Shown here piece by piece: positions 1 through 64,000 of a stretch of 64,000 bases of DNA (position 1 is the stretch's first letter; each line of letters begins with the position of its first letter). The notes under the pieces were generated by a model. That model saw only the letters and a program-made list of their open reading frames with translations, was not told the origin of the DNA and did no database searches. The stretch is from Halalkalicoccus sp. CGA53. GTDB taxonomy: Archaea; Halobacteriota; Halobacteria; Halobacteriales; Halalkalicoccaceae. The stretch covers positions 1,860,001-1,924,000 of the forward strand of contig NZ_CP144125.1 in assembly GCF_036429475.1 (NCBI RefSeq). Reading direction: 5' to 3'. Position numbers and translations under genes: made by a program.

Positions 1-101
1 GAGAGCGGCGATCGCCAGTTCTCGACCCGCGAGATCCACGCGGCGACCGCCAACAGAAGCACACCCATCAGAACCGTCAAGGCGATCTGCCCTTCTACCA
101 T
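1..101 (-). CDS. Partial small membrane protein, N-terminus only
   Basis: An open frame begins with ATG at 101 and runs off the left edge of the window. The visible 33 residues begin MVEGQIALTVLMG and include one hydrophobic helix (about residues 5-22) followed by a basic/polar stretch, as in a small haloarchaeal membrane protein. It diverges from the DUF6789-type gene to its right. Given the cox genes that follow, it may belong to the same cluster, but the family cannot be told from this fragment. Confidence 0.45.
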   Translation of the reverse strand, partial: MVEGQIALTVLMGVLLLAVAAWISRVENWRSPL

Positions 102-205
102 GTTCCCCGGTCAGGACCGCACCGTTATCAAGTATGCGAATCCCGCGACCCAGCCCTCCTCGACCGGCCGAGAACGCTTTTACTCGTGCCACGCTAGGAC
201 CTACC

Positions 206-724
206 ATGAACGAACGTGAGACGACCGACGAGGAGTTCGGGATCGAGGAGCTAGAGGACGCCGAGACGTTCGACAGGCTGTTCGGTATCGTCGCTGACGG
301 CGTCGTCGGGGCGGCCGGCGGGCTGGTCGGGACGGCGATGCTCACGGTGGTGCTGTTGATCGCGGAGTCGATCGGCGCGTTCTCCATGGAGGCGTTCGGC
401 TCGATCGCCCGGACGGCCGGCCTCGACGCGTTCGGGCCGGCGATCGTGATGGGCTATCTCCTCTTCCTCGCCGGGGGGACGGTGCCGTGGCCGCTGCTGT
501 TCGCCTCGCTGAAGGAGTACCTCCCCGGTGGCAGCGACCCGGTGAAAGGTATCGTCTTCGGGACCGTCCTCTGGACCGGCTTCGCGCTCGCGTTCAACCC
601 CGGCTTCGTCGGCCTCACGCTGGTCGCCTACCTCGTGTTGACGCTCGTCGCCCACTGGGCGTACGGCGTCGGCCTCGGGGTGGTCTTCGAGTACCTGGCG
701 ACGCGGTCCGACTCGCTCGTCTAG
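206..724 (+). CDS. DUF6789-like haloarchaeal membrane protein of the cox locus
   Basis: 172 aa. An acidic N-terminus of about 30 residues (ERETTDEEFGIEELEDAE) is followed by four hydrophobic segments at roughly 30-55, 70-92, 110-130 and 132-155. The glycine-rich membrane segments and overall plan match the haloarchaeal DUF6789-type proteins found beside cytochrome c oxidase genes; I place it there from memory of the family, without a search. I chose the ATG at 206 because the in-frame ATG at 134 would add 24 residues of basic, proline-rich sequence unlike the rest. Its TAG stop lies inside a CTAG that is also the stop of the convergent gene. Function unknown. Confidence 0.7.
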   Translation: MNERETTDEEFGIEELEDAETFDRLFGIVADGVVGAAGGLVGTAMLTVVLLIAESIGAFSMEAFGSIARTAGLDAFGPAIVMGYLLFLAGGTVPWPLLFASLKEYLPGGSDPVKGIVFGTVLWTGFALAFNPGFVGLTLVAYLVLTLVAHWAYGVGLGVVFEYLATRSDSLV

Positions 725-942
725 AGACGCTTCATGATCTCGTAGGTGAGCCAGGAGAGGCCCACCACCATCCCGAGCATGATCGCGTACATGTAGATCG
801 TCATGAGGTCGGTGATGCCATCGCCCCAGGGGTTCGCAACGAGGAAGACCCCGATGAAGATGAAGAGGATCACGAGCGGGACGAAGTTCACCGTCGCGTC
901 CAACAGGGTCTCCCGGTCGAAGACGCGGTCGCTTTCGCTCAT
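721..942 (-). CDS. DUF6684-like small membrane protein
   Basis: 73 aa with an acidic N-terminus (MSESDRVFDRETLLD) and two membrane helices at about residues 19-36 and 46-66, the second followed by a basic end (EIMKRL). This is the layout of the haloarchaeal DUF6684 family found next to oxidase genes. It is downstream of, and co-directional with, the DUF7541-like gene (gap 42 nt) and overlaps the convergent gene by 4 nt. The role is unknown; an assembly or accessory function for the oxidase is inference from position. Confidence 0.7.
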   Translation of the reverse strand: MSESDRVFDRETLLDATVNFVPLVILFIFIGVFLVANPWGDGITDLMTIYMYAIMLGMVVGLSWLTYEIMKRL

Positions 943-984
943 GTGCGGAGGTAGCCCGGCGCCGGTGAAATAGGTGCTGATTCT

Positions 985-1389
985 CTAGGCCCGGTCGCCG
1001 AGGGCGTACCGGCCGACGAGCGCCCCGAGCATGCAGAGCCCGGCGGCGACGGCGATCGAGGCGACGCGGGTGAGCCCCACGGCGTCGAAGGAGAAGACGT
1101 ACAGCGAGGCCGCGAGCGCGAGGAGGAGCCCGCCGATGACCAGGAGCGTCCCCCAGGGCGTCGCAACGTAGCCGGCCTCGCTCAGGATGCCCGCGACGCT
1201 CCCCGCGAAGAGCAGCAGGCCGCCGACCGCGAGCGGGACGATGTCGAGGAAGACGCCGACCTCGGAGAAGGCGAGCCCGATCGCGATGAAGATCGGGAAC
1301 GGGCTCGTCTTCCCGTAGGGAAACCGGTCGTCCTCGTCGGGGTTCCGGAGTCGCTCTTCGGCCCGTCCGAGGCCCGTCTGGTCGTCCAT
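985..1389 (-). CDS. Four-helix haloarchaeal membrane protein, cox cluster (DUF7541-like)
   Basis: 134 aa. The first 30 residues are soluble (MDDQTGLGRAEERLRNPDED), followed by four hydrophobic segments at about 33-52, 53-72, 75-97 and 105-128. ATG at 1389 is preferred over the upstream in-frame start at 1416 because MDDQTG starts like other members. It sits between the zinc-finger gene and the DUF6684-like gene on the same strand, so the three (1762 to 721) may be co-transcribed. No catalytic motif is visible. Confidence 0.7.
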   Translation of the reverse strand: MDDQTGLGRAEERLRNPDEDDRFPYGKTSPFPIFIAIGLAFSEVGVFLDIVPLAVGGLLLFAGSVAGILSEAGYVATPWGTLLVIGGLLLALAASLYVFSFDAVGLTRVASIAVAAGLCMLGALVGRYALGDRA

Positions 1390-1468
1390 ATCCGGAGTAG
1401 AGACGCCAGCAACCAAAACCCATCGACTCGTGTCCTCGAACGGTTCGAAGCCGCCATCCGCGGCGAGT

Positions 1469-1762
1469 TCAGGCGACGAGTAGCCAGACGAAGAGGTAGA
1501 GGAAGTAGAGCAGCACGAGCAGGCCGAGCACCTTCAGCCGGAACGTCCGGATCTCGTCGGTCTCGCCGCGGTAGGCCTCGACGAACGCGTCTCGGTCCTC
1601 GGCAGCGAGCCGGTCGTAGTGGGCGAGTCCGAGGTGGAGGGTCCGATACCGATCGGACGAGAAGGGCTGGGCGCAGTGGGGACAGCGGATCGGCGTCTCC
1701 CCGGCGGGGATGGAGGTATCTCGGTCGGCGTCGAAGGCGGGGTCGGCGAACGGACGCTCCAT
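1469..1762 (-). CDS. Membrane-anchored C2H2 zinc-finger protein
   Basis: 97 aa. A classical-looking C2H2 finger lies at residues 28-49: CPHC then, after 12 residues, HLGLAH. It is followed by an acidic linker and a single C-terminal membrane helix (about 76-96). The combination of one zinc finger and one membrane anchor recalls haloarchaeal cox-cluster proteins (DUF7410-like). It is divergent from coxC with about 84 bp between the starts, so the two promoters share that interval. A metal-sensing or assembly role is plausible but only inferred. Confidence 0.7.
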   Translation of the reverse strand: MERPFADPAFDADRDTSIPAGETPIRCPHCAQPFSSDRYRTLHLGLAHYDRLAAEDRDAFVEAYRGETDEIRTFRLKVLGLLVLLYFLYLFVWLLVA

Positions 1763-1846
1763 GCCCGGTATCGGGCCGCAGACGTGTTGTACCTTCCCCT
1801 GTCGAAGTCAGATGGGTTTTTGGTAGTCGGGGCGCAACCGGCGAGC

Positions 1847-2719
1847 ATGGCTGACGATCATCACCACCTGCCCGCGGTCGAGGACTGGCCGAAGGGCTAC
1901 GGTGAGGCGAGCTGGTGGCCGTTCATCGCGGCCGTCGGCGCCTCCGGTATCTACGTCGGACTCGCACTGCTCATCCTCGGCGTCGGCGACGGCCTGCTCG
2001 ACCCGCTCGCCGGCGGCGCCGTCTTCGTCCTCTCCACCGTCGTCTTCCTCGTCGGGCTCTACGGCTGGACGTACCACGGCTTCGTGAAATCCTACTGGGA
2101 GGAGGGCGGCCGCGGCGAGTCGAAGCTGCGCTGGGGGATGTTGCTCTTTTTAGGTACGGAGATCGCCACCTTCGGCGCGGTGTTCGTCTACTACTTTCAG
2201 ATCCGCATCGTCTCCTGGGACCAGGCACAGGACGTGTTGATGGTGCCGCTTGCCGAGGGTGCGATCACGATCGGCAGCGTCTCGATCCCGATCCTCAACT
2301 ACCTCGTGCTGGCGAACACGCTGATCCTGATCCTCTCGAGTTTCACGATCCACTGGGCCCACGTCGAACTGCTCAAGGGCGAGCGCCGGAACTTCATCCT
2401 CGGGCTGGCAGCGACGCTCGGCCTCGGGCTGATCTTCCTCGCGGGGCAGGCCTACGAGTACTACGAGTTCATCGTCGAGTACGGCTTCACGCTCCAGAGC
2501 GGGATCTACTCGAGCGCCTTCTTCGGGCTGACCGGCCTCCACGGCCTGCACGTCATGCTCGGGGCGGTGCTCATCTCGCTGCTGCTCTTCCGCGCTCTCG
2601 CCGGCCAGTACGACGCCGAACGCCACACCTCCGTGAGCACGGTCTCGATGTACTGGCACTTCGTCGACGTCGTCTGGGTGTTCCTCGTCGTCGTGCTCTA
2701 CGTCGGCGCGGTGATCTGA
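1847..2719 (+). CDS. coxC: Cytochrome c oxidase subunit III
   Basis: 290 aa, the usual size for heme-copper oxidase subunit III. It is a polytopic membrane protein with seven hydrophobic segments. The motifs WGMLLFLGTEIATFGAVF, FTIHWAHVELLKG, LAGQAYEYYEF and the C-terminal YWHFVDVVWVFLVVVLY are typical of the family. The start at 1847 (MADDHHHLPAVEDWPKGYGEASWWPF) is chosen because upstream in-frame sequence reads as shadow of the opposite-strand zinc-finger gene. Subunit III stabilises the oxidase in the cytoplasmic membrane and has no redox centre. Subunit II is at 7722-8519; subunit I is absent from the window. Confidence 0.93.
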   Translation: MADDHHHLPAVEDWPKGYGEASWWPFIAAVGASGIYVGLALLILGVGDGLLDPLAGGAVFVLSTVVFLVGLYGWTYHGFVKSYWEEGGRGESKLRWGMLLFLGTEIATFGAVFVYYFQIRIVSWDQAQDVLMVPLAEGAITIGSVSIPILNYLVLANTLILILSSFTIHWAHVELLKGERRNFILGLAATLGLGLIFLAGQAYEYYEFIVEYGFTLQSGIYSSAFFGLTGLHGLHVMLGAVLISLLLFRALAGQYDAERHTSVSTVSMYWHFVDVVWVFLVVVLYVGAVI

Positions 2720-2727
2720 GAGAGAGA

Positions 2728-3348
2728 TCAGCACTCGACGGGCGGGACCCACTCGGTCGCCGGCTCACCGTCGGGGATGCCGAGGAAGTTCACGTACGCC
2801 GTCGCACCACCCTCGCTGTCCGCGTTGTGGACGTGGCCCGGGTCGAGCCACGCGTCGCCCGCCGCGTAGGTCCGGGGCACGCAGTCGTGTTCCATCGTCA
2901 CCTCGATCTCGCCCTCGACCATCGTGACGAGAGAGATCCCCGGATGCCGGTGCCAGCCGGACGTGCCGCCCTCGGTCCAGGTCGCCCGGGCGACGATGCT
3001 GGTCGACGCGTCATCCAGTTCGACGACGAGCGGGTCACCGTCGTGCTCGTCGGCGTACTCGAGACAGAACCTCGCAGACAGGTCGTCTCTGAACGGAGCG
3101 TGGGGTGCGAGCACCTCGACCTCGAAGCCGTCGGGTTCGTCGACGGCCTCCTCGTCCTCGTCGTCCTCTTCGTCTCCCGTTTCTCCGTCCTCCGTCTCCT
3201 CGTCGTCCTCGTTCCCGTCGTCCTCGTCGTCGTGTTCGGTGCCGGTCGCGGGCACGATCAGTCCGAACGCGCCCACCCCGAACGCCCCCGCTTTCACGAC
3301 CGTTCGCCGCAGTACGCCGTCCGTCGGTTCGTCCTCGCTGGTTTTCAT
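2728..3348 (-). CDS. Tat-exported cupin-domain protein
   Basis: 206 aa. It begins with a twin-arginine signal (VLRRTVVKAGAFGVGAFGL, residues about 12-30), followed by a very acidic low-complexity linker (about 36-70, mostly D and E) and then a cupin barrel. In the cupin, GWHRHPG and, further on, DPGHVHNADSEGG carry the histidines expected to bind a metal. The protein is therefore predicted to act outside the membrane, the linker resembling spacers of haloarchaeal surface proteins. It lies 5 nt downstream of the ArsM-like methyltransferase stop on the same strand, so it is probably the last gene of a three-gene operon. Substrate unknown. Confidence 0.8.
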   Translation of the reverse strand: MKTSEDEPTDGVLRRTVVKAGAFGVGAFGLIVPATGTEHDDEDDGNEDDEETEDGETGDEEDDEDEEAVDEPDGFEVEVLAPHAPFRDDLSARFCLEYADEHDGDPLVVELDDASTSIVARATWTEGGTSGWHRHPGISLVTMVEGEIEVTMEHDCVPRTYAAGDAWLDPGHVHNADSEGGATAYVNFLGIPDGEPATEWVPPVEC

Positions 3349-3353
3349 GGTTC

Positions 3354-4130
3354 TCACCGCGTTTCGGCGCGGAGCGAGACGCTCTTCACGCCGTACGTGC
3401 TGCACGCGCCTTTCGCCTGCTCCGAGGTGAACTCGTACGCCGAGTTGTCCCGCAGTTCGCTCACCTTGAGTCCGGCGCGTTCGATCGTCGTCGTGTAGTC
3501 GTCGACCTGTTCGGCCCCGCCGATGCACGCCGCCCAGAGATCGGCGTTCGTCTTGATCCCCTCCGACAGCCGCGACTCGCTCAGGATGTCCGAGATCGCC
3601 AGCCGGCCACCCGGCCGGAGCACGCGTGCGACCTCCTCGAACACCCGGTCTTTCTCCGCCGAGAGGTTGATCACGCCGTTCGAGATCACGACGTCGAACG
3701 AGTCGTCCGGAACGGGCAGCTCCTCGATGTAGGACTTCTGGAACGTGACGGTCTCGAAGCCCGCCTCGTCCCGGAGCGTCCGGGCCTTCCCGAGCTGTTC
3801 GTCGGTCATGTCCACCCCGGTGACGCTCCCGGAGTCGCCGGCGTGCAACGCCGCGACGAAGACGTCCATCCCCGAGCCGCTGCCCAGATCGAGGACGTCC
3901 TCGCCCTCCGAAATGTCGGCGAGATCGAAGTGGTAGCCGACGCCCGCGAACGAGTCGATCGCCTCTCGAGGGATGCGATCGAGGTCGGCTGGCGGGTAGC
4001 CCAGCCGTTCGGCGAGTTCGCGGCCGGTCTCGAAGTGGAACTCCTCGTCCGGCCGTTCGGCGACCTCGCGGTAGACCGCCTTCACCTCGCGTTCGAGCTT
4101 CTCGACGTCGAGCGATTCGGATTCGGCCAT
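3354..4130 (-). CDS. SAM-dependent methyltransferase, ArsM-like
   Basis: 258 aa. A class I methyltransferase fold is evident: motif I is VLDLGSGSGMDVF (about 83-95), motif II GSVTGVDMT, and then DDSFDVVISNGVINL with RVLRPGGRLAISDI. The NGVINL and ACIGGAEQ segments, and a C-terminal GACSTYGVKS, resemble arsenite methyltransferase relatives; cysteines are present in the last two. Arsenic specificity is not demonstrated. I use ATG at 4130 because GGTGA just upstream makes a Shine-Dalgarno-like match; GTG at 4139 is an alternative that would overlap the upstream stop. It is sandwiched between the FAD oxidase and the cupin, all minus strand. Confidence 0.8.
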   Translation of the reverse strand: MAESESLDVEKLEREVKAVYREVAERPDEEFHFETGRELAERLGYPPADLDRIPREAIDSFAGVGYHFDLADISEGEDVLDLGSGSGMDVFVAALHAGDSGSVTGVDMTDEQLGKARTLRDEAGFETVTFQKSYIEELPVPDDSFDVVISNGVINLSAEKDRVFEEVARVLRPGGRLAISDILSESRLSEGIKTNADLWAACIGGAEQVDDYTTTIERAGLKVSELRDNSAYEFTSEQAKGACSTYGVKSVSLRAETR

Positions 4131-4131
4131 C

Positions 4132-5532
4132 TCACTCACCCCCCGCCGGCTCGATGTTCTGGTTCACGTGGAAGAGGTTCTCCGGGTCGTAGGTCGTCTT
4201 TACCTCGCGGAGGCGGTCGTAGTTCTCCCCGTAGGTCGCCCGGACCCGATCGGTGCCCTCCTCCATCATGAAGTTGACGTACGCGCCGCCCGCCGAGTGC
4301 GGGTGCAGCGCCTCCCAGTACGACCGCGCCCACTCGCGGAGGCGATCCGCGTTCTCCGGCTCCGGGTCGACGCCCGCGATCACCATCGACCAGGTGGCGT
4401 CGCGATACGCCCAGGCGGTTTCGTCCTCCTCGACGCGGTGGACCGCCCCGTCTATGGGATAGAGGTGCATCGTCGACTTCGTCGTCGGGACCTCCGCGAA
4501 CCGGGCGTGTTCGGCGATCGCCTCGTCGGTCAGCTCGTCGACGAAGTCGCCCTTCCAGTACCACTGCTCGCCGGAGGGGTAGAGGTCGTCGAACAGGCTC
4601 TGGAGCGCGGGATACGGCATCTCGCCGACGTGCTCGAACAGCGGATCGGCCGCCTCGCGCGCCGGGTTCAGCACCTCGTCGATCCCCTCCGGGTCCCCCA
4701 GGTAACACCACACCAGCCCGCAGACCTTCTCGCCGTGGATCTCCTCGGGGAACGGCTCGCCCGGCACCTCGGCCGTGAGGTAGAAGGCGTAGACGTCCTC
4801 GGGAGCCTCGGGCAGCCACTCGCGGTACCATCGCATCGTCTCCTCGAGGTCGTCGATCGACCAGAACATCGGGCCAGCGACGACCGTCTCGACCGGGTGG
4901 AGTGCGAACTCGAAGCTCGCCACGACGCCGAAGTTCCCGCCGCCGCCGCGCAGCCCCCAGAACAGGTCGGGGTTCTCCGTCTCGCTCGCCCGAACGAGTC
5001 GGCCGTCGGCCAGCACGACGTCCGCGCCCAGCAGGTTGTCGATCGTCAGGCCGTACTTCCGGGTGAGGTAGCCGTGTCCGCCGCCGAGGGTGAGGCCGCC
5101 GACGCCGGTCGTCGAGACCACCCCGCTCACGGTCGCCAGCCCGAACTCGTGCGTGGCGTGATCGACGTCACCCCACGTACAGCCGGGCTCGACGCGAGCG
5201 GTCCTCGTCTCCGGGTCGACACGGATGCCTTTCATCTCCGAGAGGTCGATCACCAGCCCGTCGTCGACGGTGCTCAGGCCGGCGCCGTTGTGCCCGCCGC
5301 TCCGGATCGCCACGTCGAGTTCGTGCTCGCGAGCGAGGTTCACCGCCCCGATCACGTCGCTCACGTTCGCACATCGGGCGATCAACCCCGGCCGGCGGTC
5401 GATCATCGCGTTGTAGATCGTGCGCGCCTCGTCGTAGACAGCCCCGTCGCCCGGACCGATCACCTCCCCCCGCGAGCGTTCCGCGAACTCCTTCACTGCC
5501 GTCTCGTCTAACGTCGGGCTCTCTGTCGCCAT
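4132..5532 (-). CDS. FAD-linked oxidase, berberine-bridge-enzyme type
   Basis: 466 aa. The N-terminal half is a PCMH-type FAD domain. It has RSGGHNGAG (about residues 73-81), whose histidine is the usual covalent FAD attachment point, and TGVGGLTLGGGHGYL, the flavin loop. The C-terminus carries the berberine-like domain: AYVNFM, then YGENYDRLREVKTTYDPENL. The second covalent anchor of bicovalent members is a cysteine before TVGVGG; here the matching residue is serine (VVSTTGVGG), so a mono-covalent flavin is predicted. It is the first gene of the minus-strand trio with the methyltransferase and the cupin. Substrate unknown; an oxidation of a hydroxyl or amine group is typical of the family. 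Confidence 0.88.
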   Translation of the reverse strand: MATESPTLDETAVKEFAERSRGEVIGPGDGAVYDEARTIYNAMIDRRPGLIARCANVSDVIGAVNLAREHELDVAIRSGGHNGAGLSTVDDGLVIDLSEMKGIRVDPETRTARVEPGCTWGDVDHATHEFGLATVSGVVSTTGVGGLTLGGGHGYLTRKYGLTIDNLLGADVVLADGRLVRASETENPDLFWGLRGGGGNFGVVASFEFALHPVETVVAGPMFWSIDDLEETMRWYREWLPEAPEDVYAFYLTAEVPGEPFPEEIHGEKVCGLVWCYLGDPEGIDEVLNPAREAADPLFEHVGEMPYPALQSLFDDLYPSGEQWYWKGDFVDELTDEAIAEHARFAEVPTTKSTMHLYPIDGAVHRVEEDETAWAYRDATWSMVIAGVDPEPENADRLREWARSYWEALHPHSAGGAYVNFMMEEGTDRVRATYGENYDRLREVKTTYDPENLFHVNQNIEPAGGE

Positions 5533-5707
5533 GTTCGTCTCCCGTCGGAGGTGCGTGTGGTATAGTGACATAGCTACCGCGTGCAATCGGCGCAAGCGGT
5601 GACCGATCCGCAGCCCCCGGGCACGGATCACCGGCTGCAACGGAGCCGATCGGTCACGGACGGCGGATACCCGGGCTCGGACGCGACGGACGCGTCCGAG
5701 CCCGCTC

Positions 5708-5790
5708 ATACGGACTGCTGCAGTCTGTACCGCCCGGACCGGTACCTGCCTCTCGGTCCGAGCGGTAACCAGGTACAGCAGTCCGTATCA
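5708..5790 (-). repeat. Structured 83-bp repeat, copy A, at the stop codon of the FilR1-type gene
   Basis: Read on the minus strand, this starts with the gene's own TGA stop and continues TACGGACTGCTGTACC. It folds into one long nested hairpin. The outer stem is 13 bp (5708-5720 with 5776-5788). A middle stem pairs CTGTACC (5725-5731) with GGTACAG (5772-5778), overlapping the outer one by a few bases. An inner stem pairs CGGACCG (5735-5741) with CGGTCCG (5754-5760). A second copy with compensatory changes is at 60210-60293, also starting at a stop codon. The likely role is 3' end formation or stability of the mRNA. Confidence 0.8.
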
Positions 5791-6579
5791 GACCGCGTCC
5801 GGCGGCCCGAACGACCGCGCCTCCTCGCGGTAGGACTCGTATGTCGTCTCCGCCCACTCGCGGACCTCCCGGGAGTCGGTGTCGATCAGCACGCGCACGC
5901 TCCCGCTGTCGGGATCGTAGCCGCTGATCCCGACGCGATCGTCGAAGAGCGCGAGGCCATAGGTCGGCAGGTCGTCGTGGACGCGGATCGTGAGGTTCCC
6001 GCTCTCGATCGACTCCGAACAGTGCTCCCGGTAGGTGGAGACGACGTACCGCGCGACGCCCGGCGGGTCGACGATCTCCGTCTCCATGCCCGCCACGATC
6101 AGGCGCCGGAAGTCGTCCCGGCACGGCTCGACGAGCGCGAGGTCGAAGCCGACGAACCGGAACCGTTCGGTCCCCTCCAACAGCGTGACGAACCGGTTTA
6201 CGGGCCGATAGGGGTCCTCCGCGACGGCGACGGTCACCGTCGCGTCCGAGACCATCTCGATACTGAGGCCGTCGACATCGGCCGAGATAAGCCCCCAGAC
6301 GTCGCGGAGCGCGCGCTCGGTCTCGATCCGGTCGATCAGCTCGGCCATCCCCCCCGCGACGAACGCCCCCAGCTGTGTCGCCTCGTACCGGTGGCCGTTC
6401 TTCTGGACCCAGCGGCGCTTTTCGAACTCACAGAGGAGCCGGCCGACCGTCGAGGAGGAGGCCTCCGTCAGCTCCTGAAGCTCCCTCCGACTTCGCGACG
6501 TCTCCGACAGCGCCGCGAGCGCGCTCACCCGGTAAGGCGAGCGCGCGAGGAACTCGATGTCACTGAGCGTCGAGTCCAT
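5788..6579 (-). CDS. FilR1-type winged-helix transcriptional regulator
   Basis: 263 aa. The N-terminus (about 1-75) is a winged HTH: IEFLARSPYRVSALAALSETSRSR, then SSSTVGRLLCEFEKRRWV. The C-terminal part matches the FilR1 middle domain (DUF1724) common in haloarchaea and methanogens, with features such as VCRDDFRRLIVAGMETEIV-like and VHDDLPTYGLALFDDRVGISGY. MDSTLSDIEFLARSP is the usual opening of the family, so I start at 6579 and not at the ATG at 6594. The gene is upstream of and co-directional with the FAD oxidase set, separated by repeat copy A, so control of that set is possible but unproven. Confidence 0.85.
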   Translation of the reverse strand: MDSTLSDIEFLARSPYRVSALAALSETSRSRRELQELTEASSSTVGRLLCEFEKRRWVQKNGHRYEATQLGAFVAGGMAELIDRIETERALRDVWGLISADVDGLSIEMVSDATVTVAVAEDPYRPVNRFVTLLEGTERFRFVGFDLALVEPCRDDFRRLIVAGMETEIVDPPGVARYVVSTYREHCSESIESGNLTIRVHDDLPTYGLALFDDRVGISGYDPDSGSVRVLIDTDSREVREWAETTYESYREEARSFGPPDAV

Positions 6580-6711
6580 GGTAGCGGCTAACATGGTACC
6601 AGTACACGTGCAGTCGACATAGTTATTCGGACCTCCCTACTCGCCGATAACACGCCTCTCGCCGCCGAGCAGCGGGGAGTTCCCGTTCGCGAGTCGGACG
6701 GGCGGACCGAC

Positions 6712-7353
6712 TCACTCGCGGAGCAGCGCCGCCCGGAGGGCGTCGCTCCCCTCGACCACCTCGTCCGCAACGGAGAGGTCCGAAGCCCCGCCGTCCCCGT
6801 GGAAGCCGATCGTCCACAGGCCGGCGCGCGAAGCGGCGCGCGCGCCCGCCGTCGAGTCCTCGACCGCGACACAGACGTCGGGCGAGAGACCGAGTTCGGC
6901 GACCCCCCGCTCGTAGATGTCCGGTGCGGGCTTTCCCGGTCCGTCGAGGGTTTCGGCGCTCACCACCGCGTCGAAGTAGGAGAGGAGATCGAACCGGTCG
7001 TCGACGAGCGCGATCCAGTCGACCGGCGAGGATGTCGTGAGCGCGAGCGCGACCCCCCGCTCACGGAGCGTCGAGAGCAGGTCGTGTGCGCCGGGGAGCA
7101 ACGTCGCGTGCTCGGCGTAGATCTCCTCGCCCGCCGCCTCGAACAGCGCCTCGAACTCCTCACGCGTCACCGCGAGGTCGTACTCGCTCTCCAATTCGGG
7201 GTAGAGCTCCGCGTAGTTCCGCCCCGTGATCGCCGACATCGGGATCTCGTCGTCCAGGGCGGCCGTCGGCAGTATGTGCTCGCGCTGGCGCTCGACCCAG
7301 AACTCCTCGGAGTGGATCAACACGCCGTCCATGTCGAAACAGACGCCGTTCAT
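6712..7353 (-). CDS. HAD-superfamily phosphatase (phosphoglycolate/beta-phosphoglucomutase type)
   Basis: 213 aa. All HAD motifs are visible: FDMDGVLIHSE (motif I with nucleophile and acid Asp), LTTSSPVDW (motif II), a lysine in GPGKPAPDIY (motif III) and VAVEDSTAGARAA (motif IV). An alpha-helical C1 cap lies between motifs I and II. This is the subclass IA pattern of sugar-phosphate and phosphoglycolate phosphatases; substrate cannot be assigned. Start at 7353 gives the canonical short leader before motif I. It lies just downstream of the amphi-Trp gene on the same strand. Confidence 0.88.
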   Translation of the reverse strand: MNGVCFDMDGVLIHSEEFWVERQREHILPTAALDDEIPMSAITGRNYAELYPELESEYDLAVTREEFEALFEAAGEEIYAEHATLLPGAHDLLSTLRERGVALALTTSSPVDWIALVDDRFDLLSYFDAVVSAETLDGPGKPAPDIYERGVAELGLSPDVCVAVEDSTAGARAASRAGLWTIGFHGDGGASDLSVADEVVEGSDALRAALLRE

Positions 7354-7403
7354 ACCCCTCGATCGCTGCGCTCGCGTTTTCGTCTTTCCGTTCGAGGACC
7401 GGG

Positions 7404-7682
7404 CTACTCGATGCTCAACTCGCCGCCCGAACCCTTGCCCTCCTGTCCCTCCTTCCACTCCAGTTCGAACTCGACGCTCAGCTCGGTCGAGCCGTTGGTC
7501 TCGCGCTCGGCTTTGATCTCGAACTCCGGTCGCTCCGGTACGTCCATCTCGACCGACTCGTCCCCGGAACTGAGCGAGAGCGTCCCGTCACCGTCGAGTT
7601 TCTCCGCGACCGTCCGCAGGTACTCGGCGATCTCGCTTCTGTTCATCGACTGTTCGACCTTGAACAGCACCTCTTCGGGCAT
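7404..7682 (-). CDS. amphi-Trp domain protein
   Basis: 92 aa, acidic. It begins EEVLFKVEQSMNRSEIAEYLRTVAEKL, followed by alternating strands ending in VEFELEWKEG; this is the small amphi-Trp domain of haloarchaea, named for amphipathic strands with a conserved Trp near the end. A paralogue is at 28967-29203. It is 39 nt downstream of coxB and may be read with it. No biochemical function is known to me. Confidence 0.8.
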   Translation of the reverse strand: MPEEVLFKVEQSMNRSEIAEYLRTVAEKLDGDGTLSLSSGDESVEMDVPERPEFEIKAERETNGSTELSVEFELEWKEGQEGKGSGGELSIE

Positions 7683-7721
7683 GAGGTGGGATAGGACCGC
7701 GTCGGTGATAAAGGGGGTCGA

Positions 7722-8519
7722 CTACTCCTCGGTCTCTTCGTCGTCAGCGTCCTCGCCGTTCTCCTCGTCCTCGGCCTCGTCGTCCTCTTCGTCATCGCCT
7801 TCGGCCTGCTCCTCGAGCCACTCCTCGTACTCGTCGTCGTCGACCACGTCGATGATGAAGTTCATCTGCGAGTGGCCGGTGCCGCAGTACTTCGCGCAGT
7901 AGCCCTGGTACTCGCCTTCCTCGTAGACTTCGGTGGCGACCATGTTGTGCTGATCAGGCACCGCGTCCTGTTTCAGTCCCAGGTCGGGGACGTGAAAGCC
8001 GTGTATCCACGATCCCCGGTCGTGGTCGGCGGTGACGTCGAAGTAGACCTCCTGTCCGGCCGGGATCACGGCCTCACCGGTCGAGGTGACGTCCTCGTCC
8101 TCGTAGTGGAAGTCCCAGCCGTAGTTGTACGCCTCGACCTCGATCACGATGGCCTCCTCGTCACCCTCGACGGGGCCCTCCTCGCCCGGTGGCTGGGTGA
8201 TGAACGGGTCGGCCATCACCTGGTAGGAGGCCAGCCCGACGAACAGGAGGACGATCGCTGTCGTGATCGTCCAGGTGATCTCCAGTCGGCGGTTCTCCCG
8301 CGTCGGCTGGGGGTCGTCGTTGTTCCGGTACTTCAGGACCGTGTAGATGAGGATCCCCTCGACCAGCAGCGTGATCGGGATCGCGGCGTACAGAAGTGCC
8401 ATGTTGAGGTCGCCGATCAGTTGGTCGTTGACCGAGTTGTAGGCCGCGACGGGCTGAGCGACGAGGAGGGCGAACGCGGTGAACCCCGCCGCCACGAGGG
8501 CGAGCCGCTTGCGTTCCAT
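7722..8519 (-). CDS. coxB: Cytochrome c oxidase subunit II
   Basis: 265 aa. A signal-like N-terminal helix (about 5-27) is followed by the two membrane helices of subunit II (about 40-63 and 80-103) and a cupredoxin domain. The CuA site is visible: His173 in WIHGF, and Cys208, Cys212, His216 and Met219 in GYCAKYCGTGHSQM. The last 35 residues are nearly all Asp/Glu, a haloarchaeal feature. It receives electrons from the soluble or membrane copper/heme donor and passes them to subunit I. It is divergent from the ctaA/ctaB fusion, and a TATA-like box precedes it at 8545-8552. Confidence 0.95.
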   Translation of the reverse strand: MERKRLALVAAGFTAFALLVAQPVAAYNSVNDQLIGDLNMALLYAAIPITLLVEGILIYTVLKYRNNDDPQPTRENRRLEITWTITTAIVLLFVGLASYQVMADPFITQPPGEEGPVEGDEEAIVIEVEAYNYGWDFHYEDEDVTSTGEAVIPAGQEVYFDVTADHDRGSWIHGFHVPDLGLKQDAVPDQHNMVATEVYEEGEYQGYCAKYCGTGHSQMNFIIDVVDDDEYEEWLEEQAEGDDEEDDEAEDEENGEDADDEETEE

Positions 8520-8544
8520 GATAAACGTGGGTTAGGAGACGGGG

Positions 8545-8552
8545 AATAAATA
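8545..8552 (-). promoter_or_regulatory. TATA-like box of coxB
   Basis: On the minus strand the sequence reads TATTTATT, centred about 30 nt upstream of the coxB ATG at 8519. In haloarchaea transcription starts about 26 nt downstream of the box centre, which would leave a leader of only a few nt. It stands out as AT-rich within a GC-rich interval. Confidence 0.5.
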
Positions 8553-8628
8553 CCTGCCTTTCCGCCCGCGGTCGGCCGCACCGGGGATGCTAAGTACGGT
8601 CGGTCACAACCCCTCGTGAGAAGGTATC

Positions 8629-10038
8629 GTGAACTCTAGCGCATCCGTCGGGAACCGCTCGCCGGGCTTTCTCCCCCTCCTCGCGGCGACCGCCATCGGC
8701 GTCTATCTACTCGTGATCGTCGGAGCGACCACGTCGCTCACCGACGCGGCCGCGTCCTGTGCGACCTGGCCCGCCTGCGAGGGGAGCGTCCTCGACGGCG
8801 GTGGGACGACGATCGCGTGGGTCCACCGTGCGCTCGCAGCGCTGGTCGGTCTCGGGGTGCTCGCCGTCGCAGCGATCGGCTTCCGCGTCGAGACCCGGTA
8901 CAGGGTTCGACTCGCGCTCGCCGTCGCCGCGCTGCTCTACCCGGTACAGGTCGGGATCGGTGCCGTCACCGCGACGATGGGCACGCCCGAACTCGTCTCG
9001 GCCGTTCACCTGCTGCTCGCGATGGGCATCTTCGGCGGACTGCTGCTCGCGCTCGCCTGGTCGCTCGAAGCCCGCTTCCCGACCGGAGAGCACGAGCCGA
9101 GCGAACCGGGGGAAGCCTCCGACGTGGAGAGCGACTCCGAGGCCGAGCCGGCCCGGCGGCCGGTTCCCACCGGCTGGCGCGCGACGGCGGGCGCGTACTA
9201 CAGCCTGACGAAACCCCGGCTGATGTGGCTGCTCTGTCTCGTCGCCGCGGCCGCGATGGCGCTGGCTGCGGGGCCGACGCTCACGGTCGATATCGTCATC
9301 GCCACGCTGTTCGGAGGGGTGCTCGCCATCGGCTCTGCGGGGACGTTCAACCACGTGCTCGAACGCGACGTCGACAGGAAGATGGCCCGCACGTCGGAGC
9401 GGCCGCTCGCGACCGACGTCGTGCCCGTCAGGAACGCCCTCGCCTTCGGCGTCCTCCTCGGCGTCGCCTCGCTCGCGGTCTTCTTCCTCTTCGTCAACGC
9501 GCTCGCTGCGCTCCTGGGGCTCACCGCCATCGTCTTCTACAGCGTGATCTACACGCTCGTCCTCAAACCGAACACGGTCCAGAACACCGTCCTGGGTGGT
9601 GCTGCGGGCGCGCTCCCCGCGCTGATCGGCTGGGCCGCGGTGACGGGGGAGATCGGCCTGCCGGCGCTCGTGCTCGCCGCGGTGATCTTCTGCTGGACCC
9701 CAGCACACTTCTACAACCTCGCGCTCGCGTACAAGGCCGACTACGAGCGCGGCGGCTTCCCGATGATGCCCGTCGTTCGGGGCGAACGCACCACGCGGAA
9801 ACACATCGTGCTCTACCTCGGGGCGACCCTGCTCGGCGCGGCGGTCCTCGCGACCGTCGGCACGCTCGGTTGGGCGTACGCGCTCACGAGCGTCGCCTTC
9901 GGCGCGCTCTTCCTCTACGCGGTCATCAGGCTGCACCGAGAACAGACACGAAGGGCGGCGTTCCGGGCGTTCCACGCGTCGAACGCCTACCTCGGTGCGC
10001 TCTTGCTCGTCATCGTCGTCGACGCGCTCGCGCTCTGA
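8629..10038 (+). CDS. ctaB: Fusion of a CtaA/COX15-like half and protoheme IX farnesyltransferase (heme O synthase)
   Basis: 469 aa, starting with GTG. Residues 1-150 form four hydrophobic segments with WVHRALAAL and SAVHLLLAMG, the histidine-bearing helices of the CtaA (heme A synthase) family, but only half the usual eight-helix length. An acidic linker (about 151-185) leads to a complete CtaB domain: the prenyl-diphosphate motif NHVLERDVDRKMARTSERPL, and the second motif YKADYERGGFPMMPVVRG. CtaB transfers a farnesyl group to heme b to make heme O, which CtaA oxidises to heme A. The fusion is known in haloarchaea. It lies in the cox cluster, followed after 3 nt by a co-oriented membrane protein. 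Confidence 0.92.
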   Translation: MNSSASVGNRSPGFLPLLAATAIGVYLLVIVGATTSLTDAAASCATWPACEGSVLDGGGTTIAWVHRALAALVGLGVLAVAAIGFRVETRYRVRLALAVAALLYPVQVGIGAVTATMGTPELVSAVHLLLAMGIFGGLLLALAWSLEARFPTGEHEPSEPGEASDVESDSEAEPARRPVPTGWRATAGAYYSLTKPRLMWLLCLVAAAAMALAAGPTLTVDIVIATLFGGVLAIGSAGTFNHVLERDVDRKMARTSERPLATDVVPVRNALAFGVLLGVASLAVFFLFVNALAALLGLTAIVFYSVIYTLVLKPNTVQNTVLGGAAGALPALIGWAAVTGEIGLPALVLAAVIFCWTPAHFYNLALAYKADYERGGFPMMPVVRGERTTRKHIVLYLGATLLGAAVLATVGTLGWAYALTSVAFGALFLYAVIRLHREQTRRAAFRAFHASNAYLGALLLVIVVDALAL

Positions 10039-10041
10039 ACG

Positions 10042-10710
10042 ATGAGCACCGTTTCGCTCCGCACAGCCGAGCGGTTCCGGCCGAGGCGGTCGACGCTCGT
10101 CTACGGCGCACTCCTCGTGAACACCGAGGTCCTGCTCGTCGCGCTCTACCTGCTGCTGACCGACGTGCAGGTGGCCGCCTGGAGTTCGGTTGTCTACCCG
10201 TTCGTCTGGATCAACGTCGGTCTCTGGGCGCTCGTCCGCACGGAGCCGACCCCGCGCTCATCCCGACAGGCGTGGATCGCGGGCGGGGTCGCCGCCGGCT
10301 ACCTCCTCGTGCTGTTCGTCGTCGGAGGGCTGCTCTCGCTCGGCCACCCCGGTGTCGAGAACCCGCTGCTCTCCGTCTCGCTCGTTACCCCCGGGACCGG
10401 ACCCGTGATCGCGATCGACACCGGAGTCGTGCAGTTCGCGGCGATCCCCTTTCTCGTGATCGGCTACACCGCCTTGGCCTACTTGGTCTACGCGACGCTG
10501 CTCGACGCCGCGGGGAACGCCGTCACCGGGATCTTCGGGCTGCTCTCGTGTGTCTCCTGTGTCTGGCCGGTGCTCGCGCCGCTGCTCGCCGCGGCCTTCG
10601 GAAGCGGTGCGGTCGCGACTGCCGTCGCCTTCCAGTCCCGGGAACTCGGCACCGTGGTATTCCTCACGACGGTCGCCCTGCTCTACTGGCGGCCGTTCAA
10701 GCGGTCCTAA
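10042..10710 (+). CDS. DUF7546-like polytopic membrane protein of the cox locus
   Basis: 222 aa with about six hydrophobic segments (roughly 20-40, 48-65, 78-98, 128-152, 157-182 and 187-212). A short CVSCVWP motif in the fifth segment contains two cysteines that could bind copper or heme, which is only a guess. It starts 3 nt after the ctaB fusion, so the two are surely co-transcribed. It resembles the DUF7546 proteins of haloarchaeal cox loci. The function is unknown; oxidase assembly is inferred from context. Confidence 0.75.
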   Translation: MSTVSLRTAERFRPRRSTLVYGALLVNTEVLLVALYLLLTDVQVAAWSSVVYPFVWINVGLWALVRTEPTPRSSRQAWIAGGVAAGYLLVLFVVGGLLSLGHPGVENPLLSVSLVTPGTGPVIAIDTGVVQFAAIPFLVIGYTALAYLVYATLLDAAGNAVTGIFGLLSCVSCVWPVLAPLLAAAFGSGAVATAVAFQSRELGTVVFLTTVALLYWRPFKRS

Positions 10711-10738
10711 CTAAGGGCGGTCGCCGCTACGACCGACC

Positions 10739-11146
10739 ATGGAGTCACTCGAACACGCCGCCGTCGGCACGGTCGTGAGCGCGTTCGCGCTCGCCCTGCT
10801 CCGACCGGTCGCCTCGCCCCTGAGACACGTCGGCCTCTTCGTCTACGGCGTCGCCCTCAGCGTCCTCGTCGACCTGGATCACTTCCTCATCGCCCGCGCT
10901 CGAACGGGAGACTGGTCGCACCTCCGGGCGGTGCTCTCGGACCCGGTGAACGGCATCTACGACCAGGAGTGGGTCTTCGCCGACATGGAGGGGATGGCCC
11001 GCCAGCGCCTCGCGAGCCATCTCATCCTCGGCGCCGTGCTCGTCGTCGGGCTCCGCCGCCGGTCGCCGTTGCTCGCGGCCTACACCGGCGTCGTGCTCGG
11101 TGCGCACGTGGTCTGTGACCTACTCAGGGACACCGGGCGGGCCTGA
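10739..11146 (+). CDS. Small membrane protein, possibly YdjM-like
   Basis: 135 aa with membrane segments at about 8-24, 28-45 and 88-125. It carries VDLDHFLI after the second segment, SHLILG before the third, and AHVVCDLLRD at the end; spaced His/Asp pairs of this kind occur in YdjM/YbcI-type membrane-bound metal-dependent hydrolases. The resemblance is weak. It starts 28 nt after the DUF7546-like gene and could be the last member of that operon. It converges on the aldo/keto reductase with an 8-nt gap. Confidence 0.65.
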   Translation: MESLEHAAVGTVVSAFALALLRPVASPLRHVGLFVYGVALSVLVDLDHFLIARARTGDWSHLRAVLSDPVNGIYDQEWVFADMEGMARQRLASHLILGAVLVVGLRRRSPLLAAYTGVVLGAHVVCDLLRDTGRA

Positions 11147-11154
11147 TCGTCCGA

Positions 11155-12132
11155 TCAGTAGGCCTCGCTCGCCTCAGTGATCCGCTGGTCCTGCTCCCGC
11201 GAGAGCGAGAGGTCGGCCATCCCTGCATTCTCCTCGAGCTGCTCGACCGAGCGCGCCCCGACGATCGGCACGCAGGTGAACCGTTCACGATCGGCCAGCC
11301 ACCGAAGGGTCACCTGCGCCGGGCTGGCGCCTTCCTCCTCGGCGACCGTTTCGATCGCCTCCATCACGTCCCACTGCTCCTCCGAGAACTTCCCGTCCCA
11401 GTCGTAGAGGTCCCCACGCGAACCGGATGGAGAGGAGCCCTCCCGGTCGTACTTCCCGGTGAGGAAGCCACCCTCGAGCGGCGAGTACGGACAGACCGCG
11501 AGGTCCTGGTCCGCACAGACCGAGAGGTAGTCGGACACGGCCTCGCGGTAGGCGGGGTTGTACCGCGGCTGGGTGACGTCGAACCGTTCGAGCCCCTCGA
11601 CGTCGCTCGTCCAGAGCGCCTTCGTGAGCTGCCAGGCGGCCATCGAACTCGCACCGAGGTGGTTGACCTTCCCCTCGCGCACCAGATCCGTGAGGACCGA
11701 GAGCGTCTCCTCGATCGGGGTCGCCTCGTCCCAGCGGTGGATGTAGTAGAGGTCGAGGTAGTCGGTTCCGAGCCGTTCGAGGCTTCCCTCGATCTGCCTG
11801 CGGACGTGCTTTCGACCCAATCCCCGACCGTTCGGTCCCGGCTCGCCCCAGCCGTCGAACGGGAAGTAGACCTTCGAGGCGAGGACGACCTCCTCGCGGT
11901 CCCGTTCGGAAAGCCACTCGCCGATCCAGGACTCGCAGGTCCCGTCCGGGTCGCCGTAGACGTTGGCCGTGTCGACGAAGTTGATCCCGTGATCGAGACA
12001 GGCGTCGAGCAGCTCGTGGGCGGTCTCCTTTTCCGTCTCGACGGTCCCGTCCGATCGCTTCGCGAACCGCCAGGTGCCGAAGCAGAGTTCGGAGACGCGC
12101 GTTCCGGTCGACCCGAGTGTGGTGTACTCCAT
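11155..12132 (-). CDS. Aldo/keto reductase
   Basis: 325 aa, a single (beta/alpha)8 NADPH-dependent reductase. The catalytic tetrad is visible: Asp and Tyr in DTANVYGD, Lys in LASKVYF, and His in YYIHRWD. The cofactor region near the C-terminus reads PIVGARSVEQLEEN. The start at 12132 (MEYTTLGSTGTRVSELCFGTW) matches the family's opening; the longer in-frame extension overlaps the divergent Gfo/Idh gene. Closest in look to the AKR11/12 voltage-channel-beta type. Substrate unknown. Confidence 0.9.
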   Translation of the reverse strand: MEYTTLGSTGTRVSELCFGTWRFAKRSDGTVETEKETAHELLDACLDHGINFVDTANVYGDPDGTCESWIGEWLSERDREEVVLASKVYFPFDGWGEPGPNGRGLGRKHVRRQIEGSLERLGTDYLDLYYIHRWDEATPIEETLSVLTDLVREGKVNHLGASSMAAWQLTKALWTSDVEGLERFDVTQPRYNPAYREAVSDYLSVCADQDLAVCPYSPLEGGFLTGKYDREGSSPSGSRGDLYDWDGKFSEEQWDVMEAIETVAEEEGASPAQVTLRWLADRERFTCVPIVGARSVEQLEENAGMADLSLSREQDQRITEASEAY

Positions 12133-12219
12133 GCGCCCCGATCGTTCGCCACCGCCTAAACTCCCCGTCCCGGCAGACGAGACGCCAACCGTTTTGCCCC
12201 CGCCTCGGGTATCGACCCC

Positions 12220-13248
12220 ATGCCCACACGCGTCGCCGCGATCGGTCTGGGCGCGCTCGAAGCGATCGGGAGCCGTCTGCTCTCGGGGATGGACGACGTT
12301 CGCGTCGTCGCCGGCTCCGACCCGACCGGGCCCGCACGCGGGTCCTTCGAGGCCGATCACGCGGTTCCCACCTACGCCGACTACGAACCGATGCTCGACG
12401 AGCACGCACTCGACGCGGTCTCGGTCGTCACGCCACACACGCTCCACGCCGAACAGGTCACCGCCTGCCTCGAACGCGGCCTCCACGTCCACGTCGAGAA
12501 GCCGATGACGACCGACCTCGGCGACGCGGCGACGCTCTGTGCGCTGGCGGCCCGGGAGGACCTCGTCCTCCAGGTTGGCTACCAGCGCCACTTCGATCCC
12601 CGGTTCCGGGAGATGAAGCGCGTGATCGACTCGGGCCGCATCGGCGAGCCCCACATGGCAGCGTGTCACCTCGAACAGGACTGGCTCTCGGTCGCCGACG
12701 GTACGTGGAGAGTCGATCCGACCCTCTCGGGTGGCGGCCAGCTCTACGACTCCGGCTCGCACCTGCTCGACGCGCTTCTGTGGACGACCGGGACGACCCC
12801 ACGGGCGGTGGCGGCGATAACCGACTCGCGCGGCGAGGCCGTCGATATCGACTCGGCGCTCGCGCTCACGCTCGGTCGCGAGGACGGGACGATGACCGCG
12901 AGCGTCGGCGTCACCGGCGACGGGCCGACCGGTCCCGACACCGGCGAGGGGCTTTCCGTGTGGGGAAGTGAGGGCGCGGTCGAGTTCGACGGCGAGCGGA
13001 TCGCGGTGACCGAGGGCGACGTCACCTACGGGACCGAGATCACCGATGGAACCGACTTCGAGACGGTGACTCGCCGGAAACTAGAGGCGTTCGTCGCGGC
13101 CGTCCGCGGCGAGCGCGAGCCGGCGGTCCCCGGCGAGTTCGGCCTCCGGGTGGTCGCGCTGACCGAGGCGGCCTCCGAGGCCGCCGAGGGAGGTCGAACG
13201 GTCGACGTCGGCGAACGCATCGAACGGGCGATGGACCGAATCCCTTAG
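12220..13248 (+). CDS. Gfo/Idh/MocA-family NAD(P)-dependent oxidoreductase
   Basis: 342 aa. An N-terminal Rossmann fold begins VAAIGLGALEAIGSRLL, in which the usual third glycine of GxGxxG is shifted. VVTPHTLHAEQ and the family hallmark EKPMTTD (about 91-97) follow. The C-terminal substrate domain has GGGQLYDSGSHLLDALLW with the usual Asp and His. Members oxidise or reduce sugars and inositols; the substrate is not predictable here. It diverges from the aldo/keto reductase (starts about 87 bp apart), and an ABC transporter gene follows after 25 nt. Confidence 0.88.
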   Translation: MPTRVAAIGLGALEAIGSRLLSGMDDVRVVAGSDPTGPARGSFEADHAVPTYADYEPMLDEHALDAVSVVTPHTLHAEQVTACLERGLHVHVEKPMTTDLGDAATLCALAAREDLVLQVGYQRHFDPRFREMKRVIDSGRIGEPHMAACHLEQDWLSVADGTWRVDPTLSGGGQLYDSGSHLLDALLWTTGTTPRAVAAITDSRGEAVDIDSALALTLGREDGTMTASVGVTGDGPTGPDTGEGLSVWGSEGAVEFDGERIAVTEGDVTYGTEITDGTDFETVTRRKLEAFVAAVRGEREPAVPGEFGLRVVALTEAASEAAEGGRTVDVGERIERAMDRIP

Positions 13249-13273
13249 GTCCGTACCGGTGCTCGGTTCGGAC

Positions 13274-14191
13274 ATGGAGGAGGTGCTCGCCGTCGAGGGC
13301 GCGACCAAGCGCTACGACGGGGTTCTCGCGCTCGACGAGGTCTCGCTGTCGGTCCTCTCGGGCGAGGTGTTCTCGCTGATCGGGCCGAACGGAGCGGGAA
13401 AGACCACGCTCGTCCGCGCGCTCACGGGGACGACCGACCTCGATTCTGGTACTATCTCCGTCCTCGGCGAGCACCCGAGCGAGGCGGACCGCTCGCGGAT
13501 CGGACTGCTCCCCCAGGAGTTCTCGCCGCCCGCACGCCTCACCGGCCGCGAACTCGTCCGCTACTACGCCGGCCTCTACGACGACGCCCGCCCGGTCGAG
13601 GAGGTGCTGAACGAGGTCGGGATGGTCGCCGACGCCGACCGGTGGTACGAGCGGCTCTCGGGCGGCCAGCGCCGACGGCTCTGCGTCGCGAGCGCGCTCG
13701 TGAACAACCCGGACGTGCTCTTCCTGGACGAACCCACCACGGCGATCGACCCTGCAGGGAGACGCGACCTCTGGCGGCTGCTCGAGGGGCTCGCGACGGA
13801 GGGAACGACCGTCTTCCTCACCACCCACGACATGGCCGAGGCGGAGACGCTCTCAGATCGGGTGGGGCTGCTGGCGGAGGGCCGCCTCGTCGAAGTCGGC
13901 GCCCCACCAGAGCTGATCGCCGACCACGGCGGCGAGAACCGCCTGGTCGTCGAGACGACCGACGGCGACCCGGACGACCTCGCGGCGCGGGGGTACCGAG
14001 TATCGAGGGAGGGACGACGGCTCACGATCCACGGGATCGACACCCGCGACATCGGTCCCGCGGTCGACGCGCTCGACGCCGCCGGCATCGGCTACGAGTC
14101 ACTGACCTGGACCCAGCCCACCCTCGAAGACGTCTACATCGAACTCACGGGAGAACGCTTCGAGCGTCCGGTCGTGGAGGCAGACGCGTGA
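13274..14191 (+). CDS. ABC-2 type transporter, ATP-binding subunit
   Basis: 305 aa. Walker A GPNGAGKTT (about 38-46), Q-loop LLPQEFSPP, signature LSGGQRRRL, Walker B VLFLDEPTT and switch histidine in TTHDMAEAE are all intact. The C-terminus (about 215-305) carries the extra domain typical of drug or daunorubicin-type exporters. I start at ATG 13274 (MEEVLAVEGATKRYDG) and not at GTG 13259. It pairs with the permease 34 nt downstream to form an exporter of unknown substrate. Confidence 0.92.
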   Translation: MEEVLAVEGATKRYDGVLALDEVSLSVLSGEVFSLIGPNGAGKTTLVRALTGTTDLDSGTISVLGEHPSEADRSRIGLLPQEFSPPARLTGRELVRYYAGLYDDARPVEEVLNEVGMVADADRWYERLSGGQRRRLCVASALVNNPDVLFLDEPTTAIDPAGRRDLWRLLEGLATEGTTVFLTTHDMAEAETLSDRVGLLAEGRLVEVGAPPELIADHGGENRLVVETTDGDPDDLAARGYRVSREGRRLTIHGIDTRDIGPAVDALDAAGIGYESLTWTQPTLEDVYIELTGERFERPVVEADA

Positions 14192-14225
14192 ACGGACTCG
14201 CAGGAACGTTCGGGAGGTGTCCCGC

Positions 14226-14972
14226 GTGAGCACCGCGCGACGCGTTCGTGCGGAGTTCGGCGCCGAGTGGCGCTCGTTCGTCCGCCGTCGGACCGCGGTC
14301 TTCTTCACGTTCCTCTTTCCGGTGATCCTGATCGTCATCTTCGGCGCGCTCGTCCGCACCGATCCGGGCGAGGGCGGTCTGTTCGCCGAGCCGACCGGCT
14401 ACTACGTCGCGGGCTACCTCGCCGTCGTCGTCCTCTTCACCCCGCTCTCGCGGGTCTCCTCGACGGTCGCGCGCAACCGGGAGGGGAGTCGCTTCGAGAA
14501 GCTCGCGACCACGCCGCTCTCGCGTACCGAGTGGCTCGCGGCACACACCCTCGTCAACGTCGTGCTCGTGGGGGTCGCCGGTGTGCTCGTTCTGGGCCTC
14601 GCGTTCGTCCTCACGAAAGCGACGTTCGTCTTCCACCCGGCGTTCCTCGCCTTCTTCGTCCTCGGCGTCGTCGTCTTCTGTGGGGTCGGCGCACTGCTCG
14701 GTCGGCTTTCGGACTCCCGTGACGGCGCGATCGCCGCGGCGAACGCGATCGGCCTGCCGATGCTCTTCCTCGCGGAGACGTTCGTCCCCCGCGAGATGCT
14801 CCCCGGCTGGATGGGTCCGATCATCGACGTCCTCCCGCTCACCTACTTCTCGCGAGGGATCCGCGCGGCGACCTACTCCGGCGAGCCGTGGCTGGCGGAT
14901 CTCGCGATCCTCGCGGTGCTCGCCGTCGTCTTCTTCCTCGCGGGGGCGTACGCGATCCCGCGGACGGATTGA
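14226..14972 (+). CDS. ABC-2 type transporter, permease subunit
   Basis: 248 aa with six hydrophobic segments, starting VFFTFLFPVILIVIFGALV and ending DLAILAVLAVVFFLAGAYA. The central TPLSRTEWLAAHTLVNVVLVG and GLPMLFLAETFVPREMLPGWM segments are typical of ABC-2 permeases. I take GTG at 14226 because GGGAGGTG sits a proper distance upstream; GTG at 14217 is the alternative. It forms a transporter with the ATPase just before it. Convergent with the MOT1-like gene, 18 nt apart. Confidence 0.9.
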   Translation: MSTARRVRAEFGAEWRSFVRRRTAVFFTFLFPVILIVIFGALVRTDPGEGGLFAEPTGYYVAGYLAVVVLFTPLSRVSSTVARNREGSRFEKLATTPLSRTEWLAAHTLVNVVLVGVAGVLVLGLAFVLTKATFVFHPAFLAFFVLGVVVFCGVGALLGRLSDSRDGAIAAANAIGLPMLFLAETFVPREMLPGWMGPIIDVLPLTYFSRGIRAATYSGEPWLADLAILAVLAVVFFLAGAYAIPRTD

Positions 14973-14990
14973 GGCCGGGGGTTGCAGAGA

Positions 14991-16094
14991 TCAGATCCCG
15001 CGGCGATACCGCTTCAGCGCGAGGAAGACGAGGATTCCTATCGAAAAGGCGACGGCGAGGTTGACGACCAGCGCGAGGAGCGCGATACCGACCGTTAGTG
15101 CGAGGTTCGACGAGTGCCGGACGCTCTCGCCGAGCGAGAGCGCGACCAGCGCGAGGAGCACGCCGAGGATCGCCAGTGGAAAGGCGGCGAGCAGGGCGGC
15201 CGAGGCGACGAACGCGAGCGCGAGGTAGACGATTCCTACGACGAGGTTCGCCCCGCCGGTCCGCGCGCCGAAGGCGTGCTTGCCGGCGACGCCGTCGCAG
15301 CCGTGACACATCGGGATCCCGCCGATCGGGATCGATACGAGGTTCGTGACGCCCATGCTCCGCGAGAGGCGGTCGGGAGAGACCTCTCGGTCGAAGCGGT
15401 CGGCGAACAACAGGGACGTCGCGAGCGCCGCGTTCCCGATCGTCATCGCGAACTGCGCGAGGAAGCCGTCGGCGGTGGCGACCGTGAGAGTGTGAGAGCC
15501 GATCGGCGGGAGGGGCGGGAGCCCCGGTGCCTGCGGGGACGGGAGGCCCGCGCTCGCGACGGCGATCAGCGCGCCGACCGCGAGGACGGCGATTGCGCTC
15601 GCGCGGTACCGGCCGAGGGCTACGACCCCGAGAGCGACGAGAAGGCCGAGACCCGCGAGGGAGAGATCGGCGAGGGCCAGGGAAAATCCTGTCTGGAGCA
15701 GCAACAGCGCGACCGCGAGCTGGACGCCTCGAATGACGGGTTCGCCGATCCATCGCTCGATCTTCGCGAGCGCGCCAGCGGAGCCGAGGGTGAGGAGCAC
15801 CCCACCCAGTAGGAGACCTGCGAGCGCGAGTTCGCCGTAGCTGAGCGCGCCGGCGATGGCGAGCGCGGCCAGCGCCTTCATGGGCTCGACGGAGAGGGGG
15901 AGGCCGTAGTGGACGCCCCAGACGACCTGAAAGAGCCCGAACGCGATCAGGACGTGCGGGAGCGAGACGTCGGTGACGAGCGCGAGCGCCACGACGATCG
16001 GCAGCACCGTAACCGAATCCCCGAACGCGCCGGTCACCTCGCTCCACGAGAGCTCGAGGCGTCTTCGTTCGGAGAGCGTGACGGAGACCGCCAT
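14991..16094 (-). CDS. MOT1-type sulfate/molybdate transporter
   Basis: 367 aa with about ten to eleven hydrophobic segments. Two MOT1 signature regions are present: FGLFQVVWGVHYGLPLSVEPMKALAA near residue 60, and PMCHGCDGVAGKHAFGARTGG near residue 260. The family (MFS_MOT1) imports molybdate or sulfate. Molybdate uptake would serve molybdopterin enzymes, but none is encoded nearby. The start at 16094 follows from the opening MAVSVTLSERRRLELSW, which fits the usual cytoplasmic N-terminus. Confidence 0.88.
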   Translation of the reverse strand: MAVSVTLSERRRLELSWSEVTGAFGDSVTVLPIVVALALVTDVSLPHVLIAFGLFQVVWGVHYGLPLSVEPMKALAALAIAGALSYGELALAGLLLGGVLLTLGSAGALAKIERWIGEPVIRGVQLAVALLLLQTGFSLALADLSLAGLGLLVALGVVALGRYRASAIAVLAVGALIAVASAGLPSPQAPGLPPLPPIGSHTLTVATADGFLAQFAMTIGNAALATSLLFADRFDREVSPDRLSRSMGVTNLVSIPIGGIPMCHGCDGVAGKHAFGARTGGANLVVGIVYLALAFVASAALLAAFPLAILGVLLALVALSLGESVRHSSNLALTVGIALLALVVNLAVAFSIGILVFLALKRYRRGI

Positions 16095-16284
16095 CTACAG
16101 GGCCTATCGGACGGACGAGCTTATCGTTTCGCAGAAACCGAAACCGACGACTCACACCGGTTGGAGAAACCATAAACGGTTACCCCGCACCGCACCGCAG
16201 AACCCGTCCGAACTTCCGTTACAATCAAACCCGTTCGCGGAAAAAGAGGGGTATGAACGAGCCCGCTGGAAGCGAGGTGTGCGG

Positions 16285-16704
16285 ATGAGCGCCGAGAGCG
16301 GCGGCCAGCGAACGATCCGGTGTCTGGTCGCGAAGGTCGGTCTGGATGGGCACGACCGGGGCGCACACGTCATCTCGCGGGCGTTTCGAGACGCCGGCTT
16401 CGAGGTGATCTACTCGGGGCTACACAACGCGCCCGACGAGATCGTCCAGGCCGCGGTCCAGGAGGACGTCGACGTGCTCGGGATATCGATCCTCTCGGGT
16501 GCGCACAACACGCTGATCCCGAAGATCATCGAGGGGCTAGAGGAGTACGACGCGAAGGAGGACACGCTCGTCATCGTCGGCGGCGTGGTGCCCGACGCGG
16601 ACAAGGAGCGGCTGAAGGAGGCGGGCGTCGCCGAGATCTTCGGCCCCGGGACGCCGATGGCGAAGACGATCGAGTTCGTCCGCGAGAACGCCCCCGAGCG
16701 ATGA
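16285..16704 (+). CDS. mcmA2: Methylmalonyl-CoA mutase, small (cobalamin-binding) subunit
   Basis: 139 aa, the stand-alone B12-binding domain used by archaeal mutases. The base-off cobalamin motif DxHxxG is seen in KVGLDGHDRGAHV (about 15-27). The later GISILSGAHNTL and VVGGVVPDAD, with FGPGTP near the end, are the conserved S/T and GG elements. With the separate large catalytic subunit (not in this window) it converts (R)-methylmalonyl-CoA to succinyl-CoA. Its TGA stop overlaps the ATG of meaB (ATGA), so the two are translationally coupled. Confidence 0.93.
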   Translation: MSAESGGQRTIRCLVAKVGLDGHDRGAHVISRAFRDAGFEVIYSGLHNAPDEIVQAAVQEDVDVLGISILSGAHNTLIPKIIEGLEEYDAKEDTLVIVGGVVPDADKERLKEAGVAEIFGPGTPMAKTIEFVRENAPER

Positions 16705-17765
16705 GCACGGAGGAGACGACGCTCGTCCCGGAGCTACTGTCGGGCAAACACCGCGCGCTCGCCCGGGCGATCACCAAGATCGAGAACCGCTCGCGCGGCT
16801 ACCGCGATATCGTCGCGGAGCTCCACGCCCACACCGGGAACGCCGAGGTGATCGGGATCACGGGTAGCCCCGGTGCGGGGAAGTCGACGCTCGTGGACAA
16901 ACTCGCGCTCCAGTATCGAGACGAGGGGCTTCGGGTCGGGGTGATCGCGGTCGACCCGTCCTCGCCCTTTACCGGCGGATCGGTGCTGGGGGATCGGATC
17001 CGGATGGCCTCGACGGTCGGCGACATGGACGTCTTCGTCCGGTCGATGAGCGCGCGAGGGACTCTCGGTGGGCTCTCGACGGCGACCGCCGACGCGATCA
17101 AGGCGTTCGACGCGTTCGGGATGGATCGCATTCTCGTCGAGACGGTCGGTGCGGGCCAGAACGAGGTCGACATCGTGAAGACCGCCGACACGGTCGCAGT
17201 CCTCGTCCAGCCGGAGAGCGGCGACGACATCCAGATGCTCAAAGCCGGGATCTTGGAGATCGGCGACGTCTTCGTCGTGAACAAGGCGGACATGCCGGGC
17301 GCCGACCGGACGGTCCAGCAGATCGTCGAGATGCTCGGGGACGACCCGCTCGCGACCACCGGCGCGGGCCACCACGGTCACGACGCCCACGCGGAGGTCG
17401 CCGAGGCGCACGGCGAGGCGGCCTCGGAGGGATGGCGTCCGAGAGTGATCGAGACGGTCGCAACCGGGGGCGAAGGGATCGAGGAGCTGATCGAGGCGTT
17501 CGACGACCACCGGAGCTACCTCGAGGGGAGCGGTGAACTCCGGGAACGAGAACGGCGGCGGTACGCCGAGGAGATCCGGACGCTCGTGCGCGCGGACGCG
17601 GGGTCGCTCCTCGAAACCGAGATCGAGCGCCGGGGCGGGATCGACGCGCTCGTCGATCGGGTCACCGAACGGGAAACCGACCCCTACACCGTCGCGGCGG
17701 AGGTCGTCGAACCGCTCGTGGAGTGCGTCGAGGAACGAGGGATCGAAGCGCCCCCGCGCGACTGA
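16701..17765 (+). CDS. meaB: MeaB/ArgK-family G3E GTPase, chaperone of methylmalonyl-CoA mutase
   Basis: 354 aa. P-loop GSPGAGKSTL (about 53-62), Mg site in VDPSSPFTGGSVLGDR, GTPase Asp/Glu in ILVETVGAGQNE and base-recognition NKAD are all present. A His-rich insert (GAGHHGHDAHAEVAEAHG, about 221-238) may hold metal. MeaB guards the mutase against inactivation and gates cobalamin loading. It directly follows the mutase subunit with a 4-nt overlap, which fixes the substrate assignment. Confidence 0.93.
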   Translation: MSTEETTLVPELLSGKHRALARAITKIENRSRGYRDIVAELHAHTGNAEVIGITGSPGAGKSTLVDKLALQYRDEGLRVGVIAVDPSSPFTGGSVLGDRIRMASTVGDMDVFVRSMSARGTLGGLSTATADAIKAFDAFGMDRILVETVGAGQNEVDIVKTADTVAVLVQPESGDDIQMLKAGILEIGDVFVVNKADMPGADRTVQQIVEMLGDDPLATTGAGHHGHDAHAEVAEAHGEAASEGWRPRVIETVATGGEGIEELIEAFDDHRSYLEGSGELRERERRRYAEEIRTLVRADAGSLLETEIERRGGIDALVDRVTERETDPYTVAAEVVEPLVECVEERGIEAPPRD

Positions 17766-17816
17766 TTCGGCAGGCGCTCGGCCACAATTAAGACCCCGGG
17801 CACCGTTCTGTGGGGT

Positions 17817-18755
17817 ATGAAGCTACGCAGTCTGCTCGTCGCGGGCGTCGGCGCGATCGGTCTCGCGGCCGTCGGGAACCGTCTCGCCGGTCGTCGCGTC
17901 GACGACCTCGACCCCGCGCTCTCCGGTGACCAGCGGACCTACCGGTGGCGAGGGATGGACGTCGCCTACACGGAGGCCGGCGATCCCGAGGCACCGGACC
18001 TGCTGCTCGTCCACGGCGTCAACGCCGCCGCCTCCAGCCAGGAGTTCTCGGAGGTCTTCGACGACCTCGCAGAGCACTACCACGTGATCGCGCCGGATCT
18101 GCCCGGCTTCGGGCTCTCGGATCGGCCGCCGCTGCTCTACTCGGGGTCGCTCTACACCGCGTTCGTCACCGACTTCGCCCGCGACGTCACCGAGGACGCG
18201 ACCTGTGTCGCCTCCTCGCTCTCCGCGGCGTACGCCGTCGAGGCCGCCTCGGAGGGCGTCGTCTCGCGGCTCGTCCTGATCTGTCCGACCACGGGCACGA
18301 TGAGCGAGGCACGCCCCCTGGTCCGCTCGCTCGTGCGCACGCCGCTCGTGGGTACCGCGCTCTACAACCTGATCGCGAGCAAGCCCTCGATCAGGTACTT
18401 CAGCGCGGATCACAGCTACTACGACACCGACGCAATGGACCGGGAGGAGATCGAGTACCTCTGGGAGACGAGCCACCAGCCCGGCGCGCGCTTCGCCCCG
18501 GCATCGTTCATCGGCGGCTTCCTCGACCGGCCGATGGACCTCAGCGAGGCGCTCTCGGAGCTCGACGTCCCCGTCACGCTCGTCTGGGGTCGCGAGGCGG
18601 AGGTCACCCCGCTCGCGGAGGGTCGCGACCTCGCGGACGAGGCGAACGCGAAACTCGTCGTCATCGACCGCGCGCGCCTGCTCCCGCACGCCGAACACCC
18701 TCAGCAGTTCGTCGAGATCGTCGAGGAGGAGCTACCCCGGGCGGAACACGACTAG
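17817..18755 (+). CDS. Alpha/beta hydrolase-fold protein with altered nucleophile elbow
   Basis: 312 aa. An N-terminal hydrophobic segment (about 3-22) may anchor it. The fold is clear: LLLVHGVNAAASSQEF for the oxyanion region, APDLPGFGLSDRPP, and a C-terminal LPHAEHPQQFVEIVEEE with the catalytic histidine. The nucleophile elbow, normally GxSxG, is CVASSLSAAYAV: a serine is there but both flanking glycines are replaced. The acid position (GREAEVTP) lacks the usual Asp. Activity is uncertain. Its 3' end overlaps the convergent DUF35 gene by 24 bp. Confidence 0.85.
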   Translation: MKLRSLLVAGVGAIGLAAVGNRLAGRRVDDLDPALSGDQRTYRWRGMDVAYTEAGDPEAPDLLLVHGVNAAASSQEFSEVFDDLAEHYHVIAPDLPGFGLSDRPPLLYSGSLYTAFVTDFARDVTEDATCVASSLSAAYAVEAASEGVVSRLVLICPTTGTMSEARPLVRSLVRTPLVGTALYNLIASKPSIRYFSADHSYYDTDAMDREEIEYLWETSHQPGARFAPASFIGGFLDRPMDLSEALSELDVPVTLVWGREAEVTPLAEGRDLADEANAKLVVIDRARLLPHAEHPQQFVEIVEEELPRAEHD

Positions 18756-19106
18756 CCGTTCGCCACCCACGTCCTCCACGTCTGCGGTCACGCGAGTCCC
18801 GACCGCCGGATCGTCGATCCCTCGACAGAGCCCCGTGAGCCTGACGACGCCGAAGTCGGCGATCGCCGTCACGTACGGCGTCTCGCCGCCGAAGTTCGGC
18901 GAGGCGACGTGAACCCTCGAGAAGGTCTCGATCGTCCCGCTGTCCGGGAGGGGTTCGCGCGAGAGGTCGGTACTTCCGGTCTCGGGACAGACCCGTCGTG
19001 GCGGGAGCGAGCCGTATCCGCCGGGCGAGACGAGCGCGTAGCCCTCGCCATCCGCGAGCGCGTCGAGCCACTCGTCGTAGCCCTCGTTGCCGGGCTCCTC
19101 GCTCAT
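18732..19106 (-). CDS. DUF35 OB-fold protein, acyl-CoA associated
   Basis: 124 aa. The C-terminal OB-fold is recognisable (GTIETFSRVHVASPNFGGETPYVTAIADF, then VGTRVTADVEDVGGERLVVFRPG). The preceding rubredoxin-like zinc ribbon is degenerate: only one cysteine is left (RRVCPETGSTDL) where two CxxC pairs are usual. Thiolase and DUF35 genes are neighbours in many archaea, where the OB-fold protein bridges thiolase and HMG-CoA synthase. The upstream thiolase (19213-20379) is the natural partner. Confidence 0.85.
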   Translation of the reverse strand: MSEEPGNEGYDEWLDALADGEGYALVSPGGYGSLPPRRVCPETGSTDLSREPLPDSGTIETFSRVHVASPNFGGETPYVTAIADFGVVRLTGLCRGIDDPAVGTRVTADVEDVGGERLVVFRPG

Positions 19107-19110
19107 GCTC

Positions 19111-19228
19111 CTACCTCCAGAACAACGCTCTGGCGTACTCCCGTTCGCTCACAGTGCTCGCTCACGAGACCACCTCCGGAGCAACGCTCCGGCGTACCCT
19201 CGTTCACGGGGTTCACGAGACCACCTCC
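19111..19228 (-). repeat. Imperfect tandem duplication with two hairpins between thiolase and DUF35
   Basis: The 3' end of the thiolase gene (minus strand GGAGGTGGTCTCGTGA) is repeated inside the intergenic gap: CACGAGACCACCTCC occurs at 19163-19177 and 19214-19228 on the plus strand. Each unit carries a 17-bp hairpin with loop CAA on the plus strand: 19117-19133 (CCAGAACAACGCTCTGG) and 19176-19192 (CCGGAGCAACGCTCCGG). The unit length is about 59 bp and then 51 bp. The stems differ by compensating bases. Confidence 0.75.
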
Positions 19229-20379
19229 AACACGTGAACCGTCGCGCTGGCGACGGTCCCACCCGCGTTGTGCGCGACGCCGATCCGCGCGTCCTCGACG
19301 AGGTCGCTGTTGACGTGATCGCCCCGGAACAGCTTCGCCAGTTCGATCACCTGGCTCGCGCCGGTCGCCCCGACGGGGTGGCCCTTCGCCTTCAGCCCGC
19401 CCGAGAGGTTCACCGGGAGCGCCCCGTCCGAGGTCGTCTCCCCCTCCGCTGCGGCCGATATCCCCTCACCGGGTTCGAAGAAACCGAGCGACTCGATCGC
19501 GAGCACCTCCGCGATCGTGAAGCAGTCGTGGACCTCCGCGACGTCGACGTCCTCGGCTCCGATCCCGGCGTCGGCGTAGGCCTCCTCGGCCGCCCTCGTC
19601 GCCGCGGGGGTCCGCGCGAGGTACGTCCGGTCGGCGAGCGCCATCCGGTCGCCCCCCTGACCCGTCCCGGTGATCGCGACCGGGGCGTTGATCCCCTCCC
19701 TCTCCGCGTACCCCTCGCTCACGAGCACCATCGCGCTCGCGCCGTCGGTGATCGGACAGGCGTCGTAGAGCCCGAGCGGCTCCGCCACGGGAGGTGCCTC
19801 CAGCACGTCCTCGACGCTGATCGCGCGCTGGAACTGGGCGTACTCGTTCTCGACGGCGTTGGCGTGGTTCTTCACGGCGATCGCCGCGAGTTCCTCCTTG
19901 CCGCCGCCGTACTCCGAGAAGTACGCCTGGGCCATCAGCGCGTACGCCCCGGGGAAGTTGATCCCCATGCGGATCTCGTAGAGGTCGTCGGCGGCGGAGG
20001 CGAGCGCCTCCGTGACGCCAGCGGTGCCGAGGTTCGTCATCCGCTCGGCGCCGCCGACGAGGAGCACGTCCGCCTCGCCGTTTCGGATCTCGCGCACCGC
20101 GTGTCTGACCGCCGACCCGCTCGACGCGCACGCGCTCTCGAAGCGCGTGGCGGGGGCGCGGATCCCCGCCGCTTCGGCCATCAGTGGGCCCTGGTGGCCC
20201 TGGTTCTCCGCGAGTTCGCCCATGAAGTTACCGTAGAGGAGGGCCTCGACGTCGTCGCGATCCACGCCGCTGTCGGCGAACGCCTCGACGCTCGCCTCGG
20301 CGAAGAGGTCGCGACCCGTCCGCTCGGGGTGTTGTCCGAAGTGGGTGTGTCCCACGCCAGCGATACGTACACTCGACAT
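19213..20379 (-). CDS. Thiolase-family protein (SCP2/acetyl-CoA acetyltransferase-like)
   Basis: 388 aa. The active-site cysteine is in SACASSGSAV (about residue 85); further conserved segments are EVHDCFTIAEVLAIE, GGLKAKGHPVGATG with its histidine, and VAHNAGGT. The last motif lacks the second cysteine of biosynthetic thiolases, as in the SCP-x/archaeal thiolase subgroup. It acts in acetoacetyl-CoA formation or beta-oxidation, and archaeal members need a DUF35 partner, which is downstream. The start at 20379 (MSSVRIAGVGHTHFG) is the family's typical opening; the frame extends 16 codons further upstream without support. Confidence 0.9.
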   Translation of the reverse strand: MSSVRIAGVGHTHFGQHPERTGRDLFAEASVEAFADSGVDRDDVEALLYGNFMGELAENQGHQGPLMAEAAGIRAPATRFESACASSGSAVRHAVREIRNGEADVLLVGGAERMTNLGTAGVTEALASAADDLYEIRMGINFPGAYALMAQAYFSEYGGGKEELAAIAVKNHANAVENEYAQFQRAISVEDVLEAPPVAEPLGLYDACPITDGASAMVLVSEGYAEREGINAPVAITGTGQGGDRMALADRTYLARTPAATRAAEEAYADAGIGAEDVDVAEVHDCFTIAEVLAIESLGFFEPGEGISAAAEGETTSDGALPVNLSGGLKAKGHPVGATGASQVIELAKLFRGDHVNSDLVEDARIGVAHNAGGTVASATVHVLEVVS

Positions 20380-20615
20380 TGTCCTCAGTAGTCGGGTCGC
20401 CCGTATAGGGGTGACGAATACGGGCATACTTGATTCGACAACCGCGTGTCTAGTGGATCCGATAGTCGAGCGTCGCCGGAACCGATCGAGACCGCGTACC
20501 GAGCGAGATAGGTGTGTTCGGTGGGGTGCCGCCCCGAGACGGTGGCGGTAGTAGCTCTACTGACACCACTGACGCGTGAGCTACGGATGAGGGAGACGGG
20601 GGTCTCGTCCCACGG

Positions 20616-21263
20616 TCAGTCGGGTTCGGCGATGGTGCTGGCGAGCAGGTTCCTGAGACCCCGCCGAAGCCGGTCGGAGACGGCAGGTCGCGAGACACCG
20701 AGTTCGTCCGCGAGCTCCTCTAACGTAGTCCGTCGAGGGCTGTCGAAGTAGCCTCGATCGAACGCGAGCGTCAGCCCGTCGAGCTGTGGCTCGGTCAGCC
20801 CGTACTCTCGGTCCGTCCGTCTCTCCGAGAGCGTGTACAGCCGCGTGAGCTCGACTCCGATGCAGTTCTCCTGGCAGTACGACTGGAACGCGGACAGCGA
20901 TACCCTATCGGGTGCTCGCAGCTCGAAGCGCCACTCGTCGGAGGACCCGCTCGCCGAGAGGAGCGTGAGCCCCGATTCGAAGATGCCGCGTTTGATCCCG
21001 TGGACCTCGTAGTCCCACTCGGCACGCATCAGGACGCTCTCGTCGATGCTATCGACCAGTTCGATGTTCAGCACCCCCGGTTTGTCGTAGAACGCGTCCA
21101 GAACTGCCTCGCTGTCGGCGCCGTAGATCCAGAAGTACGGGACGACTACCTCGCCGGTCGGCACGATGCGTTCGAGTTCGACCGTCACCTCCGGCAGGTC
21201 GTCGAAGACGCTCCCGAGCGGAAAGGTGGCCGCTGCGACCGAGAACACGGCGATACTCGCCAT
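20616..21263 (-). CDS. Bat-type (HTH_10) transcriptional regulator
   Basis: 215 aa. The C-terminal HTH_10 domain (about 155-210) has LTEPQLDGLTLAFDRGYFDSPRRTTLEELADELGVSRPAVSDRLRRG, here cited by its ends LTEPQ and RLRRG. The N-terminal 150 residues are the bacterio-opsin activator sensory-type region, with QSYCQENCIGVELTRLY containing two cysteines five apart. Members are abundant haloarchaeal regulators responding to oxygen, light or metabolic state; the signal here is unknown. It is alone, with a 236-bp gap downstream and a 389-bp gap upstream. Confidence 0.85.
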   Translation of the reverse strand: MASIAVFSVAAATFPLGSVFDDLPEVTVELERIVPTGEVVVPYFWIYGADSEAVLDAFYDKPGVLNIELVDSIDESVLMRAEWDYEVHGIKRGIFESGLTLLSASGSSDEWRFELRAPDRVSLSAFQSYCQENCIGVELTRLYTLSERRTDREYGLTEPQLDGLTLAFDRGYFDSPRRTTLEELADELGVSRPAVSDRLRRGLRNLLASTIAEPD

Positions 21264-21652
21264 GTGACCCCCTCACGACGTCCGGAGAGAAAAGCTTCCA
21301 CTACACATACATGGTCTTGCCAACCTGGTCTTTCTCCATCGCTCACCCACGAACGTCACGGAGGTCACCTCAGAACGTATCTCATCGCGTATCATAATCT
21401 CGCGCGTAGTTCCATAGTAAGCTACCGTCGTTATATATGCTGGCAGCATAGTAACATATCGCCCCAGGGACGAACGGTATCCCGGCGGCGAAAGGCGGGG
21501 ATCAGCCGGTCCTCCCCCTGATCCCCGGTGATGTCAGAGGCACGGCCCACCTTTTTCGTGCTCCCGAGAGAGGACACCCGTAGTTCCTCCGGGCCTTCCG
21601 CGGTATCGCGGGATGTCACGCTCCATGAGTCACGCGTTCGACACGATCCGTG
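21264..21652. other. Gene-free stretch with AT-rich patch
   Basis: No convincing gene in 389 bp. The part around 21400-21460 is unusually AT-rich for this genome and includes GTTATATATGC (about 21430-21440) and a short inverted repeat GCTGGCAGC. This could be a promoter pointing either way. A 62-codon minus-strand frame at 21431-21619 has no family features. Confidence 0.5.
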
Positions 21653-21919
21653 TTACATCCCCATGTCGGACGCCTCGTCCGGGACCGGGAGATCCGGAAC
21701 GGATACCCCCAGCAGCTCCGCCGCGTGGTCGAGCGCCATGTCGAAGCCGTAGTAGCGTTCGAGTTCCTCGCCGTCTCTGACCTTCACCATCGCGTAGCCC
21801 TCTCGGTTCTGGGCGACCGTCGCCCGCCGGCCGTCTCGCTCGAACTCGAGCAGTCGCTCCGTCTCCGTCTCTCGGTATCGTGCCGTAGTTCCGTTCTCGG
21901 TGAGCGTCGCGTCGGCCAT
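21653..21919 (-). CDS. Small conserved-looking haloarchaeal protein
   Basis: 88 aa, acidic. It begins MADATLTENGTTARYRETETERLLEFE and contains DGRRATVAQNREGYAMVKV and YYGFDMALDHAAELLGV. It has no membrane helix or metal motif. The composition is that of a genuine halophilic protein, and the layout recalls DUF7111-type haloarchaeal proteins, which I cannot confirm. ATG at 21919 is preferred over the one at 21943. It diverges from the PadR-like gene. Confidence 0.65.
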   Translation of the reverse strand: MADATLTENGTTARYRETETERLLEFERDGRRATVAQNREGYAMVKVRDGEELERYYGFDMALDHAAELLGVSVPDLPVPDEASDMGM

Positions 21920-22005
21920 AGTGGGGCTACGAACCGCTCCCACCCTACTCTACCGGTCGGCGACGAACCACAACGTCCGAGTCGCCCGCGCTCTCCACCC
22001 CCTGT

Positions 22006-22278
22006 ATGGCGAAGTGGTTACAGAGCGGGCCGAGACGCGACCTCTGCGTGCTGCTCTCCGGATCGGAGGGGACCGCACAGCGACTCAAGTCCAGGTTGGA
22101 AGCGCACTACGACGAGCGCCTCGACCCGAAGACGTTCTACGCACAGCTCTCGGCGCTCGAGAACAGTGGGCTGATCGAGAAACGCGTCGAGGGGCTCGCG
22201 GACGTCTACTCGCTCACCGACGAGGGCGAGCGAGCGCTCAGAGAGCACTACGAGTGGATGACCGAACAGCTGAGGTGA
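22006..22278 (+). CDS. PadR-like winged-helix regulator
   Basis: 90 aa, a single winged HTH: RRDLCVLLSGSEGTAQRLKSRLEAHY, then LDPKTFYAQLSALENSGLIEKRVEGLADVYSLTDEGERALREHYEW (quoted here by landmarks FYAQLSALE and YSLTDEGE). The pattern of a helix pair, a recognition helix (KTFYAQLSAL) and a wing ending YSLTDEG is that of minimal haloarchaeal PadR-like regulators. Target genes unknown. Its stop and the stop of the convergent epimerase are 1 nt apart. Confidence 0.8.
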   Translation: MAKWLQSGPRRDLCVLLSGSEGTAQRLKSRLEAHYDERLDPKTFYAQLSALENSGLIEKRVEGLADVYSLTDEGERALREHYEWMTEQLR

Positions 22279-22279
22279 G

Positions 22280-23107
22280 CTACTCCGGCGGGGCGTCCCA
22301 CTCCTCGCCGTCGTCCTCTGGGTCGTAGCCGATCCGCTCGCGAGCGTGGTCGATGTCGAACCAGCGCCGGTCGTTGTCGCTCACGCCGTAGAAGACGTCG
22401 AAGCCTATCCCCTCGGTCTCCAGACACCGCTCGACCATGTGCGCGAGGTCGCGTCGGGAGTGCCACATCCCCTTCAAGCGGGCGACCTGTTCCTCGTACC
22501 CCTCGCTTCCCCGGTCCCAGTCGCCCCGGTCGACTCCGCGTTCGGCGTCGCCGTAGGGGTGGTCGTAGGGCTCGTCGCGGACCGCACAGATCCGGATCGC
22601 CGCGAAGTCCAGGCCGTGGACCTCCGCCGCGAGCCGACCCAGCCCCTCGCCGAACACCTTCACCAACCCGTAGCGCGAGTCGGGCCGGGGTGGGACCGTG
22701 TGATCGACCATCACGCCGTGTCCCGGGTGGTAGATCTCCGGCGCTCTCCGAACCTCGTAGAGCCCGACCGCGTGGTTCGAGGAGGCGTAGATCACTTTTT
22801 CGACCCCCGCTTCTCGCGCCCCGTCGATCACGTTGCAGAGCGCCCGCGTGGAGCGTTCGAACCCCGGGTCCCAGCTCACCTCGCGCGAGGTCGACCCGCC
22901 GACGTAGTCGGGCATCGCGAGGTGGACCACCGCGTCCTGGCCCTCGAGGTGGGTCGAGAGCTGGTCGTATTCGGAGACGTCGGCGACGGCCGTCTCGTAC
23001 TCGGGGTGCTCCTCGAGGTCGAGGTAGGTGAACTCGTATCGCTCGTCGAGCCGATCGCGGATCGCGGAGCCGACGGTGCCGTGGGCGCCGGTCAGAAGGA
23101 CGTTCAT
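22280..23107 (-). CDS. NAD-dependent epimerase/dehydratase, Azf/uronate-dehydrogenase-like
   Basis: 275 aa extended short-chain dehydrogenase. The cofactor loop is LLTGAHGTVGSAI (about 4-16), the active-site Ser lies in YASSNHAVGLY and the Tyr/Lys pair in RYGLVKVFGE. These also fit the uronate dehydrogenase and the Haloferax NAD-dependent glucose-6-phosphate dehydrogenase Azf, which belong to this branch. Substrate is therefore a sugar acid or sugar phosphate by analogy only. About 488 bp upstream hold no recognised gene. Confidence 0.85.
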   Translation of the reverse strand: MNVLLTGAHGTVGSAIRDRLDERYEFTYLDLEEHPEYETAVADVSEYDQLSTHLEGQDAVVHLAMPDYVGGSTSREVSWDPGFERSTRALCNVIDGAREAGVEKVIYASSNHAVGLYEVRRAPEIYHPGHGVMVDHTVPPRPDSRYGLVKVFGEGLGRLAAEVHGLDFAAIRICAVRDEPYDHPYGDAERGVDRGDWDRGSEGYEEQVARLKGMWHSRRDLAHMVERCLETEGIGFDVFYGVSDNDRRWFDIDHARERIGYDPEDDGEEWDAPPE

Positions 23108-23595
23108 GCGGAGGCGTGCGAACCGCGGGGTCGTAAACCTGTGCCCCGAGAAAACGACGCTCGCCCGGCGACGGTCGAACAGGCTCGCCCCGACGTCGAG
23201 CCCCGCGAACGGAGCCGTCGCCGAACACGGGACGGGGGCAGCACGGTTTATCTCGTGTGTACGTGATCGAATCGTGCAAGAGGGTGTGGGGCGGGCCGAC
23301 GCCGGTCCTCTGAGAGACGGATCGATACGGCACCCGAACCCAACGGCAGGCGGGCGTCACCTCGACGGCGTCGGCGCTCGACTGGATCGAACCGCCGACG
23401 GCAACCTAGGCATCCGCGCTCGGAGCCGCGACGATCGGGTCCGAACTTCTAGACCGGGGGACGCCGATCGAGTCCGCCGAGATGCTCAGTGCCGGTATCG
23501 TCCGCGAGACGGGCGGGGCGCTCGTCACCGTGATGGCGACCTCGAACTCGTCCCGGGGCGCGAGGTCGCGAGCTACCGAGGGTGGGAAGCCGACC
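23108..23595. other. Gene-free stretch upstream of the epimerase
   Basis: No gene is supported in these 488 bp. Possible frames here (for example a plus-strand one from 23482) lack family features and continue as antisense of the acyl-CoA dehydrogenase. The minus-strand promoter of the epimerase should lie near 23130-23260, where CACGGTTTATCTCG (about 23240-23253) is the only AT-rich spot. No repeats or hairpins of note. Confidence 0.45.
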
Positions 23596-24756
23596 TCACT
23601 CCCCCAGCACCTGATCCCCGATCGTGTTTCTGAGGATCTCCGAGGTGCCCTCGTAGATCTCGTTCAGTTTCGCGTCCCTGTAGAAGCGCTCGACCGGGAA
23701 GTCGGTCGTGTAGCCGTAGCCACCGTGGATCTGGATCGCCTCGTTCGCGACCTCGCGCGAGACCTCGCTCGCGTAGAGCTTCGCCTGGGCGGCCTCCTTC
23801 ACGAACGACTCGCCACGGATCTTCCTGTCGGCCGCGTCGTGCATGAGCAGCCGTGCGGCGCGGGTCTTCGTGTCCATGTCCGCGAGCTTGTGCTTGATCG
23901 CCTGGAACTCGCCGATCGGCCGGCCGAACTGCTCGCGTTCTCCCGCGTAGCTCCGGGCTTCGTCGAGGGCTGCCTGGGCGATACCCACGGAGCGGGCGGC
24001 GATCGTGATCCGACCGCCGTTGAGCGTTTTCAGTGCCTGGACGAACCCCTCGCCCTCCTCGCCGAGACGTCTCTCTTCGGGGATCCGCATCTCCGAGAAG
24101 GAGAGTTCGGCCGTCGGACAGCCCTTGTCCCCGAGTTTGTGTTCCGTCCCCTCGACGCGAAACCCCTCGTCCTCTCCGGGTCGAACCACGAACGAGGAGA
24201 TCCCCTTGTTCCCCGCATCGGGGTCGGTCTTCGCGAAGAGGATCACCGTATCGGCGACCGAGCCGTTCGAGATCCAGAGCTTCCCGCCGTTCACGACGTA
24301 CTCTGCGTGCCCGCCGGCACGTTCCTCTCGCTCCGCCGTCGTCTCCATGGCGGGCACGTCGCTTCCCGCCCCCGGCTCCGAGAGCGCGAAGGCGCCGATC
24401 TCGGTACCCCCGGCGAGCGGCGTGAGGTACGTCTCCTTCTGGGCCTCGCTCCCGAACTCGTAGAGCATGTTCCCCGCGAGGCTGATGTGGGCGGCGATTA
24501 CCGTACCCAGGCCGCCGGAGCCCCGGCTGATCTCCTCCAGTCCGATCACGTAGGAGTGGTAGTCGAGACCGGCGCCGCCGTACTCCTCGGGAAACGGCAT
24601 TCCCAGGAGGCCGAGCGGGGCCATCTCGTCGATCAGCTTGCGAGGGAACTCGTCGGATGCGTCGATCTCCGACGCGCGGGGGACGACCTCGCTGTCGACG
24701 AACTCAGCGACCATCTCCCTGATCTGACGCTGCTCGGCCGAGAGCCCGAAATCCAT
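23596..24756 (-). CDS. Acyl-CoA dehydrogenase (first of two)
   Basis: 386 aa, the standard length. Conserved blocks: LGLLGMPFPEEYGGAGLDYHSY, FALSEPGAGSD (flavin/substrate contact), GKLWISNGSVAD, RITIAARSVGIAQAAL, and [33 protein letters not shown] with the catalytic Glu near the end. It oxidises acyl-CoA to enoyl-CoA, passing electrons to ETF. A shorter relative is at 38031-39173. It belongs functionally with the thiolase and 3-hydroxyacyl-CoA dehydrogenase of this window, although not in one operon. Confidence 0.93.
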   Translation of the reverse strand: MDFGLSAEQRQIREMVAEFVDSEVVPRASEIDASDEFPRKLIDEMAPLGLLGMPFPEEYGGAGLDYHSYVIGLEEISRGSGGLGTVIAAHISLAGNMLYEFGSEAQKETYLTPLAGGTEIGAFALSEPGAGSDVPAMETTAEREERAGGHAEYVVNGGKLWISNGSVADTVILFAKTDPDAGNKGISSFVVRPGEDEGFRVEGTEHKLGDKGCPTAELSFSEMRIPEERRLGEEGEGFVQALKTLNGGRITIAARSVGIAQAALDEARSYAGEREQFGRPIGEFQAIKHKLADMDTKTRAARLLMHDAADRKIRGESFVKEAAQAKLYASEVSREVANEAIQIHGGYGYTTDFPVERFYRDAKLNEIYEGTSEILRNTIGDQVLGE

Positions 24757-24774
24757 ACCGGGAGATGTGCCCGA

Positions 24775-25026
24775 TCAGTCGTGTACCTTTCCCTTCCCGT
24801 CCTCGTCCGCCTCCTCGCTCTCCTCGCCGATCGAGAGCACGCGAGAGACGATCAGGTCGGCGGCCAGCGCCACCAGCATGTACTTCCAGGCGAGCAGTGC
24901 GACGGCGCCGAGTGCGAGCGCGCGGAGGCGGTTGCCCGCGGCGAACGCCCGTGCGGCCGCGACGATCACCGTCAACGCACGCAGTCGCTTCGACCCGAGC
25001 CCGAGCGCACGCTTCAGTTTGCCCAT
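24775..25026 (-). CDS. Small membrane protein
   Basis: 83 aa. The N-terminus is basic (MGKLKRALGLGSKRLRAL), one to two hydrophobic segments follow (about 20-35 and 40-65), and the end is acidic (GEESEEADEDGKGKVHD). ATG at 25026 is chosen because upstream in-frame sequence is Arg/Pro-rich shadow. It lies upstream of and co-directional with the acyl-CoA dehydrogenase (gap 18 nt), so they may be co-transcribed. Family not recognised. Confidence 0.65.
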   Translation of the reverse strand: MGKLKRALGLGSKRLRALTVIVAAARAFAAGNRLRALALGAVALLAWKYMLVALAADLIVSRVLSIGEESEEADEDGKGKVHD

Positions 25027-25147
25027 GGGGGAACGGAGACGACCCGGAGGGCTAAGGCTTACCCCGGCGGGTGCGCGGGCGGGCGGCAACGAACGCGAAG
25101 TTCTGTGGGTTTTTTTACTCTCGTGCCGTAGGGCGGGCAACGACTAC

Positions 25148-26221
25148 ATGGAAGGACCCCCACGGAACCGAACGGCTCCCCCCGCCACGGACGACCTCCA
25201 GTGGTGTCACGAGGCGGTACAGGGAGTCTCACGAACGTTCGCGCTCACCATCGACGTCCTCGACGATCCGATGTCGTCGTACATCTGCGTCGGCTATCTC
25301 CTCTGTCGGATCGCGGACACCGTCGAGGACGCGGGCCACATCCCGGCCGACGATCAGGCCGCGCTCCTGCGCACCTACGACGAGGTGCTCGATCCGGCCA
25401 GTCGGACCGGCGTCGGGACGTTCCTCGCCGACGTCGAGCCGTGGCTCCCCCCCGAGGACGAGCGCGACGCCGACTGGCAGGTCGTCGCCGAGGCCGAACG
25501 TGTGGTCCGGACCTTCGAGCGCCAGCCCCCCGCGGTGCGCTCTGCGATCACCCCGCCGGTGCGCGAACTCGTCACCGGGATGGCGCTGTTCGTCGACCGC
25601 TACGCCGAGGAGGGGGGTCTGCGGATCCAGAGCCGGGAGGAGCTAGAGGAGTACTGTTACTACGCCGCCGGCACCGTCGGCCAGCTGATCACGAACCTCG
25701 TCTGTCGCGACGGCGTCTCACCGCGCACGCGAGAGCGTCTCTACGGCACCGCCGAGTCGTTCGGCCTGCTGTTGCAGCTCGTGAACATCTCGAAGGACGT
25801 CTACGACGACTACCGGGAGGAGAACAACGTCTATCTGCCGGCGGCCTGGCTCGGTGAGCGCGGCGTCGCCCAGGAGCGAGTCGTCGCCGCGGAGAACGTC
25901 GACGGCTCCGCGAGCGTCGTCGAGCGGACCGCGAACCACGCGGAGGGCTTTCTCGACGACGCACAGACCTACCTCGAGTCGGTCCCCGAGACCGACGGCA
26001 ACCGGCTGGCGGCCTGGGCGATCCCGTACCTCCTCGCGGTCGGTACGCTGCGAGAGCTCGCGGAGCGCCCGGAGGACGCCGTCACCGGTGCGGGTGTGAA
26101 GATCTCCCGATCCGAGGTCCACGCGATCGTCTCGACGATGCTCTCGGGTGCGAGCCCGGAGGAGCTGTCGGGGCTCAGAGAGACCATCTCGCGCGAGCCG
26201 TTCCACCAGGCGCAGCTCTAG
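25148..26221 (+). CDS. Squalene/phytoene synthase family, squalene-synthase-like
   Basis: 357 aa. It carries VSRTFALTID near residue 25, first Asp motif CRIADTVEDAG (about 52-62), YCYYAAGTVGQLI, and second Asp motif NISKDVYDDYREENNVYLP. The SRTFALTI opening and DTVED motif are closer to squalene synthases than to haloarchaeal phytoene synthases (CrtB), so the product is probably squalene, a membrane lipid of haloarchaea. A T-run, GTTTTTTTAC (25108-25118), is the probable promoter. The TAG stop lies within a CTAG shared with the next, convergent gene. Confidence 0.87.
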   Translation: MEGPPRNRTAPPATDDLQWCHEAVQGVSRTFALTIDVLDDPMSSYICVGYLLCRIADTVEDAGHIPADDQAALLRTYDEVLDPASRTGVGTFLADVEPWLPPEDERDADWQVVAEAERVVRTFERQPPAVRSAITPPVRELVTGMALFVDRYAEEGGLRIQSREELEEYCYYAAGTVGQLITNLVCRDGVSPRTRERLYGTAESFGLLLQLVNISKDVYDDYREENNVYLPAAWLGERGVAQERVVAAENVDGSASVVERTANHAEGFLDDAQTYLESVPETDGNRLAAWAIPYLLAVGTLRELAERPEDAVTGAGVKISRSEVHAIVSTMLSGASPEELSGLRETISREPFHQAQL

Positions 26222-27078
26222 TACTCGTAGAACCCGCGGCCGGTCTTCTTCCCCAGGTCACCCGCTTCGACCTTCCGCTTCAGCAGGTAGGCGGGGGTGT
26301 ACCGATCGCCGAACTCGTCGTGGAGCGTCCGCGTCGCCCCGAGACAGACGTCGAGGCCGATGTGGTCGGCGAGTTCGAGCGGACCCATCGGCACGTTCGT
26401 CCCGAGTTTCATCCCCTCGTCGATGTCCACTCTCTCGCCGACGCCCTCGTCGAGCGCGCGGATCCCCTCGTTGATCCACGGCATCAGGATCCGGTTGACC
26501 ACGAAGCCGGGCTTGTCGTCTGCCTCCCAGGTCGTCTTCCCGAGCGCCTCCGCGAACCGGTGAGCCAGGTCGACGGCCCCCTCCTCCGTCCGCTCGCCGA
26601 CGACCACCTCGACGCCCTCCATGATCGGCACCGGGTTCATGAAGTGAAGCCCCACCACGCTCCCCGGCCGGTCGGTCGCGTTCGCGATCGAGGTGATCGA
26701 GAGCGTGCTCGTGTTCGTCGCGAGCAGCACCTCACCGCCGGCTATCCCGTCCAGATCGGCGAACACCTCTCGCTTGACGTCCATCCGTTCGACGACCGCC
26801 TCGACGATCAGGTCACAGGAGGAAAGCGCCGCGAGGTCGGTCGTCCCCACGATCCTGTCGAGTACGTCCCCGGATTCCCCCTCCTCGATCGTTCCCCGCT
26901 CGACGAACCGCGAGAGGCTCGACTCGATCGCCTCGACCCCTCGCTCAACGAACTCGGTCTCGATGTCGCGCATCACCACGTCGTAGCCCGCCGTCGCGGC
27001 GACCTGTGCGATACCGTTGCCCATCGTTCCCGCACCGACGACGCCCACCGTCTCGACCTCGGAGAGCCGTTTGACCAT
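26218..27078 (-). CDS. 3-hydroxyacyl-CoA dehydrogenase
   Basis: 286 aa. Rossmann motif VGVVGAGTMGNGIAQVAA (about 11-28), LIVEAVVERMDVK, LATNTSTLSIT, and the catalytic His-Glu region GLHFMNPVPIMEGVEV with NRILMPWINEG are all present, and it ends LGKKTGRGFYEY, a family hallmark. It oxidises L-3-hydroxyacyl-CoA to 3-ketoacyl-CoA with NAD+, the third step of beta-oxidation; the length is that of the stand-alone (FadB2/Hbd) type. The stop is in a CTAG shared with the squalene-synthase-like gene. Confidence 0.93.
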   Translation of the reverse strand: MVKRLSEVETVGVVGAGTMGNGIAQVAATAGYDVVMRDIETEFVERGVEAIESSLSRFVERGTIEEGESGDVLDRIVGTTDLAALSSCDLIVEAVVERMDVKREVFADLDGIAGGEVLLATNTSTLSITSIANATDRPGSVVGLHFMNPVPIMEGVEVVVGERTEEGAVDLAHRFAEALGKTTWEADDKPGFVVNRILMPWINEGIRALDEGVGERVDIDEGMKLGTNVPMGPLELADHIGLDVCLGATRTLHDEFGDRYTPAYLLKRKVEAGDLGKKTGRGFYEY

Positions 27079-27216
27079 GCGGGCGCTTTCGTCGGGGTGG
27101 CCCTAAACGTACCTCTCTTGTGTTTACTACACCCATAGTGAGCGTATATCGGAATCGGGCTCCTCGGGGCTGCTACCGCCCGTCAGCCGGTGGACGTGAT
27201 AGGTCGGGTCAGTAGC

Positions 27217-27226
27217 TTCTTATACG
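27217..27226 (+). promoter_or_regulatory. TATA-like box of the aldolase operon
   Basis: TTCTTATACG is centred about 26 nt before the ATG at 27248. This spacing predicts a leaderless mRNA beginning at or next to the start codon, as is usual in haloarchaea. Confidence 0.5.
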
Positions 27227-27247
27227 TGGTCGCCGGATTCGACGTAT

Positions 27248-28069
27248 ATGCTTCCGCTGACCGACTCGCCGATCGCCCGGGACGGAAAGATACTGATCCT
27301 CGCCTACGACCACGGCCTCGAACACGGACCGGTCGACTTCGAGCCGGTGCCAGAGACGATGGACCCCGAACGCGTCTTCGAGACCGCGACCCACGACGCG
27401 GTGACCACGGTCGCGGTCCAGAAGGGGATCGCCGAGGCGTACTACCCCTCCTACGAGGACGACGTGAACCTGCTCCTCAAAGTCAACGGCACGTCGAACC
27501 TCTGGATGGGCGAGCACGACTCGGCGGTGAACTGCTCGGTCGAGTACGCCGCCGAACTGGGCGCCGACGCGGTCGGCTTCACCCTCTACGGCGGCTCGAA
27601 CCACGAGGTCGAGATGGCAGAGGAGTTCCGCGAGGTCCAGGAGGCCGCCCGCGAGCACGACATGGCCGTCGTGATGTGGTCGTACCCGCGCGGACAGGGG
27701 CTCAAAAACGACACGAAACCCGACGTGATCTCGTACGCGACGCGCCTCGGCCTCGAACTCGGCGCGGACGTCACGAAGGTGAAGTACCCCGGAAGCGCGG
27801 AGGCGATGGAACACGCCTGTAAGATGGCGGGGAAGTCGAAGGTCGTGATGTCCGGCGGGTCGAAGACCGACGATCGGGCGTTCCTGGAGACGGTCGCGGA
27901 GGCGACCGGCGCCGGCGCCGCCGGCCTGGCGGTCGGCCGGAACGTCTTCCAGCGCGAGGAGCCCGAGGGCATCCTCGACGGGCTCGAACGGGTGATCTTC
28001 GGGGGCGAGACCGCGGAGGAGGCGCTCGAGGCGACGGGGACGGAGACGGCAGCGGCGACCGACGACTGA
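27248..28069 (+). CDS. fba: Fructose-bisphosphate aldolase, class I (archaeal DhnA type)
   Basis: 273 aa. It carries [14 protein letters not shown] near the start, [17 protein letters not shown], and the Schiff-base lysine region [15 protein letters not shown], and ends with [14 protein letters not shown] and [12 protein letters not shown], the phosphate-binding loops. This is the archaeal class I aldolase that converts fructose 1,6-bisphosphate and triose phosphates. Its stop overlaps the start of the FBPase gene by 1 nt, so the two make a gluconeogenic operon. The C-terminal 20 residues are Ala/Thr/Glu-rich. Confidence 0.93.
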
Positions 28070-28926
28070 TGGGCGAACGAGAGACCGTCGAGGCGGTGTT
28101 CGACGCGGTCGCCGCCTGCGCGCCCGAGATCCGCGCCGCGCTCCCGGGGAGACGGGTCGAGAGCGGCGAGACGAACCCGAGCGGCGAGGCCAGGCTGGCC
28201 GCCGACGAGTACGCCGACGACCTCATCCAGGACCGGCTGCGCGAGATCGACGGGATCGGCGCCTACGCGAGCGAGGAGGACGAGTCGGTCGTCGACCTCG
28301 GCAGTGGACTCTCGGTCGCGGTCGACCCGCTCGACGGCTCCTCGAACCTCAAACCGAACAACACGATGGGAACGATCGTCGGGATCTACGACGCGGCGCT
28401 CCCCGCCTCGGGACGCGACCTCGTCGGCGCGGCGTACGTCCTCTACGGGCCGATCACGACGATGGCGGCGGCGGTCGGCGGGGAGGTGAGCGAAGACGTG
28501 ATCAGAGAGGGCGAGCGAGAGGTGGTGAACGAGGAGCTCACCCTGCCCGAGGAGCCCTCGATCTACGGTTTCGGGGGCCGAGTGCCCGACTGGACGGACG
28601 CGTTCACCGAGTACGCCAGGGAGATCGAGTCCGACGAGAGCCTCCGGCTCCGGTACGGCGGGGCGATGATCGGGGACGTGAACCAGGTGCTCACCTACGG
28701 TGGGATCTTCGCGTACCCCGCGCTGGAGTCCGCCCCCGAGGGCAAACTCAGGCTCCAGTACGAGGGCAACCCCATCGGATACATCGTCGAGGCCGCCGGC
28801 GGGGCGAGCACGAACGGCGAGCGATCGCTGCTCGACGTCGAACCGACGGAGCTCCACCAGCGGGTGCCGGTCCACGTCGGCTCGAGGGAGCTGATCGACC
28901 GGCTCGAGGCGATCCTCTCCACCTGA
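28069..28926 (+). CDS. fbp: Fructose-1,6-bisphosphatase, class I
   Basis: 285 aa. Metal-binding motifs are clear: ASEEDES (Glu-Glu), and [19 protein letters not shown]. Later come [25 protein letters not shown] and [12 protein letters not shown], the substrate-binding and C-terminal metal residues. It hydrolyses fructose 1,6-bisphosphate to fructose 6-phosphate, the committing step of gluconeogenesis. Coupled to the aldolase by a TGATG overlap. Shorter than the mammalian enzyme, with no AMP-site N-terminus. Confidence 0.93.
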
Positions 28927-28966
28927 GACCCGGGTTCTATACCGATCCCGGTCGTACGGCTCCCGC

Positions 28967-29203
28967 ATGCCCGCAGCGCAGACGAGCGACACCGAACGGC
29001 TCTCGCGAGAGCAGCTGGCCGACAGGCTCGAGGCGCTCGCCGCGGCGTTCAGGGAGGAGGAGCTCCGCGTCGCGGTCGGTAACAAGGCGGTGGGACTGAG
29101 CCCGCCGGAGGAGGTGAACTACCGGATCGACGTGGTCGAGCGCTCGAGGCGACTGCGCGGTGACCGCGAGACGATCACGATCGAACTCGACTGGCAGCCA
29201 TAG
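28967..29203 (+). CDS. amphi-Trp domain protein (second copy)
   Basis: 78 aa. LSREQLADRLEALAAAFREEELRVAVGNK is followed by EEVNYRIDVVERSRRLRGDRETITIELDWQP; the closing ELDWQP matches the ELEWKEG of the copy at 7404-7682. It lies 40 nt after fbp on the same strand and may be read with it, followed by the carboxylase after 42 nt. No known activity. Confidence 0.78.
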   Translation: MPAAQTSDTERLSREQLADRLEALAAAFREEELRVAVGNKAVGLSPPEEVNYRIDVVERSRRLRGDRETITIELDWQP

Positions 29204-29245
29204 CTAATGGAAAACGGTTTAGGATAACCGCGTACAGTCGCGGGT

Positions 29246-30940
29246 ATGAGAGTCCGCATCGGCGAGGACGCGAGCGCCGAGGAGGCGTCGGCGATCGCCG
29301 CCGCGCTCGCCCGTCAGTTCGACGACGAGGTCGAGGTCTACCTCGGCGACTCGGCGGAGCCGACCGCCGTCGAGGAGGGCGTCGTCGAGCCCGTCGACGA
29401 CCTGGATCCCACCGAGCGCGAAGAGCGGCTGCGAGAGGAGATCGGGGATATCGAACGGGGTGGGCCCGAGAAGTACAGGGAGCGGCTCTCCGACCAGGGG
29501 AAACTGTTCGTCCGCGACCGACTCGACCTCTGGTTCGGGGAGCTGCTCTTCGAGGACGGGAAGTTCGCCGAACGCGACGCCGAGGACCGGCTGCCAGCCG
29601 ACGGCCTCCTCACCGGCGCGGCGGAGTTCGAGGGTCGCGAGGTCCACTTCATGGCCAACGACTTCACGGTGAAAGCCGGGAGCATGGCCGCGAAGGGCGT
29701 CGAGAAGTTCCTCCGAATGCAGGAACGGGCGCTGAAGACGGGAAAGCCCGTTCTGTATCTGATGGACTCCTCGGGCGGTCGGATCGACCAGCAGACGGGC
29801 TTTTTCGCCAACCGGGAGGGGATCGGCAAGTACTACTACAACCACTCGATGCTCTCGGGGGCGGTCCCCCAGATCTGCGTACTCTACGGCCCGTGCATCG
29901 CCGGGGCGGCCTACACGCCGGTCTTCGCCGACTTCACGGTGATGGTCGAGGGGATGAGCGCGATGGCGATCGCCAGCCCGCGGATGGTCGAGATGGTCAC
30001 GGGCGAGGAGATCGACATGCAGGAACTCGGCGGGGCGCGGATGCACGCGAGCGAGTCCGGCAGCGCCGACCTGGTCGCGAGCGACGAGGAGCACGCCCGC
30101 GAACTCGTCGCGAAGCTCATCACCTACCTCCCCGACGGGGCCGGCGAGAAGCCGCCGACGGGCGAGTCGAAACCACCGGCGAACTCGCCCCGGGGGATCG
30201 ACGCTGTCGTGCCCGAGGAGCCGAACCGGAGCTACGACGTGCGCGAGGTGATCGAACGCGTCGTCGACCAGGGCAGCCTCCTCGAACTGCGGCCGGAGTA
30301 CGGCTCGGAGATCCTCACCGCCTACGCGAGAATCGACGGCCGCGTGGTGGGGATCGTCGCGAACCAGCCCGCGAAACGGGCGGGAGCGATCTTCCCCGAC
30401 TCCGCGGAGAAGGCCGCGGAGTTCATCTGGAAGTCCGACGCCTACGAGATCCCCCTCCTGTATCTCTGTGACACCCCCGGGTTCATGGCCGGCTCCGCGG
30501 TCGAACGCGACGCGATCTTGGAGAAGGGAAAGAAGATGATCTACGCCACCTCGACGGCGACGGTGCCGAAACAGTGCGTGATCGTCAGGAAGGCCTACGG
30601 CGCGGGGATCTACGCGATGAGCGGCCCCGCCTACGACCCCGAGAGCACGATCGCGCTGCCCTCCGGCGAGATCGGCATCATGGGCCCGGAGGCGGCGATC
30701 AACGCGGTCTACGCGAACAAGCTCGCGGCGATCGACGACGAGGACGAACGGGCGAAACGGGAGGCAGAGCTCCGCGAGGAGTACAGAGAGGACATCGACG
30801 TTCGGCGGATGGCGAGCGAGGTGGTGATCGACGAGGTGATCCCGCCGAGCGAGCTCCGCGACGAGCTGGCGAACCGCTTCGCCTTCTACGAGAGCGTCGA
30901 GAAGCGGCGACCGGAGCGCAAGCACGGCACGATAATCTAG
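29246..30940 (+). CDS. pccB: Acyl-CoA carboxylase beta subunit (propionyl-CoA carboxylase type)
   Basis: 564 aa. After an acidic N-terminal extension of about 65 residues, the two carboxyltransferase halves are present. The first has LMDSSGGRIDQQ and LYGPCIAGAAYTPVFADF. The second has GIVANQPAKRAGAIFPDSAEKAAEFI, LYLCDTPGFMAGSAVE and APGGEIGIMGPEAA-like SGEIGIMGPEAAINAVY. It transfers CO2 from carboxybiotin to acyl-CoA. Propionyl-CoA as substrate is inferred from family and from the mutase and MeaB genes in this window; the biotin-bearing alpha subunit is not here. The N-terminal extension is unusual compared with the ~515 aa haloarchaeal PccB, so this may be a paralogue. Confidence 0.87.
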   Translation: MRVRIGEDASAEEASAIAAALARQFDDEVEVYLGDSAEPTAVEEGVVEPVDDLDPTEREERLREEIGDIERGGPEKYRERLSDQGKLFVRDRLDLWFGELLFEDGKFAERDAEDRLPADGLLTGAAEFEGREVHFMANDFTVKAGSMAAKGVEKFLRMQERALKTGKPVLYLMDSSGGRIDQQTGFFANREGIGKYYYNHSMLSGAVPQICVLYGPCIAGAAYTPVFADFTVMVEGMSAMAIASPRMVEMVTGEEIDMQELGGARMHASESGSADLVASDEEHARELVAKLITYLPDGAGEKPPTGESKPPANSPRGIDAVVPEEPNRSYDVREVIERVVDQGSLLELRPEYGSEILTAYARIDGRVVGIVANQPAKRAGAIFPDSAEKAAEFIWKSDAYEIPLLYLCDTPGFMAGSAVERDAILEKGKKMIYATSTATVPKQCVIVRKAYGAGIYAMSGPAYDPESTIALPSGEIGIMGPEAAINAVYANKLAAIDDEDERAKREAELREEYREDIDVRRMASEVVIDEVIPPSELRDELANRFAFYESVEKRRPERKHGTII

Positions 30941-31039
30941 TATTTCCGATCCGTTAAGGGCCGGCCACAGGTCGCGTATGGACCCGTTAGCAATAGTCCC
31001 CGGGGTGGTAGCGAGCGCCGTCCCGGATCGGGACGTCCC

Positions 31040-31402
31040 ATGGCGACCGAAACCGCGACGGAGCGAGGGGGCCGGAGCAGGGTCGAGGCCACCTACCGAA
31101 CGCTCGCCCGCCACGAGCGGGCGCTCTGGGCGGTGGTCGTCCTCGCCGCTATCGCCGACATCCTCCTCACGTACCACGGGCTCCAGATCGGGCTGACCGA
31201 GGCGAACCCGGTCGCCCGCGGCGCGATCGAGGGCTACGGCTACTGGACGATGGTCGCGCTGAAGGGTGGGGCGCTCACGATCGGTGTCGCCTGCTGGGCG
31301 GTTCTTCCGGACCGCTTCTCGCCCGTGATCCCGCTCGGCCTCGCGATCCCGTGGGTCGTCGCGTCGGCGATCAACCTCACGTTGATCCTCCTGGTGAGCT
31401 AG
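31040..31402 (+). CDS. DUF5658-like membrane protein
   Basis: 120 aa with three hydrophobic segments (about 27-45, 68-90 and 95-118). The family signature LTYHGLQIGLTEANPVARG follows the first helix. This matches DUF5658, a haloarchaeal/bacterial membrane family of unknown role. ATG at 31040 is preferred over one at 30978, which would be in another frame. It lies between the carboxylase and the peroxiredoxin-fold gene, all on the plus strand. Confidence 0.8.
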   Translation: MATETATERGGRSRVEATYRTLARHERALWAVVVLAAIADILLTYHGLQIGLTEANPVARGAIEGYGYWTMVALKGGALTIGVACWAVLPDRFSPVIPLGLAIPWVVASAINLTLILLVS

Positions 31403-31438
31403 CGCCACGTTCTTTAACCCCTCTCACGCAGGTCGGAT

Positions 31439-31963
31439 ATGATCGCCGTCGGCCAGAAGGCACCCGACCTCTCGCTCCCGGGCGTCGAGGGACGCGAGGC
31501 CCACGTCTACGACCTCCACCGCGAGATCGACGCCGGCCGCGCCGTCCTGCTGTACTTCTATCCGGCGGACTTCGCCCCCGTGGCGACGGAGGAGCTCCGT
31601 GCGCTCGACGACGCGGGCTGGAGCGGGGCCGATCTCACCGTGTGGGGGGTTTCGGGGGACTCGATCTTCGCCCACGCGGCCTTCGCCGAGGAGTACGCCC
31701 TCACGTTCCCCCTGCTCTCGGACTTCCACGCGGGCGGTGCGGACGCTTACGGGCTCGCCTACGACGACTGGGAGGTCCACGGACCGGCGCCGAAACGCGG
31801 GCTCGTGCTCGTCGACGCGGACTGGGAGGTACGCTACGTCTGGTCCGTAGAGGACGCCTTCGAGCCCGACGAGACACCGTTCGCGCGGGTCGCGGGGGAA
31901 CTGGAGGCGCTGCTCGGTCGGGAGTTCGACCCGGCCAGGCCGAGGTACGATCCCGAGCGGTGA
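31439..31963 (+). CDS. Peroxiredoxin-fold protein lacking all cysteines
   Basis: 174 aa. The redoxin fold is clear: GQKAPDLSLPGVEGREAHVYDL, LLYFYPADFAP, VWGVSGDSIFAHAAFAEEYALTFPLLSD, and PAPKRGLVLVDADWEVRYVW. Normally the loop reads FxPxxFTPxC with the peroxidatic cysteine; here it is FYPADFAPVATEEL, with Ala in its place, and there is no cysteine anywhere in the protein. It cannot be a thiol peroxidase. Its stop abuts the convergent MaoC stop (TGATCA at 31961-31966). Confidence 0.82.
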   Translation: MIAVGQKAPDLSLPGVEGREAHVYDLHREIDAGRAVLLYFYPADFAPVATEELRALDDAGWSGADLTVWGVSGDSIFAHAAFAEEYALTFPLLSDFHAGGADAYGLAYDDWEVHGPAPKRGLVLVDADWEVRYVWSVEDAFEPDETPFARVAGELEALLGREFDPARPRYDPER

Positions 31964-32413
31964 TCACTCCGGGCGCTTCAGCGAGAGGACCGTTCGGGTG
32001 AACTCGCAGACGAGGTCGTCGTCCTGGTCGAACGCCTCGACGTGCATCGTGACGATACCGCGCTCGCCGTCGCTCGTCTCGCGTTTCTCCGTCACCGTCG
32101 ACCGTGCACGGATCGTATCGCCGTGGAAGACGGGTGCGGGGTGTGAGACGTCGTCGTAGGAGAGGTTCGCGACGATCGTTCCGTCGGTCGTCTCCGGGAT
32201 CGAGACGCCGACGGCGAGGCTCATCGTGTAGAGCCCGTTCACCAGCCGTTCGCCGAAGTCGGTCTCGGCGGCGAACTCGCTATCCAGGTGTAACGGCTGC
32301 TGGTTCATCGTCATGTCGCAGAAACGCTGGTTGTCCGCCTCGCTGATCGTCCGTCGCGTCTCGTGCTCGATCGTCTCGCCGACGGTGAACTCCTCGTAGT
32401 AGAGCCCGGGCAT
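31964..32413 (-). CDS. MaoC-like dehydratase
   Basis: 149 aa, a single hot-dog domain. It begins MPGLYYEEFTVGETIEHETRRTISEADNQRFCDMTMNQQPLHLD, in which the family's Asp-x4-His dyad is recast as NQQPLHLD, and it continues with NGLYTMSLAVG and VFHGDTIRARSTV. Members hydrate enoyl-CoA. The CitE-like lyase nearby (32936-33766) makes hydration of mesaconyl-CoA or a similar acid a reasonable guess, unproven. Upstream on the same strand is the RidA-family gene. Confidence 0.83.
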   Translation of the reverse strand: MPGLYYEEFTVGETIEHETRRTISEADNQRFCDMTMNQQPLHLDSEFAAETDFGERLVNGLYTMSLAVGVSIPETTDGTIVANLSYDDVSHPAPVFHGDTIRARSTVTEKRETSDGERGIVTMHVEAFDQDDDLVCEFTRTVLSLKRPE

Positions 32414-32451
32414 GGCGAGGGCTCGTCGGCCGGTCGAAAAGCCGTGTCGGT

Positions 32452-32847
32452 TCAGGGTCGGTCGGTAACGATCGCGTCGGCTTCGACCTCGACGAGCATC
32501 CCGGGGTCGATGAGTCGACGCACCTCGACCATGCTCGTCGCGGGGCGGATCTCGCCGAAGACTGCCGCGTGCGCCTCGCCGATCAGCTCCCAGTCCTCGA
32601 TGTCGACCACGAACAGCCGGGTCCGGACGACGTCCGAGAGGCTCGCCCCCGCCTCGGAGAGCGCGCGTTCGACGTTCGCGAGCGCTCGCTCGGTCTGTTC
32701 GTGGGGATCGTCGATCCCGACGAGGTCGCCGCTTTCGTCGGTCGCGGTCGTCCCGGAGACCGCCACGTGCGGCCCGACCCGGACCGCCCGCGAGTAGCCG
32801 ACGCTCGACTCCCACTTCGTCCCGCTCGACACCGTCGTTCGTTCCAT
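32452..32847 (-). CDS. RidA/YjgF-family protein
   Basis: 131 aa. It opens MERTTVSSGTKWESSVGYSRAVRVGPHVAVSGTTA and has RALANVERALSEAGASLSDVVRTRLFVVD and the conserved Arg in EVRRLIDPGMLVEVEADAIV. RidA proteins hydrolyse reactive 2-aminoacrylate-type imines as trimers; more divergent members have other roles. It lies just upstream of the MaoC-like gene (gap 38 nt, same strand) and diverges from the CitE-like gene. Confidence 0.88.
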   Translation of the reverse strand: MERTTVSSGTKWESSVGYSRAVRVGPHVAVSGTTATDESGDLVGIDDPHEQTERALANVERALSEAGASLSDVVRTRLFVVDIEDWELIGEAHAAVFGEIRPATSMVEVRRLIDPGMLVEVEADAIVTDRP

Positions 32848-32935
32848 GGAGGTGGTACGCGATCCCCCCGGGTGACCGTATCGCTGCCGCTCCGGGGTGA
32901 GCGGGTTTCAAGCGGTACGGTCCCGTTCCCCAACC

Positions 32936-33766
32936 ATGCTCAGACGAAGCGTCATGTTCACGCCTGGGGATCGACCGGAGATGATGCGGAAGGCGCCCGG
33001 TGCCGGCGCGGACACGGTCGTCTTCGACCTCGAGGACGCGGTCGCTCCCGCTCGAAAGGAGGAGGCGAGGGAAGCCGTTCGGGGGGCCCTCTCCGACCCC
33101 GAGTTCGCCCCCGACTGCGAGATCTGTGTGCGGGTCGCAGAGCCCGAGGACGACCTCCCCGTGGTGCTCGAGGGGACGGTCCCGGACAGCCTGATGCTCC
33201 CGAAGGCGACGGGTGCGGAGGACGTCGAGGAACTCGCGTCGCTGGCGAGCGAACACGGCGAGTCGCTTCCCGTGATCGCGCTGATCGAGAGCGCCGCCGG
33301 CGTGCTCGTCGCCCCGGAGGTCGCCGCGGCGGAGGCGACCGACGCGCTCTGTTTCGGTGCGGAGGACCTCGCGGCGGACGTCGGGGCCACCCGTACCGAA
33401 GACGGAACAGAGGTGCTCTACGCGCGCGAGCGGGTCGTGATCGCCGCGAGTGCGGCCGGGATCGACGCGATCGACACGGTCTACACCGACATCGAGGATC
33501 GAGGGGGTCTCGCCGCGGAGACGCGGTTCGCCGCCGGGCTGGGCTACGACGGGAAGATGGCGATCCACCCGGCACAGGTCGAACCGATCCACGAGGCGTT
33601 CGCGCCGACCGGGGAGGAGCTCGCGTGGGCCGAGCGGGTGCTGGACGCACGCGAGGAGGCCGACCGGGAGGGTCGGGGCGTCTTCCGGGTCGACGGCGAG
33701 ATGATCGACGCGCCGTTGATCGCGCGCGCCGAGCGGATCGCGAGACGGTCGGACCCGGAGCGATGA
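32936..33766 (+). CDS. CitE-like HpcH/HpaI-type lyase
   Basis: 276 aa. LRRSVMFTPGDRPEMM, VFDLEDAVAPARKEEAR, VIALIESAAGVL and LCFGAEDLAADVG, and at the end DGKMAIHPAQVEPIHEAFAP, are the diagnostic CitE-like blocks, with metal-binding Glu and Asp. Family members cleave or form (S)-malyl-CoA, beta-methylmalyl-CoA or citramalyl-CoA. In haloarchaea such a lyase serves the methylaspartate cycle. Start 32936 is set by the opening; the frame extends 39 nt upstream without support. Confidence 0.88.
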   Translation: MLRRSVMFTPGDRPEMMRKAPGAGADTVVFDLEDAVAPARKEEAREAVRGALSDPEFAPDCEICVRVAEPEDDLPVVLEGTVPDSLMLPKATGAEDVEELASLASEHGESLPVIALIESAAGVLVAPEVAAAEATDALCFGAEDLAADVGATRTEDGTEVLYARERVVIAASAAGIDAIDTVYTDIEDRGGLAAETRFAAGLGYDGKMAIHPAQVEPIHEAFAPTGEELAWAERVLDAREEADREGRGVFRVDGEMIDAPLIARAERIARRSDPER

Positions 33767-33820
33767 TATAAGGACGTCTGTACTACCTAGAGAGGGTGGT
33801 ATGGTACGTATTTCGACACG

Positions 33821-33828
33821 GTTAAACC
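33821..33828 (+). promoter_or_regulatory. TATA-like box of gdhB
   Basis: GTTAAACC is centred 28 nt before the ATG at 33852, a spacing that suits a leaderless transcript. It is flanked by the short palindrome AACCGGTT (33825-33832). Confidence 0.35.
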
Positions 33829-33851
33829 GGTTTCGGCTGTCGTCGTAGGTA

Positions 33852-35108
33852 ATGTCCGAGCAGGCCAACCCGTTCGAGAGTCTTCAGGAGCAGATCGACG
33901 ATGCCCTCGGCTACCTCGACGTCCCCGGCGACGCCGCGGAGCGGCTCAAGTACCCCGAACGGGTCCTCGAGACGAACCTCACGGTCCGGATGGACGACGG
34001 TTCGCTCGAACGGTTTCCGGCCTACCGCTCGCAGTTCAACGGCGACCGCGGACCCTACAAGGGCGGGATCCGGTACCACCCAGGGGTCACCCGCGACGAG
34101 GTGAAGGCGCTCTCGGGCTGGATGGTCTACAAGTGCGCGGTCGTCGACATCCCCTACGGTGGTGGGAAGGGCGGCATCGAGATCGACCCGCGGGAGTACT
34201 CTGAGACCGAACTCGAACGGATCAGCCGGGCGTACGCGGTCGAACTCCGGCCGTTCATCGGTGAGGACGTCGACATCCCCGCGCCGGACGTCAACACCGG
34301 CCAGCGGGAGATGAACTGGATCAAGAACACCTACGAGACGCTCGAGAACACGACGGCGCCGGGAGTCATCACCGGCAAGGCGCTTGAGAGCGGCGGCAGC
34401 GAGGGCCGCGTCGAGGCGACGGGCCGGTCGACGATGCTCACCGCCCGCGAGGCCTTCTCCTACCTCGACCGCGAGATCGAGGACGCCAGCGTCGCGGTGC
34501 AGGGCTACGGCAACGCCGGCTGGATCGCGGCGAAGCTCTTCGAGGACCTCGGCGCGCGGGTCGTCGCCGTCAGCGACTCCTCCGGGGCGATCTACGACGA
34601 GGACGGACTGGACACCCGCGAGGTCCGCGAGTTCAAGGACGAGACCGGCTCGGTGAGCGGCTTCGACGGCGCGACCGCGGAGTTCGGTGGGAGAGAGCTG
34701 CTGACGCTCGACTGCGACCTTCTGGTCCCCGCCGCGCTCGAGAACGCCATCGACGAGGAGCTCGCCCACGACGTTCGGGCGGAGATGATCGTCGAGGCGG
34801 CCAACGGCCCGCTCACCCCCGGCGCGGATCGCGTGCTCGAAGACCGCGACGTGTACGTCTTCCCGGACATCCTCGCGAACGCCGGCGGGGTCACCGTGAG
34901 CTACTTCGAGTGGGTGCAGAACCGCCAGCGCTTCTACTGGACCGAAGAGCGTGTGAACGACGAACTCGAACGGATGATCGTCGAGGCGTTCGATGCGCTC
35001 GTCGAGGCGTACGAGGAGAAGGAGCTCCCGAGCTTCCGGATGGCCGCCTACGTCGTCGCCATCGAGCGCGTGGTGCGTGCGTTCGACGAGGGCGGCGTCT
35101 TCCCCTGA
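33852..35108 (+). CDS. gdhB: Glutamate dehydrogenase family (Glu/Leu/Phe/Val)
   Basis: 418 aa. Substrate-binding lysine region [10 protein letters not shown], catalytic region [19 protein letters not shown], and nucleotide loop [17 protein letters not shown] are all standard, as are the C-terminal [14 protein letters not shown] and [19 protein letters not shown]. This is the hexameric archaeal glutamate dehydrogenase fold, interconverting glutamate and 2-oxoglutarate. It links the CitE/MaoC neighbourhood with nitrogen metabolism. Two strong hairpins follow at 35225-35310. Confidence 0.92.
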
Positions 35109-35446
35109 AAGCCCGAACGCGCGCTAAAAAGGCTTACTCACGGGTCGTTTCTCCCCGTTCGCTTATCGAGGTTGCTTCACGACCTCGCGCCGTTCGTCCT
35201 TTCGATGTCCACCAGGCCCGCAAGCGAGCCGTCGTGACCGCGACGGCTCGTCGAGTGAGCCAGCCCTCCCCCGTTCGGCTCGCGTGGCGCAAAGCGCGCC
35301 ACGCGAGCCGAGGCCACACGGTCGGATGGTCCTACTTTCGGGTTTCAGCCGTCCGAACCCGATCGGATCCGCCCGGTCCTGTCAGCCGAACCGGCGGCAC
35401 GTTCCACATCTGTAGCCTTCAAGAGCCCCCGCCGACAGGGGGTGGT
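35109..35446. other. Gene-free stretch with two strong hairpins
   Basis: 338 bp between gdhB and ggt hold no gene. A 10-bp perfect inverted repeat (35225-35234 with 35241-35250, CGAGCCGTCG and its complement) is followed by a 15-bp perfect one (35276-35290 with 35296-35310, loop AAAGC). The upstream T-rich spots near 35150-35175 have no clear pattern. The ggt promoter should be in 35400-35430, without a good TATA match. Confidence 0.6.
35225..35310 (+). terminator. Double hairpin downstream of gdhB
   Basis: Two adjacent perfect stems of 10 and 15 bp, separated by 25 nt, lie 116 bp after the gdhB stop. No T-run follows, so a rho-independent-type terminator is not clear; an mRNA 3' stabiliser or a repeat element is just as likely. 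Confidence 0.4.
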
Positions 35447-37066
35447 ATGGAGTTCACGTACCCCTGGGGATTCAACTCGCGGCGGTCGGCGACGATGGCC
35501 ACGAACGGGATGGTCGCGACGAGCCACCCGCTCGCGGCGAGAACCGGCGTTTCGGTGCTAGAAGAGGGCGGAACGGCCGCCGACGCGGCGGTCGCCACGG
35601 CGGCGGTGTTGAACGTCGTCGAGCCACACATGACCGGCATCGGCGGCGACATGTTCGCGCTCACCCAGTTCGACGAGGAGTACCGCGCGCTCAACGGCAG
35701 CGGCCGCGCGCCCGCGGAGGCGGACATCGAGACGTATCGCGATCGAACGAACAGCGTCGGCGACGACGGCGAGCCGGCGATGCCCGAGGACGGCGGGATG
35801 CCCGTGACGGTCCCCGGCGCGCTCGACGGCTGGCGGACGCTCCTCGACGCCTACGGCAACTTCGAACTCGCGGAGCTGCTCGCCCCGGCGATCGGGTACG
35901 CACGCGAGGGCTTTCCCGTCACGGAGTACATCTCCCAGCAGTGGGCGAACAGCGCCGAGCGGATCGAGCAGTTCGACGAGAGCAGGGAGACGTTCCTCCC
36001 GAACGGGGAGGCACCGTCCCCCGGTCAGCGCTTTTCGAACGCGGCGTTCGCCGAGAGCCTGGAGACGATCGCGGATGAGGGGATCGACGCGCTCTACGGC
36101 GGCGAGATCGGCGAGGCTATCGTCGAGACCGCCAGAGAACACGGCGGCGCACTCTCGCTCGCGGACCTCGAGTCCCACGAGAGCGAGTGGACCGAGCCGA
36201 TCAGCACGGAGTACAGGGGCGTTGAGGTGCTCGAGCACCCGCCGAACGGCCAGGGGATCGTCGCGCTCGAGGCGCTCAACATCGCGGAGGAGTTCGACCT
36301 CGCGCCCGACGTCGGCGACGAGGAGCGACTCCACACCCTGATCGAGGCGACCAAGATCGGTTTCGCCGACGGCCACGCCCACGTCACCGACCCCGAGTTC
36401 GCGGACGTACCGACGGAGACGATGCTCTCGAAGTCCTACGCCGCAGACCGCGCTGGCGAGATCGACTACGGCGCTGGCGAGTACGGCGCCCGCGCCGGCG
36501 AGCACGCGAACACGGTCTACCTCACGGTCGTCGACGGGGACGGAAACGCGGTCTCGTTCATCAACAGCGTCTACATGGGCTTCGGCAGCGCGCTCACTGC
36601 GAGCGGCTTCGCGCTGCAGAACCGCGGGCACTCGTTCAGCCTCGACCCCGATCACGCGAACGCGCTCGAGGCCGGGAAGCGACCGTTCCACACGATCATC
36701 CCCGCGATGCTCAGGGAAGACGGCGAGTTCCGCGCCTCCTGGGGCGTGATGGGCGGTTCGATGCAGCCACCGGGTCACCTCCAGGTCGTCGCGAACCTCG
36801 TCGACTCGGGGCTCAACCCCCAGACCGCGCTCGACGCCCCCCGGTTCCGGTTCCTAGAGGGCAAGCGCGTCGCGCTGGAGACGAACCGGCTCTCGAAGGA
36901 GACCGTCTCCGGACTGATGGAGCGCGGACACGACCTCGTCGAGGAGGACACGTTCCTCGGCGAGGGCGGACACTTCGGCGGCGGCCAGTTCATCTATCGC
37001 GACCCGGACGGGACGCTGATCGGCGGGTCGGACCCGAGGCGCGACGGCCAGGCGATCGGGTTCTAG
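35447..37066 (+). CDS. ggt: Gamma-glutamyltransferase family protein
   Basis: 539 aa, the usual length. The large subunit part has MVATSHPLAARTGVSVLEEGGTAADAAVATAAVLNVVEPHMTGIGGDMF (landmarks: GGTAADAA and TGIGGDMF). The processing site is in GEHANTVYLTVVDGDGNAVS; the Thr there aligns with the autocatalytic nucleophile. GSMQPPGHLQV and GGHFGGGQ complete the small subunit. No secretion signal is seen, so a cytoplasmic hydrolase or acylase is as likely as glutathione salvage, as haloarchaea use gamma-glutamylcysteine. The stop lies in a CTAG shared with the next gene. Confidence 0.9.
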   Translation: MEFTYPWGFNSRRSATMATNGMVATSHPLAARTGVSVLEEGGTAADAAVATAAVLNVVEPHMTGIGGDMFALTQFDEEYRALNGSGRAPAEADIETYRDRTNSVGDDGEPAMPEDGGMPVTVPGALDGWRTLLDAYGNFELAELLAPAIGYAREGFPVTEYISQQWANSAERIEQFDESRETFLPNGEAPSPGQRFSNAAFAESLETIADEGIDALYGGEIGEAIVETAREHGGALSLADLESHESEWTEPISTEYRGVEVLEHPPNGQGIVALEALNIAEEFDLAPDVGDEERLHTLIEATKIGFADGHAHVTDPEFADVPTETMLSKSYAADRAGEIDYGAGEYGARAGEHANTVYLTVVDGDGNAVSFINSVYMGFGSALTASGFALQNRGHSFSLDPDHANALEAGKRPFHTIIPAMLREDGEFRASWGVMGGSMQPPGHLQVVANLVDSGLNPQTALDAPRFRFLEGKRVALETNRLSKETVSGLMERGHDLVEEDTFLGEGGHFGGGQFIYRDPDGTLIGGSDPRRDGQAIGF

Positions 37067-37269
37067 ACGAACAGCGGCCCCTCGCTCGTCACCGTCCAGA
37101 GACCGAACGCCAGTATCAGGAGGCCGACGACGCGGAAGACGGTCGGCGGGACTCCCTCGACGTCGCCGCCGTCGCCGAACAGCGAGAGGCGCGCGTTGAA
37201 CCGGGCGACCTGCTGGGGGGCGAGAAGGTAGGCGAGGCCGACGAGTACCAGCACGACTCCGAGCGCCAA
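37063..37269 (-). CDS. Small two-helix membrane protein, start uncertain
   Basis: The reading frame ends with LVVIGLLI-like hydrophobic segments: LALGVVLVLVGLAYLLAPQQVARFNARLSLFG, then VPPTVFRVVGLLILAFGLW (two helices). Upstream in frame there is no ATG or GTG close by; a TTG at 37269 gives 68 aa, and the frame stays open further upstream into the GNAT gene. The plan resembles small haloarchaeal LLAP-motif membrane proteins. It may be translated from a non-standard start or be coupled to the GNAT gene, which ends at 37344. Confidence 0.5.
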   Translation of the reverse strand: MALGVVLVLVGLAYLLAPQQVARFNARLSLFGDGGDVEGVPPTVFRVVGLLILAFGLWTVTSEGPLFV

Positions 37270-37343
37270 TCGGAGGTCGATGTGCTCGGCTCCGTGTCGC
37301 GGGAGGAACAGCGCACCTGCGGAGACCTCCCGAGCACCACCGA

Positions 37344-37937
37344 TCAGAGCCGGATCGACGACGCTCCCGCCGAGAGCGCGTCGTCCCAGCCGGAGCAGTC
37401 CCTGACCTCGTCGACCGGACGCGGCGGGGTGGGATCCGCCGGCGGCGACCGGATCAGTCGCTGCCACCAGCCCACGTCGTGCCACTCGCCGTCCTTGTAG
37501 CCGACGTTTCGATAGATCCCCACGGGTTCGAACCCCATCGACTCGTGGAGCCCGACGCTCGCCGTGTTGGGAAGGGCGATCCCGGCGAAGGCACCGACGT
37601 AGGCCTGCAGTTCGAGGATCGCGAAGAGCGACTCGTAGAGCCCGCGAGCGACACCGTTCCGGTAGTAGCGGTCGTCGACGTAGACCGAGGACTCGACCGA
37701 CCACTGGTAGGCCTCGCGGCCCCGAAACGGCGTGGCGTAGGCGTAGCCGACGACCTCACCCTCGTGCTCGCAGACGAGCCACGGGTCGCGCTCGAGGACC
37801 CCCTCGATCCGCCCTCGCACCTCCGACTCGCTCGGGACCTCGAGCTCGAACGAGATCGGGGTTTCACGAACGTAGACGCCGTAAATTCGGCGTATTGGAG
37901 TGCAGTCGTCGGAATTTGCCATCCGAACGTCCGTCAT
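37344..37937 (-). CDS. GNAT acetyltransferase, phosphinothricin-acetyltransferase-like
   Basis: 197 aa. The Pat-type series YVRETPISFELEVPSESEV, VVGYAYATPFRGREAYQWSVESSVYV, RNGVARGLYESLFAILE (acetyl-CoA site) and ALPNTASVGLHESMGFEPVG is clear. Pat-like proteins acetylate amino-acid analogues such as methionine sulfone or sulfoximine. The C-terminal 25 residues (after WWQRLIR) are an extension of no known role. ATG 37937 is favoured because a TATA-like box lies 27 nt upstream; ATG 37922 is an alternative. Confidence 0.87.
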   Translation of the reverse strand: MTDVRMANSDDCTPIRRIYGVYVRETPISFELEVPSESEVRGRIEGVLERDPWLVCEHEGEVVGYAYATPFRGREAYQWSVESSVYVDDRYYRNGVARGLYESLFAILELQAYVGAFAGIALPNTASVGLHESMGFEPVGIYRNVGYKDGEWHDVGWWQRLIRSPPADPTPPRPVDEVRDCSGWDDALSAGASSIRL

Positions 37938-37959
37938 CGTCCGTCACTCGTTGACGATC

Positions 37960-37968
37960 GTAAAATAC
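37960..37968 (-). promoter_or_regulatory. TATA-like box of the GNAT gene
   Basis: On the minus strand GTATTTTAC is centred 27 nt before the ATG at 37937, predicting a leaderless transcript. It is the only AT-rich site in the gap. Confidence 0.45.
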
Positions 37969-38030
37969 GTTCCGGGAGTCGGTCGGCTCCGTCGTGCCGT
38001 CGGCTCGATCCGGGCGATCCCGAAGGCCGG

Positions 38031-39173
38031 TCAGAGCCCGAGTTCGCGCCCGATCACGAGGTGCTGGATCTCGCTGGTGCCTTCGCCGATCTCCATCAGC
38101 TTCGCGTCGCGGTAAAAGCGCTGTGGGGCGAAGTCGGTCGTGTAGCCGTAGCCCCCCAACACTTGTACGGCGTCCTCGGCGACCTCCCGGGCGGCCTCCG
38201 AGGCGTCGAGCTTCGCCAGCGCGCTCAGTCGGGTGACGTCCTCGCCCGCGTCGTAGGTCGTCGCGGCCTTCTGTGTGAGCAGCCGTGCGCGCTCGGTCTT
38301 CCGGTCCATCCCGACGATCATGTCCCGGACCGCGTCGAACTTCGAGATCGGTTTGCCGAACTGCTCTCGCTCCGTCGCGTACTCCTTGGCCGCCTCGTAG
38401 GCCCCCTGCGCGAGGCCGGTCGAGAGCGCCGCGATCGAGATCCGCCCCCCGTCGAGCGTCTTCATCGTCTGTGGCCAGCCGTCGCCGACCTCGCCGAGCA
38501 GCCGGTCATCGGGAAGTCTGACGTCGTCGAGCGCGATCTCGCAGGTGGGAGAGGCGTTGAGCCCCATCTTCTCCCAGACCGTCGTCACCTCGAAGCCGTC
38601 GTCCTCCCTGGGATCGACGATGAAGGTGGAGATGCCGTCGTAGCCCGCGTCGGTGTCGGTGACTGCCTTCACGAGCACCGATCCGGCCTCGCTCGCGTTC
38701 GTGATGAACTGCTTGGTACCGTCGAGCACCCACTCGTCGCCGTCTTTCACGGCGGTGGTCGACATCCCGGAGGCGTCCGAACCGGAGCCGGGTTCGGTGA
38801 GCGCCCACGCGCCGATCTCCTCGCCGGTCGCGAGCGGGCGAAGCCAGCGCTCTTTCTGCTCCTCGGTGCCGAACAGCTCGATCGGCTTCGAGGCGAGGCT
38901 GACGTGGGCGGCGTAGGAGAGCCCGATCGAGCCCGAAACCCGACCCAGCTCCTCGGTGACGACCGCGTACATGAGCTGGTCGCCGCCGAGACCGCCGTAA
39001 CCCTCGGCGATCGGCACGCCCATCACGTCGAGTGCCGCGAGTTCGTCGAACTCCTCGGCGGGATAGCGGTGCTCGTCCTCTAGCTCCTGGGCGATCGGCG
39101 CGATCTCCTCCTCGCAGAACTCGCGGACCGTCCCCTGGATCATCCGGTGTTCGGCGGGCAGGTCGAACTCCAT
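38031..39173 (-). CDS. Acyl-CoA dehydrogenase (second)
   Basis: 380 aa. Same plan as the gene at 23596-24756: [39 protein letters not shown], and [32 protein letters not shown], with the catalytic Glu near the end. The YEGTSEI of the first is GEGTSEI here. It is not a close duplicate, so the two enzymes probably take different chain lengths or branched substrates. ATG 39173 ([13 protein letters not shown]) is chosen over 39227. Confidence 0.92.
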
Positions 39174-39263
39174 ACCGCACGGTTTGTCGATAGCCGAATG
39201 AAGGTTTCCACTTCGCGCCGCGGTCATGAGACCTATAACCGCGCGGGACCTCTCCGTAGCCGA

Positions 39264-40061
39264 ATGGAGCTACGCCGACTGGTTCGAGGGCAGGTCGAGT
39301 GGTCGCGACTCGAACGGGTCGGCCGGGAGATCGCCCGCCGCTACGACCGCGAGGGGGTCAGAGTGGAGTTCCTCGAGGCAGAGAACTGGCTCTCGACGCC
39401 GTGTGTCGTCGACCGGGAGTGGTTCGTGAAGGTGATCAGCCCGCAGAACGCGCTCGTCCACGCGCTGTTCACGGGCGCCCGAAACGCCGGCGTCTTCTCC
39501 CGCGGCGAGGAGGGCTTCTTCGAGCGCTACGACGGCCCCGTCGAGATGGCCAGCCACGAACTGGAGGCGACCGAGCGGCTCCGATCGATCGGCGTCAACG
39601 TCCCGCAGCCGATCGAGTCGTTCGCCGTCGGCGATCTTGGAGTGCTCGTCCTCGAGTACCTCCCCGACTTTCGTACCTTCGACGAACTCGGAGCCGGGGA
39701 GGTCGGACGCCTCGCCCCGGAGCTGTTCGACCTGCTCTCGACGATGCACGAGAACGGCCTCGCCCACGGCGACCTCCGGGACGAGAACGTGCTCGTCTGT
39801 GACGGCGAACTCTACGTCATCGACGTGACGAACGTGCGCTCGGACGGGATGCGGGCGGCCCGCGCCTACGACGTCGCCTGCGCGCTGTCGGTGCTCTCGC
39901 CCGTCCTCGGGTCGAAGCGGGCGGTGACGCTCGCGCTGGAGCGCTACACGGTCGAGGACGTCCTCGCCGCCCGCGAGTTCGTCGACCTCGTGAACCTCAG
40001 ACCCGACCACGACTTCGACGCCGCGCGCGTGAAAGGCGAGATCGAGAAACGCGCGAGTTGA
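39264..40061 (+). CDS. RIO-like serine/threonine kinase fold protein
   Basis: 265 aa. An N-terminal helical part (about 1-45) precedes the kinase core. It has the ATP-lysine-like WFVKVISPQ, hinge EYLPDFRTF, catalytic loop HGDLRDENVLV (Asp base and Asn) and a metal-binding Asp in LYVIDVTN. This matches the RIO/Kae1-associated kinase group and not eukaryote-type kinases. Haloarchaeal RIO relatives act in ribosome maturation or signalling; the target here is unknown. It diverges from the acyl-CoA dehydrogenase. Confidence 0.85.
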   Translation: MELRRLVRGQVEWSRLERVGREIARRYDREGVRVEFLEAENWLSTPCVVDREWFVKVISPQNALVHALFTGARNAGVFSRGEEGFFERYDGPVEMASHELEATERLRSIGVNVPQPIESFAVGDLGVLVLEYLPDFRTFDELGAGEVGRLAPELFDLLSTMHENGLAHGDLRDENVLVCDGELYVIDVTNVRSDGMRAARAYDVACALSVLSPVLGSKRAVTLALERYTVEDVLAAREFVDLVNLRPDHDFDAARVKGEIEKRAS

Positions 40062-40134
40062 TTCCCCCCGGTGACGCCGTGTCGGGCCGACGAACGTACC
40101 TTTTTCACCTCGGCTCGCGAAGTTCGAAGGGAGT

Positions 40135-41667
40135 ATGAGCCAACAGCAACAGCAGGTCGCGAAACACTACATCGCGGGCGAATGGACCGACGGCGACGGC
40201 GAAGAGACGTTCGAGAGTCACAACCCGGCGACCGGGGAAACTCTACGCGAGTTCCGACGCGCCACCGAGAGCGACGTCGACCGCGCGCTCGCCGCCGCCG
40301 ACGACGCGAAAGAGGAGTGGCGGGCCCTCTCGCACATCGACCGCGCGGAGTACCTCTGGGAGATCTACCACGAACTCAGGGAGCGCACCGACGAACTCGC
40401 CGAGATCGTCACCAAGGAGTGCGGCAAGGAGATCTCCGAGGGCCGTGCGGACGTCGTCGAGGCCTACCACATGGTCGAGTGGGCCGCCGGCGACGCCCGC
40501 CACCCGAAAGGCGACGTCGTCCCCTCGGAGATCGGCGCGAAGGACGCCTACATGCGGCGGAAACCCCGTGGCGTGATCGGCTGCATCACGCCGTGGAACT
40601 TCCCAGTAGCCATCCCGTTCTGGCACATGGCGGTCTCGCTCGTCGAGGGCAACACCGTCGTGTGGAAGCCCGCCGAACAGACGCCGTGGTGCGGCCAGAT
40701 CATCGCGGAGATGTTCGAGGACGCGGGCATACCTGACGGGGTGTTCAACATGGTCCAGGGCTTCGGCGACGCCGGTGCGGCGATCGTCGACGACGAGCGG
40801 GTCGACACCGTCCTGTTCACCGGGAGCGCCGAGGTCGGCCACGAGATCAGCGGGAAGGTCGGCGCAGAAGCCGGAAAACTCGCCGCCTGCGAGATGGGCG
40901 GGAAGAACGGCATCGTCGTCACCGACCACGCCGACATGGAGATCGCGCTCCACTCGGCGGTGATGTCGAGTTTCAAAACCACCGGCCAGCGCTGTGTCTC
41001 CTCCGAGCGCCTGATTGTCCACTCTGACCTGTATGACGAGTTCAAAGAGCGCTTCGTCGAGATGGCCGAGAACGTCTCGGTCGGCGATCCGCTCGACGAG
41101 GGCACCTTCATGGGCCCGGCGATCGAGCCCGCCCACGTCGAGAAGATCGGAAAGCACAACGAACTCGCGGAGAAGGAGGGCGCGACGGTGCTCGTCGACC
41201 GGTTCGAGCTAGACGAGGAGGAGATACCCGACGGTCACGAGGAGGGCAACTGGGTCGGGCCGTTCGTATACGAGGTCGAGTACGACAGCGACCTCCGGTG
41301 TCTGAAAGAGGAGTGTTTCGGCCCGCACGTCGCGCTCGTCGAGTACGACGGCGACATCGAGGAGGCCGTCGAGATCCACAACGACACGCCCTACGGGCTC
41401 GCGGGGGCGATCGTCTCGGAGGACTACCGGCAGATCAACTACTACCGCGACAACGCCGAGGTTGGCCTCTCCTACGGTAACCTTCCCTGTATCGGCGCGG
41501 AGGTCCAGCTCCCGTTCGGCGGCGTGAAAAAGAGCGGTAACGGCTACCCGAGCGCCCGCGAGGTGATCGAGGCGGTCACCGAGCGCACCGCGTGGACGCT
41601 CAACAACTCGAAGGAGATCCAGATGGCTCAGGGGCTCTCCGCCGAGATCAAGACGAGCCAGGACTGA
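40135..41667 (+). CDS. Aldehyde dehydrogenase family protein
   Basis: 510 aa, slightly longer than typical. Conserved: GVIGCITPWNFPVAIPFWHMA, catalytic Glu in AACEMGGKNGIVV, catalytic Cys in TTGQRCVSSERLIVH, and EECFGPHVALVEY. It oxidises an aldehyde to the acid with NAD(P)+; the set of residues is closest to the semialdehyde dehydrogenases of archaea, but I cannot pick the substrate. A poly-Gln N-terminus (SQQQQQVAKHYI) is odd. A hairpin follows 20 nt after the stop. Confidence 0.9.
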   Translation: MSQQQQQVAKHYIAGEWTDGDGEETFESHNPATGETLREFRRATESDVDRALAAADDAKEEWRALSHIDRAEYLWEIYHELRERTDELAEIVTKECGKEISEGRADVVEAYHMVEWAAGDARHPKGDVVPSEIGAKDAYMRRKPRGVIGCITPWNFPVAIPFWHMAVSLVEGNTVVWKPAEQTPWCGQIIAEMFEDAGIPDGVFNMVQGFGDAGAAIVDDERVDTVLFTGSAEVGHEISGKVGAEAGKLAACEMGGKNGIVVTDHADMEIALHSAVMSSFKTTGQRCVSSERLIVHSDLYDEFKERFVEMAENVSVGDPLDEGTFMGPAIEPAHVEKIGKHNELAEKEGATVLVDRFELDEEEIPDGHEEGNWVGPFVYEVEYDSDLRCLKEECFGPHVALVEYDGDIEEAVEIHNDTPYGLAGAIVSEDYRQINYYRDNAEVGLSYGNLPCIGAEVQLPFGGVKKSGNGYPSAREVIEAVTERTAWTLNNSKEIQMAQGLSAEIKTSQD

Positions 41668-41975
41668 TCGGGCGGGCCCGGCGGCTCGGTCGGACTCTAC
41701 GTCCGACCGTGGAGGCGAACGCGGCGTGTGAGGGCCCTCCCCTCATCGCGTGAGTGACCGAGGACGAAGAACTCTCTCGGGGTTCACGGGGTCGGTCCGA
41801 AAGCGGTGGAGCGGTGTGGGAGGACCGTCCTGAGGTCCTCCGCGTGGGCGCGGCGACGGGTTTTGTTTACCGGCATTGACGAGAAAAGCGCCAACTCCGG
41901 CAGCCTATCGTCCGCACCGCTCCTATTTAAATGATGTGTCCTGGATCGCCCGAGAGACTCCCCCGCACACCTCGA
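41668..41975. other. Convergent 308-bp gap with hairpins and a TATA-like box
   Basis: No coding gene. Perfect stems: GGTCGGAC (41688-41695) with GTCCGACC (41701-41708), loop TCTAC; and GAGGACC (41820-41826) with GGTCCTC (41834-41840). A T-rich stretch GTTTTGTTT follows at about 41861-41869, which could end plus-strand transcription from the aldehyde dehydrogenase. A TATTTAAAT box at 41924-41932 points to a promoter within a convergent gap, where none is needed for the flanking genes. A non-coding RNA is possible. Confidence 0.45.
41924..41932 (-). promoter_or_regulatory. Strong TATA-like box in a convergent gap
   Basis: ATTTAAATA on the minus strand would place a transcription start near 41902. 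The near-palindrome can be read on both strands, so the direction is a guess. Both flanking genes end toward this gap, so it would drive an RNA of its own or an antisense transcript. Confidence 0.35.
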
Positions 41976-42410
41976 TCAGCCGTCCGCGTGCAGGTCGTCT
42001 CGGAGCGCCCGCTCCAGGTTCTCGAGTTCGCCGTCGAGGTTCCGCTTGAAGAATCGCTCGACCCCGGGGAGCTTCCCGTCGACGACGAACTCGTTGATCA
42101 GGACACACCCCTCGTCGCGCTCCTCGATCCGGTGTTTGCCGACGACGTTCATCACCTTCGACGTGCCGGTAAACTCGACGTACGTCGGCGGTTCGCGCGT
42201 CACGTCGCGGGTGTCGACGCGGACGGTACGACGCACCATCGGGATCGGAAGCGAGACGTGCCAGGTCGCCTCCCGGCCGTCCTCGCTCCGGAGTTCGAAC
42301 TCGTCGACGACGCTGATCGCCCCGGCGCGTTTCTCGGGATCGGAGATGAACGCCCAGACCTCCTCCGGCTCGGCCGCGAGCGCGAACTGCCGTTCGACCC
42401 GAACAGTCAT
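41976..42410 (-). CDS. SRPBCC-fold protein (CoxG-like)
   Basis: 144 aa. It begins MTVRVERQFALAAEPEEVWAFISDPEKRAGAISVVDEFEL, the normal first strand and helix of the START/Bet v1 (SRPBCC) fold, followed by strands ending INEFVVDGKLPGVERFF and a long C-terminal helix (ELENLERALRDDL). A ligand-binding role is inferred; the CoxG/SRPBCC group is common in haloarchaea. It lies downstream of the DUF7123-like gene (gap 39 nt, same strand). Confidence 0.83.
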   Translation of the reverse strand: MTVRVERQFALAAEPEEVWAFISDPEKRAGAISVVDEFELRSEDGREATWHVSLPIPMVRRTVRVDTRDVTREPPTYVEFTGTSKVMNVVGKHRIEERDEGCVLINEFVVDGKLPGVERFFKRNLDGELENLERALRDDLHADG

Positions 42411-42449
42411 GCCCGTGCCTTCGGCTACAGGGAGAAAAGCACGCCGAAG

Positions 42450-42674
42450 CTACGGGCAGGTCACGCGCCAGGTCGTCGACCGGGCGCGCGACCACTTCTC
42501 GATCTCGACCTCCTCCGACTCCTCTGCGAGCCGCGGCAGGCGGGCGCCGACCTGCTTCGACGAGAGCCCGAGCGCCTCGGCGATGTTCTTCGCTCGGAAG
42601 TACTCCTTTCCGGCGGAGGCGCTGTCGCGGAGATAGCGCAGGATCCGTTCGTCGTCCGTCGCGAGGTCGCTCAT
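42450..42674 (-). CDS. Small winged-helix-like protein (DUF7123-like)
   Basis: 74 aa. MSDLATDDERILRYLRDSASAGKEYFRAKNIAEALGLSSKQVGARLPRLAEESEEVEIEKW has the helix-turn-helix pattern RAKNIAEALGLSSKQVGARL. The opening and HTH match haloarchaeal DUF7123 proteins as I remember them. A DNA-binding role is likely, with unknown targets. The ATG at 42674 is selected; sequence upstream in frame is Arg-rich and low in acidic residues. Confidence 0.78.
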   Translation of the reverse strand: MSDLATDDERILRYLRDSASAGKEYFRAKNIAEALGLSSKQVGARLPRLAEESEEVEIEKWSRARSTTWRVTCP

Positions 42675-42855
42675 CGGTAGAAGGTAGGGGCCGTTCGGCC
42701 TTAACGATTTCCCGGTAGCCGCACGAGGTCCGATCCTGCACCGTCGTGACCGACGGCGGTCGGTCGGGCCGCCGTCATAGAGACGGACGTAGTCTCGTAC
42801 CGATGGTCGCCGATCCGTGCTGGCGATCACCGGAAACCAGTTACGACCGTCCTCA

Positions 42856-43050
42856 TCAGTCGTACACCTGCACCGCGACGACGAGCGCGAGCCCCGCGAT
42901 CATCGCGAGCGCGAACCCGCCCGCGCCGACGAGGTCGCCGGGGCCGAACGGGGCGACGAACAGCAACGCGGAGCCGACGACGCCGAGGACGCCGAAGAGC
43001 ATCGCGTAGCCGATCGCCCGGTCCGAGGTGACCTCCGTGTGGGTTGCCAT
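42856..43050 (-). CDS. Small two-helix membrane protein (DUF7525-like)
   Basis: 64 aa with a short soluble N-terminus (MATHTEVTSDRAIG) and two hydrophobic segments (about 15-34 and 41-60). The glycine-rich GPGDLVGAGGFALAMIAGLALV layout recalls DUF7525 of haloarchaea. Divergent from the LEA-2 type gene. The 181 bp downstream, before the DUF7123-like gene, hold no gene I can see. Confidence 0.7.
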   Translation of the reverse strand: MATHTEVTSDRAIGYAMLFGVLGVVGSALLFVAPFGPGDLVGAGGFALAMIAGLALVVAVQVYD

Positions 43051-43135
43051 GCCCGGCCTTCCCGGCCGGCGGGCTTAGTTCATGCGGATGCACCCGGCGA
43101 GAAGGCTTATCCTCGAACGCGGGCTGGATCGGCCG

Positions 43136-44302
43136 ATGAGCGTTCTCTCCGTCCTCGGGAGGAAGTCGCTCGCTATCGCGATCGTGACGGCGCTGTTCGT
43201 GGGGACGATCGGCGCGGCGGCACTGGGTCTCGTCGGGAGCCCGTCGGTCGTCGGCGTCGAGAACACGTTCGGCCCCGTCACGGCAGAGGAGACGACCGTC
43301 GAGAGCGACCTAATCGTCGAGAACCCGAACCCGATCGGCCTCGGGTCCGGCGATCTCACCCTCGAGTACGGGATCCGGATGAACGAGATCTCGATGGCGA
43401 GCGGGAGCAGGGAGGGACTGGGGCTGGAGCGGGGAACGACGATCACCGAGTTCGAGACGTCCCTCGAGAACGAGCGGATCCCCGAGTGGTGGGTCTCGCA
43501 CGTCGAGGCGGGCGAACGGACGACGCTCTCGATACACGCCGACGTCTACTCCTCGCGCCTCGACCGCTCGGCGGGGACGCCGACGGTCGAGCGGGAGATC
43601 GAGACGGATCTCATCGGGTCGTTCGACTCGACCGAGCCGCGGCCGGTCGAGGCAGACAGCCCGCTCCTCTCCGACCCGGTCGCCTACGTCAACGAGACGA
43701 GCGCGGAGTGGGGCGAGGTGCGGGACGGTGCGACCCCGATTGAGATGGGGTTTCTCGTCTACAATCCGCAGGCCTACCCGATCGTCGTCTCCGAACTTGG
43801 CTACGAGATCACGATGAACGAGGTGACCGTTGGCGAGGGAGCCGTCGAGGAGACACACGTTATCGGGAGCGAGGAGACCGAGGAGGTCGACCTGCTGACC
43901 GAGATGAAGACCGAGAGCCTCGACGAGTGGTGGGTCAGCCACCTCGACGGGGAGCGAAACGGCCACCAGGTCTCCGAGCTCCGGATCGAGTTTTACGCCG
44001 TGATCGACCTCTCGGCGCTCGGCGGCGGCGAGGTCACCGTCCCGCTCGACACGCTGACCTACGAGGAGACGGTCGAGACCGATATCTTCGACGAGGGTCT
44101 CTCCCACGGGTCGGACGACGGAGGCGGAGACGACGGGAGGGAGGTGACGTCCGAGGACGGAGACGACGATCGGGCGGACGACGAGAGGGGTGACGACTCC
44201 GCGAGCGAGGAACGAACGGGTGACGACGGGCAGACGGGTGAGGGAAGTGACGAGGGAGCGACCGGCGAGGACGAGATCGACGACGGTGTCCTCCCGCTCT
44301 GA
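43136..44302 (+). CDS. LEA type 2 / WHy-domain membrane-anchored protein
   Basis: 388 aa. An N-terminal membrane anchor (about 9-32) is followed by two WHy-type beta domains, each with the hallmark Asn-Pro: VENPNPIGLGSGDLTLEYGIRMNE and VYNPQAYPIVVSELGYEITMNE. Each domain is closed by an EWWVSHVE/EWWVSHLD motif. The last 60 residues are extremely acidic (D, E, G). It is probably exposed outside the membrane, where LEA-2 proteins protect against desiccation or stress. The two domains look like an internal duplication. Confidence 0.85.
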   Translation: MSVLSVLGRKSLAIAIVTALFVGTIGAAALGLVGSPSVVGVENTFGPVTAEETTVESDLIVENPNPIGLGSGDLTLEYGIRMNEISMASGSREGLGLERGTTITEFETSLENERIPEWWVSHVEAGERTTLSIHADVYSSRLDRSAGTPTVEREIETDLIGSFDSTEPRPVEADSPLLSDPVAYVNETSAEWGEVRDGATPIEMGFLVYNPQAYPIVVSELGYEITMNEVTVGEGAVEETHVIGSEETEEVDLLTEMKTESLDEWWVSHLDGERNGHQVSELRIEFYAVIDLSALGGGEVTVPLDTLTYEETVETDIFDEGLSHGSDDGGGDDGREVTSEDGDDDRADDERGDDSASEERTGDDGQTGEGSDEGATGEDEIDDGVLPL

Positions 44303-44324
44303 TCCCGGGGAGAGCGAGAACGGA

Positions 44325-45356
44325 TCAGACGATCGTGACGTGCTCGGACTCCTCGTTGAGCGAGAGGTTCGCCGCGATCTCGGCGTTTCGCATCGCGTAC
44401 TGGGCGGTCTGCTGGAGGCTGACCAGTACCTCCCGGACGCGGAGAAGGTCCTCGTTGTCCATCTCGGGGAGGTCCGCGAGGATCTCGTCCTCGCGGTCGC
44501 TGATCTCGTGGAAGAGCCCGCGCACCTCGATCGTCATGTCGTAGTCGCGGGCGACCGCCGACTCGACCGCGAGACGTGTGATCTCGTCGACCTGGTCGGT
44601 GAACTCGCGGATCCGACGCATCGTCGCCGAGTCGACGTTGAGCGTGTGGCCCTCGGTCTCGAGGACGATCTCCGCGATGTCCTCGGCGTTGTCCGCGGTG
44701 AGCTCGAGGTTCTTCGCGATCGAACGGTAGCCGATCAGCGGGAAGCCCGAATCGAGGCCGACCGCGCGTGCGAGGTTCGGGTTCTGGTAGGCGGTGAAGA
44801 TCAGGCGCAGGAGCAAGACGAAGATCTTGTTCGCCTGGCGTTCGCGGTTGAGCGCGCGCTGGGCGACCTCGGGGTTGCCGTGGGCGAGCGCCTTGACCGC
44901 CTCCTCGCGCATCGTACTGCCCGTGTTCTCGAGGCGTTCGAGGAGGTTGTCGAGCGTGAAGTCCTCCGGGTCGACCGAACACCGGATCGAGATCCGCTCG
45001 GGGGTCTCCTCGATCACGCCGAGGCCCATCAGCTGTGTCTCCGCCCGGTAGATCGCGTTGATGTGCTCTGAGGGCAGCGCCCCGTCGTGGCACTCGACGT
45101 AGATCACGCGACGCCCGAGGACGTATTGGGCGATGATCGCGCGTTCGAGCGAGTCGGCGTCGAGGTCGTCGGCGTGGATGATCGCCTCGACGTCCTCGGT
45201 CTGGGCCGACTCGGGCATCACGGTCAGGGTCCCCTTCCCACCCCGGCGGAGCGTCACCTCGTCACCCTTCTCGACGCCGTGTTCTTTCGCCCAGTCCGCC
45301 GGCAGCGTCATCGCGAGCGTCGACGGCCCGAGACGCTGCACCTTTCTCGTATCCAT
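44325..45356 (-). CDS. AbrB-PhoU fusion regulator (phosphate uptake regulator)
   Basis: 343 aa. An N-terminal SpoVT/AbrB DNA-binding domain (about 1-50: MDTRKVQRLGPSTLAMTLPADWAKEHGVEKGDEVTLRR) is joined to two PhoU helical repeats with the metal motifs ANKIFVLLLRLIF-like and EITRLAVESAVARDYDM. This fusion is widespread in haloarchaea and regulates phosphate genes, including probably its own. A palindrome in its leader (45380-45389) is a candidate operator. It is co-oriented with the ATP-NAD kinase-like gene upstream. Confidence 0.9.
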   Translation of the reverse strand: MDTRKVQRLGPSTLAMTLPADWAKEHGVEKGDEVTLRRGGKGTLTVMPESAQTEDVEAIIHADDLDADSLERAIIAQYVLGRRVIYVECHDGALPSEHINAIYRAETQLMGLGVIEETPERISIRCSVDPEDFTLDNLLERLENTGSTMREEAVKALAHGNPEVAQRALNRERQANKIFVLLLRLIFTAYQNPNLARAVGLDSGFPLIGYRSIAKNLELTADNAEDIAEIVLETEGHTLNVDSATMRRIREFTDQVDEITRLAVESAVARDYDMTIEVRGLFHEISDREDEILADLPEMDNEDLLRVREVLVSLQQTAQYAMRNAEIAANLSLNEESEHVTIV

Positions 45357-45379
45357 ACGCGAGCGGTAGCCTTTACATG

Positions 45380-45389
45380 ACCTTAAGGT
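45380..45389 (-). promoter_or_regulatory. 10-bp palindrome ACCTTAAGGT at the predicted PhoU transcription start
   Basis: Perfect palindrome, 24 nt upstream of the start codon and about 20 nt after the TATA-like box at 45402-45412, hence near the predicted transcription start. A repressor bound there would block initiation. AbrB-type proteins bind such sites, so autoregulation is possible. Confidence 0.45.
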
Positions 45390-45401
45390 TCACTCTCCGA
45401 T

Positions 45402-45412
45402 CTTAATATATC
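45402..45412 (-). promoter_or_regulatory. TATA-like box of the AbrB-PhoU gene
   Basis: On the minus strand GATATATTAA is the only long AT run between the two genes. With initiation about 26 nt downstream, the leader would be some 20-25 nt. Confidence 0.5.
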
Positions 45413-45416
45413 ACCG

Positions 45417-46484
45417 TCACACCAGCTGGACCATCCGGCGCTCGAACCTCCCTACCCTGACCCGCCACCAGCCGCGGAGTTCCTCGTCGAGCGCCGGATC
45501 ACCCGTGTCCGCGCGCAGGACACCGATCGTGTCGAGCTTCGATCGGGAGGCGACGACCTCGACCTCGCAGCGTCGGATCACCTCCGGCGAGAGCTGGTGG
45601 TTGCCCCGTCCGAAGACGAACCCCTGCCCACCGATCGGCGAGACGACGATCACGTTCTCCTCGCCGAGCGACTCGAGGATCTCCGCCTCGCTCGCGTCCC
45701 GAGCCAGGACCTCGCCGTCGCGCCAGACGTCGACGCCGAGCGGCGACCCCGAAAAGCCCAGCGTCTCCTTGATCGTCCCCAGGGTTCCACCCGGCGCGAG
45801 GACGTAGGTCGTCCCCTCGCGGACGTCCTCCGCGACGCCCTCGGCGAGACTCTCGACCGAGCCCCCCGAGAGCTGTTTGCCCGACTGCATCTCCTCCGCG
45901 ACGGGGACGTGCGCCAGAGCGCGCAGGGTCGATCTGACCTCGCCCTCGCGGTAGGCCTCCTCGTCGATGTCGGAGACCTCTCGCACCTCGGTGGAGTCGA
46001 AGTCGGCGGCGACCCGTCCCGCGTCCTTGGGCGTGACGCCGAAGACCTCCGAGTAGATCTTCACCCCCGCGGGGATCCCCAGGATCGGGGTGTCGACGTC
46101 GAGTTCGGAGAGCGTCTCGGCAACGTCGGTCGCGGTGCCGTCGCCCCCGGCGAAGAGGATCAGGTCGACGTCCGCCTCGACGAACGCGCGTACCCCCTCG
46201 CGGGTGTCCGTCGCCCCGGTCTCCGTTTCCGGGGGATCGTAGACGACCTCCGGCTCGAACCCCGCCTCGCTCGCCTCCTCCTCGCCCATCGGCGGGCCGC
46301 AGGTCAGGATGTGCGTCTCCGGCGCTCGCTCGCCCAGCGCGGAGAGCGCGTCGACCGCCCGTTCGGGTGCGCGCGGCTCCGCACCGAGTTCGCGTGCCTC
46401 CTCGACCACACCGTCGGTTCCCTTGAGCCCCACGCGGCCGCCCATCCCGGCGATCGGATTGAGGACGAACCCGAGTCGTCGCAT
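45417..46484 (-). CDS. ATP-NAD kinase-like protein
   Basis: 355 aa. The kinase signature LILFAGGDGTATDVA (about 109-123) is intact, preceded by MRRLGFVLNPIAGMGGRVGLKGTDG and followed by GIPAGVKIYSEVFGVTP and YVLAPGGTLGTIKE. This is the DUF/NADK-like group of archaeal ATP-NAD kinase relatives, longer than canonical PpnK (about 280-300 aa); substrate could be NAD or a lipid-like or polyprenyl compound. Start 46484 is at the first Met of the conserved opening. Confidence 0.83.
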   Translation of the reverse strand: MRRLGFVLNPIAGMGGRVGLKGTDGVVEEARELGAEPRAPERAVDALSALGERAPETHILTCGPPMGEEEASEAGFEPEVVYDPPETETGATDTREGVRAFVEADVDLILFAGGDGTATDVAETLSELDVDTPILGIPAGVKIYSEVFGVTPKDAGRVAADFDSTEVREVSDIDEEAYREGEVRSTLRALAHVPVAEEMQSGKQLSGGSVESLAEGVAEDVREGTTYVLAPGGTLGTIKETLGFSGSPLGVDVWRDGEVLARDASEAEILESLGEENVIVVSPIGGQGFVFGRGNHQLSPEVIRRCEVEVVASRSKLDTIGVLRADTGDPALDEELRGWWRVRVGRFERRMVQLV

Positions 46485-46585
46485 GGGCGGGCTTCGGTCG
46501 GAGCGGTGAAAGTCCGTCCGGTGTCGGTCCCCCTCGCCGCGTCGACTCGGGAACGGTTAAGACGCCCCGATCTAGAGGGGGAACC

Positions 46586-46720
46586 ATGATCCCGACGCTC
46601 GCCGGCCACGCCATCCCGCTCGCCCAGCACGAGACCTACCCGATCGAACTCGTCGCCGGCCTCGTTCTCCTGCTCTCGGTGGCGATCACCCTCGCGTGGG
46701 TCGCGTACCTCTACCGGTAG
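46586..46720 (+). CDS. 44-aa single-helix membrane protein
   Basis: A short gene missed by length cut-offs. It begins MIPTLAGHAIPLAQHETYP and ends in a hydrophobic helix (IELVAGLVLLLSVAITLAWVAYLYR) with a tyrosine/arginine end. GAGGGGGAACC just upstream of the ATG is a good ribosome binding site. Third-position GC is high. The composition and organisation make it a real gene; family and role are unknown. Confidence 0.55.
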   Translation: MIPTLAGHAIPLAQHETYPIELVAGLVLLLSVAITLAWVAYLYR

Positions 46721-46964
46721 AAACGAACCGCGTCGGACGGTCCCGGTCGGTAGCTGGCCGGTCCGTCGGGCGGTCTCGAGAGGGCGCTCGTCTCCCGTCG
46801 TGGTCGCTGATTCGACCGCCTGCGCCGAGGACACCGACCACCCTCGACCGACGTTCGGTACCGATCCGAGACACCACACTCCCCGGGGAGCGACCGGACG
46901 GAGAACACGCGGGAACTCGCCGGGCGCTCCCGGCCAGTCCGTTCAGCAGGCAGGGAATCTATTA

Positions 46965-46970
46965 CCCTGC
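46965..46970 (+). promoter_or_regulatory. Inverted repeat around the TATA-like site of the 46999 gene
   Basis: GCAGGG (46950-46955) and CCCTGC (46965-46970) flank AATCTATTA (46956-46964), the presumed TATA box, which is 35-43 nt before the ATG at 46999. A protein bound to the repeat would hide the box. Confidence 0.3.
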
Positions 46971-46998
46971 TGGCACCCTCTTCTCACGAGGGACGAGA

Positions 46999-47271
46999 AT
47001 GGAGGAACCGGACGAAGAGGCGGTCGAAGAGCCCACGACGAGCGAGGAGCAGGCGGAACGCGAGGCCACGTGGATGGCCAAGGAGTGGGCGTCGATCGGC
47101 GTGATCTCGATCCTCGCGGTGGTTCTGGTGGCGCTCGCGCTCTTACAGCTGACGGGCGTGGTCGACCTCTTGGCACCGATCGCGGACACCGAGATCGGCC
47201 AGTGGTCCGCGTTCGCCGTCCTCGCTCTCGTCGTCCTCGCGATCTTCCTCTGGAGCCGACGAGGGGTGTGA
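46999..47271 (+). CDS. Small acidic two-helix membrane protein
   Basis: 90 aa. The first 30 residues are highly acidic (MEEPDEEAVEEPTTSEEQAERE) and then two hydrophobic segments follow (about 35-56 and 68-86), ending SRRGV. A W-rich WMAKEW motif starts the first. Upstream in-frame sequence lacks features, so I start at 46999. The 278 bp between this gene and the 44-aa gene hold no other gene. Family not recognised. Confidence 0.68.
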   Translation: MEEPDEEAVEEPTTSEEQAEREATWMAKEWASIGVISILAVVLVALALLQLTGVVDLLAPIADTEIGQWSAFAVLALVVLAIFLWSRRGV

Positions 47272-47379
47272 GGTCGGTCCGAGAGACGAACTCCGGGTAG
47301 CGATCGGTTATCTCGACTGGAGAATCGCCGAGGCGCCCGGTGAACCCTCCGCGAGACCCTACTGCGACCCGACGAGCGG

Positions 47380-48081
47380 TCACTCCTCCGGCTCCTCGAC
47401 CACGTCGACCCGTTCGACCAGCCAGTCGACCGCCGCCTCGACCGCCGCCTCGTCGGTCCCCGAGACCTTCAGTCGAACCGTCTCGGAGGGGTAGCTCCCG
47501 ATCGCCACGTCGAAGCGCTCGCGTACCTCCTCGATCCGATCGAGGAGCCCGCTCTCCGGTTCGCTCGTCACGACGCTCCGGCTGTAGGTGGCCTCGCCCT
47601 CGAACTCCGCCTCGATCGACTCGAACATCGCCTCCATCTCCGAGGGCACGCCGGGCAGCACGTAGACGTTCTCCACCACCGCGCCCGGCGCGACGCCCGC
47701 GTCGTTGTGGAGCGGGCGCGCGTCCGCGGGGAGGTCCGCGGTGCCCGTCGTCAGGTCGTCTCTGGCGTAGCCGCCCTCCTCGGTGAGCCAACGGAGCGCC
47801 TCTTCGTTCTCTTCGACCTCGATGCCGAAGGCGGCGGCGACGCCCTCCATCGTCAGGTCGTCATGGGTCGGTCCCAGCCCCCCGGTGGTGAGCACCGCGT
47901 CGTACCGTTCGGCGTACTCCCCGACCACGGCCGCGATCTCGTCGATCCGGTCGGGGATCACGGTCATCCGCTCGACGCGAACGCCTCGCGCACCCAGCCT
48001 GCCCGCGAGCCAGTTCGCGTTCGTGTTCAGCGTGTCCCCGGCGAGGATCTCGTCGCCGATGGCGACGACTGCGACCTTCAT
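47380..48081 (-). CDS. CinA/MoCF-type molybdopterin-binding-domain protein
   Basis: 233 aa. KVAVVAIGDEILAGDTLNTNANWLAGRLGARGVRVERMTVIPDR and LTTGGLGPTHDDLTMEGVA are the MoCF (MoeA/MogA-like) fold of the CinA N-terminal half, and YVLPGVPSEMEAMF the loop typical of it. The C-terminal nicotinamide-deamidase half of CinA is absent; instead 60 residues extend to VVEEPEE. Archaeal proteins of this length form a CinA-like subgroup of uncertain activity. It lies 50 nt downstream of the DUF5803 gene. Confidence 0.87.
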   Translation of the reverse strand: MKVAVVAIGDEILAGDTLNTNANWLAGRLGARGVRVERMTVIPDRIDEIAAVVGEYAERYDAVLTTGGLGPTHDDLTMEGVAAAFGIEVEENEEALRWLTEEGGYARDDLTTGTADLPADARPLHNDAGVAPGAVVENVYVLPGVPSEMEAMFESIEAEFEGEATYSRSVVTSEPESGLLDRIEEVRERFDVAIGSYPSETVRLKVSGTDEAAVEAAVDWLVERVDVVEEPEE

Positions 48082-48131
48082 ACCCCCGCTTCGAGCGGTC
48101 GGGAGAAAAGCGCGCCGACGGCGTCCCCTCG

Positions 48132-48893
48132 CTACCGCATTCCCGGCGGCGGGTCGTCCCGGTCGTCCTCGATGTCGATGTCGAGCCCGGCTTCCTCGCG
48201 CTTTCTCTGGAGCTCCTTGATCTGCTTTCTGACACGGGCGAGCGCGATCAGCGCCCCGGCCGAGGCGACGACGACCAGCCCGGTGAACAGGGTGACGTCG
48301 CGCTCCTGGTAGTAACGCAGGCTGATCGTGCTCGATCCGACCTCCTCCCAGGTAAGGTGGACCCGGTCGTCTTCGATCGTCTGCTCGTAGCCGCCCGGCC
48401 TGATCGTCCCGAGAATGAAGTTATCGGCACGGTAGCCCGGCGGGAGGACCACCTCGTAGGAGCCGGGGACCACGGTCCGAGTGTCGAAGTTCCGCGAGCG
48501 GGTGCTCCCGGTGTAGGCGAGTTTGCCGTCCTCGGCGGGGAGCTCGACCGTCACCGCCGTCCGGCTCTCGTCGACCTCGATCTCGCCGGAGTCGTAGTCG
48601 ACGACCGTGCCGTCCTCGTACTGGAACCGGATCGACTCGACGGGGATCGGCCGGTCGTCGCCGTAGCGCGTCGACTGGTAGAGCAACACCGTCGACTGGT
48701 TCTCTACTCGATACACCGCGCGGTACTCCCCGTCACCGATCACGATCGTCCCGTCCCGGTCGCTCTCCCAGGGGTACTCCTCGGTCGGCTCCGCGGCCAG
48801 TCCGTCCTCGCTGGTGGTCGAGCCGAGACCCGCACACCCCGAGAGGATGAGTAGGACGGCGACCGCGAGCGTGGCCGTGAGCCGACGGTTCAT
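48132..48893 (-). CDS. DUF5803 lipoprotein
   Basis: 253 aa. The signal peptide ends in a lipobox, LLILSGCAGLG (Cys about residue 20). The middle is beta-rich (GEYRAVYRVENQSTVLLYQS), and a C-terminal membrane helix (about 205-225) is followed by a charged tail. This is the haloarchaeal DUF5803 architecture, often next to TFE and DUF2110. The 3' end of DUF2110 overlaps its start by 4 nt, so it is in the TFE operon. Function unknown. Confidence 0.85.
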   Translation of the reverse strand: MNRRLTATLAVAVLLILSGCAGLGSTTSEDGLAAEPTEEYPWESDRDGTIVIGDGEYRAVYRVENQSTVLLYQSTRYGDDRPIPVESIRFQYEDGTVVDYDSGEIEVDESRTAVTVELPAEDGKLAYTGSTRSRNFDTRTVVPGSYEVVLPPGYRADNFILGTIRPGGYEQTIEDDRVHLTWEEVGSSTISLRYYQERDVTLFTGLVVVASAGALIALARVRKQIKELQRKREEAGLDIDIEDDRDDPPPGMR

Positions 48894-49561
48894 GACTGCG
48901 GTATCACACACCGGAGTTCGGAGGGGAGGTGGTGTCCGATCGCCGCGAGCAGCCCCGGGGGGTCGGTTCCCTCTCGGCAGATCACGCTCTGTTCGAGCAG
49001 GCCGAGGCGCTCGACCGTGACGATGTCCTGGGCGTGACCCGCACGGTTCACCGTCGCCCGCACCTGCCCTCTGGTGGCGTTGTTCACGTTCACCCGGCCG
49101 GTGCCGCGGGTCCACTCGAAGAGCCGATCTCGCTCCTCGTCGGCGAGCCGTGGCGGGTCGTCCCAGACGAACCTCAGAGGGAGATGCTGGACGAGACCGA
49201 ACCGTTCGACCAGCCGCTCGGGACTCCCCGGACCGAGGCCGAGTTCGTCGGTCGGGATCTCGATCTCGGTACCTGAATCGAGGACGAACCCGTCCTCGTC
49301 CCAGGACTCGAGCGTTCCGACGTACGTCTCGCCCTCTTCGAACCCCTCCGAGATCTCGCCCCACCGCTCGCGCAGGACGTTTCTCGCCACCACACTGTCC
49401 TCGCCCGTGACCGTCACCGTCGGGAACTCGTCGTGACGCACCCCGATCTCGTAGCTCACCTCCAGATCGCCGATCGAGTCGGCGACGAGCGAGCCGAGCC
49501 CGTCGAGCGCCCGTCTCCGCGCCTCGCCGTGGACGGTCACCTTGGTCGCGAGGACGACCAT
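48890..49561 (-). CDS. DUF2110 protein
   Basis: 223 aa. MVVLATKVTVHGEARRRALDGLGSLVADSIGDLEVSYEIG opens the gene, and it includes SWDEDGFVLDSGTEIEIPTDELGLGPGSPERLVERFGLVQHLPLRF, which is the DUF2110 pattern of archaea. Its ATG overlaps the TAA of tfe by 1 nt (TAATG), so translation is coupled to TFE. A transcription- or RNA-related role is suggested by this linkage only. Confidence 0.85.
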   Translation of the reverse strand: MVVLATKVTVHGEARRRALDGLGSLVADSIGDLEVSYEIGVRHDEFPTVTVTGEDSVVARNVLRERWGEISEGFEEGETYVGTLESWDEDGFVLDSGTEIEIPTDELGLGPGSPERLVERFGLVQHLPLRFVWDDPPRLADEERDRLFEWTRGTGRVNVNNATRGQVRATVNRAGHAQDIVTVERLGLLEQSVICREGTDPPGLLAAIGHHLPSELRCVIPQS

Positions 49562-50085
49562 TATGTGGTCGCTTCGACGTTCAGCTCGTCGCGAAGCTCC
49601 CCGATCCGACGCTCCATCGCGTCGACGAGGTAGTCGTTCTCCATCGATTCCAGTGGGGAGGCACACTCCGGACACTCGAAGCCGAAGTCCATCGCCTCGC
49701 CGAACTCGAAGCGGATCGAGCAGATCTCACAGAGGTAGAACTCGTGGTCGCGCTCGTAGGACTCGCGGGCCTCGAGCGTGACGAGCAGCCGCTCCATCTC
49801 CTCCGCGAGGTTCTTCGGGATCTTCTCGTACTCGAACGTCCAGAGGTAGGTGAGCCAGCCCGAGTCCTCGTCGCGGAGTCGGCGGTAGCTCGCCAGGTCG
49901 TTCTCGTAGAGGATGAACAGCGCGCGGCGAACGTCGTTGAGCTCCAGGTTCAGCCGCTCCGCGAGCTCCTCGTCGGTCACCTCGCCGTCGGGCGGGGCGG
50001 CGGCGACGGGCATCCCCGTCGGGCCGACCAGCTCGTGGAGGTACTTCTGGATGACGGGGTCGGACAAGAGGTCCTCGAAGGCCAT
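49561..50085 (-). CDS. tfe: Transcription factor E (TFE-alpha)
   Basis: 174 aa. The N-terminal winged helix (about 1-95: MAFEDLLSDPVIQKYLHEL, LELNDVRRALFILYENDLASYRRLRD) is followed by a coiled linker and a zinc ribbon with CEIC and CPEC pairs (YLCEICSIRFEF, FGFECPECASPL). TFE helps RNA polymerase open promoters and binds the clamp. Operon order: tfe, DUF2110, DUF5803, then CinA-type. Trm56 is upstream on the same strand. Confidence 0.95.
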   Translation of the reverse strand: MAFEDLLSDPVIQKYLHELVGPTGMPVAAAPPDGEVTDEELAERLNLELNDVRRALFILYENDLASYRRLRDEDSGWLTYLWTFEYEKIPKNLAEEMERLLVTLEARESYERDHEFYLCEICSIRFEFGEAMDFGFECPECASPLESMENDYLVDAMERRIGELRDELNVEATT

Positions 50086-50160
50086 TACCCTCCCTACCGG
50101 CGTCGTCGCGTTAAGTCTTTTTCTCGGTCGAGCGGTTTACGGCCCGGAGTACAAGCGACG

Positions 50161-50697
50161 TCACTCTTCGCGTTCGACCCGCTTTCCCGTTTTCCTGGGT
50201 ACGACCCGGTGGGTCGCACCGGCCCACTCCCGGTCTAACTCCCGTCCCTCGAACAGTCGGTCCAGGAAGACCGCCAGCCCGGCGACCTCCGAGTGGGGCT
50301 GATTCGTGACCCCGACGTTCCAGTCGGCGGCCTCGTAGACGTCGAACGGCACCTTCTCCGCGCCGACGACGACGAGCAGCGGCTCCTCCTCGTGTGCCTC
50401 GCGGATCTCGCCCTCAACCTCCTGCACCGGGAGGCCGTACATCGTGAGGTGGACGATCCGGCCCTCCCAGTCCCGAAGGAACGTGCGTGGCTCGTCGGTC
50501 AGTTCGGCAGAGAAGGGGCCGCCGAACCGTGTGGTTACCTCCTCGACCGTCTCGACCGCGCCCGAGACGCCGCCCGCGACGACCACCCGATCCGCGCCGA
50601 GTGCGCGCGCGGTGAGGCCGACGTGCGTCGTCATCCGCTCGTCGCGGCCGGGTCGGTGGCCCAACCTGAGCACACACAGCTCCGGCGATCCGTTCAT
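50161..50697 (-). CDS. trm56: tRNA (cytidine-56)-2'-O-methyltransferase
   Basis: 178 aa, a SPOUT-fold enzyme. It starts MNGSPELCVLRLGHRPGRDERMTTHVGLTARALGADRVVVAG, the typical Trm56 opening (LRLGHRxxRDxRxTTH), and holds VHLTMYGLPVQEVEGEI and LLVVVGAEKVPFDVYEAADWNVGVTNQPHSEVAGLAVFLDRLF, the knot's SAM-binding region. It methylates C56 in the T-loop of archaeal tRNAs. It lies 75 bp upstream of tfe, a linkage common in archaea. Confidence 0.94.
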   Translation of the reverse strand: MNGSPELCVLRLGHRPGRDERMTTHVGLTARALGADRVVVAGGVSGAVETVEEVTTRFGGPFSAELTDEPRTFLRDWEGRIVHLTMYGLPVQEVEGEIREAHEEEPLLVVVGAEKVPFDVYEAADWNVGVTNQPHSEVAGLAVFLDRLFEGRELDREWAGATHRVVPRKTGKRVEREE

Positions 50698-50800
50698 ACA
50701 CGAGGGTTCAGGCCGCCGGGTTAGGCGGTTTCGTTTCCCGCGTCGGCTCCACGACGTCCGTCGGAGCCCCGGCATCGACCGGATCGGTCCGACGGGTCGA

Positions 50801-51031
50801 CTACCGCTCGCGTTCCGACCGCTTCGCCATCTCGAGTGAGGTGAAGAAGCCGAGATACGCCGGGATCCCCGCGAGCATGAACATGTAGAACACCCAGGTC
50901 GGCGCGCTCACGAAGACGAACTCGAAGAGCAACGAGACGAGGCCGACCCAGGCGAGCGCGAACAGCAGGTCGTGGACCATCCCGGTCCTGTGCTCGCTGA
51001 CGTGCTCTCGGAGGGGGTCGAGTTTGCTCAT
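50801..51031 (-). CDS. Small haloarchaeal membrane protein
   Basis: 76 aa: soluble start (MSKLDPLREHVSEHRTGMVHDLL), then two hydrophobic segments (about 22-42 and 45-65), ending KRSERER. Layout resembles DUF8119-type haloarchaeal proteins, unconfirmed. It sits between Trm56 and the UspA gene without clear operon linkage. Confidence 0.65.
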   Translation of the reverse strand: MSKLDPLREHVSEHRTGMVHDLLFALAWVGLVSLLFEFVFVSAPTWVFYMFMLAGIPAYLGFFTSLEMAKRSERER

Positions 51032-51156
51032 GTGGTTGGTGTGGTCGTCCCCGGTGGGGACTGTGTCGGGGGTTTCGTACGGATCGCTGTAACCGTTTAC
51101 CGGTGCAACCGAATGCAGGTTGTGGTTGCGCCGGAAATGACTGACAGCGGTCCGTG

Positions 51157-51621
51157 TCAGTCCCCGTCGTCGACGTAGTCGACTACGAGCACGGGGACGT
51201 GCGTCGAGCGCAACGTCCGCTCGGTGACGCTCCCGAGCAGCGCACGGCGCACGCCCGAGCGCCCGTGACTGCCCATCACGACGAGGTCGATCCCCTTCTC
51301 CTCGGCGTAGTCGGCGATCACCCTGTGCGGGCGGCCCCCGGCGTGACGCTCGGCGACGGTCAGCCCGAGTTCCTCGGCACGCTCTTTCACGTGCCCCGTC
51401 GCCTCCTCGGCGTCCCGCCTGAGGTCGGTCATTCCCTGGAAGTTGCCCTGTTCGATCCGGTCGAGCTGTTCGGTGCCGAGGCTGTAGGCGATCGCGTCGG
51501 TGTCGGCGACGTAGAGCGCGTGTACCTCCGCACCGTACTGTTCGGCCAGCGAGAGCGCGTGATCGACGGCGACCTCCGCGACCCTGCTTCCGTCCGTCGG
51601 AACGAGTATTCGTTCGTACAT
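51157..51621 (-). CDS. Universal stress protein (UspA)
   Basis: 154 aa. It begins MYERILVPTDGSRVAEVAVDHALSLAEQYGAEVHALYVAD and has the ATP-binding loop VMGSHGRSGVRRALLGSVTERTLRSTHVPVLVV (GxxG, nine residues, G[S]). It lies 3 nt downstream of the symporter, hence in the acetate transport operon, as often seen where DUF4212/SSS permeases and UspA go together in haloarchaea. Confidence 0.92.
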   Translation of the reverse strand: MYERILVPTDGSRVAEVAVDHALSLAEQYGAEVHALYVADTDAIAYSLGTEQLDRIEQGNFQGMTDLRRDAEEATGHVKERAEELGLTVAERHAGGRPHRVIADYAEEKGIDLVVMGSHGRSGVRRALLGSVTERTLRSTHVPVLVVDYVDDGD

Positions 51622-51624
51622 GGT

Positions 51625-53352
51625 TCAGTCGTCGGTCGGCGCGTTACCGTTCTTCTGTGCGACCACGTCGGCCGCGGTCATGTCTCTTGGCATCGGGTCG
51701 GGGCTGTGACACTGCCGGACCATCTGCTTCGTCCGCAGCGGAGGGTCGTCGGTGACCAGCGAGACGAGGATCGTGACGGCGAAGACGATCGGCACGCCGA
51801 CGAGGCCCGATCCGATCGCCGGCATCCACGTCGCGAGGAACTCGATGCCGAACCCGGGGCCGAAGTGTCCCTCGTTGAACATTGGGATCAGCCAGACGAC
51901 GAGCCCCGTCGTCATACCGGCGAGCGCCCCCGGCCGGTTGGTGTTCTCCCACCAGAGCCCGAGGAAGAACATCGGGAACAGCACGATCGCCGCGAGCGAG
52001 AACGCGAAGGAGACGAGCGCGGCGATCGGCGCCGTCGGGTCGAGCGAGAAGATCATCGTCAGCACGCCGAGGGCGATGATCGAGAGCCGGCCCACGAGGA
52101 CCTGCTGGCGCTGGGTCGCCTCTGGGTTGACGATGTTCGCGTAGATGTCGTGGGAGATCGCCGAGGAGCCGGCGATGAACAGCCCGGCGGTCGTCGCCAT
52201 CGCCGCCGCGATCCCGCCCGCCGCGACGATCCCGACGAACCAATCCGGCATCCCCGCGAGCTGCGTCGCCAGCACGACGATGACGTCGGCCGCCGCGTCG
52301 CTCATCCCCGGGTCGCCGAAGGCGTCGCCGATCTCCTGGCTGTAGAGGTCGGTGCCGAAGGCGGCGTAGGCGGGCGCGGAGAGGTAGAGCACACAGATGA
52401 AGAAGAGCCCCCAGGTGCACGACCAGCGGGCGATCCGCTCGTTCTGGACCGTGTAGAACCTGACCAGCACGTGTGGGAGCCCACAGGTCCCGAAGACGAG
52501 GCTGAAACAGGTCGCTACCCAGAGGTAGTAGCTGCCGCCGGCGAACGGATCGGAGAACTCCGCGGCGAGGTCGTTGATCAGCATCCCGTACTCGATCTGC
52601 GGGGCCACCGTCGAGTAGCCGCCGACCCAGCCGGTCGCGAGCAGGCCGAAGAGGAACGCGCCGATGAGGATGACGTACTGCAGGACCATCGTCTTGGTCG
52701 CACCGAGCATCCCCGACAGCGCCAGGTAGCCGATCGTGATGATCATGAACAGGATCATCATCACCTGGTAGCCGCTGAACAGGCCGCCGGTGAGCGCCGA
52801 CCAGTCGCCGAGGATGTACAGTCCCACGAGCCCCATGCCGCGGGCCTGCCCGAGCGCGTAGACGAATCCGATCAGGAACGTCGTGATCGCCGCGAGCGCC
52901 CGCGCGGTGTCCGAGTTGAAGCGGTCGCCGACGAAGTCCGGTGCGGTGTACTTGCCGAACCGCCGCATCTGCGCGGCCATGAAGATCAGCAACACGAAGT
53001 AGCCGGTCGTCCAGCCGACGACGAACGCCAGGCCGTAGACGCCCGAGAGCGCGATCAGCGCCGCCATCCCCAGGTAGCTCGCCGCGCTCATCCAGTTGGC
53101 GCCGATCGCCATCCCGTTCTCGAGGTTGCCGATCGACCGACCGGCGACCCACATGTCCGCCGTGTCGGCGACCTTGTAGAAGACGCCGGCGCCGAGAAAG
53201 AGCACCATCATCCCGACGACCAGCAGCGCCGGGAGGAGCTTGAACGAGACGTCGAGACCCTCCGGGAGGAGCTCCTCGTCGGCCTGCAGCGGCGCCAGCG
53301 CGTCGGCCATCGCTGGTGCCGCCTCGACGGCCGCGAGCACGAACTCGCTCAC
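51625..53352 (-). CDS. Sodium:solute symporter, acetate-type (VC_2705 subfamily)
   Basis: 575 aa with about 13 hydrophobic segments. WVAGRSIGNLENGMAIGANWMSAASYLGMAALI and YTAPDFVGDRFNSDTARALAAI are SSS signatures, and the C-terminal region carries LRTKQMVRQCHSPDP. The pairing with DUF4212 and acs suggests uptake of acetate or a similar short carboxylate with Na+. The DUF4212 stop and this start overlap by 4 nt (ATGA), so they are translationally coupled. Confidence 0.92.
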   Translation of the reverse strand: MSEFVLAAVEAAPAMADALAPLQADEELLPEGLDVSFKLLPALLVVGMMVLFLGAGVFYKVADTADMWVAGRSIGNLENGMAIGANWMSAASYLGMAALIALSGVYGLAFVVGWTTGYFVLLIFMAAQMRRFGKYTAPDFVGDRFNSDTARALAAITTFLIGFVYALGQARGMGLVGLYILGDWSALTGGLFSGYQVMMILFMIITIGYLALSGMLGATKTMVLQYVILIGAFLFGLLATGWVGGYSTVAPQIEYGMLINDLAAEFSDPFAGGSYYLWVATCFSLVFGTCGLPHVLVRFYTVQNERIARWSCTWGLFFICVLYLSAPAYAAFGTDLYSQEIGDAFGDPGMSDAAADVIVVLATQLAGMPDWFVGIVAAGGIAAAMATTAGLFIAGSSAISHDIYANIVNPEATQRQQVLVGRLSIIALGVLTMIFSLDPTAPIAALVSFAFSLAAIVLFPMFFLGLWWENTNRPGALAGMTTGLVVWLIPMFNEGHFGPGFGIEFLATWMPAIGSGLVGVPIVFAVTILVSLVTDDPPLRTKQMVRQCHSPDPMPRDMTAADVVAQKNGNAPTDD

Positions 53353-53786
53353 TCGTCGACACCCCCGTCAGTGGCCGCCGCGCCCTCGGCGGCGTCGGCA
53401 CCCTCGGGTTCGGGCGCCGCCATCTGCTCGATACCGTACTTCTCGTCGATCTTGTCGCGTTTTCGGGCGTACCAGACCGAGAGCAACAGCGCGCCGGTCG
53501 GCGCACCGATCGCGATCAGGAAGTAGTGAAGCGGGAAGCCGAGCACCGGCATGCTCTGTGTCATCAGGTCGGGGGCGATCCGCGTCGCCGTGATCGGTCC
53601 GAAGACGATGATCGCCCAGGCGACGAAGCCGGTCAGGATCGCCCGGTTGTGATCGCGCATGAACGGCGTCGCGGGCTTCAGCAGGTTGATCTCCACGTCG
53701 AGGTAGTCGATCTGGCGCTCTCGCTGGACGTCCGAGAGCCCGCCGTCGGTCGCCACCTCCTCGTCCGGGTCGGTCTCGGCCGTCAT
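53349..53786 (-). CDS. DUF4212 small symporter subunit
   Basis: 145 aa. RERQIDYLDVEINLLKPATPFMRDHNRAILTGFVAWAIIVFGPITA and PLHYFLIAIGAPTGALLLSVWYARKRDKID contain two membrane helices of the DUF4212 family, the small subunit paired with VC_2705-type symporters. The C-terminal tail is Ala/Glu/Asp/Gly-rich. It begins directly after acs1 (1 nt gap to its stop), so acs1, DUF4212, symporter and UspA appear to form one operon. Confidence 0.92.
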   Translation of the reverse strand: MTAETDPDEEVATDGGLSDVQRERQIDYLDVEINLLKPATPFMRDHNRAILTGFVAWAIIVFGPITATRIAPDLMTQSMPVLGFPLHYFLIAIGAPTGALLLSVWYARKRDKIDEKYGIEQMAAPEPEGADAAEGAAATDGGVDE

Positions 53787-53787
53787 C

Positions 53788-55773
53788 TCACTCGCCCCTG
53801 ACCTTCGACTCGATGTCCGAGACGACCTCGGGGTTGCGAAGCGTGCTCGTGTCGCCGAGTTCCTCGCCGTTCGCGATGTCCTCGAGCAGCCGACGCATGA
53901 TCTTCCCGGAGCGCGTCTTCGGCAGCTCCGGCGTGAAGATCACCTCCTCGGGCCGCGCGATCGGGCCGATCGCGTCCTCGACGCCCTCGACGATCTGCTC
54001 TCTGAGGCTCTCGTCGTCCTCGTGGCCCTCCTCCGTGATGACGTAGGCGTAGACCGCCTCGCCCTTCAGCTCGTGGGTGCCTCCGACGACGGCGGCCTCC
54101 GCCACCCCGGGAACCCCGACGATCGCCGACTCGATCTCCATCGTCCCCAGCCGGTGCCCCGAAACGTTGATCACGTCGTCGACCCGTCCGAGGATCGTGA
54201 TGTACCCGTCGGAATCGACCTTCGCACCGTCCTCGGGGAAGTAGATCCAGCTGTCGGAGTCGGGGTCGGAGTACTCTTCCCAGTACTCGGAGAGAAAGCG
54301 CTCGTCGTTCTTATAGAGCGTCCGGAGCATCCCCGGCCAGGGTCTGTTCACCGTGAGGTAGCCCGCACCCTCCTCGACCGGCTCGCCGGAGACGTCGACG
54401 ACCTGCGCTCCGATCCCGGGCAGCGGCGGCCCGGCGGAGCCGGGTTTCATCGTCCCGATCCCGGGGAGGGTGGTGATCATCATTCCTCCCGTTTCGGTCT
54501 GCCACCAGGTGTCGACGACCGGACACTCCTCGTTCCCGATGTGCGTGTAGTACCACTTCCACGCGCGTGGGTTGATCGGCTCGCCCACGGTTCCTAGAAG
54601 GCGCAGCGACGAGAGGTCGTGTCGGTCGGGGTACTCCGCACCCCACTTCATGAACGCACGGATCGCCGTCGGTGCCGTGTAGAGCTGTGTCGCGTCGTAC
54701 TCGTCGGCGATCTCCCAGAGGCGGTCGCGGTCGGGGTAGTCCGGCGTCCCCTCGTACATCAGGGTGGTGGTGCCGAGCGCGAGCGGCCCGTAGACGATGT
54801 AGGAGTGGCCCGTTATCCACCCGATGTCCGCCGCACACCAGTAGGTGTCCTCGGGCTTCACGTCCAGTACTGCATGACTGGTCCACGCCGCGTACGAGAG
54901 ATAGCCACCCGTGGTGTGTTTCACGCCCTTCGGGGTACCCGTCGTCCCCGACGTGTACATGATGAACAGCATGTCCTCCGCGTCTCTGGTGACGGGTTCG
55001 ACCTCCGCGCCCGACTGCTCGGCGACCAGATCGGCGTAGTCGTGCTGACCCTCGTCGAGGTCGTGGTCCAGTTCGTCGCCCAGCCGATCGACGACGACCG
55101 TCGTCGTCCCGTGGTCGACGTTCGAGAGCCCCTTGTTCGACTTCGAGAGGTGATCGAGCGCGTCGCCGCGGCGGTAGTAGCCGTCACACGTGATCAGGTA
55201 CTCGCTGTCGGCGGCGTTCATCCGCGTCGCGAGCGCGTCCGCCGAAAAGCCCGCGAACACCACCGAGTGTGGCGCGCCGATCCGCGCACACGAAAGCATC
55301 GCGATGGGAAGTTCGGGAACCATCGGGAGGTAGACGGTGACGACGTCGTCCTCGTCGACGCCGAGCTCTCGCAGGGCCGCCGCGAACTCGTTGACCTCGC
55401 GGTGGAGCTCCTCGTACGTGTACGTCCGCGTCTCGTCGGTCGGCTCGCCGACCCACTCGATCGCGGCCTCGTCGCCCCGTCCCGCCTCGAGGTGTCGGTC
55501 GAGACAGTTGTACGAGGCGTTGAGCTCGCCGCCGACGAACCACTCGTAGAACGGTTCGTTCGAGTCGTCGAGAACGGTGTCGTGCTCCGTCTCCCAGTCG
55601 AGTAAGTCGGCCGCCTCCTCCCAGCACGCCGGCCACTCCTCCTCGAATCGCTCGTAGATCCCCGGGTCGCTCACGTTCGCCTGCTCCGTGAACGATTCCG
55701 GCGGGTCGAACGCGTCCTGTTCGACGAGCCGTGCCTCGAGCTCTCCCGACTCCGGTGTGTCGTCCTCTGCCAT
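53788..55773 (-). CDS. acs: Acetyl-CoA synthetase, copy 1
   Basis: 661 aa. AMP-forming acyl-adenylate family: P-loop-like YTSGTTGTPKGVKHTTGG (about 269-286), WWQTETGGMMITTLPG, GRVDDVINVSGHRLGT, and the acylating lysine in PKTRSGKIMRRLL near the C-terminus. It makes acetyl-CoA from acetate. Being first in the operon with DUF4212 and symporter, it is linked to acetate uptake. Long parts of the DNA are identical to copy 2 (58188-60149) with divergent blocks between. A palindromic element lies about 50-120 bp upstream of the start. Confidence 0.94.
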   Translation of the reverse strand: MAEDDTPESGELEARLVEQDAFDPPESFTEQANVSDPGIYERFEEEWPACWEEAADLLDWETEHDTVLDDSNEPFYEWFVGGELNASYNCLDRHLEAGRGDEAAIEWVGEPTDETRTYTYEELHREVNEFAAALRELGVDEDDVVTVYLPMVPELPIAMLSCARIGAPHSVVFAGFSADALATRMNAADSEYLITCDGYYRRGDALDHLSKSNKGLSNVDHGTTTVVVDRLGDELDHDLDEGQHDYADLVAEQSGAEVEPVTRDAEDMLFIMYTSGTTGTPKGVKHTTGGYLSYAAWTSHAVLDVKPEDTYWCAADIGWITGHSYIVYGPLALGTTTLMYEGTPDYPDRDRLWEIADEYDATQLYTAPTAIRAFMKWGAEYPDRHDLSSLRLLGTVGEPINPRAWKWYYTHIGNEECPVVDTWWQTETGGMMITTLPGIGTMKPGSAGPPLPGIGAQVVDVSGEPVEEGAGYLTVNRPWPGMLRTLYKNDERFLSEYWEEYSDPDSDSWIYFPEDGAKVDSDGYITILGRVDDVINVSGHRLGTMEIESAIVGVPGVAEAAVVGGTHELKGEAVYAYVITEEGHEDDESLREQIVEGVEDAIGPIARPEEVIFTPELPKTRSGKIMRRLLEDIANGEELGDTSTLRNPEVVSDIESKVRGE

Positions 55774-55826
55774 AGTACGTCCACCCCATACCGAAGTAGT
55801 GTACTAAACGTAGGCTCTAGATGTGC

Positions 55827-55890
55827 AAAATACACCGCCGCCTGGATACACTATCCCTGTTCCCCTTGGAACGAAAGGTCGGTGTATTTT
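55827..55890 (-). promoter_or_regulatory. Inverted-repeat operator candidate upstream of acs1
   Basis: AAAATACACCG (55827-55837) and its exact complement CGGTGTATTTT (55880-55890) are 11-bp arms 42 bp apart. They lie upstream of a TATA-like TTTAGTAC (minus strand, 55803-55810) and the acs1 ATG at 55773. The location suits an activator site; the Bat-type gene next door is a natural candidate to bind it. A related CACCGCCGAAATTA follows at about 55899-55912. Confidence 0.5.
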
Positions 55891-55981
55891 CACACTGCAC
55901 CGCCGAAATTATCCACGGTCGACCGTGAGGGTCATCGGGTCGGGCCTCTCCGCAAGGGGGACGCCGTGACGGGAGTCGGCT

Positions 55982-58063
55982 CTAACTGTCTAGGCCCTCG
56001 CGCTCGAAGACCGCCTCGAGCAGCGTCCGCTGGCCCTTCCTGAGGTGGTTGTGCAGCGTCGGAGAGGTGATCCCCATGGCGTCGGCGACCTCCTCGGCGG
56101 TGGAGCCACGGGGCCAGTCGAAGTAGCCCCCGAAGTACGCCGCCTCGAGCGAGGTCGCCTGTCGGTCGGTCAGGCGGTCGGTCACTCGACTCCCGAACTC
56201 CCCCGCGGTCCGGTCGGTCCGTTCGACCTCGCGCTTGCCGACGAACGAGGAGTCCGGGAAGTGAAGCGAGAGGCCGTCGACCAGTACCCTGACGTCGGTG
56301 TCACGGGCGCAGTCCGCGACGATCCGCATCCGACCCTCGCTGACGGCGACCTTTTGGACGCTCGCACCGTACTCGGTGAGCGTCAGCGCCGGTGACTCGC
56401 CGGCGAACGTGAACTCGAGGAGCGACTCGTCCGCCCGCTGGTCGACAAGTCGCTGATCGGTGACCCCCCGGCTCTCGACCGCGTGCGAGACCACCTCGGC
56501 GGGAGCCGCGTCCGTGACGACCGCGTAGGCGAGCAGCGACGACTCCTCGACGGGGACGACCGATCGGAGCCGCACGTCGCAGTCGAGCACACGCGAGAGC
56601 GAGACGAGGAACGATCGCTCGTCGGTACACTCCAGTTCGAGTTCGACGACCACGTCCGAGAGGGCGAGCGTCCGCCGCCGGTGCGTCGCGAGCGCTGCCG
56701 AGAGCAGCCGCCCGAGGAGTTCGAGCCGGTCGCGCTCCCAGGGCTCGAACGCGTGCCTCGAAGCCACACAGAGCGTGCCCTGAACCGTCTCGCCGGAGGC
56801 GACCGGGGCGACCAGTACCCGATCCCCGTCGCCGATCCCGTCCGCGAGCCGGGTTTCGACCTCCCCGAGCACGGCGGCGTACGTCCCGGAGAGCGCGTCC
56901 GTCACCGACGAGGGGCCGTCGGAGTCGATCCCGGCGACCGCCGTCGGTTCGGGGCGACTCGTCGAGAGCGACCGGCCGACGATCCAGGCGTACTCGTACT
57001 CCGCGGAGAGCCCCTCGCACACCTCGGTCTCGATCGCCTCGCGGTCGCCGGCCTCGAAGAGCGCCGCCCCGATCGACTGGATCCGCTCGGAGAGTTCGAC
57101 CCGGCGACGGAGTCGATCCCGGTCGGTCCGGAGGGCGTCGTGTCGCCGTCGCTCCTCGCTCAGATCGGTCAGTAACAGCGTTCGCTCGCCGTCTCGCGCG
57201 TGGGCGACCTCGATCCGTGCGTAGACGTCGGAGCCGTCCTTCCGGCGGAGCCACCGTCCGTCCGTCGAGCCGTCCCCGGGGGCGATCGGCCCGCCGTTCC
57301 GGGTGAGCGTCGAGAGCGACCGGCCGAACAGCTCCTCCGGAGCGTAGCCGAGGGTTGGTCTGGAGCCGACACACCGACGCACCGTTCCGCGCCCGTCCGT
57401 GACGAGGGCCGTCGTGTGTTCGCTGTCGCCGATCGCCGTCGCGAGCGCACCATCCCCGGGGGGCGAGCCAACCGAAACCCGGGGTCCCCCGACGACCTCC
57501 GGCTGGCGGTCGAACGCTCGGATCGTCGTCTCCGGTGTCGGCTCCGGCAGCGAGGCGTCGAGCGAGTCGAGGCTGCGCCAGCCCCCGACCGCCTTGACCG
57601 TCCGCGGATCGACCCCGATTTCGCAGAGAAGCGTCTTCGCGAAAAACCGGCGGAGATCGCGAGAGGAGACCCTCTCGAACGATTCGTCGCCCGTCCGAAC
57701 CGCCGCGCGGGCGGCGACCTCCCCGATCAGCATCTGCACCCGCCGGGGGGAGACCTGGAGGAGCGGGTCGTCCCCGTCGATCCCCCCCGAGTTCGCGTAG
57801 CGCTCGATCTCCCGGGCGACCGACGGCGGGACGTACGCGGTCCGCTCCCGGTCACCGGACACCGCGAGGAGGTAGCGCGAGGGGTCGGTCCGCGCCTCGG
57901 TGAGGTCCGCCGGAACGAGGCGCGTCATCTCGGCGGGTCTGAGTCCGACCTCGCCCGCGAGCCGACAGACGACCGTCTCGCGGTAGGTCCCGGCCGCGTC
58001 AAGGAGACGACGGTACTCCCACCGGTTCAACTGCCGGGCGTCGGGCGGGCTCTCGTCGGCCAT
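55982..58063 (-). CDS. Bat-type regulator with integrase-like N-terminus, PAS, GAF and HTH_10
   Basis: 693 aa. Residues 1-180 resemble a tyrosine recombinase catalytic domain (VGLRPAEMTRLVPADL, SSRDLRRFFAKTLLCEIGVDPRTVKAVGGWRSLDSLD), but residues 180-300 are a PAS domain (TDGRGTVRRCVGSRPTLGYAPEELFGR), 310-470 a GAF domain (RIQSIGAALFEAGDREAIE), and the end an HTH_10 (TDRQATSLEAAYFGGYFDWPRGSTAEEVADAMGITSPTLHNHLRKG). That is the bacterio-opsin activator order. It is between the two acs genes, so acetate control is plausible. I prefer ATG 58063 to TTG 58075. Confidence 0.88.
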   Translation of the reverse strand: MADESPPDARQLNRWEYRRLLDAAGTYRETVVCRLAGEVGLRPAEMTRLVPADLTEARTDPSRYLLAVSGDRERTAYVPPSVAREIERYANSGGIDGDDPLLQVSPRRVQMLIGEVAARAAVRTGDESFERVSSRDLRRFFAKTLLCEIGVDPRTVKAVGGWRSLDSLDASLPEPTPETTIRAFDRQPEVVGGPRVSVGSPPGDGALATAIGDSEHTTALVTDGRGTVRRCVGSRPTLGYAPEELFGRSLSTLTRNGGPIAPGDGSTDGRWLRRKDGSDVYARIEVAHARDGERTLLLTDLSEERRRHDALRTDRDRLRRRVELSERIQSIGAALFEAGDREAIETEVCEGLSAEYEYAWIVGRSLSTSRPEPTAVAGIDSDGPSSVTDALSGTYAAVLGEVETRLADGIGDGDRVLVAPVASGETVQGTLCVASRHAFEPWERDRLELLGRLLSAALATHRRRTLALSDVVVELELECTDERSFLVSLSRVLDCDVRLRSVVPVEESSLLAYAVVTDAAPAEVVSHAVESRGVTDQRLVDQRADESLLEFTFAGESPALTLTEYGASVQKVAVSEGRMRIVADCARDTDVRVLVDGLSLHFPDSSFVGKREVERTDRTAGEFGSRVTDRLTDRQATSLEAAYFGGYFDWPRGSTAEEVADAMGITSPTLHNHLRKGQRTLLEAVFEREGLDS

Positions 58064-58187
58064 CGCTTCGGACAATCCGAGTAGCCGAAAGTAAATCTAC
58101 CGCCGTTCCGTCGTGTGTCGACCTCGACGCACGCTCGAGAGACGGATCGGGACGTGGTTCGAGGGCGTCGACCGGAGCGGAGAACGC

Positions 58188-60149
58188 TCACTCCCGGTTC
58201 GTGCTCTCTATCTCGCCGACGACCTCGGGGTTGCGAAGCGTGCTCGTGTCGCCGAGTTCCTCGCCGTTCGCGATGTCCTCGAGCAGCCGACGCATGATCT
58301 TCCCGGAGCGCGTCTTCGGCAGCTCCGGCGTGAAGATCACCTCCTCGGGCCGCGCGATCGGGCCGATCGCGTCCTCGACGCCCTCGACGATCCGGTCGGT
58401 GAGCGCGGACGAGGGCTCCTGGCCGCTCTCGGCGCTCACGTACGCGTAGACGGCGCCCTCGCCCCCAGACGAGCTACCACCGACGACGGCGGCCTCCGCC
58501 ACCCCGGGAACCCCGACGATCGCCGACTCGATCTCCATCGTCCCCAGCCGGTGCCCCGAGACGTTGATCACGTCGTCGACCCGTCCGAGGATCGTGATGT
58601 ACCCGTCGGAATCGACCTTCGCACCGTCGCCGGAGACGTACGACCACTCGCCCGCCTCCTCGCGCCAGTACTCGGAGAGAAAACGCTCGTCGTCGCGGTA
58701 GAGGGTGCGCATCATCCCCGGCCACGGCCGTTCGAGGGTGAGTGCCCCGGCCCGCCCGGGATCGGCCTCCTCGCCCATCGCGTCGCGAACCCCGGCCTCG
58801 ATTCCGGGAAGCGCGAAGCCGGCCGCACCCGGGCGCATCGGGTCGACGCCGGGGAGGGTGGTGATCATCATTCCTCCCGTTTCGGTCTGCCACCAGGTGT
58901 CGACGACCGGACACTCCTCGTTCCCGATGTGCGTGTAGTACCACTTCCACGCGCGTGGGTTGATCGGTTCGCCCACCGTGCCCAAGAGCCGGAGCGACGA
59001 GAGGTCGTGTCGGTCGGGGTACTCCGCACCCCACTTCATGAACGCACGGATCGCCGTCGGTGCCGTGTAGAAGACGTCGACGGCGTTCCGGTCGACGATC
59101 CGCCAGATCCGGTCGCGGTCGGGGTAGTCCGGCGTCCCCTCGTACATCAGGGTGGTGGTGCCGAGCGCGAGCGGCCCGTAGACGATGTAGGAGTGGCCCG
59201 TTATCCACCCGATGTCCGCCGCACACCAGTAGGTGTCCTCCGGGGTGAGGTCGAGGACGGCCCGGGCGGTCCACGCCGCGTACGAGAGATAGCCACCCGT
59301 GGTGTGTTTCACGCCCTTCGGGGTGCCCGTCGTCCCCGACGTGTACATGACGAACAGCATGTCCTCCGCGTCTCTGGTGACGGGTTCGATCCGCTCGGCG
59401 GCGTGAGCGTCGCACAGATCGGCGTAGTCGTGCTGTCGCGCCTCGAGAACGTGCGGGAGCGTCTCGCCCAGCCGATCGACGACGACCGTCTCCACCCCGT
59501 GATCGAGGGAGAACAGCGCGTTGTCCGCCTTCGCCTTCTGGTTGAACGCGTCGCCGCGGCGGTAGTAGCCGTCACACGTGATCAGGTACTCGCTGTCGGC
59601 GGCGTTCATCCGCGTCGCGAGCGCGTCCGCCGAAAAGCCCGCGAACACCACCGAGTGTGGCGCGCCGATCCGCGCACACGAAAGCATCGCGATGGGAAGT
59701 TCGGGAACCATCGGGAGGTAGACGGTGACGACGTCGTCCTCGTCGACGCCGAGCTCTCGCAGGGCCGCCGCGAACTCGTTGACCTCGCGGTGGAGCTCCT
59801 CGTACGTGTACGTCCGCGTCTCCCCGAGTTTCCCCTCCCAGGTGAGCGCTGCGTGGGTCTTCCTGCCGGCCTCGAGGTGTCGGTCGAGGCAGTTGTACGA
59901 GGCGTTGAGTTCGCCGCCGACGAACCACTCGTAGAACGGTTCGTTCGAGTCGTCGAGAACGGTGTCGTGCTCCGTCTCCCAGTCGAGTAAGTCGGCCGCC
60001 TCCTCCCAGCACGCCGGCCACTCCTCCTCGAATCGCTCGTAGATCCCCGGGTCGCTCACGTTCGCCCCCTCGACGAACGACGGGGGCGGGTCGATCAGCT
60101 CGCGACCCGAGAGGCGTACGTCGAAGCCCGGTCCCGCCCCCTCTACCAT
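58188..60149 (-). CDS. acs: Acetyl-CoA synthetase, copy 2
   Basis: 653 aa, the same fold and motifs as copy 1 (YTSGTTGTPKGVKHTTGG, GRVDDVINVSGHRLGT, PKTRSGKIMRR). The N-terminal 30 residues, several middle blocks and the last residues differ from copy 1, while most of the rest is identical at the DNA level. The likely product is acetyl- or another short-chain acyl-CoA; substrate may differ through the variable blocks. It is followed after about 60 bp by repeat copy B on the other side of its start. Confidence 0.93.
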   Translation of the reverse strand: MVEGAGPGFDVRLSGRELIDPPPSFVEGANVSDPGIYERFEEEWPACWEEAADLLDWETEHDTVLDDSNEPFYEWFVGGELNASYNCLDRHLEAGRKTHAALTWEGKLGETRTYTYEELHREVNEFAAALRELGVDEDDVVTVYLPMVPELPIAMLSCARIGAPHSVVFAGFSADALATRMNAADSEYLITCDGYYRRGDAFNQKAKADNALFSLDHGVETVVVDRLGETLPHVLEARQHDYADLCDAHAAERIEPVTRDAEDMLFVMYTSGTTGTPKGVKHTTGGYLSYAAWTARAVLDLTPEDTYWCAADIGWITGHSYIVYGPLALGTTTLMYEGTPDYPDRDRIWRIVDRNAVDVFYTAPTAIRAFMKWGAEYPDRHDLSSLRLLGTVGEPINPRAWKWYYTHIGNEECPVVDTWWQTETGGMMITTLPGVDPMRPGAAGFALPGIEAGVRDAMGEEADPGRAGALTLERPWPGMMRTLYRDDERFLSEYWREEAGEWSYVSGDGAKVDSDGYITILGRVDDVINVSGHRLGTMEIESAIVGVPGVAEAAVVGGSSSGGEGAVYAYVSAESGQEPSSALTDRIVEGVEDAIGPIARPEEVIFTPELPKTRSGKIMRRLLEDIANGEELGDTSTLRNPEVVGEIESTNRE

Positions 60150-60209
60150 GTGGGCCTGTCAGGGCGAGTGGCGTGATAAGCCTTGACGCTAATCCGGGAG
60201 AGGGGGCTC

Positions 60210-60293
60210 GTACGGACTGCTCTACGTCCGTACCGCTCAGACCGGGACCCGCTTCTCGGTCTGATCGGGTAACAGGTACGGCGGTCCGTATCA
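60210..60293 (-). repeat. Structured repeat, copy B, at the stop codon of the BsuPI-like gene
   Basis: Minus-strand sequence begins with TGATACGGACCGCCGTACC, starting with the TGA stop of the BsuPI-like gene. It aligns along its whole length to copy A (5708-5790). Stems: outer TACGGAC... 60211-60220 with 60281-60290, one G-T pair; middle CCGTACC with GGTACGG; inner TCAGACCG (60237-60244) with CGGTCTGA (60257-60264). In the middle and inner stems base changes relative to copy A are compensated on the partner strand. Confidence 0.8.
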
Positions 60294-60626
60294 ATCGACC
60301 GACACCGTCGTCCGCGCCTCGCACGAACGGTCGGGACGGTCGAGGACCGCCCGCGCCTGGTAGTCGCCGGCCGGCGGGTCCTCCCAGGTGGTCTCGTAGC
60401 GTTTCGTCTCGCCGGGTTCGAGCGTCTCCGAGCGGAGGACCTGTGTGAACATCCGCCCGTCGCTGTACCGCCAGCGCTCGTCTCCCCCCTCATCGACCAG
60501 GACGTCGAACGACTGCCCGCTCCGAAAGGAGAGCTTCACGGGTTCCTCGCCGTCGTTGGTGACCGTGTAGACGAACCGGACCCCGTCCCCGTCGGCCGTC
60601 GCGTCGAGCGAACTCGAGAGCGCCAT
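60291..60626 (-). CDS. BsuPI-like proteinase-inhibitor-domain protein
   Basis: 111 aa. The immunoglobulin-like BsuPI fold is suggested by FVYTVTNDGEEPVKLSFRSGQSFDVLV, RWRYSDGRMFTQVLRSETLEPGETKRYETTWEDPPAGDYQARAVL. No signal peptide is present, so it works inside the cell. Bacterial BsuPI inhibits intracellular serine protease; the role in archaea is unknown. Its stop codon is the first base triplet of repeat copy B. Confidence 0.85.
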   Translation of the reverse strand: MALSSSLDATADGDGVRFVYTVTNDGEEPVKLSFRSGQSFDVLVDEGGDERWRYSDGRMFTQVLRSETLEPGETKRYETTWEDPPAGDYQARAVLDRPDRSCEARTTVSVD

Positions 60627-60708
60627 AGGCGTGCTGGGACCGCGAGACACAAAAGTTCGACCGCACCCTGACCGCCACCGCTTTTTGTCCGTGGCGCGTA
60701 GCGCGGGC

Positions 60709-61467
60709 GTGCAGATCGTCGGCTACCAGACGGGCGCTGACGGCGGCGAGCCGGCGCTCCTCGTCGCCGACGGCGGCTCGGTCGGCCGCGAGCCGCTCGC
60801 CACGGGGAGAGAGCTCTCGTACACCCTCGGCGAGCGCCGCTGTGCGGGCACGGTCGTCGACGGCGAGCACCGAGCCTGTTCCGCAGCGGGCGGCCCGTAC
60901 TGTGAGGACCACACCAGTACCTGGGTCTGTGCCCGGTGTACCGGGACGTGTCTGAAACCGGTGATGGACTGTCACGAGGAGCACGCGGTCTACCTCGCGG
61001 CGTTCGCCCCCGACACGTTCAAGGTCGGGGTCACGAAGAGTTGGCGGCTCGAGGTGCGGTTCCGGGAGCAGGGCGCGGACCGGGGGGCGCACGTCCACAC
61101 CGTCTCGGACGGACGGATCGCCCGGGAGATCGAGGCCGAGATCGCGGCGGAGATCCCCGATCGGGTCGGCGTCCCCCGGAAGATCCGCGGCCTCGACCGG
61201 CGGGTCGACGAGGAGGCCTGGCGCGAGCTGCTCTCGGGGTTCGACGTGATCCGGACGGCCACCTTCGAGTACGGACTCTCGATCGACGAGCGACCGATCC
61301 CGGAGACGCTCGTCTCCGGGACCGTCCGGGGGACGAAGGGGCGGGTGCTCGTCGTCGATCGGGGCGGGACGACCTACGCGGTGGACATGCGTGACCTGGT
61401 CGGTCACGAACTCCTCGCGGGGGCGACCGAACGCGACCTCCAGTCGAGCCTCGGCGTGTTCGGGTAG
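60709..61467 (+). CDS. DUF2797 protein with clustered cysteines
   Basis: 252 aa starting at GTG. Cys clusters: RRCAGTVVDGEHRACSAAGGPYCEDH (four residues), then CARCTGTCLKPVMDCHEEH (two CxxC-like pairs). This N-terminal metal-rich part is followed by YLAAFAPDTFKVGVTKSWRLEVRFREQGADRGAHV, a GIY-YIG-like nuclease pattern (VGVTKS...R..EQGA), as in DUF2797. Possibly a nucleic-acid-processing enzyme. GTG at 60709 fits the family's VGYQTG opening; longer in-frame starts from 60631 seem unsupported. Confidence 0.83.
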   Translation: MQIVGYQTGADGGEPALLVADGGSVGREPLATGRELSYTLGERRCAGTVVDGEHRACSAAGGPYCEDHTSTWVCARCTGTCLKPVMDCHEEHAVYLAAFAPDTFKVGVTKSWRLEVRFREQGADRGAHVHTVSDGRIAREIEAEIAAEIPDRVGVPRKIRGLDRRVDEEAWRELLSGFDVIRTATFEYGLSIDERPIPETLVSGTVRGTKGRVLVVDRGGTTYAVDMRDLVGHELLAGATERDLQSSLGVFG

Positions 61468-61506
61468 CAAGGCAAGCCCTTTCAGTCGGGGCGACGAAGC
61501 CCGCGT

Positions 61507-61914
61507 ATGGCAGACGAACCCGACGAGGGCGAAGGCGGCGAACCGGAGGAGAAGTCGTTCCGAGAGCGCGTCGAGGAGATCAGAGAACAGCGGGCGGCCG
61601 AGCGCGAGGAGGGCGAGCCCCACCCGGGCGAGGAGGCCGAGGAGATGATGGGTGGCGGCCCCGGCGGGATGGGCGGCAACCCGTTCGCGCAGATGATGAG
61701 CGGGATGATGGGCGGCGGTGGCGGCCCCGGCGGGATGGGCGGCGCCCCGGGCGGGATGGGCGGGATGGGCGGTCCGGGCCCCGGCGCGGGACCGGGCGGT
61801 CCGCCGGGCGAGGGCAGCAACGAGCAGGTCGTCCGCGAGCTCAGACAGCTCCGCGACGAGGTCGGCGAGCTCTCGACACAGCTCGAGCGGATCGCCGACG
61901 CGTTAGAGGAGTAG
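61507..61914 (+). CDS. Gly/Met-rich low-complexity protein with acidic head and C-terminal coiled coil
   Basis: 135 aa. Three parts: charged helix 1-45 (EKSFRERVEEIREQRAAEREE), a Gly/Met/Pro tract at about 46-104 made of GGM, PGGM and GPG units, and a heptad-like coiled coil at 105-135 (VVRELRQLRDEVGELSTQLERIADALEE). It is separated by 0 nt from RNase P component 4 (61915), so they are coupled. A disordered, Gly/Met-rich tract recalls chaperonin tails. Function unknown. Confidence 0.78.
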   Translation: MADEPDEGEGGEPEEKSFRERVEEIREQRAAEREEGEPHPGEEAEEMMGGGPGGMGGNPFAQMMSGMMGGGGGPGGMGGAPGGMGGMGGPGPGAGPGGPPGEGSNEQVVRELRQLRDEVGELSTQLERIADALEE

Positions 61915-62199
61915 ATGTCGATCGCGGCCGAGCGTATCGAGCGGCTCCACCACCTCGCGGCCGGGGCAGCGAGGGAGGGCGAGGACGACCGCGCCCGCGA
62001 GTACGTTCGTCTCGCAAAGCGCATCGCCGAACGGAACCGGCTCCGGTTTCCCCGCCGGTTCGAACGGTCGGTCTGTGACCGCTGTGGGCTCTACCTCAGG
62101 CCGGGACGAACGGCGAGGACCAGACTCCGCGACGGCCACCTCACCGTCACGTGTCAGTGTGGCGGTCAGAAGCGCTATCCCTACCGCGGGAGGGTATAA
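61915..62199 (+). CDS. rnp4: RNase P protein component 4 (Rpp21/Rpr2 family)
   Basis: 94 aa. An N-terminal helical pair (IAAERIERLHHLAAGAAREGEDDRAREYVRLAKRIAERNR) is followed by a zinc ribbon with CDRCGLYL and CQCGG. This is the Rpr2/Rpp21 protein of archaeal RNase P, which binds the specificity domain of the RNA to help process tRNA 5' ends. It is in a short operon with the Gly/Met-rich gene and the YhbY gene. Confidence 0.92.
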   Translation: MSIAAERIERLHHLAAGAAREGEDDRAREYVRLAKRIAERNRLRFPRRFERSVCDRCGLYLRPGRTARTRLRDGHLTVTCQCGGQKRYPYRGRV

Positions 62200-62238
62200 A
62201 CGTTCAACTGGGTCGGCGCTCTATCCGGGACAGAGACC

Positions 62239-62487
62239 ATGAGTGACCCGGATCTGCAGCGGGAGATACACGACCTGGACGTGACCGTTCGGGTAGGGAA
62301 GGGAGGGATCGCGTCCGTCGCCGACGAACTACGCGACCAGCTCGACGGACGCGACCTCGTGAAGGTGAAGTTCCTCCGGTCGGCCAGGGGCGAGAGCGAG
62401 ACCGAGGAGCTGGCTGCCGACCTCGGCGAGCGAGCCGACGCGGAGCTACTCCAGACCCGGGGGCACACGGCGGTGTACCGTCGATGA
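62239..62487 (+). CDS. YhbY/CRM-domain RNA-binding protein
   Basis: 82 aa. LDVTVRVGKGGIASVADELRDQLDGRDLVKVKFLRSARGESETEELAADLGERADAELLQTRGHTAVYRR contains the CRM landmarks GKGG and a final TRGHTAVYRR. YhbY-type proteins associate with pre-50S ribosomes. It overlaps mscS by 4 nt (ATGA at 62484-62487), which couples RNA-binding and channel genes. Confidence 0.92.
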   Translation: MSDPDLQREIHDLDVTVRVGKGGIASVADELRDQLDGRDLVKVKFLRSARGESETEELAADLGERADAELLQTRGHTAVYRR

Positions 62488-63389
62488 GCGCGGTCGCTCC
62501 CGTGGTTCTGGAGGGGCCACTCACCGACGCGGGCATCGAGGAGGGGCTGGCTGCCGCCATCTCGAGCGCGGTCGTCTTCGTCGTGGCGTTCGTCGCGCTC
62601 GCGCTCGTCGCGCACGCGGTCGTGATGCCGCTGATCGACAGGTTGCTCTCCTCGCGCGACCTCGACGAGCACGCGAGGCGGCCGATCGCGAAGATCGCCT
62701 GGGGGCTCGTGCTCTTCGGCGTGATCGCGATAGCATTCGGGATCGCGGGCTACGGCAACTTCCTCGTCGCGCTCGCGACGATCGGCGCGGCCGCGACGAT
62801 CGCGCTCGGCTTCGCGATGCAGTCGGTGCTCTCGAACTTCGTCTCCGGGGTGTTCATCTTCACCGAGAAGCCGTTCCGGATCGGCGACTGGATCGAGTGG
62901 GACGAGCACTCGGGGATCGTCGAGGACATCAGCCTCCGGGTCACCCGCGTGCGCACGTTCGACAACGAACTGCTCACGGTACCGAACTCCCAGCTCGCCG
63001 ACGGCGTCGTGAAGAACCCGGTCGCGAACGACTCCCTCCGGCTGAAGTTCGACTTCGGCATCGGCTACGACGACGACATCGACGAGGCGACCGAGATCAT
63101 CGTCGAGGAGGCACGCGAGCACCCCGAGATCATGAACGATCCCGCACCCTCGGTCCGGCTCACCGAACTCGGCGACTCCGATATCGGCCTCCAGTCGCGC
63201 ATCTGGGTCGCGGATCCGAGCAGGGCGGACTTCGTCCGGATACGCGGGGAGTACGTCCAGTCGGTGAAAGAGCGCTTCGACGCTGTCGGGATCGACATCC
63301 CGTACCCCTACCGAAACTTGGACGGGAAAGTGCTCGTCAGGAACGTCGCCGAGGAGGCGATCGGCAGCATCGGGGAGGGCACGGAGTGA
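62484..63389 (+). CDS. mscS: Small-conductance mechanosensitive channel (MscS family)
   Basis: 301 aa. Three hydrophobic segments (about 20-48, 70-95 and 92-115) are followed by TM3b-like LGFAMQSVLSNFVSGVFIFTEKPFRIGDWIEW and the beta-domain VTRVRTFDNELLTVPNSQLADGVVKN, then the cytoplasmic alpha/beta cage. It releases ions under hypo-osmotic shock, a hazard for haloarchaea entering fresh water. It follows yhbY with a 4-nt overlap. Confidence 0.92.
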   Translation: MSAVAPVVLEGPLTDAGIEEGLAAAISSAVVFVVAFVALALVAHAVVMPLIDRLLSSRDLDEHARRPIAKIAWGLVLFGVIAIAFGIAGYGNFLVALATIGAAATIALGFAMQSVLSNFVSGVFIFTEKPFRIGDWIEWDEHSGIVEDISLRVTRVRTFDNELLTVPNSQLADGVVKNPVANDSLRLKFDFGIGYDDDIDEATEIIVEEAREHPEIMNDPAPSVRLTELGDSDIGLQSRIWVADPSRADFVRIRGEYVQSVKERFDAVGIDIPYPYRNLDGKVLVRNVAEEAIGSIGEGTE

Positions 63390-63431
63390 GCAGGCCCCGA
63401 TTTTAGGCGGTTCACGCCCCTCGTTTCGCAC

Positions 63432-63842
63432 GTGCCTACCCACTACGACGAGGTCATCGAGCGAGTGCGTGGACAGGCGAACCTCGGATCGGACGGCGAG
63501 ACCGAACACGTGACGATCGCCGTCCTCTCGACGCTCGGAGAGCGCCTCTCGGAGGGACAGGTGCGGGACCTGGCGGACGAACTGCCCGAGGACCTCGCGG
63601 GGATGCTCACCGACACGGGGGTGAGCGAGGCGCGCTCCTTCTCGGCCGAGGAGTTCGTCGACCGGGTCCGAGAGCGCGAGTCTGAGGTCGACGCGATCGA
63701 GGACGACGACGCCCGCCGGCACGTCCAGGCGGTGTTCCTCGCGGTCTCCGAGAGCGTCAGCGACGAGGCGTGGTCGGACCTCGACGATCAGCTCCCCGCC
63801 GAGTACGGCGAGCTCTACACGGTGCCGGGACAGCGGGAATGA
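63432..63842 (+). CDS. DUF2267 protein
   Basis: 136 aa, GTG start. It begins MPTHYDEVIERVRGQANLGSDGETEHVTIAVLSTLGERLSEGQVRDLADELPEDLAGMLTDTG and repeats the pattern in DARRHVQAVFLAVSESVSDEAWSDLDDQLPAEYGELY: two homologous helical halves, the DUF2267 repeat. Family members may interact with other proteins; function unknown. Its stop overlaps the ATG of the next frame by 4 nt. Confidence 0.9.
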   Translation: MPTHYDEVIERVRGQANLGSDGETEHVTIAVLSTLGERLSEGQVRDLADELPEDLAGMLTDTGVSEARSFSAEEFVDRVRERESEVDAIEDDDARRHVQAVFLAVSESVSDEAWSDLDDQLPAEYGELYTVPGQRE

Positions 63843-64000
63843 CGACCGTGAGGATCGAGTCGGTTCATCAGGTAACGCCGGACGTGAAGTAGTTCCTCCT
63901 CTCGGTCGACGGGGGGATCGGCTACGAGCCGGGCCAGCACACGACGATCCGGTTCGAGCGAGAGGGCGAGGAGGTCGTCCGGCCGTACACCGCAACGTCG
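63839..64000 (+). pseudogene. FNR-type oxidoreductase 5' end broken by an in-frame TAG
   Basis: A frame starting with ATG 63839 (TAATGACG-like overlap ATGA with the DUF2267 stop) reads MTTVRIESVHQVTPDVK, then TAG at 63890-63892, and continues in the same frame FLLSVDGG, YEPGQHTTIRFERE and VVRPYTATS to the window's end. This is the FAD-binding entry of a ferredoxin-NADP reductase-like enzyme (PGQ...RPYT...S). The codon is TAG where CAG (Gln) would fit. It is cut by the right edge, so the full gene cannot be judged. Confidence 0.7.

Follow-up and report, generated by a model that had tools for sequence, protein, structure and literature searches.

The window analysed here is a stretch of 64,000 nucleotides from the genome of Halalkalicoccus sp. 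CGA53 (contig NZ_CP144125.1, positions 1,860,001 to 1,924,000 of the forward strand), and it contains three copies of a short palindromic repeat, which we call A, B and C. An earlier inspection of the window, the sequence-only reading, had described copies A and B, while copy C is absent from it. The copies and the neighbouring genes are listed below, with coordinates counted from the first letter of the window.

5706..5790, minus strand: copy A (covariance model match of 96.9 bits)
5788-5790 and 5706-5708, minus strand: direct triplets of copy A, both TGA on the minus strand
5788..6591, minus strand: host gene of copy A, encoding a FilR1-like regulator, whose TGA stop is the end triplet of copy A
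51075..51159, plus strand: copy C (found by DNA comparison within the window; covariance model match of 61.5 bits)
51075-51077 and 51157-51159, plus strand: triplets of copy C, TCG and TCA respectively
51157..51621, minus strand: host gene of copy C, encoding a universal stress protein, whose TGA stop is the end triplet of copy C
58188..60149, minus strand: acetyl-CoA synthetase gene, the downstream neighbour of copy B (Pfam: PF00501, PF13193, PF16177)
60208..60293, minus strand: copy B, 86 bp with both copies of the 3-bp direct repeat (inverted-repeat arms; covariance model match G000:C2:1920208-1920293 of 83 bits)
60208..60210, minus strand: second target triplet of copy B, TGA decayed to CGA (read from the sequence)
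60211..60290, minus strand: hairpin core of copy B, 80 bp (copy alignment and direct-repeat analysis)
60291..60293, minus strand: gene-side TGA of copy B, which terminates the BsuPI gene and is at the same time one member of the target duplication (end of the open reading frame 60291-60650)
60291..60650, minus strand: host gene of copy B, encoding a BsuPI-domain protein of 119 amino acids (Pfam: PF12690, E 6e-30)

In the DNA comparison within the window, copies A and B share 81% identity over 88 aligned columns (E 3e-17), and copy C is a weaker match than these two. Both A and B are predicted to fold far better as RNA than their dinucleotide shuffles, with z-scores of -7.7 and -3.9, respectively. 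The acetyl-CoA synthetase gene starts 58 bp past copy B and has the same orientation as the BsuPI host gene. It has a paralogue at 53788-55773, about 4.4 kb apart, with 86-87% DNA identity over long stretches, and of the two genes only the one at 58188-60149 has the repeat upstream. Upstream of the paralogue, at 55827-55890, there is a perfect 11-bp inverted repeat (AAAATACACCG / CGGTGTATTTT) with arms 42 nt apart, which is possibly an operator.

A DNA search of the whole genome (4.04 Mb, two contigs) gave 49 matches, and with a covariance model derived from 27 of the genome's copies we detected about 61 distinct copies, including the three in the window, nearly all of them 84-87 bp long. Being palindromic, most copies were matched on both strands. 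All copies listed for this genome are located on contig C2; contig C1 (about 280 kb) has none. The 80-bp core is an imperfect hairpin, composed of a 15-bp outer stem, a 4/4 internal loop, a 15-bp inner stem and a loop of 11-12 nt, and C-C and G-G mismatches in the internal loop are common throughout the element family. The predicted fold energy is -64 kcal/mol for the family consensus and -38 kcal/mol for copy B, as expected for copies that decay from a master hairpin.

The sequence-only reading had placed copy B at 60210-60293 and had interpreted matched base changes between copies A and B as covariation, and thus as a sign of selection on RNA (or cruciform) pairing. The location was right, although the true limits, 60208-60293, are slightly wider and include both flanking triplets. 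The stems it quoted are present in copy A (CTGTACC at 5725 with GGTACAG at 5772, CGGACCG at 5735 with CGGTCCG at 5754) as well as in copy B (CCGTACC at 60228 with GGTACGG at 60275, CAGACCG at 60238 with CGGTCTG at 60257). The base differences between the two copies are also as described, but the inference of covariation fails over the 27 copies. Additional copies without significant covariation had been named as what would speak against it, and in this genome covariation is not above chance. With the two-stem structure on the 27-copy alignment, 6 pairs were changed on both sides, versus 5.2 in shuffles, and the covariation score equals that of the shuffles. In the quoted middle stem, left-arm positions 13-19 are paired with 60-66, a minor alternative to the pairing of the consensus. 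At the variable pair of this stem, 18 of the 27 copies have U-G, six have U-A as in copy A, two have C-G as in copy B and one is unpaired. Since U-G is the commonest state and in none of the 27 copies have both of its bases changed, A and B each depart from this wobble pair on one side only.

We also ran an independent covariation test on an end-anchored alignment, using mutual information corrected for background. Among the copies of this genome, one of the top 30 column pairs was a stem pair (p = 0.14). The stem pairs gave p = 6e-6 for all 145 copies, including those of other haloarchaea, and p = 2e-7 with 8 of the top 30 column pairs when only the other genomes were used. Stem covariation across the divergent haloarchaeal subfamilies shows that the hairpin is conserved between them and was constrained somewhere in the history of the element. 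The idea that the stem pairing is under constraint thus holds across subfamilies in other haloarchaea and not within this genome.

The pairing could also be a product of mutation and not of selection, if quasi-palindrome correction by template switching in replication had matched the arms. Such correction is a known process for long quasi-palindromes, and the copies at one site in two Natrinema-like genomes (L067 and L188) differ in a matched way in the two arms (TGTAA..TTACA vs TGTCC..GGACA), for which independent insertion, conversion or template switching are possible causes. However, the arms in the Halalkalicoccus genome are not homogenised, as many mismatches remain uncompensated and double changes are not in excess, and the frequent internal-loop mismatches speak against such a correction as well, so we regard it as rather improbable.

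The hairpin core is flanked by triplets that are direct repeats. In the Halalkalicoccus genome the two triplets are identical as direct repeats in 30 of 61 copies and as inverted repeats in none of the 61, compared with a mean of 13.7 identical pairs and a maximum of 26 in 20,000 permutations. Their middle bases are G..G in 32 copies, C..C in 21 and C..G in one. The pairs seen are TGA..TGA, TCA..TCA and TAA..TAA, or pairs with one decayed member such as TGA..CGA and TCG..TCA, of which TGA..CGA occurs in 12 of 27 left-flush copies. Identical end triplets were also found in 18 of 20 copies of G032, a genome from another family, and in 40 of 49 copies from Natrinema, Natronorubrum and Haloterrigena, where no inverted pair was seen. 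In all three sets the flanking triplet is nearly always TGA or TCA, and the target prefers a C before the triplet and a G after it. We also considered whether the triplets belong to the inverted repeat and rejected this, since they are direct and since the empty site of one TAA..TAA copy has a single TAA.

This empty site came from a search in which 16 joined flanks were queried against relatives and contiguous matches were found. At L091 two congeners have GGGGAC-TAA-GCC and our genome has GGGGAC-TAA-element-TAA-GCC, with the triplet duplicated and nothing else added. The element is also missing in at least one congener at L002, L007, L025, L022, L010, L027 and L009, and most of the tested sites are empty in congeners. 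L003 is common to this genome, which has a full copy, and to G001, which keeps 28 bp (TGA-TACGGACGTACAGCAGTCCGTA-TGA) that look as if the rest had been deleted between two TACGGAC repeats. Remnants of 27-28 bp were noted in L108 (about 1503-1530) and L155, one of them at the site of the full copy L003, and are consistent with the TACGGAC direct-repeat deletion. Furthermore, L104 contains a nested pair (1472-1639), apparently a different subfamily inside a copy of the element, and in L216 (2096-2264) two elements lie back to back with one TCA in common, as if the second had landed in the duplication of the first.

With strict filters, matches were found in 52 of the 194 genomes of the order and in 27 of its 64 genera. 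The mobile hairpin is common in haloarchaea, with a patchy distribution in which its presence differs widely within genera, and matches were also found on haloarchaeal plasmids. Two patterns gave no matches in viral contigs, and there was no match in the phage collection. The pattern derived from the Halalkalicoccus consensus had no matches in the contigs of other genomes, and a G032-type pattern did give matches. For an orthologous comparison we used the five sites common to G032 and N. ejinorense, a small sample in which identity was 91.9% in the core, 94.2% at third codon positions, 93.8% in the non-gene flank and 98.6% at first and second codon positions. Change in the core is therefore no slower than at near-neutral sites.

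The copies are strongly associated with stop codons. They lie exactly on the stop codon of a gene in 38 of 61 cases in the Halalkalicoccus genome, in 18 of 20 in G032 and in 31 of 49 in the named species, where calls were made from open reading frames and a codon-composition test, that is by simple open reading frame criteria except at three annotated sites. These three sites are in Natrinema thermotolerans, where the DJ-1/PfpI coding sequence ends on the end triplet of the element in the public annotation, and in Natronorubrum bangense, where the Cbf5 and PhzF coding sequences do. Considering all copies examined, 106 of 162 are flush on a stop, which is TGA in 105 cases, TAA in one and TAG in none; the genes predicted in the window use TGA 33 times, TAA 6 times and TAG 19 times. 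As a neutral expectation, 33 of the 190 non-coding or stop TSA sites in the window are stops (17%), against which the binomial p is 3e-15 for the Halalkalicoccus genome, 2e-12 for G032 and 6e-13 for the named species. Were survival limited to insertions directly downstream of stops, about 40-50% would be expected, and against this expectation the excess is clear only in G032 (18 of 20; p = 2e-4 vs 50%). The downstream neighbours have the same direction in 18 cases and not in 18, which led us to reject a terminator between convergent genes as a general rule. One copy of G032 (L173) does lie between convergent genes; its two end triplets, TGA and TCA, are each the stop of one gene.

The exact position at stop codons, the stable folds and the stem covariation across subfamilies would also suit a cis-acting RNA at mRNA 3' ends, acting on stability, as a terminator or as a regulator, with the pairing selected at each locus. 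Such a role is nevertheless very unlikely, because covariation is missing within the genome, congeners lack the element at most of the tested sites, downstream neighbours point in the same direction in half of the cases, the end triplets are direct and not inverted and no Rfam family reaches its gathering score in the window. Copies that stay in place change about as fast as third codon positions do, and the element is inserted DNA that duplicates 3 bp of its target, has empty sites in relatives and turns over rapidly, so the selection on RNA pairing proposed by the sequence-only reading is not upheld. A DNA-level hairpin or dyad required for mobility explains the pairing better, and the covariation between subfamilies, together with neutral-like divergence at shared sites, fits a mobility constraint and not a role of the RNA at the individual loci. 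When two copies of a palindromic mobile element are compared, compensatory changes are weak evidence for a functional RNA, and a hairpin of this kind directly behind a gene can wrongly be taken for a terminator or a 3'-UTR RNA.

The repeats are very probably copies of a short non-autonomous MITE-like mobile DNA element of haloarchaea, whose movement we infer from presence and absence between species. The data show insertion at a TSA triplet, usually TGA or TCA and in rare cases TAA, and duplication of that triplet. Most copies are in the TGA stop of a gene, where the duplication leaves the gene-side stop intact while the other copy decays, for example from TGA to CGA. The element is thus a clear case of mobile DNA that occupies stop codons without harm to the gene, as the 3-bp TGA duplication restores the stop. 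In the proposed mechanism, a transposase acting in trans would recognise both element ends or the folded hairpin and would cut the target with a 3-nt stagger, and insertions at stops would survive because the protein is unchanged. After insertion each copy would drift neutrally from the ideal hairpin, which would explain why the pairing is conserved between subfamilies and yet shows no covariation among the Halalkalicoccus copies.

Further targeting to stops or to gene 3' ends is conceivable. Because the 18 of 20 copies in G032 exceed even the generous neutral expectation of 50% and TAG stops are never used, we also consider, as a minor possibility, that the machinery of the mobile hairpin actively finds stop codons and makes insertion harmless by design. 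This may involve, for example, insertion as a folded single strand, or a link to mRNA 3' ends or to the termination of translation. In the papers that could be searched, with most subscription journals and ISfinder beyond reach, we found no account of the element or of similar ones inserting into stop codons.

Like a MITE, the element is short, non-coding and multicopy, has terminal inverted repeats and a patchy distribution and shows target-site duplication (3-bp direct repeats, and an empty site with a single triplet). It differs from a MITE in its strong association with stop codons, in that no parent transposon with shared ends was found in searches of the Halalkalicoccus genome and N. ejinorense, and in that conservation across subfamilies covers the whole 80-bp hairpin, including its inner stem and the sizes of its loops. 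The conserved inner stem and the fixed length are a counterpoint to the MITE reading, as only the ends should matter in a MITE. Insertion sequences of the IS1031 and IS427 groups of the IS5 family are known to duplicate short 3-bp targets of the TNA type. The element resembles them in its TNA-type target and might be related to them, but neither such a transposase nor an insertion sequence with the ends of the element was found in the Halalkalicoccus genome.

SMR-A and SMR-B of Haloquadratum walsbyi are haloarchaeal repeats of about 80-110 bp with tens of copies and a mobiliser that is unknown, and their inverted repeats are unrelated to known transposons (PMC3119063). They are reported without target duplication and target other mobile elements, SMR-A inserting into IS605-type transposons and PATEs (PMC3119063). 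The element described here is similar in host group, size, inverted repeats and copy number, but it makes a 3-bp target duplication, and most of its copies are at gene stop codons, with few nested or abutting cases. REP and REPIN sequences, which have a tetranucleotide tag and are associated with RAYTs, which are HUH transposases (PMC3733652, PMC3116915), are likewise short dispersed palindromes just outside genes, but no target duplication is expected for REPs. It is hardly credible that the element is a REP/REPIN-type or IS200/IS605-type palindrome or a PATE, since, although it is palindromic, multicopy, outside the coding frame and often downstream of genes, and although hairpins are substrates of HUH enzymes (PMC3733652), it has a clear 3-bp duplication, which IS605-type elements and PATEs do not make (PMC3119063), and its consensus ends are without a GTAG-type tag.

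In view of the 3-bp duplication, a transposase of the DDE type is more plausible than an HUH enzyme. An end-pattern search of the Halalkalicoccus genome yielded no longer element with the same ends, and none was evident among the end matches in N. ejinorense. DDE_Tnp_1_2 (Pfam: PF13586) is absent from the Halalkalicoccus genome, and none of its 15 DDE_Tnp_1 (Pfam: PF01609) loci has matching inverted ends together with TSA duplications. Contig C1 carries 11 of these 15 DDE_Tnp_1 matches.
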